NCBI GenBank assembly: GCA_020847555.1
Contig: JADLBT010000231.1
Span: 1-26,145 of the forward strand
Origin: Gemmataceae bacterium
Lineage (GTDB): Bacteria > Planctomycetota > Planctomycetia > Gemmatales > Gemmataceae
Length of the DNA: 26,145 bases
Direction: 5' to 3'
Of this stretch, positions 1 through 26,145 are shown piece after piece. A model generated the notes under the pieces. That model made no database searches. It was not told the origin of the DNA and saw only the letters and a program-made list of their open reading frames with translations. The position numbers were made by a program, and so were the translations under genes. The stretch's first letter is position 1. Every line of letters starts with the position of its first letter.

Positions 1-183
1 CAGGCGTATGGGAACGTCGGTCTGTTCCGGTCGATCGCGAAGGGGTGGGGCTGGTTCCGCAGCCTGCTCAGGGGTCCGGTCAAGAAGATGCAGGGCCTGC
101 CGCCGCGCCGGGTCGAGATGGTCACCCTGCCCGTGGCAGAACCGCAGGTCATCCCGTCCGCCGTCGAGGGCCAGTACGTCTGA
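1..183 (+). CDS. C-terminal end of an unrecognised protein (partial)
   Basis: Frame 1 is open from the window edge to a TGA at 181-183 and gives 60 residues. The piece is basic and aromatic at first (GWGWFRSLLRG, then PVKKMQGL) and ends in a polar tail finishing GQYV. I do not recognise a family. It is read as the true frame because it is open from the edge and stops just before an intergenic dyad repeat that lies between it and the convergent HEAT-repeat gene. The GC-rich sequence leaves other frames open as well, so this is a moderate call. Confidence 0.5.
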   Translation, partial: QAYGNVGLFRSIAKGWGWFRSLLRGPVKKMQGLPPRRVEMVTLPVAEPQVIPSAVEGQYV

Positions 184-196
184 CGCGGGTGCCGGT

Positions 197-267
197 AAAG
201 CCCACGGGCGGCGTCCCGTAGCCAGGTTTCCAGAGACCTGGCCCACGGGGCGCCGCCCGTGGCGTTT
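197..267. repeat. Dyad repeat family A, long form, copy 1
   Basis: An imperfect inverted repeat. The left arm, from AAAGCCCACGGGCGGCGTCC, pairs with a right arm ending GCCGCCCGTGGCGTTT. An inner stem CCAGGT/ACCTGG closes around an 8-nt loop. The same arms recur at 11079-11149 and 22986-23058. It sits between two convergent stop codons, so it could end transcription from both sides. Confidence 0.8.
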
Positions 268-275
268 CGCTGCGC

Positions 276-779
276 TTACCCCTTCTTTTTCTTGCCGCCG
301 ATCATCTTGAGCGCCCCCTGGGCGATCTTGCTGGTTTTCTTGTTGCTCTTGTCCTTGGCCAGCTCGCGCAGCGCCGGGATGGCGGGCCGGGCGTCCGGCC
401 CGTACTGGCCGAGCGCCACCGCCGCAGCCGTCTTGACCCCGACCGCCCTGTCCTTGAGGGCGTCGATGAGGGCGGGCACGGTCTTCATCGGCTCGGGGGC
501 AATGTCGCCGAGCGCCTTGGCGGCCGCCCGGCGGACGTCCGCACTCTCGTCATTCTTCAGGGCGAGCAGCAGCGGTTCGATCGCGTCCTTGACGGCCGGG
601 CCGCTCAGCGAGCCGTAGCGGCCGATCTCGGCGGCAGCGGCGGCGCGGGCGCTGGCGTTCTTGCTGTTCTTCAGCTCCCCGATCAACTTCGGCACGTCAA
701 CCCGCTTCGTGCCGCCGGCGTCGAGCGAGCCGATACTCACGACGCCAACGATCGTACACATCCCCATGAACGCACGCAT
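276..779 (-). CDS. Secreted HEAT-repeat protein
   Basis: A 167-residue protein. The start at 779 is chosen over longer in-frame options because GGGGAGG lies just upstream at the right spacing and the N-terminus (MRAFMGMCTIVGVVSIGSL) looks like a signal peptide. The rest is a run of alpha-helical pairs of the HEAT/PBS-lyase type: ARAAAAAEIGRYG, then DVRRAAAKALGDI, then VKTAAAVALGQYG. HEAT repeats form a protein-binding solenoid; no catalytic residues are visible. The C-terminus is lysine-rich (GGKKKKG). It is convergent with the partial gene to the left and divergent from the FAD enzyme to the right. The specific partner is unknown. Confidence 0.85.
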   Translation of the reverse strand: MRAFMGMCTIVGVVSIGSLDAGGTKRVDVPKLIGELKNSKNASARAAAAAEIGRYGSLSGPAVKDAIEPLLLALKNDESADVRRAAAKALGDIAPEPMKTVPALIDALKDRAVGVKTAAAVALGQYGPDARPAIPALRELAKDKSNKKTSKIAQGALKMIGGKKKKG

Positions 780-898
780 ACGGTTCCTCCCCTGATCGAC
801 GGTTCCGGGCGGACGTGGCGGACGACGCAGATTCCCCCTGGAGTTTGAGACTCCCCGGCGGGAGAAAAGTTCCGGCCACGCGAGGGATCCGCCGGTGG

Positions 899-904
899 TA
901 CAAT
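899..904 (+). promoter_or_regulatory. Possible -10 box (TACAAT) for the FAD oxidoreductase
   Basis: TACAAT differs from the sigma-70 consensus at one base and lies 65 bp upstream of the ATG at 970. No convincing -35 element is visible at the expected distance. Confidence 0.3.
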
Positions 905-969
905 TACCGGCGGGCGCCCCCGCGTCGCTCGGCGTTTGCACCGCTGGTTCGGACGGAGAATCTCGCGTC

Positions 970-1752
970 ATGCCGACTCTGCTGGTAGTGGGGGGTGGAC
1001 TGTTTGGCTCCCTGGCGGCGGCCCATGCCCGAATGAAAGGGATCGAGGCGCTTGTCTTCGACGCCGGCCTGGACGGGGCCGCCTCACCCGCCGCGGCCGG
1101 TCTGTTCAAGGAGGAGTGGGCGGGCCGACAGCTGGCCGAACACTACCACCGCGCCCTCCCGGTGCTGGAACGTCTGTACGACATCGGGCACGTCACCCTC
1201 AGCCACGACAACGGCCGGCCGGAAGTGTTCCTGTTCGTCCCCCTCGGCAAGATCCTGGAGGCGGCCCCGGTCCGCGCGCAGGTGACGGCGGTCGGGGACG
1301 GGTGGCTGGAGGCGGGCGGGCGTCGTTACGAGGGGTGGGTGTACGTCGCCGCCGGTGTCTGGTCCGACCGCTTCCTCCCCACCCTGAGTATCCGCGCCAG
1401 GGCGGGCGCGGCGTTCCTGTTCCCGGGCGAACGCGCGGGGCGAATCCGCCCGGTCGCGCGCGGCCGTCAGGCCATCGCCTTCGTCCGCGACCCCGGCACC
1501 ACCTACTTTAGCGACGGGACGGCCGAGCCGGAGTACACCGAGGACCACGACCGCGCAACGCGGGCCAGGGCCGCCGCCCTGGGGCTGACGGAGGAACCCG
1601 TTCGGCGTCTCTGGGGGCGCCGACCGTACACGCCCGGCGGTCCATTCTTCCAGCAGCTCGGCACCCGAACCTGGCTGGGGACGGGTGGGCGGAAACTCGG
1701 CATCCTCCTCGGCGCGTCCTGCGCGTGCCGGCTGGTCGAGGAGTTGCGGTAG
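970..1752 (+). CDS. FAD-dependent oxidoreductase, DAO-like, short
   Basis: A 260-residue flavoprotein. The N-terminus (MPTLLVVGGGLFGSLAAAHA) is a beta-alpha-beta Rossmann fold with a GGGxFG dinucleotide-binding loop. It is followed by an acidic residue at the end of strand 2 (VFDAG). The C-terminus (GTGGRKLGILLGASCA) resembles the closing FAD-binding strand and helix of D-amino-acid-oxidase-like enzymes. The start at 970 places the Rossmann strand at the N-terminus; GGAGAA lies upstream. The protein is about 100 residues shorter than typical DAO enzymes, so the substrate domain is reduced. The substrate cannot be inferred. It is a lone gene with a small hairpin after the stop. Confidence 0.8.
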   Translation: MPTLLVVGGGLFGSLAAAHARMKGIEALVFDAGLDGAASPAAAGLFKEEWAGRQLAEHYHRALPVLERLYDIGHVTLSHDNGRPEVFLFVPLGKILEAAPVRAQVTAVGDGWLEAGGRRYEGWVYVAAGVWSDRFLPTLSIRARAGAAFLFPGERAGRIRPVARGRQAIAFVRDPGTTYFSDGTAEPEYTEDHDRATRARAAALGLTEEPVRRLWGRRPYTPGGPFFQQLGTRTWLGTGGRKLGILLGASCACRLVEELR

Positions 1753-1782
1753 TGCGGTCTGGGACGGCCCTCCGGCCTTGCC

Positions 1783-1801
1783 CGGTCGCCCTTTGCGACC
1801 G
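1783..1801 (+). terminator. Hairpin downstream of the FAD oxidoreductase
   Basis: CGGTCGC and GCGACCG form a perfect 7-bp stem around a CCTTT loop, 30 bp after the stop codon. There is no T-tract, so it is a weak terminator candidate. Confidence 0.35.
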
Positions 1802-1920
1802 TGCTCGCGCTGGACTCCGACGAGCCGGCGGTTTATGATAGACGCATTCACCCCTCGCCATTCGTGCGGGGTGTCGTGGGCCGAGTCATTTATCATTTCT
1901 CCTGGCCAGCGAGAGAACGC

Positions 1921-2382
1921 ATGAGTACAGAACCGAAGGGCGAACTCATCCCGATCGGCGGCGGCGATTCGATCCCGCTCATCCGCGAAACCCTGACGGT
2001 GGGCCGGCGCGAATCGTGCGACATCTGCCTGCGGCTGCCGAACGTGTCGGGGCTGCACTGAGAGCTAAGCTTCCGCGACGGCTGCTGGTGGATCCGCGAC
2101 CTGAACAGCACCAACGGCATCAAGGTGAACGGCGTGCGCGTGCCGAAGAAGTTCCTGCAGCCGGGCGATACCATCACCATCGCCAAGCGCACCTACACCA
2201 TTGAGTACACCCCCCAGATGGGCAAGCGGGTGATGGAAGAGATGATGGAAGACGATCCGATGAGCCAGTCGCTGCTGGAGAAGGCCGGCCTCGTCCGCCC
2301 GCGCCGCGACTCCAGGAGCGGCACGCCGCAGAAGGGATTTGACCCGGGCCGCTTCCTCCTCGACGACGAGGACGAGGATTGA
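1921..2382 (+). pseudogene. FHA-domain protein interrupted by in-frame TGA
   Basis: From ATG 1921 the frame reads an FHA domain start: a GRRESCDICLRLPNVSGLH segment with the phospho-threonine-binding Arg and Ser. TGA then occurs at codon 47 (2059-2061). The same frame continues without a shift: ELSFRDGCWWIRDLNSTNG, then VNGVRVPKKF, then an acidic tail ending DDEDED at 2382. The full-length product would be 153 residues, with the stop between the FHA histidine and the glutamate of the next strand. FHA homologues often carry C or A there, so TGC to TGA is a one-base explanation. A GTG at 2125 could restart translation but would lack the binding site. Alternatives are a sequencing error or recoding. 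The domain is clear; the functional status is open. Confidence 0.8.
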
Positions 2383-2409
2383 CGCCGCGGGTCCATCCAC
2401 ACGGATAAC

Positions 2410-2462
2410 AGGGCCGGCATCGGCGAGGTGGTGAGGCCCACCAGTTCGCCGACGCCGGCCCT
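2410..2462 (+). terminator. Large hairpin after the FHA gene
   Basis: AGGGCCGGCATCGGCGA (2410-2426) pairs with TCGCCGACGCCGGCCCT (2446-2462) with one mismatch in 17 bp. An inner GGTGG/CCACC stem lies inside. It starts 27 bp after the gene's TGA. There is no U-tract, so it may be a terminator or an mRNA-protecting structure. Confidence 0.5.
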
Positions 2463-2487
2463 TCGCACTCCCGAGGAGAACTTCGAT

Positions 2488-2521
2488 AAAGCCCACGGGG
2501 AGCGCAACCCGTGGGGGCTTT
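2488..2521. repeat. Dyad repeat family A, short (monomer) form
   Basis: AAAGCCCACGGG and CCCGTGGGGGCTTT form one stem around an 8-nt loop. These are the same arm sequences as the long copies at 197, 11079 and 22986, but with a single hairpin. The trailing CTTT could let it act as a terminator ahead of the kinase gene. Confidence 0.75.
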
Positions 2522-2531
2522 CACCGACACC

Positions 2532-2560
2532 TTGTTCGCTTCCGGGCGCCGTTATATCAT
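2532..2560 (+). promoter_or_regulatory. Candidate sigma-70-like promoter for the kinase gene
   Basis: TTGTTC (2532-2537) and TATCAT (2555-2560) are separated by 17 bp. They lie 65 bp upstream of the kinase start and just after a hairpin that would close the previous unit. Pattern match only. Confidence 0.4.
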
Positions 2561-2625
2561 TGTGCTGCCCGCCGTTGCGGTCTTGCGCCGCGCGCCCGTT
2601 GGGCTCGTCTGCCAGGGGAACGTGA

Positions 2626-4632
2626 ATGCCCAGGGTGTTCAGCTGTCCGAACGGCCACCGCTGGGAGGTGGCTGCCGAGAGCCCTGCTTCCGGTAGGGAC
2701 GCGGACGCGGTCTGCCCCGTGTGCGGCACCCTTGCCGACTCCGGCGCTTGCCCCGCCCCGCCCGGATCGGGGAGCGAGCAGGTCGGCGACCTCTCCGTCG
2801 CCGGCTCGACCGTCGCGGACCGCAGTTCCCGCCTACCCCTCCCTGCGCTCCCCGGCCACGACCAGCCGCGACCGACTGTACCTGGGTACGAGATCATCGG
2901 CGAGCTGGGGCACGGCGGCATGGGCATCGTTTACAAGGCCCGCGACCTGGCCCGCAACCGCACCGTCGCCGTGAAGGTGATCCGTAACGACCGGCTGATC
3001 CACACCGAATCCGTCGCCCGGTTCCGCCGCGAGGCGCTGGCCGCTGCCCGGGTCGCCCATCCGAACGTCGTGCGCATCTACGACGCCGACCACTCCGGGG
3101 AGACGAACTACCTCGTCATGGAGTTCGTGGATGGCGTCACTCTGCAGAAGCTGCTCGACCAGGCGACGCCGCTACCGATCGAGTCCGCGTGCGAGTACGT
3201 GCGGCAGGCAGCCCTCGGCCTCCAGCACATCCACGAGCAGGGGCTGGTCCACCGCGACATCAAGCCGAGTAACCTGATGATCGCCCGACCGACGGAAGTC
3301 GGGATACCGGCCCTGGTGAAGATTCTCGACCTCGGGGTCGCCAAGCTCTACCGGCTTGACGAGTCGCCGGTCGAGTCGCTCACCACGTTGACCCACGACG
3401 GCGCCGTCATCGGTACGGCGGACTTCATCGCGCCGGAGCAACTCGAGGATCCGCGCGGGGCCGACATCCGGGCCGACCTGTACAGTCTCGGCTGCACCTT
3501 CTACGCGCTGCTGACGGGCCAGGTGCCGTTCCCCGGCGGCACCCTGATCCAGAAGCTGGACCGGCAGCGGTTCAAGACCCCGCCGGCTGTCGATCAGCTG
3601 CGTCCGGAGGTGCCGCCGGCAGTCGTCGGAGTGGTACGGCGGTTGTTGGCGAAGAAGCCGGCGGACCGCTACCGCACCCCCGCGGAGGCGGCCGCAGCGC
3701 TGGAGCAGGCGGCCCGCGGCGGCCACGTCGCCACGACCGCCCCACCAGCCGTGCGGAAGGAGGTGCGGCGGCTGACCGGCCACCGGGAGGCGGTCTGGGC
3801 CGTCGCTCTCTCGCCCGACGGCCAGCTGGTCCTGTCCGGCGGCAAGGACCGAACCATTCGCATCTGGGAAGTCGAGACGGGGCGCGAGGTGCGCACCCTG
3901 CCCGAGCAGCCGCAGGAGGTACGTGGCCTGGCGTTCGCGCCGGACGGCAAGCACTTCCTGTCGGCGAGCGGGGTGGGGCTGCGTTTGTGGAGCCTGGACG
4001 GAATCGAGCGGGCGCGCTTCAGCGGCCACACCGACGCGGTGAAGTCGGTGGCGTTCGCGCCGGACGGCAGCTGTGTCGTCTCCGGGGCGGACGACCGCAG
4101 TGTGCGCGTCTGGGACGTGCAGAGCGGGCGGGAGTTGCGCCGCTTCGCGCGCCACACCAACGGCGTGGCGGGGGTGGCGGTCTCGCCGGACGGGACGCAG
4201 GTGCTGTCGGCCGGCCGCGACCAGACGCTGCGGCTGTGGAGCCTCCGCAACGGAGAGGAACTGCGTCAGTTCACGGTCCCGCGCGGCCTGGTCCTCAGCG
4301 CCGCGTTCGCGCCGGACGGGCAGCACGCGGTGTCCGGCCACTTCGACACGCTCGCACGCCTGTGGGAGGTCGAGACTGGCCGCGAGCTGCGCCGCCTGCA
4401 GGGCCACCGCCAGATGGTGACCGCTGTCGCCTTCACCCGGGGCGGCCAGCGCGTGCTGTCCGCCAGCCAGGACCAGACGCTGCGCCTCTGGGATCTGGAG
4501 GGCGGCTGGGAGCTGTGCTCCTTCGAGGGGCACGTCGGCGGCGTCACCTGCCTGGCGACGTCGGTCGCCGGGCGCCGCGCCATCTCCGGCGGCCCGGACC
4601 GGACGGTGCGTGGGTGGGAACTGCCGGAGTAA
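2626..4632 (+). CDS. Ser/Thr protein kinase fused to a WD40 propeller
   Basis: A 668-residue Hanks-type kinase. Residues 7-33 hold Cys/His pairs (CPNGH, CPVCG) resembling a small zinc ribbon. The kinase domain spans about 88-360: Gly-rich loop GELGHGGMG (92-100), catalytic Lys117, HRDIKPSN with Asp211, DLG at 235-237 in place of DFG, then APEQ. Residues from about 380 to the end form seven WD40 repeats with GH and W-D/W-E markers, enough for a closed propeller. The fifth and sixth repeats keep the WD core (LWEVETG, LWDLEGG). No transmembrane helix separates the domains, so the protein is probably cytosolic. The propeller likely binds substrates or partners. AGGGGA precedes the ATG. Broken FHA and MoxR genes flank it; substrates are unknown. 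Confidence 0.93.
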   Translation: MPRVFSCPNGHRWEVAAESPASGRDADAVCPVCGTLADSGACPAPPGSGSEQVGDLSVAGSTVADRSSRLPLPALPGHDQPRPTVPGYEIIGELGHGGMGIVYKARDLARNRTVAVKVIRNDRLIHTESVARFRREALAAARVAHPNVVRIYDADHSGETNYLVMEFVDGVTLQKLLDQATPLPIESACEYVRQAALGLQHIHEQGLVHRDIKPSNLMIARPTEVGIPALVKILDLGVAKLYRLDESPVESLTTLTHDGAVIGTADFIAPEQLEDPRGADIRADLYSLGCTFYALLTGQVPFPGGTLIQKLDRQRFKTPPAVDQLRPEVPPAVVGVVRRLLAKKPADRYRTPAEAAAALEQAARGGHVATTAPPAVRKEVRRLTGHREAVWAVALSPDGQLVLSGGKDRTIRIWEVETGREVRTLPEQPQEVRGLAFAPDGKHFLSASGVGLRLWSLDGIERARFSGHTDAVKSVAFAPDGSCVVSGADDRSVRVWDVQSGRELRRFARHTNGVAGVAVSPDGTQVLSAGRDQTLRLWSLRNGEELRQFTVPRGLVLSAAFAPDGQHAVSGHFDTLARLWEVETGRELRRLQGHRQMVTAVAFTRGGQRVLSASQDQTLRLWDLEGGWELCSFEGHVGGVTCLATSVAGRRAISGGPDRTVRGWELPE

Positions 4633-4646
4633 GGCCCCGAACCCGC

Positions 4647-4676
4647 CCCCGGCGCGACCCGGGCTACGCGCCGGGG
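4647..4676 (+). terminator. GC-rich hairpin after the kinase gene
   Basis: CCCCGGCGCG and CGCGCCGGGG form a perfect 10-bp stem around a 10-nt loop, 14 bp after the kinase stop. There is no T-run, but the position fits transcription termination. Confidence 0.5.
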
Positions 4677-4696
4677 CGCGGTTGCACTGGGCATTT

Positions 4697-4723
4697 CCCC
4701 CTCTCCCCTTGTGGGAGAGGGGG
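4697..4723. repeat. Hairpin repeat family C, copy 1
   Basis: CCCCCTCTCCC and GGGAGAGGGGG form an 11-bp stem with a CTTGT loop. The reverse complement of 14216-14240 matches it over 25 bp with one loop difference, so it is a dispersed element. Confidence 0.75.
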
Positions 4724-4818
4724 AGAAGAAGTCATCACGTTGCCGCCCGTGGGCCAGGTCGCCAGCACCGCCAATTGAGCGCACCGCGTCAGCTTTCAGA
4801 GCCCTTTCCCGCGGTGCG

Positions 4819-4824
4819 TATAAT
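4819..4824 (+). promoter_or_regulatory. Perfect TATAAT -10 box upstream of the MoxR operon
   Basis: TATAAT lies 74 bp before the ATG at 4899. The -35 region is not recognisable. A consensus -10 in such GC-rich sequence is unlikely to be chance, and it lies after the kinase hairpins, which supports an independent operon. Confidence 0.5.
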
Positions 4825-4898
4825 GGGATACGCTCTGCAGGCCGAGGGAAAGCGATCGCCTGGCGGATGCCGAGCGCGCTCTCCGAGGGCCTCCTTTC

Positions 4899-7028
4899 AT
4901 GGTTCAGCAGTCGTGGGTCGAAACCGTCACCCTTGCGCAGGCGCGCGCGATCATCCAGTGCATGGCCCACCGGCATAGCGTCCTGCTGCTGTCCGGGCCA
5001 GGCGTGGGCAAGTCCGACATCGTCTACCAGTCGGCCGCGGCGGCGAAGCTGCCGTGCCGGTCCCTCGTTGGCACGCAGATCGCGCCGGAGGACGTCAGCG
5101 GGATCCCGCGCATCGTCGGCGAGCGGTCCGTCTTCTGTCCGCCGCGCGTCCTGCTGCCCGAAAAACCCGAACCGTTCTGCCTGTTCCTCGACGAGCTGCC
5201 GGCCTGCGCGCCCGACATCCAGAAGGCGTTCTACTCGCTCCTCCTCGAACGCCGCCTCGGCGAGCACCCGCTGCCCGAGGGCACCTGGGTCGTGGCCGCT
5301 GGCAACCGCGTCGAGGACCGCTCGCTGGTCCGGGCTCTGTCGAGCGCCCTGGTGAACCGCGTCATCATCCTGCAGGTGCGCGTCCACCTCGGCGAATGGC
5401 TCGACTGGGCGCGGGGGCAGAACCTGCGCCCGGAAGTTGTCGCCTTCATCGAGGACCACCCAGACGCGCTGCAGCGTCCCGTGCCCGATAAACCGGCCCC
5501 CTTCTCGACCCCGCGCGCCTGGGCGTCCCTGGCCCGCGCGCTCGACCTGGCGGAGACGGCCGGCCGGTTGACACCGTCGATCCGCCTGGCCCTCGCCGCC
5601 GGCCGGGTGAGTGCGCATGACGCCGAGACGTTCTGCCTCCACGCCGAGCACCAGCGCCTGAACCGCGTCTCCGTCGCCGACCTGCCCTTCGCCCCCGAGA
5701 CGCATGCCGGACTCGCCGACAAGGGCGTAACGACCCTCGGCCAGCTGCTGGAGAAACGGTCGGGGCTGGGGAAAATGCTGGAAGGGCCGAGGCCGACCGG
5801 CAAGGACGACGACTCCGCCAGGCTGTTCCTGATGGTTCCCGCGTCGCTGCGGCGCATCCACGGGCTGATACCGACGAACGTGGGGAAGGCAATCCCACCT
5901 TCCGCGACGCTCGTCCCCGTGCTGCGCGCCCACCTCGGGAAGCTCGGCTACCCGCAGGACTGGGTCACCATCACCGGCAGCACCGTGCGGCTGCGCATCC
6001 AGGATGCGGGCAAGGCCACCATCAGTCTGTCGCAGGCGAAGAGCCTGATCCAGTGCCTGGCGGCCAGTGAGAGCCTCCTGCTGCAGGCGCCGCCGGGGGT
6101 AGGTAAAACGGCCATCGTCGCCCAGGCGGCCGCCGAGTCCGGGCTGCCGTGCCGGTCGCTGCTGGGGACGCAGATCGCGCCGGAGGACGTCAGCGGGATC
6201 CCGCGCATCGTCGGCGAGCGGTCCGTCTTCTGCCCGCCGCGCGTCCTGCTGCCCGAGGAACTGCGGGCCTTCTGCCTGTTCCTCGACGAACTGCCGGCCT
6301 GCACCGCCGACGTGCAGAAGGCGTTCTACCCGCTGCTCCTGGAGCGGCGCCTCGGCGAGCACCCGCTGCCGGCCGGTAGCTGGGTCGTGGCGGCCGGCAA
6401 CCGCACCGAGGACCGCGCCCTGGTGCGCGACCTGAGCGCGGCGCTCGTCAACCGCCTGTTCCTGTTGCAGGTGCGCGTCGATGCGGACGAGTGGTTCCAC
6501 TGGGCCGCGCGGCAGAACGTGCGCGAGGAGGTGGTGCTGTTCCTGCGCCACATGCCCGAGGCGCTGATGCGGTCGGTGCCGATCGAGCCGGTGCCGTTCT
6601 CGACGCCGCGCGCCTGGGCCATGCTCGCCGAGGCGCTCGACCTGGCCGAGCGCGGCGGTATCCTCGGCCCGGCCATCCGCCGCGCGCTGGCGTTCGGGCG
6701 CGTCTCGCCCGAGGACGCCGCGATGTTCTGCGCCATGGCCGAGGAGTCCATCGCGCGGCTCCGCCTGGCCGACCACTACGTCGAGCGGCCGGAGGAACTG
6801 CCCGCCGGGGAGACGGCCCGCCTGTTCCTGCTGAACCGCATCCGCCGGCTCGCGGAAACCGGCAAACTGGACCACCACCCGCCGGCCGTCATCAACCGCT
6901 TCCTGCGCTCCCTGTCACAGGAGGAGCGGCTGACGATGCTGCTCGATCAGGTGCCGGTGTGGGGCAGGCTCGGGGCGGACGAGGTCATGATGGAGACGCT
7001 CTGCGAGGTCACGGGGGTGCAGCGATGA
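4899..7028 (+). CDS. Double MoxR-type AAA+ ATPase
   Basis: A 709-residue protein with two complete MoxR-like modules. Module 1 has Walker A GPGVGKS (33-39), Walker B LFLDE (95-99) and a sensor-1-like Asn136. Module 2 repeats these as PPGVGKT (398-404), LFLDE (460-464) and Asn501. Residues 254-296 between them resemble a helix-hairpin-helix (GLADKGVTTLGQLLEKRSGL), similar in feel to the RNA polymerase alpha C-terminal domain. MoxR ATPases are usually single-module proteins of about 300-350 residues that form hexamers and remodel VWA-protein complexes. One chain with two modules suggests a pseudo-hexamer of three chains. GAGGG precedes the ATG. The stop overlaps the next start. Both active sites look intact. 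Confidence 0.92.
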   Translation: MVQQSWVETVTLAQARAIIQCMAHRHSVLLLSGPGVGKSDIVYQSAAAAKLPCRSLVGTQIAPEDVSGIPRIVGERSVFCPPRVLLPEKPEPFCLFLDELPACAPDIQKAFYSLLLERRLGEHPLPEGTWVVAAGNRVEDRSLVRALSSALVNRVIILQVRVHLGEWLDWARGQNLRPEVVAFIEDHPDALQRPVPDKPAPFSTPRAWASLARALDLAETAGRLTPSIRLALAAGRVSAHDAETFCLHAEHQRLNRVSVADLPFAPETHAGLADKGVTTLGQLLEKRSGLGKMLEGPRPTGKDDDSARLFLMVPASLRRIHGLIPTNVGKAIPPSATLVPVLRAHLGKLGYPQDWVTITGSTVRLRIQDAGKATISLSQAKSLIQCLAASESLLLQAPPGVGKTAIVAQAAAESGLPCRSLLGTQIAPEDVSGIPRIVGERSVFCPPRVLLPEELRAFCLFLDELPACTADVQKAFYPLLLERRLGEHPLPAGSWVVAAGNRTEDRALVRDLSAALVNRLFLLQVRVDADEWFHWAARQNVREEVVLFLRHMPEALMRSVPIEPVPFSTPRAWAMLAEALDLAERGGILGPAIRRALAFGRVSPEDAAMFCAMAEESIARLRLADHYVERPEELPAGETARLFLLNRIRRLAETGKLDHHPPAVINRFLRSLSQEERLTMLLDQVPVWGRLGADEVMMETLCEVTGVQR

Positions 7029-8311
7029 CGACCGCCGTCGAGAAGGAGGTGCTGGCACAGATCCAGGAGGGGTTCCGCCGGGTCGGGCTCGCGTTCCCGT
7101 ACCTGACGGCCCTCATCCAGAAGATTGATGTGCATCTCGACCGTCGGGTCGAGTCGATGGGCGTGTTCGCGTCGGGCCGGCTGGCGGTCAACCCGGACTT
7201 CGTGCGCGGCCTCTCGCCGCAGGATCTGATGTTCGTGCTCGCCCACGAGCTGTACCACCTGACGCTGCGCACCCACGACCGGGCCGTGGGCACGGACCCG
7301 CTGGCGTTCAACCACGCCCACGACTTCATCATCAACGACATGCTGCGCGAGGAGCTGCAGGTGCAGCGCATCCCGGCCGGCGGCCTCGACTGGCCCGGCG
7401 CTCGGCTGCTGTCCGCGGAGAAACTCCTCGGCGAGATGGAGCGCAACCCCCACCAGCGCCCGCAGGGGGGCGTCTGGGGCAGCCCCGGCGGACTGCCCTC
7501 CGCAGGCGGCGGCGAGCCGGGGGAGGGCGCGGGCCAGGAGCAACCGGGGGGCGCGGGCGGTGAGGGGCAGCCGAAGCCCCGCGGCGATGTCCTCGATAAC
7601 GCCCTCGAGCGTGCGTGGTTCCCCGACGCCCAGGGTGCTGAGCAGCAGGCGCGCGTGCGCGAGGTGCAGGAGGCGGCGGCCCGGGCGGTCGGGCTGCAGG
7701 CGCTGATGGAGTCGATGAGCGGGCGCGGGCGCGGCACCGAGGCCGGGGCGCAGCAGGGGGCGGTGGCGGCGCTGCGCGGCTGGTATCGGCCGCCGTGGGA
7801 GCTAGCCCTGCAGCGCTGGCTGGAGTCGGTGGCGCCGAGTGACCGCAGCTACGCCCGCCCGTCGCGCCGCGGCGCCGACCGGACCGACGTGGTCCTGCCC
7901 GGCCGGAAGCGCGAGGGGTGGACGCTGCACATCGTCCTGGACACCAGCGGGTCGATGGCCGACGAGGTGCCGCGCGCCCTCGGCGCGATCGCCGACTTTT
8001 GCGAGGCGATCGGCGTCGAGTCGGTCCACCTGATCCAGTGCGACACCGCCGTCGGCAGCGACGAGATCCTCGCCCCCGCCGAGGTCGCGCGGTGGCGCGT
8101 CACCGGCTACGGCGGCAGCGACCTGACGCCGGCCATGCTCCGGCTGGCCGAGGATCCGGAGGCCAGCGCCGCCGTCGTCCTGACCGACGGGGAGATCGAC
8201 TACCCGCAACAGGCAATGCCCTACAACGTGCTGTGGGTACTGCCGGAGTGGAAGAACCCACAGGAGTTCACCCCGCGCTACGGCAAGGTCATTGCCATGA
8301 CGCACGGCTGA
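7025..8311 (+). CDS. Metallopeptidase-like / VWA-domain protein
   Basis: A 428-residue protein whose start overlaps the MoxR stop as ATGA, which implies translational coupling. The N-terminal domain (about 1-140) carries HELYH at 74-78, an HEXXH zinc-protease motif, and a downstream HAHD (97-100) that may give further ligands. It matches the putative metallopeptidase domain found with DUF2201. Residues 140-185 are a Gly/Pro/Gln-rich linker. The C-terminal part (about 298-428) is VWA-like: DTSGSM at 306-311, Thr368 in SDLTPA and Asp388 in LTDGE make a metal-binding MIDAS. In this family MoxR ATPases act on VWA partners. A client protein is not apparent. The inferred role is an ATP-driven protease or metal-insertion factor; protease activity is unproven. 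Confidence 0.9.
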   Translation: MTTAVEKEVLAQIQEGFRRVGLAFPYLTALIQKIDVHLDRRVESMGVFASGRLAVNPDFVRGLSPQDLMFVLAHELYHLTLRTHDRAVGTDPLAFNHAHDFIINDMLREELQVQRIPAGGLDWPGARLLSAEKLLGEMERNPHQRPQGGVWGSPGGLPSAGGGEPGEGAGQEQPGGAGGEGQPKPRGDVLDNALERAWFPDAQGAEQQARVREVQEAAARAVGLQALMESMSGRGRGTEAGAQQGAVAALRGWYRPPWELALQRWLESVAPSDRSYARPSRRGADRTDVVLPGRKREGWTLHIVLDTSGSMADEVPRALGAIADFCEAIGVESVHLIQCDTAVGSDEILAPAEVARWRVTGYGGSDLTPAMLRLAEDPEASAAVVLTDGEIDYPQQAMPYNVLWVLPEWKNPQEFTPRYGKVIAMTHG

Positions 8312-8339
8312 CCCGGCCCGGGACGAGGAGGAGACGAGC

Positions 8340-8735
8340 ATGAAGGTGATTCAGCAGCTCATCGCGTACTTCGAGGAGCGCGGGCAGCTCACCCAGGACC
8401 AGGTCGAACGGCTGATCGAGAAGGGCTACTGGAGCCTCTACACCAGCGCGGACATCCGCGGGCTGGAGGGGAACATCGGCCGGAGCCTCATCATCCAGAC
8501 GACGGGCCAGAAGGACGGCCCGCTCTGGGGCACCGACGTCTACACGTCGGACTCGGCGCTGGAGGTGGCCTGCGTCCACGCCGGGATCCTCCGGGTGGGC
8601 CAGACCGGGCTGGTCAAGGTGACGATGGTGCCGCCGCTCCCCGTCTTCCGCGGCTCGACGCGCAACGGCGTCGTCAGCCGCGACTGGACGACCAGCTGGT
8701 CCGGCGCGTACCGGGTGGAGCTGATCCGCAAGTGA
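8340..8735 (+). CDS. Small LCCL-domain protein in the MoxR operon
   Basis: A 131-residue protein starting 28 bp after the VWA gene, with a strong GAGGAGGAGA ribosome site. The first 45 residues are helical (IAYFEERGQLTQDQVERLIE). From about 58 the sequence fits the LCCL fold: WGTDVYTSDS (63-72), ACVHAG (77-82), then FRGSTRNGVVS (103-113). LCCL domains occur in eukaryotic extracellular proteins such as cochlin and in some bacteria, and are thought to bind ligands. Here only one Cys remains (Cys78), so the usual disulfides are absent. There is no signal peptide or membrane helix, so it is probably cytosolic, as expected for a MoxR/VWA partner. It is a good candidate for the substrate or adaptor. 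Confidence 0.82.
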   Translation: MKVIQQLIAYFEERGQLTQDQVERLIEKGYWSLYTSADIRGLEGNIGRSLIIQTTGQKDGPLWGTDVYTSDSALEVACVHAGILRVGQTGLVKVTMVPPLPVFRGSTRNGVVSRDWTTSWSGAYRVELIRK

Positions 8736-8739
8736 GCGC

Positions 8740-8752
8740 CCCGTGGGCTTTC
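8740..8752. repeat. Half site of dyad repeat family A
   Basis: CCCGTGGGCTTTC matches the right arm of the family A hairpins exactly, but no partner arm is visible nearby. It sits 4 bp after the LCCL gene stop. It is probably a decayed copy. Confidence 0.5.
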
Positions 8753-8936
8753 GTGATCCCATTCCACGCCATCTTTCTTGAGCCTGCATCGGCATTGCTT
8801 TTGAACCCTGGTGCTGTTAGAACAGGGCACTCTGCGGGGGCCTGGCAGCCCGTCTGGGGCAGGTAAGCTCAGGTCCGAGATTGTGCCGATTCGCTGGCCC
8901 GCGATCGTGGGCCGCCCTGCGAGAGGTTGGAACAGG

Positions 8937-11033
8937 ATGTCCACCGCCGTCTCCCACCCCACCGCGTCGAACCGGCGGCCCCCTCCGGGCACGGACCTGC
9001 GGCACGATCCGCCGCACCACAAACTCCTCGGCGAGGGCATCGACCGCGCCCGCCGGTGCCTGCTCGCCAGGCAGTGCGCCGACGGCCACTGGGTCGGCGA
9101 ACTCCAGGGCGACACCATCCTCGAGTCCGAGTACGTCCTTCTGATGGCGTTCCTCGGCCGGGAGGGCGAAGAACGGGTCGCGAAGGCGGCCCGCTACCTG
9201 CTGACGCAGCAGCAGCCCGGCGGCGGGTGGGGCAACTATCCAGGCGGGCCGCCCGACCTGAGCGTCACCGTCAAGGCGTACTTCGCCCTCAAGCTCACCG
9301 GCCACGACCCGCAGTCGCCCCCGCTGCGGCGCGCCCGGACGGTCGCCCGCCGACTCGGCGGGGCTGCCCGGTGCAACAGTTTCACGAAGTTCTACCTGGC
9401 GCTGCTCGGCCAGTTCCCCTACGACAACTGCGCGTCGGTCCCGCCGGAGATGCTGCTCCTGCCGCGCTGGGCGTACTTCAACATCTACGCGATGTCGAGC
9501 TGGACGCGCACCATCGTCGTTCCGCTCAGCATCTTCTCCGCCCACAAGCCGGTGCGCCGCCTCCCGCCGGAGCGCGGCATCGCCGAGTTGTTCCTCGACG
9601 CCCCTCGTACTCCCCTCTGGCCGGCCCAGCCGACGCGCCGCCTGCTGACGTGGGGTAACTTCTTCCTGGTGGTCGATCAACTCGTCAAGTGGTACGAGCG
9701 CTGGGGGCCGCGCTCGCTGCGGGAGGCCGCGGTCCGGCGCGCCGCCGACTGGCTGCTCGAACACTTCGAGGACAGCGACGGCGTCGGCGCCATCTTCCCG
9801 CCGATGGTGTACACGGTCATCGGCCTGCACTGCCTCGGCCACGGACCGGATACGCCGGAGATGCGGTGGGCGCTGAAGCAACTCGACGATTTGATCATCG
9901 AGGAGGGCGACACCGTTCGGCTGCAGCCGTGCTTCTCGCCGGTCTGGGACACCGCCCTGACGCTCAACGCGCTGGGGATCGCCGGGCTCGGCGGCCGGCA
10001 CCCGGCGGTGCGGGCCGGGGTGCAGTGGCTCCTTGCCCGGGAGGTGCGCCGCCGTGGCGACTGGAGCCTGCTCAACCCCGACCTGGAACCGGGCGGGTGG
10101 TTCTTCGAGTACCGCAACGGCTTCTACCCGGACACCGATGACACCGCGATGGCATTGATGGCGCTCGCGCGGACCGGGAACGCCTGGGCGAGCGGCGCGC
10201 GCGCGGCCAGCGCCAACGGCCGCCCGGCGGAGACGTGCTTCCCCATCCCGGCGGTCGAGCGCGGCGTGCGCTGGCTGCTGGGGATGCAGAACTCGGATGG
10301 CGGGTGGGCGGCGTTCGACCGAGACATCAACCGCGAGGTGCTGACGAAGGTGCCGTTCGCGGACCACAACGCCATGCTCGACCCGAGCTGTCCGGACATC
10401 ACGGCGCGCGTGCTGGAGGCGCTGGGGCAGTATGGATACCGCATCGGCCAGGACGAGGTGGACCGGGCCGTCGGGTTCATCGAGCGGACGCAGGACCGGC
10501 GTGGCTGCTGGCTCGGACGGTGGGGGGTGAACTACCTCTACGGGACGTGGCAGGTGCTGGCTGGACTGCAGGCGGTCGGGTATGACATGAACCGGCCGCT
10601 GGTGCGCCGGGCCGTCGCGTGGCTCGAGAGTGTGCAGCAGGAGTGCGGCGGTTGGGGCGAGACGTGCGCCAGCTACGACGACCCGAACCTGGCCGGACAG
10701 GGTACGCCGACGGCGTCGCAAACGGCCTGGGCGTTGCTCGGCCTGCTCGCCGCAGGCGCGGGCGCGGGCCGGACGGCAGCGGCCGGCGTCGCGTACCTGC
10801 TGGCCACGCAGCGCCCGGACGGGAACTGGGACGAGGAACCGTTCACCGGCACCGGGTTTCCGAAGGTGTTCTACCTGAAGTACCACCTGTACCGGCTGTA
10901 CTTCCCGCTCATGGCTCTGGCGCGCTACGCCCAGGCGCACGGCATTCCCGTGTCCACCGATGGGGCAGCGGCTCACGGCCGCCCGCACAACCGCCAGTTC
11001 CCCCAACGCACCGAAGCGGTGCTGCGCAGTTAG
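8937..11033 (+). CDS. shc: Squalene-hopene cyclase
   Basis: A 698-residue terpene cyclase that folds squalene to hopene, the first committed step of hopanoid synthesis, at the membrane. The catalytic acid motif DxDD is present as DTDD at 399-402 (after NGFYP). Several QW-type repeats are visible: QQPGGGWGNYPG, QNSDGGWAAFD, QQECGGWGETCASYDDP and QRPDGNWDEEPF. Length is near the usual 630-720. The start at 8937 (MSTAVSHP) is preferred: GAGAGG and ACAGG lie upstream and earlier in-frame Met codons add non-conserved residues. The partner gene hpnH follows 151 bp downstream, past a family A repeat. The alternative symbol is hpnF. Confidence 0.96.
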   Translation: MSTAVSHPTASNRRPPPGTDLRHDPPHHKLLGEGIDRARRCLLARQCADGHWVGELQGDTILESEYVLLMAFLGREGEERVAKAARYLLTQQQPGGGWGNYPGGPPDLSVTVKAYFALKLTGHDPQSPPLRRARTVARRLGGAARCNSFTKFYLALLGQFPYDNCASVPPEMLLLPRWAYFNIYAMSSWTRTIVVPLSIFSAHKPVRRLPPERGIAELFLDAPRTPLWPAQPTRRLLTWGNFFLVVDQLVKWYERWGPRSLREAAVRRAADWLLEHFEDSDGVGAIFPPMVYTVIGLHCLGHGPDTPEMRWALKQLDDLIIEEGDTVRLQPCFSPVWDTALTLNALGIAGLGGRHPAVRAGVQWLLAREVRRRGDWSLLNPDLEPGGWFFEYRNGFYPDTDDTAMALMALARTGNAWASGARAASANGRPAETCFPIPAVERGVRWLLGMQNSDGGWAAFDRDINREVLTKVPFADHNAMLDPSCPDITARVLEALGQYGYRIGQDEVDRAVGFIERTQDRRGCWLGRWGVNYLYGTWQVLAGLQAVGYDMNRPLVRRAVAWLESVQQECGGWGETCASYDDPNLAGQGTPTASQTAWALLGLLAAGAGAGRTAAAGVAYLLATQRPDGNWDEEPFTGTGFPKVFYLKYHLYRLYFPLMALARYAQAHGIPVSTDGAAAHGRPHNRQFPQRTEAVLRS

Positions 11034-11078
11034 GATCGGACCGCCCTGAGTGGGCGCGGGGAGTGCGAGTGGGGAGTT

Positions 11079-11149
11079 AAAGCCCACGGATCGCGTCCCG
11101 TGGGACAAGTCTCCGGCGCTCGACCCACGGGACGCGACCCGTGGGCTTT
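11079..11149. repeat. Dyad repeat family A, long form, copy 2
   Basis: The left arm 11079-11104 and right arm 11124-11149 form a 26-bp stem with one mismatch around a 19-nt loop. Each arm can also fold alone (CCACGG/CCGTGG). It lies between shc and hpnH, 36 bp before the hpnH start, so it may reduce read-through or protect the upstream mRNA. Confidence 0.85.
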
Positions 11150-11184
11150 CTCTCCCCACTCCCACGCTGCGACAAGGAGCCGTT

Positions 11185-12204
11185 ATGCGCTTTCCGCTGA
11201 GTTTGACGACATCGATGGTGGGCTACATCGCCAAAAAGAAGATCGCCAGGGAGAAACGCTTCCCTCTGGTCCTGATGCTTGAACCGCTCCACGCCTGCAA
11301 CCTGACCTGCACCGGCTGCGGCCGGATCCGCGAGTACGAGACGACCATCAAGCAGCGGCTGAGCGTCGCCGAGTGCCTGGCGTCGGTGGACGAGTGCGGC
11401 GCGCCGATCGTCAGCCTCTGCGGCGGCGAGCCGATGATCTATCCCGAGATCGGCCGCCTGGTCCGCGGCATCCTCAAACGTCGCAAGCACATCTACCTGT
11501 GTACCAACGGCATGTTCATTCAGAAGCGACTGCACGAGTTCAAGGCCACGTCGCGCTTCTTCTTCAACGTCCACCTCGACGGACTGGAGGAGGTACACGA
11601 CCGGGCCGTCGAGCGTGCCGGCGTCTTCCGGGCTGCCGTGGACGGAATCAGGGCCGCGAAGCAGGCCGGGTTCCTCGTCTGTACGAACACGACCATCTTC
11701 AAGGACACCGATCTGAACGAGGTCGATGCCCTGTTTGCCTACCTGACCCGCCTCGGCGTGGACGGGTTCATGCTCTCGCCCGCCTACGGCTACACGGCGG
11801 TCCACGAGACGAACCCGGAAGGAGCGGCCGAGATCTTCATGACGCGCGCCGACGTGCGCGCCAAGTTCCAGGAGGCGAGGGGGCTGCTGCGCAAGTACCG
11901 GATGGCGTCGTCGCCGATCTACCTGGAGTTTCTGAGCGGCGAGCGCGAGCTGACCTGCACCGCCTGGGGCAACCCGACCCGCAACGTGAAGGGGTGGAAG
12001 GGGCCGTGCTACCTGATCACCGACGCCCACCACGAGACGTTCGCGGACCTGATGAACAACACGCCGTGGGAGGAGTACGGATACGGCAACGACCCGCGCT
12101 GCGAACACTGCATGGTGCATTGCGGCTACGAGCCGTCGGCGGCGCTGGGCGTCAATCGGAAACTCGGCGACAGCCTCAAGATGCTGATGTGGCAGCTGAC
12201 GTGA
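11185..12204 (+). CDS. hpnH: Adenosyl-hopene synthase HpnH (radical SAM)
   Basis: A 339-residue radical-SAM enzyme that joins the 5'-deoxyadenosyl radical to hopene, giving adenosylhopane, the precursor of extended hopanoids. The cluster motif CX3CX2C is present at Cys38, Cys42 and Cys45 (CNLTCTGC). It is followed by the SAM-binding GGEP (in SLCGGEPMIYPEI). The C-terminus has the characteristic Cys-rich HCMVHCGYEP segment, typical of HpnH. Length matches the family. The ATG at 11185 is chosen because AAGGAG lies upstream and a longer start would run back through the repeat. It follows shc on the same strand; the family A dyad repeat between them could lower co-transcription. Confidence 0.95.
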   Translation: MRFPLSLTTSMVGYIAKKKIAREKRFPLVLMLEPLHACNLTCTGCGRIREYETTIKQRLSVAECLASVDECGAPIVSLCGGEPMIYPEIGRLVRGILKRRKHIYLCTNGMFIQKRLHEFKATSRFFFNVHLDGLEEVHDRAVERAGVFRAAVDGIRAAKQAGFLVCTNTTIFKDTDLNEVDALFAYLTRLGVDGFMLSPAYGYTAVHETNPEGAAEIFMTRADVRAKFQEARGLLRKYRMASSPIYLEFLSGERELTCTAWGNPTRNVKGWKGPCYLITDAHHETFADLMNNTPWEEYGYGNDPRCEHCMVHCGYEPSAALGVNRKLGDSLKMLMWQLT

Positions 12205-12221
12205 CGCCCAGCGCTGCCCGC

Positions 12222-12560
12222 TCAGCGGCCCTCGGCGGCCAGTTCCGGGATCACCAGGACCGCCCCCGCAGGCAGTTTTTCCGGCGTCTTCAGGACAGCG
12301 TGGTTAGCCCGGAACAACTCGACGAAGCGGGTGCTGTCGTGGTAGTAGTGGTTCGCCAGGCCGAAGAGCGTGTCCCCATCCTTGACGACGTGCCGTCTGC
12401 CGCCGCGGGCCACGGGTAGCGCCCCGGGAGGGCGGGCGGCGACGGCCGACGGATCCTGAGCCGACCGGGCGAGCGCGGCGTCTTTGCGGAAGAAGATCAC
12501 CGCCACCACGAGCACCAGCCCCACACCAAGCACTAGCCCGAGCTTGGCTTCTCTGGGCAT
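12222..12560 (-). CDS. Membrane-anchored LysM protein
   Basis: A 112-residue protein. The start at 12560 is chosen because AGAGG precedes it and the N-terminus then gives a single membrane helix (LGLVLGVGLVLVVAVIFF) after a short basic stretch. Residues about 60-110 are a LysM module: HVVKDGDTLFGLANHYY, then FVELFRANH, ending GAVLVIP. LysM binds glycans with N-acetylglucosamine, so the protein probably tethers to the envelope and binds cell-wall material. No enzymatic domain is fused. It converges with hpnH (17 bp apart) and diverges from the GlmU-like gene, but a functional link to either is not shown. Confidence 0.85.
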   Translation of the reverse strand: MPREAKLGLVLGVGLVLVVAVIFFRKDAALARSAQDPSAVAARPPGALPVARGGRRHVVKDGDTLFGLANHYYHDSTRFVELFRANHAVLKTPEKLPAGAVLVIPELAAEGR

Positions 12561-12900
12561 GACGGGCCTCTTTCTCTTCCGAAGGGCTACAGACCGGAGC
12601 GGTCGTCCTGACAGAGTTGCATTCCTCACGCTCCCATTATGCCCGTCCGCGGACCGGCCCGTGAAGGCTTCTCCTCGCCGCCCGCGAAAATCCCTATCCC
12701 CCTGAGCGCAAGGAAGACACGCCGGGCACAGGCGCACCGCCGTGCATCGCCGGCACAAACGCTTTTCTTTCCCTCCCGCGCCGTCATCGCCTGGCCGCCC
12801 CGGCCACTCGGGGTAGGCACGTCTCCCGCCGGGGCGATATAATCGCCACCTTCAATCTGTCGGCGCGACCCACCCCGCACGGACGCTGGAGGGACAACCG
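12561..12900. other. Divergent intergenic region between LysM and GlmU-like genes
   Basis: This 340-bp gap holds start signals for both flanking genes. A perfect TATAAT at 12838-12843 reads to the right. I see no open frame with convincing codon use or ribosome site, and no RNA gene. Confidence 0.5.
12838..12843 (+). promoter_or_regulatory. Perfect TATAAT -10 box for the GlmU-like gene
   Basis: TATAAT lies 57 bp upstream of ATG 12901. The -35 site is weak (TAGGCA at 12814-12819, 18-bp spacing). Confidence 0.5.
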
Positions 12901-14178
12901 ATGCGCGTGTGCCTGTTCGAGGACGCGGCGGCCGCCGCGCTGGAACCGCTGACCACTACCCGGCCGGCCTTCGACCTGGTGTGCGGCTCGATCACCCTGG
13001 GCACCCGCCAGGTTCGCCACTTCGGCGCGACCTTCGCGGCGGCGCTCGTCCGACCTTATCTCGCCGACCTCTGCCGGCTGCACCACCCAGGCGTTGCCGT
13101 CAACGACTCCGACCGACTGCGGGTGGGGCCGACCGTCCTGGTGAACGCCCGCTGGCTGCCGCCGGTCGGCAGCCCTCCGCGGTGCGACCGCCCGTGCCTC
13201 GCGACGGTCGGCGATACCGTCGCCTACATCGTCGTCGGCCCGGAACTGCTCGCCGGCTGTGCGTTCGAGAACCTGGAAGACCGCCTGGAGGACTGGAAGC
13301 GAGCGCTCCCGCGCCGGTCGGCGGCCGGCACGATGATCGACTACCCGTGGGATCTCGTGGAGCACAACCCGGCGCAGCTGTGCCACGACTGCGACCGGAC
13401 CACGTCGGCAGCTTCTCCCCCCTGCCCGCGCGAGGTCGTCGTGGTCGGCCGGAAGGACTGGCTGCACGTCGATCCGGGTGCGCGGGTCGAGCCCCTGGTG
13501 GTCGTCGATACGGCGAACGGCCCGGTGCGGATCGCCCGCGACGCCGTCGTCGCCTCGTTCACCCGGCTGGAGGGACCGTGTTACGTCGGGTCGGGTGCGC
13601 ACGTCCTGGGCGCGAAGGTACGGGCCGGCACGACCATCGGACCGAGGTGTCGGGTCGGTGGCGAGGTCGAGGCGAGCATCCTGCACGGCCACACCAACAA
13701 GTACCACGACGGGTTCCTCGGCCACAGCTACCTGGGCGAGTGGGTCAACCTCGGCGCCGGGACACACAACAGCGACCTGCGCAACGACTACGGCCCGGTG
13801 ACGGTGGTACTCGGTGGGCGGCCGGTGCAGACCGGGTTAACGAAGGTCGGGTGCTACGTCGGCGACCACACGAAGACCGGCCTGGGGACGCTCCTCAACA
13901 CCGGGTCGAACGTCGGGTGTTTCTGCAACCTGCTGCCGTCCGGCGGCCTGGTGCCGAAGTACATCCCGCCGTTCACCGCCTGGTGGAACGGGGAACTGCG
14001 CGCGGCGGACGACATCGCGGCACTGGTGCAGACCGCGAGCGAGGTGATGCGGCGGCGCAGGGCGACGTTCACGGAGGTCCACGCGGTGCTGGTACGCGAC
14101 ATCCACGAGAAGACGGCCCCGGAGCGGCGCTGCGCCCTGCGCGAGGCCGAACAGCGGCGCCTGCGGCGGAGCGCCTGA
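12901..14178 (+). CDS. GlmU-like sugar nucleotidyltransferase / acyltransferase
   Basis: A 425-residue protein. The N-terminus (MRVCLFEDAAAAALEPLTTT) and RPAFDLVCGS fit the alternative GlmU-like family, in which the classic Gly-rich LxGGxGTR nucleotide loop is not present. The middle has YPWDLVEHN. The C-terminal half (about 205-350) is a left-handed beta-helix built of hexapeptides (VRIARDA, CYVGSGAHVLGAKV, GPRCRVGGEV) as in acetyltransferases. Such proteins are thought to make UDP-GlcNAc or a related sugar for envelope synthesis. GGAGGG precedes the ATG. It stands alone. The exact sugar is uncertain, and the N-terminal reaction is less sure than the acyltransferase fold. Confidence 0.82.
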   Translation: MRVCLFEDAAAAALEPLTTTRPAFDLVCGSITLGTRQVRHFGATFAAALVRPYLADLCRLHHPGVAVNDSDRLRVGPTVLVNARWLPPVGSPPRCDRPCLATVGDTVAYIVVGPELLAGCAFENLEDRLEDWKRALPRRSAAGTMIDYPWDLVEHNPAQLCHDCDRTTSAASPPCPREVVVVGRKDWLHVDPGARVEPLVVVDTANGPVRIARDAVVASFTRLEGPCYVGSGAHVLGAKVRAGTTIGPRCRVGGEVEASILHGHTNKYHDGFLGHSYLGEWVNLGAGTHNSDLRNDYGPVTVVLGGRPVQTGLTKVGCYVGDHTKTGLGTLLNTGSNVGCFCNLLPSGGLVPKYIPPFTAWWNGELRAADDIAALVQTASEVMRRRRATFTEVHAVLVRDIHEKTAPERRCALREAEQRRLRRSA

Positions 14179-14215
14179 GTCGCGCCCTGCGCGAGTGGTC
14201 GAGTTCTCCCCCCTG

Positions 14216-14240
14216 CCCCTCTCCCACGAGGGGAGAGGGG
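14216..14240. repeat. Hairpin repeat family C, copy 2
   Basis: CCCCTCTCCC and GGGAGAGGGG pair over 10 bp around ACGAG. It is the inverted copy of 4698-4722. It lies between the convergent GlmU-like and CocE genes, so it could terminate both. Confidence 0.75.
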
Positions 14241-14259
14241 AGAGGAGAGGCTCGCCCTC

Positions 14260-16155
<1,896 letters not shown>

Positions 16156-16482
16156 GACGTTGACACCTCGTATGGCGGGCGACGTTGGCTGCCGCTTTAT
16201 GGTGCGGGGGGGGAAGCGCGATTGCAAGCAGATTCGGGCCGCGACGCCGGGGCCGCCGAAGTTCGCCCCCGCCCGCACTCACGGCACCGGCGGGCGCGCG
16301 TTTCGCGGCTTTCCCCCGCTTCACTTTTGCAATCCTCGCCCGGCCTTGTTAAACTATCAGGTGACATTGAAGTTACCGTGACCGTTTCGTGAAGCGGTCG
16401 TCTACTCTTCGGGTAACCCGCAGCCGGTTGTTCGTGTCCACCCCCCTGCCTTCGACGGTTTCTTCTCACCAGGATTTGCGTC
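16156..16482. other. Divergent intergenic region, hydrolase and tricorn protease
   Basis: A 327-bp region that must hold the start signals for both genes. For the right-hand gene, TTGCAA (16327-16332) and TAAACT (16350-16355) are 17 bp apart, 127 bp before the ATG. No open frame with a good start or RNA gene is seen. Confidence 0.4.
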
Positions 16483-19400
16483 ATGACCCGCGTACGCATC
16501 CCCTTGCTGGCCGCCCTGGTCGCTTGCTGGACCGCCTCCTCCATCTCCGCGCAGACCCAGGAACCGATCCGGTTCGCGCGCACCCCGGACGTCGCCCCGG
16601 ACGGCAAACTCGTCGCCTTCAGCTACCTCGGCGACATCTGGACGGTCGATGCGATCGGCGGCGTCGCCCGTCCCGTCACCATGCACGAGAAGCACGAATT
16701 CAACCCGGTCTTCAGCCCCGACGGGCGCCGCCTCGCCTTCTCGTCGAACCGCCACGGCTCCTACGACGTCTTCGTCGTTCCGGTCCACGGCGGCCGCCCC
16801 ACCCGGCTGACGGTGGACTCGGCCGACGACCTGGTCTGCGGGTGGTCCCCCGACGGCAAGCAGATCCTGTTTACCTCGACGCGCAGCAACGACTTCCCGC
16901 CCGTCCGCGAGTTGTACACGATCCCGGTTGCCGGCGGCCGGGCTGCCCGCGTCAGCGCCCACGAAGGGCGGGACGGCTCCTTCTCCCCTGACGGCAGCCG
17001 CATCGCCTACGTCCGCGGCCCCGGCGTGGCGTACCGCCGCGGGTATCGCGGTTCTTCCAATAACGACATCTGGATGAGCCGTGCCGACGGGACCGCCAAC
17101 GCCCGGGTGACCACCTTCGCCGGACACGACGGAGCGCCGATGTGGTCGGCCGATGGCCGGTCGCTGTACTACGTCTCCGACTGCTGGAGCAGCCTCGGCG
17201 GCGCGGCCAACATCGTCCGCATGGAACTGTCCCCTGACGGCATCCGCGCCGTCCAGGCCGGTACACGCCCCACGCTCGTCACCGACCACAAGGACGAATC
17301 GGTCCGCAACGCCCGCATCAGCGCCGGCGGCGAGTGGATCGTCTACGAGTGCGGCGCCGACCTGTGGCTCGTCTCGACGAGGGGCGGGCCGCCGCGCAAG
17401 CTCGTTATCGAGGTCCACGCCGACGACAAGACCAACCCGGAACGCACCGTCACCATCAAGGACTCCGGCGCGACCGAGTTCGCCCCGTCGCCCGACGACC
17501 GCTACCTCGCCTTCGTCGTCCACGGCGAGATCTTCCTCATCCCGCGCGGCGGCGGGAAGGCTCGCCGCCTGACCGATCACCCGGCCAACGACCACGGGGT
17601 TGCCTGGTCGCCCGACGCGAAGCACCTGATCTTCCTGTCCGACCGCCAGGGGCAGGAGGACGTTTATCTGCTCGAGTCCGACGACCCGGAACATCCGCAG
17701 CTGGTCAAGGCACACCTGTTCAAGGTCAAGCAGCTGACACGCACGCCCGAGGCCGAGATCGGCCTGAACTTCTCACCGGACGGCAAGCGCCTCAGCTTCC
17801 TGCGGGCCGGCAAACTCGTCACCATGAAGCCGGACGGCAGCGACGTGCGCGTGGTCGTCAACGAGAGCACGGTGATCGACTACGAGTGGTCCCCGGACTC
17901 GAAGTGGCTCGCGTACGCGCGCATGGACGGCTCGTGGGCGAGCGAGCTGTACATCGTCCCGGCGACCGGCGCGACCGCCGCCGACCCGGCGCGCAACGTG
18001 ACCCGGTACGCGACCTACAACGCGGGCGTGACCTGGAGCCGGACCGGCAACAAGCTGGCGTTCCTGAGCGAGCGGCGCGGCGGGTCGTCGCAGAGCCTGT
18101 ACGTCCTGTCGCTCCAGAAGCCGGCCGTGTCCGGCGCGCCCGCGAGCAAGGAGATCGACTGGGAAGACATCCACCGCCGGGTCCGGCAGCCGGCTCCGAT
18201 TTCGGTCGCGGAGGGCGCCATTTCCGGCGACGGGGCGAAGGTCGCCTTCCGCTCGTCCCAGAGCGACGATCTGTGGGTTGCCGGGACCGACGGCAAGAGC
18301 CTGACGAAGCTGACGACCGGCGGCCTGAAGCCGACGCAGATCCAGTGGTCGCGCGGCGTGCTGTCCAGCCTGCTGTACTTCCGCGACAGCAAGGGGTCGA
18401 TCCGCATGACCAGCGCCCTGACCGGCGCCAGTTCCGGCCCGAATGCCGGCACGCCGGCGCTCGTCCCGTTCGAGGCGCGCATGACGGTGCATCGCGATAA
18501 GGACTTCGCCGAGGTGTTCGACCAGGCGTGGCGGCTGCTCAACGAGAATTTCTACGACGTCAACTTCCACGGGGTTGACTGGCGCGGGGTCCGCGCGCGG
18601 TATCGGCCGCTGGTCGCTCACGTCGCGATGAAGGAGGATCTGTACGCGCTGATCGGCCTGATGCTCGGCGAGCTGAACGCCTCGCACCTGGGCATCGTCG
18701 GCCCATCCTCGGTGCCGGAGCAGCAGACGGCCGATCTGGGCCTGCTGTTCGATGAGCACTACCGCGGACCGGGTCTGAAGGTCGCCGAGATCCTCAAGGG
18801 CGGCCCGGCCGACCGGCGCGGGCTGAACCTCAAAGCCGGCGACATCCTCGAGAGCATCGACCGCACCCCGCTGACCGAGAAGACGGCGTTGGCCTCTATC
18901 CTGAACGACAGGGCGGGCGAGACGGTGGTCGTGCAGGTCGTTAGCAAGCCGGGCGACAAGGCGAAGCGGCGCGTCGAGCTGGTTGTCGTCAACCGGGTGC
19001 AGCTGCGGCCGCTGATGTACCAGCGCTGGATCGACGGCAACGCGAAGAAGGTGGCCGAGCTGAGCAAGGGCAAGCTGGGCTACATCCACATCCCGAGCAT
19101 GGACGAGACCGGGCTCGACTCGTTCCTGCGGGCGCTGTACTCGGACAACACCGACAAGGAAGCGATCGTACTCGACGTCCGCTACAACAGCGGCGGGTTC
19201 ACGCACGACCGGGTGTTGAACTACCTCGGCGGGAAGGACCACACGTTCTTCTTGCAGCGGCACGGCGGCGTTGGTTCGGTGCTGCGCTCGACCGACCGGC
19301 GCTGGAACAAGCCGCTGGTGCTGCTCATCAACAACCGCTCCTACAGCGACGCGGAGATCTTCCCGCACGCCTTCCGGACGCTCGGTCTGGGCAAGCTGAT

Positions 19401-19770
19401 CGGCCAGCCGACCGGGGCACACGTCATCGGCACCGGGCGGATGCGGCTGATCGACGGCTCGCTGTTCATGGTGCCGCGGACCGGCGTGTTCACGTCGAAG
19501 GGCGTGAACATGGAGCGTGAAGGCGTGGTTCCCGACTTCGTGGTGGACCCGCACCCGGACGAGTTGGCCCGGGGCGTGGACCGGCAGCTGGAGAAGGCGG
19601 TCGAGGTGCTGCAGCACGAGGTCGTGCTGTGGAAGAAAACCCGCCCGCCGGGCGTGGTGTTTAACCCCGGCGGCGGCGGACCGATGCCCGGCCCGGTGGT
19701 TGGCCCGGCCACCGCCCCGCCGATGCCGGCGCCGATGACGCCGTCCCGCGGCCCCAAGGGTGGGGCTTGA
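16483..19770 (+). CDS. Secreted tricorn-like protease (S41)
   Basis: A 1095-residue protein. An N-terminal signal peptide (IPLLAALVACWTASSISA) implies export. Residues about 30-620 are beta-propeller repeats of the PD40/TolB kind (FSPDGRRLAFSSNRHGSYDV, WSPDGKQILF, and others), as in tricorn. A PDZ domain spans about 749-840 (GGPADRRGLNLKAGDILES). The S41 core follows. Candidate catalytic residues by tricorn pattern are His735 (NASHLG), Ser955 with Asp956 (RSYSDAE) and Glu1011 (MEREGVVPD), with the oxyanion GG at YNSGGF. The last ~35 residues are Pro/Gly-rich. Tricorn degrades peptides to short products; a secreted form may recycle peptides in the periplasm. CAGGA precedes the ATG. Confidence 0.94.
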   Translation: MTRVRIPLLAALVACWTASSISAQTQEPIRFARTPDVAPDGKLVAFSYLGDIWTVDAIGGVARPVTMHEKHEFNPVFSPDGRRLAFSSNRHGSYDVFVVPVHGGRPTRLTVDSADDLVCGWSPDGKQILFTSTRSNDFPPVRELYTIPVAGGRAARVSAHEGRDGSFSPDGSRIAYVRGPGVAYRRGYRGSSNNDIWMSRADGTANARVTTFAGHDGAPMWSADGRSLYYVSDCWSSLGGAANIVRMELSPDGIRAVQAGTRPTLVTDHKDESVRNARISAGGEWIVYECGADLWLVSTRGGPPRKLVIEVHADDKTNPERTVTIKDSGATEFAPSPDDRYLAFVVHGEIFLIPRGGGKARRLTDHPANDHGVAWSPDAKHLIFLSDRQGQEDVYLLESDDPEHPQLVKAHLFKVKQLTRTPEAEIGLNFSPDGKRLSFLRAGKLVTMKPDGSDVRVVVNESTVIDYEWSPDSKWLAYARMDGSWASELYIVPATGATAADPARNVTRYATYNAGVTWSRTGNKLAFLSERRGGSSQSLYVLSLQKPAVSGAPASKEIDWEDIHRRVRQPAPISVAEGAISGDGAKVAFRSSQSDDLWVAGTDGKSLTKLTTGGLKPTQIQWSRGVLSSLLYFRDSKGSIRMTSALTGASSGPNAGTPALVPFEARMTVHRDKDFAEVFDQAWRLLNENFYDVNFHGVDWRGVRARYRPLVAHVAMKEDLYALIGLMLGELNASHLGIVGPSSVPEQQTADLGLLFDEHYRGPGLKVAEILKGGPADRRGLNLKAGDILESIDRTPLTEKTALASILNDRAGETVVVQVVSKPGDKAKRRVELVVVNRVQLRPLMYQRWIDGNAKKVAELSKGKLGYIHIPSMDETGLDSFLRALYSDNTDKEAIVLDVRYNSGGFTHDRVLNYLGGKDHTFFLQRHGGVGSVLRSTDRRWNKPLVLLINNRSYSDAEIFPHAFRTLGLGKLIGQPTGAHVIGTGRMRLIDGSLFMVPRTGVFTSKGVNMEREGVVPDFVVDPHPDELARGVDRQLEKAVEVLQHEVVLWKKTRPPGVVFNPGGGGPMPGPVVGPATAPPMPAPMTPSRGPKGGA

Positions 19771-19781
19771 CCGGGCCAAGG

Positions 19782-19870
19782 ACTGGCGGAGCAAACGCGA
19801 CGAGCCGGAAGCGTCAGCGACGGCAGCTTGGACAGAGCCGTCGCTGACGTTTCCGGCTCGTCGGCGTCAG
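19782..19870. repeat. Dyad repeat family B, long form
   Basis: The arms 19798-19823 (CGACGAGCCGGAAGCGTCAG on) and 19838-19863 pair over 26 bp with one G-T wobble. It begins 27 bp after the tricorn stop. The lead-in CTGGCGGAGCAAACGCGACG matches 21714-21733 at 17 of 20 positions, so both are one family. It may act as a terminator. Confidence 0.85.
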
Positions 19871-19930
19871 GGCGTTTGGTGCAGCAAACCGGGCAGGCAC
19901 CGGACCGTGCCGATTCATCTTTCCTTAACA

Positions 19931-19954
19931 TATAATCAACTTTTCATAAAGTTG
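19931..19954 (+). promoter_or_regulatory. -10 box and adjacent 7-bp inverted repeat upstream of DUF1559 gene
   Basis: A perfect TATAAT (19931-19936) is directly followed by CAACTTT-TCAT-AAAGTTG (19937-19954), a perfect inverted repeat at the expected transcription start. It lies in an AT-rich leader, unlike its surroundings, 87 bp before ATG 20042. It could be an operator or a 5' mRNA hairpin. Confidence 0.5.
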
Positions 19955-20041
19955 TTGTAGCAATTCAGTCCGGCAGCGCGGTATTGTTTCCAGTTGTCGG
20001 CATTTGTCATCTCGTTCGTTTCACTCCAGGAGATCCGCGTT

Positions 20042-21148
20042 ATGAGCACACGGATTCGCTCGGGGTCCGTCCGTTCGGGGTTCACCCTGATTGAGTTGTT
20101 GGTGGTGATTGCGATCATCGCCATCCTCATCGGTCTCCTCCTCCCCGCGGTACAAAAGGTCCGCGAGGCCGCCAACCGTGCCACCTGCCAGAACAACATG
20201 AAACAGATTGGTCTGGCCGCCCACAGCTACGTCGATGGGAAAGGGAAGGGTAAGCTGCCGCCCTCGGGCGCGTCGAATCATCCGAACCTCGGCTTTGGGC
20301 CTGTTGGCGGGAGTAGCTGGGGCTTCTCCTGGCGGGTGTGGCTGCTGCCCTACCTCGAGCAAGGCCCTCTTTACAACCAGCTCACGCCGTTCATGACCAC
20401 CGCCAACACGGTCCAGCCGGGCTGGTCCGGGAGCCTCGGCACCCTGGGCGTGCCGAGGTGCTCTGATGTGCTGAACAATGTGAAAATCCCGGTGTACCGC
20501 TGCCCTTCCAGTAACATTCCGGAAAATTGCGTCTCCCGTGCTAATGGTGTCGCCTTCATCATGACGTCGGACTACGTCGGCATCAGTGGAGCCGAGAACG
20601 GCACGATCATCGGCTGGAATGACTCCCGGCGCTACGCCAACGCTGGCACCGGTAACGGCGGCGGCCTCCAGTTTGGCGGCGGGGCGCTCATCCCGAACGG
20701 GGCCGTGAAGCTCGCCGGCATGCAGGACGGCTCGAGCAATGTCATCCTGGTTTCGGAGCAATCCGATTCGTTCATCATCGGCACGACGCCGACGATGGTT
20801 ACCTGGAACGCCACCTCCTACCACGGGTGGGCGATCGGGCAGAACACCATCGGCGTTCCCCCGAGTTCTCCGGGAGACGGTCGGGGGTTCGGCTCGACGG
20901 TGATCAAGTACGCCATCAACACCAAGATCTTCCCCAGCGTTCCCACCCCGAACGGCAACTGCTCGCCCACCTTCGGCATCTGCGTTTACAGCAGTCCTGC
21001 CACGCCGCTGAACTCGGCGCACACCGGCGGCGTCAACGTGGCGTTCTGCGATGGTTCCGTGCGGTATCTGACTGACAGCACGACCCTGGACGTCCTGGGC
21101 AAGCTCGCCACCCGGGACGACGGGTTCCCTGTCTCCTCGGATAATTGA
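20042..21148 (+). CDS. DUF1559 pseudopilin-like protein
   Basis: A 368-residue protein of the planctomycete DUF1559 family. The N-terminus is a type IV pilin-like leader: SGFTLIELLVVIAIIAILIG, cut after the Gly before FTLIE by prepilin peptidase in known pilins. It is followed by LLPAVQKVREAANR. The C-terminus has the family's closing HTGGVNVAFCDGSVRYL motif. The start at 20042 has CAGGAG upstream and places the basic residues before the prepilin site. These proteins are very numerous in planctomycetes and are thought to be surface or pilus-like, but no specific role is established. A lipoprotein gene follows, which is a common pairing. Confidence 0.95.
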   Translation: MSTRIRSGSVRSGFTLIELLVVIAIIAILIGLLLPAVQKVREAANRATCQNNMKQIGLAAHSYVDGKGKGKLPPSGASNHPNLGFGPVGGSSWGFSWRVWLLPYLEQGPLYNQLTPFMTTANTVQPGWSGSLGTLGVPRCSDVLNNVKIPVYRCPSSNIPENCVSRANGVAFIMTSDYVGISGAENGTIIGWNDSRRYANAGTGNGGGLQFGGGALIPNGAVKLAGMQDGSSNVILVSEQSDSFIIGTTPTMVTWNATSYHGWAIGQNTIGVPPSSPGDGRGFGSTVIKYAINTKIFPSVPTPNGNCSPTFGICVYSSPATPLNSAHTGGVNVAFCDGSVRYLTDSTTLDVLGKLATRDDGFPVSSDN

Positions 21149-21168
21149 ACGGGTACAGGTGTCCGCAG

Positions 21169-21195
21169 CCCGGGCCGATATCGAGTCGGCCCGGG
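21169..21195 (+). terminator. Hairpin between DUF1559 and lipoprotein genes
   Basis: CCCGGGCCGA (21169-21178) and TCGGCCCGGG (21186-21195) form a perfect 10-bp stem with a 7-nt loop, 20 bp after the DUF1559 stop. The tail TCTCTC is only weakly U-rich. It may set a partial stop or stabilise the upstream mRNA. Confidence 0.5.
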
Positions 21196-21311
21196 TCTCT
21201 CACCCTCCGCTGCCCGCCCGAATGCGCAGGACGGCAACTTCCAGGTCGCTCCGGTGGGTCGGTTACCGAGGCGCCTGGAGGAGGGCCGGCCGCGCTCAAA
21301 GGAGAACGTCG

Positions 21312-21710
21312 ATGGCTCGGTTGTTCCGCACCGTGGCTGTGCTCGGCATGGTGCTACTGGTTGGGTGTTCAAAAGAGACGCCGAAGGCTTCCGTTCGCGG
21401 GACGGTGACGCTGGACAAGAAGCCGCTCAAGGATGGGCAGATCATCTTTGCGACGCCCGGCAAGGCGCCCGAAGCGCTGCCGATCAAGGACGGGAAGTTC
21501 GAGGGGACCGTGGAACTGGGCGAGCGGAAGGTGGAAATCCTCTCCTACAAGGTTGCGCCGGCCGTGAAGATGGAAGGCGAAGCTGCGCCGACGGAGCCGA
21601 ACAAGGTGAACATTCTGCCGGCTCGGTACAACACCGAGAGCCAGCTCCGCACGACCATCAAAGAGGGAGGCTCTCCCGACCTCAAGTTCAACCTCACCTC
21701 GAATCCGTAA
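21312..21710 (+). CDS. Small lipoprotein linked to DUF1559
   Basis: A 132-residue lipoprotein. The start at 21312 has AAAGGAG upstream. The signal sequence RTVAVLGMVLLVGC ends in a lipobox (LVGC), so Cys19 would be lipidated. The mature part is a small beta-rich domain (ASVRGTVTLDKKPLKDGQII, then FATPG) that resembles the carboxypeptidase-regulatory-like or transthyretin-like fold. It is common just downstream of DUF1559 genes. It has no enzymatic motif. Its function is unknown; a periplasmic partner of the pseudopilin is a fair guess. A family B repeat starts at the base after the stop. Confidence 0.85.
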   Translation: MARLFRTVAVLGMVLLVGCSKETPKASVRGTVTLDKKPLKDGQIIFATPGKAPEALPIKDGKFEGTVELGERKVEILSYKVAPAVKMEGEAAPTEPNKVNILPARYNTESQLRTTIKEGGSPDLKFNLTSNP

Positions 21711-21774
21711 GCGCTGGCGGACCAAATGTGACGCCGCTGACGCTGCCGGCTCGTCGGGTCTGGTCCGCCAGCGC
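21711..21774. repeat. Dyad repeat family B, short form
   Basis: GCGCTGGCGGACCA (21711-21724) and TGGTCCGCCAGCGC (21761-21774) form a perfect 14-bp stem. The interior GCTGACGCTGCCGGCTCGTC (21736-21755) matches the right arm of the 19782 copy, but the left arm is missing. It starts at the base after the lipoprotein stop. Confidence 0.8.
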
Positions 21775-21804
21775 GAAGCGAGCAGCAGGTTTAGCCATCG
21801 CCGG

Positions 21805-22950
21805 TCACGCCAGCCCCTTGCGCATCTCCTCCTGAATGCTCCTGAGATCCTCCACCCCCACCGACAGCCGGATCAGCCCGTCGCCGATCCCCTGCCGGCG
21901 GCGCTCGGCGAGGCTGACGTAGCGGTGCGAGGTCGTGGCCGGGTGGCTGAGCGTCGTCGTCACGTTGCCCAGCGACGGACTGAACGGGATGCCGGCCGCG
22001 CGGCGCATGAACTGGTTGACCGCGTCGCGCCCCCCTTTCAACTCGAAGCACAGCATGTTCCCGCACCTGCCGGTGAGCAGGCGCTTCGCCAACTCGTGAT
22101 CGGGATGGTCCGGCCGGCCCGGGTAGATCACCTGGCTGACCGCCGGCTGGCTCGCCAGCCAGTCCGCCAGCGCCGCCGCATTCGCCGAGGCCGCCCGCAT
22201 GCGCAGCGGCAGTGTGCCGAGCCCGCGCTCCGCCAGCCAGCAGTCGAACGGATTGGACGCCAGCCCCCAGATGCTTACTGCCGCGCTCACCTGCGGGAGC
22301 AGATCACCCTTGCCAGCGACCATCCCCAGCGTCACGTCGCTGTGCCCGCCGATCATCTTCGTCAGGCTCTCCATCACCACCTCTGCGCCGAGTTCCACCG
22401 GCCGCGTCAGGGCCGGCGTCGCGAACGTGTTGTCCACGACCAGCAGGCAGCCGCGCTCTCGCGCCACGTCGGCCAGGGCCGGGACATCCACCAGGCGCAG
22501 CAGCGGGTTCGACATCGTCTCGACGAACAGCACCTTCGCCGGCACGGCCAGCGCCGCCCGGACCGCGTCCAGGTCGCCGCAGTCCACGAACGTCGTCTTC
22601 ACTCCGAACCGGCCCAGCTCCTGGTCAAGCAGCTGCGTGGTACGGCCGTAGAGCCGGTTGCTGGCAACGATGCGGTCGCCCTGCTGGACTGTCGCGAGCA
22701 GGATGGCGCTGATCGCCCCCATCCCGGAACCGCAGACCACCGCCCAGTCGGCCCGCTCGCTGGCGGCGAGCTGCTCGGCCAGGCGGCGCGCGTTTGGATG
22801 GCCGTCCCGGGCATAGATGAAGCCCGGGGACTCCGCGTTCATGATGCGGTCCAGCGCGTCCAGGTCCGGCAGGGTGTAGACCGACGACTGATACAGCGGC
22901 GGGACCAGCGGCGCGCTCTCGCCCAGCGGCGATGGCTTCGGGTCAGGCAT
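21805..22950 (-). CDS. Cys/Met-metabolism PLP enzyme (cystathionine gamma-synthase-like)
   Basis: A 381-residue PLP-dependent enzyme of the trans-sulfuration family. The Schiff-base lysine is in SLTKMIGGHSD (Lys198) and the pyridine-N aspartate is in VVDNTFATP (Asp173). The Tyr/Arg substrate-phosphate site is YARDGHPN (Tyr46), where relatives usually read YxRxxNPT. Such enzymes make or break cystathionine, or cleave methionine or sulfhydryl donors; the exact reaction cannot be decided here. The start at 22950 (MPDPKPSP) is preferred to an in-frame ATG that lies in the repeat at 22986. No clear ribosome site is visible before it. It follows the thioredoxin-like gene on the same strand, with a family A repeat between. 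Confidence 0.9.
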   Translation of the reverse strand: MPDPKPSPLGESAPLVPPLYQSSVYTLPDLDALDRIMNAESPGFIYARDGHPNARRLAEQLAASERADWAVVCGSGMGAISAILLATVQQGDRIVASNRLYGRTTQLLDQELGRFGVKTTFVDCGDLDAVRAALAVPAKVLFVETMSNPLLRLVDVPALADVARERGCLLVVDNTFATPALTRPVELGAEVVMESLTKMIGGHSDVTLGMVAGKGDLLPQVSAAVSIWGLASNPFDCWLAERGLGTLPLRMRAASANAAALADWLASQPAVSQVIYPGRPDHPDHELAKRLLTGRCGNMLCFELKGGRDAVNQFMRRAAGIPFSPSLGNVTTTLSHPATTSHRYVSLAERRRQGIGDGLIRLSVGVEDLRSIQEEMRKGLA

Positions 22951-22985
22951 GGGTGGATGAGGGATCAGGGGCCAGGGAAAGACCG

Positions 22986-23058
22986 TAAAGCCCACGGGTG
23001 GCGTCCCGTGGAGGAAATCTCCAGCACCTGGCCCACGCGACGCCACCCGTGGACTTTA
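22986..23058. repeat. Dyad repeat family A, long form, copy 3
   Basis: TAAAGCCCACGGGTGGCGTC on the left and a right arm ending CGCCACCCGTGGACTTTA pair over about 26 bp with two mismatches. It lies between the thioredoxin-like and PLP-enzyme genes. Confidence 0.85.
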
Positions 23059-23113
23059 CACAAACCCTTGGCACGCGATCCCCCTTGACCCTGCACTGGG
23101 CGTTGGCGGTGGG

Positions 23114-23674
23114 TCAGTCGCCGTGGCGTTGACGCAGGCGCGGCGAGAGGCGCAGCAGCCACTGCACGCGCTCGAACTCGTTGAGCCAGTCCTGTGCGAC
23201 CAGGGTGAGCAGCGGGTCGCCGGGCAGGACCAGGCCGGTCGGGCACGAGTCGCCCGCCTGGTCGCGCATCAGCTGGCGGTACTTGCTCAGCGTCCGCTCG
23301 CCGTAGCGCCCCACCTCCTGCCCGTCCTCGCTGAAGAAGACGACGACGGGAACGCGGTTGCCGCCGTTGATCTGCAACTCCTGCTGCACGGCGGCGTGGT
23401 CGTCCCGGTCGAGGTAGCGAACGGTAAGGACAGGTGTGGCGGCGGCGAAGTGCTCGAAGAGTGGGCACTGGTTGATGCAGTCGCCGCACCACGCGCCCGC
23501 CAGGCACAGGACGTTCATCGTGCGCCGGAACGAACCGAGCAGCTCGCGCTGAGAGGCGGTGAGAGCCACCTGTTCGTGGACCTGGCGCCAGCGCTGCTTC
23601 TGCACCTCGTTGGCGTAGCGCGCCAGGAAGTCGGCGTAGGGTAGACCGCTCTGGAATTGGTCGAAGAGGTTCAT
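23114..23674 (-). CDS. Thioredoxin-family protein
   Basis: A 186-residue protein with a thioredoxin-like core. The strand LCLAGAWCGDC carries the CxxC redox pair (Cys63, Cys66), with another Cys70 close by. A cis-Pro is expected in NRVPVVVFF. The first ~50 residues form a helical extension. Without a signal peptide it is cytosolic. The active site CGDC is typical of the thioredoxin-like group that also includes small resolvase-type reductases and the Thioredoxin_9 family. The physiological partner is unknown. It lies upstream of the sulfur-metabolism enzyme on the same strand; a functional link is possible. The ribosome site is weak. Confidence 0.88.
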   Translation of the reverse strand: MNLFDQFQSGLPYADFLARYANEVQKQRWRQVHEQVALTASQRELLGSFRRTMNVLCLAGAWCGDCINQCPLFEHFAAATPVLTVRYLDRDDHAAVQQELQINGGNRVPVVVFFSEDGQEVGRYGERTLSKYRQLMRDQAGDSCPTGLVLPGDPLLTLVAQDWLNEFERVQWLLRLSPRLRQRHGD

Positions 23675-23829
23675 GAGGGTGCTGTCGGTAAGTGGTGGGC
23701 TGGCCGTCGCAACGCTCCGTCATCATACCGATCCGGGCGGAAATCGGCACGGACGAGGCTTCGCCGCGGTCGGCGACGCAGGATGGTCTGGCCCTGGCCA
23801 ACGGTCCCGGTGTCCGAAGATGCCCGGCA

Positions 23830-23847
23830 CGGCCGGCATGCCGGCCG
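23830..23847. promoter_or_regulatory. 18-bp perfect palindrome upstream of Uma2 gene
   Basis: CGGCCGGCATGCCGGCCG is a perfect dyad with no spacer. It lies just before the -35 region of the Uma2 promoter, so it is placed well to bind a repressor or activator. It could also be chance in GC-rich DNA. Confidence 0.45.
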
Positions 23848-23873
23848 AAAGTTCCCGGTTCCGGCGGCCGAGG

Positions 23874-23879
23874 TATAAT
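23874..23879 (+). promoter_or_regulatory. Perfect TATAAT -10 box for the Uma2 gene
   Basis: TATAAT ends 57 bp before the ATG at 23937. A weak GTTCCC (23851-23856) sits 17 bp upstream as a possible -35. Confidence 0.5.
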
Positions 23880-23936
23880 GCGGTTGTGCCCCCGGTTCCC
23901 CGCAGGGGGTTCCGCCCGCGCCCTGGAGGACCAGCG

Positions 23937-24497
23937 ATGAACCCCGTGGCTTCCCTTGACGCGCCCCCCACCTCACCCGAGGTCTGCCCGCCCGACGAGG
24001 ACAAGCGCTATGAGCTGGTAGATGGCCAGTGGGTGGAGCGAAAGATGGGCATCAAATCCAGTCGCATCGGCGCGATCCTGATCAGACACCTGGACGTTTA
24101 CGCCGAGGCTCAGCAGGCCGGCTTCGTGATGGGCGCGGATGGGGGCTACAAGATCTTTCCGCACGCGCCGAAGTTGGTGCGCTATCCCGACGTCTCCTTC
24201 GTTCGTCGGGACCGACTGCCCAACGACGAGCTGCCGGACGGTCACCTGCTGATCCCCCCGGACCTGGCGGTCGAGGTGGTTTCGCCCAACGATCTGGCCG
24301 AGGAAATCGAGGCGCGCATCCAGGACTACCTGCGCGCCAGGGTGCCGCTGATCTGGGTCATCTACCCCAGGAGCCGGTGCGTGCGGGTGGTGCGGGCGGA
24401 CGGCTCGGGGCGGCAGCTGGGTGAGGCGGATGAGTTGCCAGGGGAGGATGTCCTGCCCGGCTTCGGTTTGCGCGTGGAGCGGTTGTTCCGGCCCTGA
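23937..24497 (+). CDS. Uma2-family (DUF820) putative nuclease
   Basis: A 186-residue protein. It matches the Uma2 restriction-endonuclease-like fold (PD-(D/E)XK): KRYELVDGQWVERKMG, an Asp in VRYPDVSFVRRD, then DLAVEVVSPND, followed by the basic WVIYPRSRCVRV. The probable metal ligands are the Asp in PDVSF and the Glu in AVEVVS. These genes are very numerous in planctomycetes and cyanobacteria, and the activity is mostly untested. The start at 23937 follows CTGGAGGA. It has its own -10 box and lies ahead of a toxin-antitoxin pair, but does not overlap it. Confidence 0.88.
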   Translation: MNPVASLDAPPTSPEVCPPDEDKRYELVDGQWVERKMGIKSSRIGAILIRHLDVYAEAQQAGFVMGADGGYKIFPHAPKLVRYPDVSFVRRDRLPNDELPDGHLLIPPDLAVEVVSPNDLAEEIEARIQDYLRARVPLIWVIYPRSRCVRVVRADGSGRQLGEADELPGEDVLPGFGLRVERLFRP

Positions 24498-24557
24498 GGG
24501 CGGGCAGGCGGTAAGATCAAGGGGGTATCGGTTGGGCGGCACGCGCAGAAAGAGGGC

Positions 24558-24576
24558 GAGCCCTGACAGGCTCTTT
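24558..24576 (+). terminator. Small hairpin with TTT tail after Uma2
   Basis: GAGCC and GGCTC form a 5-bp stem around CTGACA, followed by TTT. It is 60 bp after the Uma2 stop. It is weak because the stem is short. Confidence 0.3.
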
Positions 24577-24629
24577 GGCGTGCAACCCGCGGGAGGAGGT
24601 TGCCGTCAAGTGAGTAAGGAGGCGTCCTC

Positions 24630-24866
24630 ATGACTCGAATTGTGGTGACCTCGAAGGTTGGGCCGGACGGAGTGTTGCACCTGACGTTGCCCGTCGGAAC
24701 TGCGGACGCCAATCAAGAAGTGCGCGTAACGGTCGAGCCGGTCGTTGGTCCGATGCCGACTGCGGAAGAGTGGCGGCGGGCTGTGCTGGCGACGGCGGGC
24801 CAGTGGCGAGGGGACTTTGAGCGCCCGCTGCAAGGCGACTATGAGGAGCGGGAGCCGCTTTCGTGA
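24630..24866 (+). CDS. VapB-like antitoxin
   Basis: A 78-residue protein. Residues about 1-40 are a beta-rich segment (RIVVTSKVGPDGVLHLTLPV). The C-terminal part (EEWRRAVLATAGQWRGDFER, then GDYEEREPL) matches the tail seen in small antitoxins next to PIN toxins. The strong TAAGGAGG site precedes the ATG. Its stop overlaps the toxin start by GTGA, so antitoxin is made first, as usual in such pairs. No recognised DNA-binding domain is visible in the N-terminal half. The antitoxin call rests mainly on the neighbour and the tail. Confidence 0.8.
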   Translation: MTRIVVTSKVGPDGVLHLTLPVGTADANQEVRVTVEPVVGPMPTAEEWRRAVLATAGQWRGDFERPLQGDYEEREPLS

Positions 24867-25270
24867 CGCACCTGCTCGACACCAACGCCTTCGTGGATCA
24901 CCTGCGGCGTGGGCCGGCCTCCACGGTGACCGCGAAGTTGCTGGCAGCGCCGCCGGGCAGCGTTGCCCTGTGTTCGGTGGTTCTGGCCGAATTGCTGTAC
25001 GGAGCCGTCCGCAGTGGCCCGGCCCACGAGGCCGCGAACCGGGCGCTGCTCGCCGGCTTGCGGGCGCAGTTCCCGTGCCTGCCGTTCGACGTGCCAGCCG
25101 CCGAGGCGTACGGCACGTTGCGGGCCTACCTGGCAGGCCTGGGCCAACTGATCGGACCCAACGACCTGATGATTGCGGCCATCGCCCTGGCCAACGGGCT
25201 GACGCTGGTGACGCACAATACGTCGGAATTCAGCCGGGTTCCGGGACTACCGCTGGAAGACTGGCAGTGA
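24863..25270 (+). CDS. vapC: PIN-domain toxin (VapC-like)
   Basis: A 135-residue PIN-domain ribonuclease. The acidic metal-site residues expected of VapC are present: Asp6 (LLDTNAF), Glu43 (LAELLYG) and Asp101 (GPNDLMIAA), with a closing THNTSEF (117-123). It starts with GTG inside the antitoxin's last codons (GTGA overlap), which implies coupled translation. VapC enzymes cut tRNA or rRNA when free of antitoxin. The target here is unknown. Length is normal for the family and all acidic residues are intact, so it should be active. Confidence 0.92.
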   Translation: MTHLLDTNAFVDHLRRGPASTVTAKLLAAPPGSVALCSVVLAELLYGAVRSGPAHEAANRALLAGLRAQFPCLPFDVPAAEAYGTLRAYLAGLGQLIGPNDLMIAAIALANGLTLVTHNTSEFSRVPGLPLEDWQ

Positions 25271-25302
25271 CCGGCCCAGACCTGGGCCAATCGGACCGGC
25301 GT

Positions 25303-25362
25303 GGAAAGGGACGCATCTATAGTCCTGCTTCAGCCCTCCAGAAATAGATGCGTCCCCTTTCC
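25303..25362. repeat. Hairpin repeat family D (GACGCATCTAT)
   Basis: The left arm GGAAAGGGACGCATCTAT (25303-25320) and right arm ATAGATGCGTCCCCTTTCC (25344-25362) pair over 18 bp with one bulged C. It lies between the convergent vapC and PEP-CTERM genes. The arm style resembles REP/MITE elements moved by RAYT (Y1) transposases; no transposase is present here. Confidence 0.75.
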
Positions 25363-25374
25363 GCACGTCTGCGC

Positions 25375-26097
25375 TCACCGTCGCATTTTATCCCGCCGCC
25401 CTCGCGCCGTGCGCCTGCACGCCCAACCCACGAGGCCGAATGCGCCGATGGTCGCCATCGCGAGGGTGCCGGGTTCCGGCACCGTCGTTGGGACGACGTT
25501 CGGCCTGGAGAATGTCGCCGTGAAGGCCGTGTCCCAGATGGAGTTCCCCGCGATCCTGCCGAACGGGCTTGGACTCCCAAACCGCCAATCGGTAATCATC
25601 ACCCCACCTGAGTAGACGTTCCCCAGAGTGGCCGCGGCCCTGGCCCGGCCGGCCGGGCCGCCGTCATACCCAGCCGTGCTGATGAGGGCGGCGTACTGCT
25701 TGCCGGGGGCCAAGGGGGCGCCGGGTTCAAACTCGAGCGTCTGGTAGCCCTTGCTCTCCGCCGTGAGGGTGCGCATCGTGCTCTGGTAGAGGATCGGGCC
25801 GACCAATCGCTCCGTCTTGCTGTTCCACTCCATTATGTATCCGGCGAAGTGGATGTCGGCGCCGTCCTGGTGGCGCAGGCGGAAGGAGAAACTGTCCAAG
25901 ACGGTGGCCGGCGCCTCGACCGTGAAAGTCTGCCCGAAGACCTTCGCGGCGCCCGTGTGCCTACCGGGGACGCCGAAGTAAGGAAGGAAGCTACTTCCGT
26001 TCCACGCGCCGGCCAGATCGATGAACTCCGCCGAGGCCGGCCGGGTGCAGGCCAGAGAGAGCGCCACAACCGTTGTCGTCAAAATCCTCTGCCTCAT
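25375..26097 (-). CDS. PEP-CTERM sorted exported protein
   Basis: A 240-residue secreted protein. It starts with a signal peptide (RILTTTVVALSLACTRPASA), and AAAGGAGGAG precedes the ATG. The C-terminus is a PEP-CTERM sorting signal: VPEP at 206-209, a hydrophobic segment (GTLAMATIGAFGLVGWA), then a basic tail with several Arg. In PEP-CTERM bacteria, the exosortase cleaves here and the protein is exported, often to the exopolysaccharide matrix. The mature region is a beta-rich domain (FGQTFTVEAPATVLDSFSFR and others) with no recognised catalytic motif. The exosortase is not in this window. Confidence 0.93.
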   Translation of the reverse strand: MRQRILTTTVVALSLACTRPASAEFIDLAGAWNGSSFLPYFGVPGRHTGAAKVFGQTFTVEAPATVLDSFSFRLRHQDGADIHFAGYIMEWNSKTERLVGPILYQSTMRTLTAESKGYQTLEFEPGAPLAPGKQYAALISTAGYDGGPAGRARAAATLGNVYSGGVMITDWRFGSPSPFGRIAGNSIWDTAFTATFSRPNVVPTTVPEPGTLAMATIGAFGLVGWACRRTARGRRDKMRR

Positions 26098-26145
26098 CCG
26101 ACTCCTCCTTTGCCGTCACACGACAGACTAAGGGCGCGTCCAGGA

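Follow-up and report, generated by a model that had tools for sequence, protein, structure and literature searches.

The window (the whole stretch of DNA analysed, 26,145 nucleotides of contig JADLBT010000231.1 from a Gemmataceae bacterium) contains a candidate operon of three genes, called here A, B and C. The genes and the features located in and around them are the following.

4795..4824, + strand: sigma-70-like promoter match (TTCAGA, 18 nt, TATAAT; consensus match only)
4899..7028, + strand: gene A, tandem MoxR-type AAA+ ATPase, 709 aa
4995..5015, + strand: P-loop of the first ATPase domain, GPGVGKS, residues 33-39
5073..5137, + strand: 65-bp exact repeat, copy 1, in the first ATPase half
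5655..5996, + strand: linker between the gene A ATPase domains, about residues 253-366, placed by alignment
6090..6110, + strand: P-loop of the second ATPase domain, PPGVGKT, residues 398-404
6168..6232, + strand: 65-bp exact repeat, copy 2, in the second ATPase half
7025..8311, + strand: gene B, DUF2201_N metallopeptidase domain and C-terminal VWA domain, 428 aa
7244..7258, + strand: HEXXH motif, HELYH
7940..7954, + strand: MIDAS motif of the VWA domain, DTSGS, residues 306-310
8312..8339, + strand: spacer between genes B and C, 28 nt, with ribosome site AGGAGGAG at 8326-8333
8340..8735, + strand: gene C, small LCCL protein, 131 aa
8340..8474, + strand: N-terminal helical-hairpin module of gene C, about residues 1-45

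The tight packing of three genes on one strand, as given in the preliminary description, was confirmed, with an ATGA overlap between genes A and B and the 28-nt gap before gene C. The sigma-70-like match ends 74 nt before the start of gene A and is the only one in 4600-9000, compared to a mean of 0.1 in shuffled sequences. Upstream, at 266 nt from gene A, lies a WD40-repeat Ser/Thr kinase (2626-4632), a neighbour of the candidate operon by position alone. The downstream flank is a squalene-hopene cyclase (8937-11033), and a radical SAM protein is also among the close neighbours. The sole restriction-type name around the locus is that of a Uma2-family gene 15 kb off. No tRNA and no Rfam match above gathering scores were present in the window.

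The two halves of gene A are both of AAA_5/MoxR type, are identical at 172 of 259 aligned residues, and each contain a P-loop, a Walker B and an AAGNR motif. AAA_5 and bpMoxR exceed their Pfam cut-offs in gene A (for bpMoxR 34.1 bits, cut-off 27, a match also found in 12 of 13 aligned homologs) and nSTAND3 stays below its own; phrog_1297 matches at 5.3e-113. According to Pfam, 3 of the 13 aligned gene A-type proteins have an RNA polymerase alpha-CTD-like domain (PF03118) as their linker, and a profile of all 13 matches solved alpha-CTD structures (E 1.9e-6); Pfam gave no PF03118 match in the linker of the window's own gene A. Residues common to the two halves share the same codon more often than expected (120 of 172, expected 102.5), in particular at residues 62-101, a region chosen post hoc (33 of 36, about 21 expected). 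This codon sharing hints at gene conversion between the halves, and no more than that. The doubling had been presented as an unusual trait. It is in fact common in relatives: two P-loop patterns were found in 69 of the best 120 of 142 gene A homologs, in a search whose length limit omits most single-domain proteins.

Gene B is a member of the DUF2201 metallopeptidase-VWA family, with PF13203 (72.8 bits, cut-off 23.2) and PF09967 (60.2 bits, cut-off 26.4) on one chain, and it matches phrog_1314 at 1.3e-50. Among the best 120 of its 1,968 homologs, the HEXXH pattern was present in 112 and the MIDAS pattern in 119. The structure model places the VWA fold at about residues 298-428, where it closes the protein, and its structural matches include the MIDAS chains of NorQD and midasin. 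The peptidase activity of gene B is putative, as suggested by the HEXXH motif. The P-loop and Walker B motifs of gene A, together with the adjoining MIDAS VWA domain of gene B, mark the two as a putative MoxR-type AAA+/VWA co-chaperone pair, for which ring assembly and ATP-dependent remodelling are predicted by analogy.

That a MoxR protein and a VWA protein make a known pairing, as stated beforehand, is borne out, the combination of MoxR with a metallopeptidase-VWA protein being widespread and already in print. In the available part of PMC7824862, jumbo phages are described to carry a MoxR AAA+ ATPase next to a vWA protein whose N-terminal domain is a metallopeptidase, with a proposed role in virion assembly. 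All seven phage and plasmid records that we examined have a single-domain relative of gene A upstream of gene B. The window differs from the jumbo-phage pair in its LCCL protein and its doubled ATPase, neither of which is mentioned in the phage passage of PMC7824862.

In gene C the LCCL fold spans residues 30-131, with a Pfam LCCL match above cut-off. We take the protein to be probably cytosolic, because it contains one cysteine and no strongly hydrophobic stretch (highest 19-residue hydropathy 1.17). Residues 1-45 have no Pfam match; two hairpin helices are predicted there (residues 2-13 and 19-27) with modest confidence, the pLDDT of the block being 63-74.

The association of the LCCL gene with genes A and B was examined by comparing lists of homologs: 68 of 77 LCCL homologs with a contig size, the best 120 of 1,968 for gene B and the best 120 of 142 for gene A. 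Linkage was inferred when the longest contigs of two homologs had an identical size in bp; among LCCL-bearing contigs, gene order and strand were read in the window only. Among LCCL homologs on contigs of at least 6 kb, at least 19 of 27 share a contig size with a homolog of gene A or B (at least 18 with gene B and at least 11 with gene A), and the remaining 8 have no partner among the matches listed. When all contig sizes are considered, at least 22 of 68 LCCL homologs are matched, with 0 of 22 below 2 kb among the matches listed. As a control, sizes shifted by 1-200 bp gave a mean of 0.1 match and a maximum of 2, compared to the 18 of 26 distinct sizes observed. The linkage is seen for LCCL proteins 57-70% identical to gene C, and two contigs, of 2,092 and 2,112 bp, are each listed for a B and a C homolog, which leaves less than 500 bp over. 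B and C distances are correlated across 21 pairs (Mantel r 0.38, reached by 35 of 5000 permutations). None of the three LCCL proteins without the N-terminal module was linked; P0078, one of them, may be a fragment.

A 561-aa protein with DUF2201 and LCCL domains (P0120) was considered as a natural fusion and rejected: the conserved end of the VWA protein is lost, and unrelated residues run up to the LCCL start. We read it as a probable frameshift read-through, which would be evidence of adjacency and not of a true fusion. P0283 and P0298, in which MoxR runs into DUF2201, have the same appearance and were rejected likewise.

To situate the linkage, a midpoint-rooted FastTree tree of 121 gene B proteins was used, in which groups are read as leaf order, without support values or a monophyly test. 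The 22 gene B proteins labelled as LCCL-linked form one leaf-order run along with 11 unlinked ones; 3 of these labels are on contigs below 6 kb, and 2 were assigned manually (P0084, which does not differ from the window's protein, and the read-through P0120). The other 26 gene B homologs on contigs of at least 6 kb have no LCCL protein among the matches listed, in a search that scored 85 candidates and may miss diverged LCCL genes. Few homologs of the three genes carry organism names; those that do include Gemmataceae among the closer ones and Planctomycetales and Lentisphaeria among the more distant, in keeping with a Gemmataceae host. Judged from these sequences, the LCCL linkage is real but clade-limited. 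The LCCL gene thus co-occurs with genes A and B in related sequences within the clade (at least 19 of 27, against 0.1 with shifted sizes). The preliminary description had called the LCCL partner an unfamiliar addition: this stands in that the third component is new, and has to be narrowed in that the underlying A and B pair is known and the LCCL gene occupies one part of the gene B tree.

The N-terminal module was found in 72 of 78 LCCL homologs, at the very start of 70 and more internally in P0029 and P0080. Across the 21 linked proteins it varies a little more than the LCCL part does (mean distances of 0.36 and 0.33, respectively). A profile built from the 70 LCCL-family modules only was run against 5,440 frames, taken from the window and 35 loci. 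After the window itself, the best match (E 1.9e-4) is the third gene of another locus, L001, the next E being 1.9 once L020, which is the same contig, is left out. L001 encodes a single MoxR protein, a DUF2201-VWA protein 38% identical to gene B and, 172 nt later, this third gene (from 4141 on), whose start methionine is aligned with the module. The gene runs off the contig, and its visible C-terminus has no LCCL match. The origin of L001 is doubtful, because it is labelled as a Mollicutes MAG and no other strong match was found among 195 genomes of the same phylum.

The same LCCL-only profile also scores 19.9 bits on the N-terminus of a MoxR protein, P0308, the best of 7,255 shuffled N-termini reaching 9.6; on 242 gene A and gene B N-termini it found nothing beyond P0308. 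Modules noticed by eye on three other MoxR proteins (P0306, P0309 and P0311) were dropped, as only P0308 exceeds the shuffled N-termini with this profile; P0311 matches only after P0308 joins the profile. A candidate inside the VWA protein P0142 was also discarded (10.6 bits, near the shuffled maximum). Copies are seen on the LCCL third gene, on the L001 third gene and on P0308, never two in one genome.

Among the closest known systems are the ternary systems of Kaur 2020 (PMC7159879), which like the window associate MoxR, vWA and a third protein. According to the available part of that source, the third proteins are VMAP, iSTAND, FtsH or beta-propeller proteins, a metallopeptidase occurs rarely, as an effector domain of the vWA protein, and small helical adaptor modules (EADs) are common to core and associated proteins. 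The gene C module is alike in principle to the EADs, except that no genome showed a pair of copies. The window's third gene differs in being an LCCL gene, and no VMAP, iSTAND, FtsH or beta-propeller domain exceeded its Pfam cut-off in genes A, B and C. In the bpMoxR subsystem the propeller is on the vWA protein, whereas gene B ends with its VWA domain; the P-loops of gene A are ordinary (GVGKS/T), whereas those of that subsystem are often GXXXTAKS in the available part of PMC7159879. Its main text contains none of the words LCCL, DUF2201 and HEXXH. In our best reading, the unit is akin to the MoxR-vWA ternary systems and their EAD adaptors, and matches none of the four described subsystems.

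NorQ/NorD, RavA/ViaA and midasin are like the window in that, as far as the available accounts go, a MoxR AAA+ protein acts through a VWA partner. The LCCL domains of Rxt3, in Sin3/Rpd3 HDAC complexes, and of cochlin (8i03, 1jbi) are eukaryotic, unlike gene C. To our knowledge, the VWA partner has no peptidase domain in the three former systems, which include no LCCL protein, and neither Rxt3 nor cochlin has a MoxR or VWA partner. Cochlin is secreted and disulfide-bonded, whereas gene C has its one cysteine. No paper on LCCL with MoxR, nor on LCCL with Planctomycetes, was found in the open-licence literature searched, and it is on this sole basis that we consider the LCCL-MoxR combination not to be in print. 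The novelty is an unnamed N-terminal module of ~45 residues together with an LCCL third component.

A docking part would be expected to recur as this module does, on a MoxR chain and on two dissimilar third proteins, so that gene C most likely brings to the ATPase and its VWA partner a target or a signal that its LCCL head reads. Genes A, B and C could then form one machine, a MoxR/VWA-peptidase with an exchangeable third protein docked by the module, a reading to which we give about even chances. Gene A would be the tandem MoxR AAA+ ATPase and gene B the VWA co-chaperone with a zincin-type peptidase domain. The N-terminal module would dock the third protein onto the ATPase/VWA machine, and the LCCL head of gene C would recognise a target or ligand. 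ATP hydrolysis, relayed via the VWA domain, would remodel the bound target, and cleavage of that target by the HEXXH domain may follow. The third protein would be able to exchange its C-terminal head from one lineage to another.

The LCCL protein might instead be the client, i.e. the working part, which would owe its assembly, activation or trimming to the MoxR/VWA-peptidase pair. The vWA domain of the MoxR-vWA pairs studied is described as capturing a substrate peptide, whose remodelling the ATPase then drives (available part of PMC7159879), and the gene B VWA model resembles, among many VWA domains, the midasin MIDAS domains solved with UBL partners (8ql1, 6qtb). A docking part would better explain why the same module stands on P0308 and on the L001 third gene, whose C-terminus differs, and we hold the client role to be possible but doubtful. 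Between the two roles proposed beforehand for gene C, the N-terminal module tips towards a putative adaptor rather than a client; gene B may be either the protease or the assembly factor suggested in the same place. It is quite unlikely that gene C is a passenger, i.e. an LCCL gene which the operon acquired in a single Gemmataceae clade and which is simply co-transcribed. The absence of a listed LCCL protein for the 26 distant gene B homologs and for 11 of the 33 labelled ones within the LCCL-linked run (85 candidates scored) would agree with this, but the linkage recurs for LCCL proteins at 57-70% identity to gene C and the module recurs in the L001 third gene and P0308.

It also seems unlikely that the three genes are a conflict system, anti-phage or otherwise, built like the MoxR-vWA ternary ones and using gene C as its effector. 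The grammar of MoxR, vWA and third protein with a small helical module does resemble the EAD principle (available part of PMC7159879), and bpMoxR, the Pfam family matched by gene A and most of its aligned homologs, is named after beta-propeller ternary systems. However, PADLOC matches only short P-loop stretches of gene A (best MkoA, 8.4e-05, residues 369-411) and nothing in genes B or C, the word LCCL is absent from that source's main text as noted above, and the close neighbours are the kinase-WD40, cyclase and radical SAM genes, the Uma2-family gene being distant.

Returning to the docked-machine reading, a bolder form of it, which we advance tentatively and judge rather improbable as a whole, is that of a further MoxR-vWA ternary class. 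Its vWA co-chaperone would be a metalloprotease and a new EAD-like hairpin would couple exchangeable third proteins to it; in Gemmataceae the LCCL head would be an intracellular sensor and, through its ligand, would set off ATP-driven remodelling and proteolysis.

We know of no substrate of the MoxR/VWA-peptidase pair, and the LCCL fold is known chiefly from proteins that animals secrete and from HDAC complexes of fungi. If the docked-machine reading is true, the short unnamed module would mark proteins acted on by MoxR/VWA-peptidase machines. It would give a handle on this widespread pair, and the LCCL fold would gain an intracellular bacterial setting.

An exact repeat of 65 bp is shared by the two ATPase halves of gene A, the tandem MoxR-type gene (window 5073-5137 and 6168-6232), and the halves also have shared codons in excess. 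Together the repeat and the codon excess hint that gene conversion may have taken place between them. Some gene A homologs, such as P0247, carry an RNA polymerase alpha-CTD-like domain (PF03118) between their two MoxR domains. This domain is present in 3 of the 13 aligned gene A proteins, with a match of 3.4e-21 in P0247, and in the window it appears worn down (5655-5996).

Among the LCCL homologs of gene C, P0034 and P0052 are different proteins, each bearing the N-terminal helical hairpin module, and both are listed with a 15,766-bp contig. They appear to lie on a single contig with one gene B homolog among the matches listed (P0085). Downstream in the window, a squalene-hopene cyclase gene and, after it, the gene of a DUF3463-bearing radical SAM protein (8937-12204) suggest a hopanoid cluster. 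Further on (16483-19770) is a Tricorn-like protease, in which a beta-propeller, a PDZ domain and an S41 peptidase domain are combined.

The viral contig L036 (8010-12156) contains a single MoxR gene, two 96-aa ORFs and a DUF2201-VWA gene, just downstream of which an ORF resembles, as judged by eye, a reverse transcriptase. In phage records (H43, H44 and others), one DUF2201 metallopeptidase-VWA protein bears two names within the same phage: "metallopeptidase" in one record but "HNH endonuclease" in another. The HNH label is also attached to PHROG 1314, the phage family matched by gene B, and on DUF2201 metallopeptidase-VWA proteins it looks like a misannotation that has spread.
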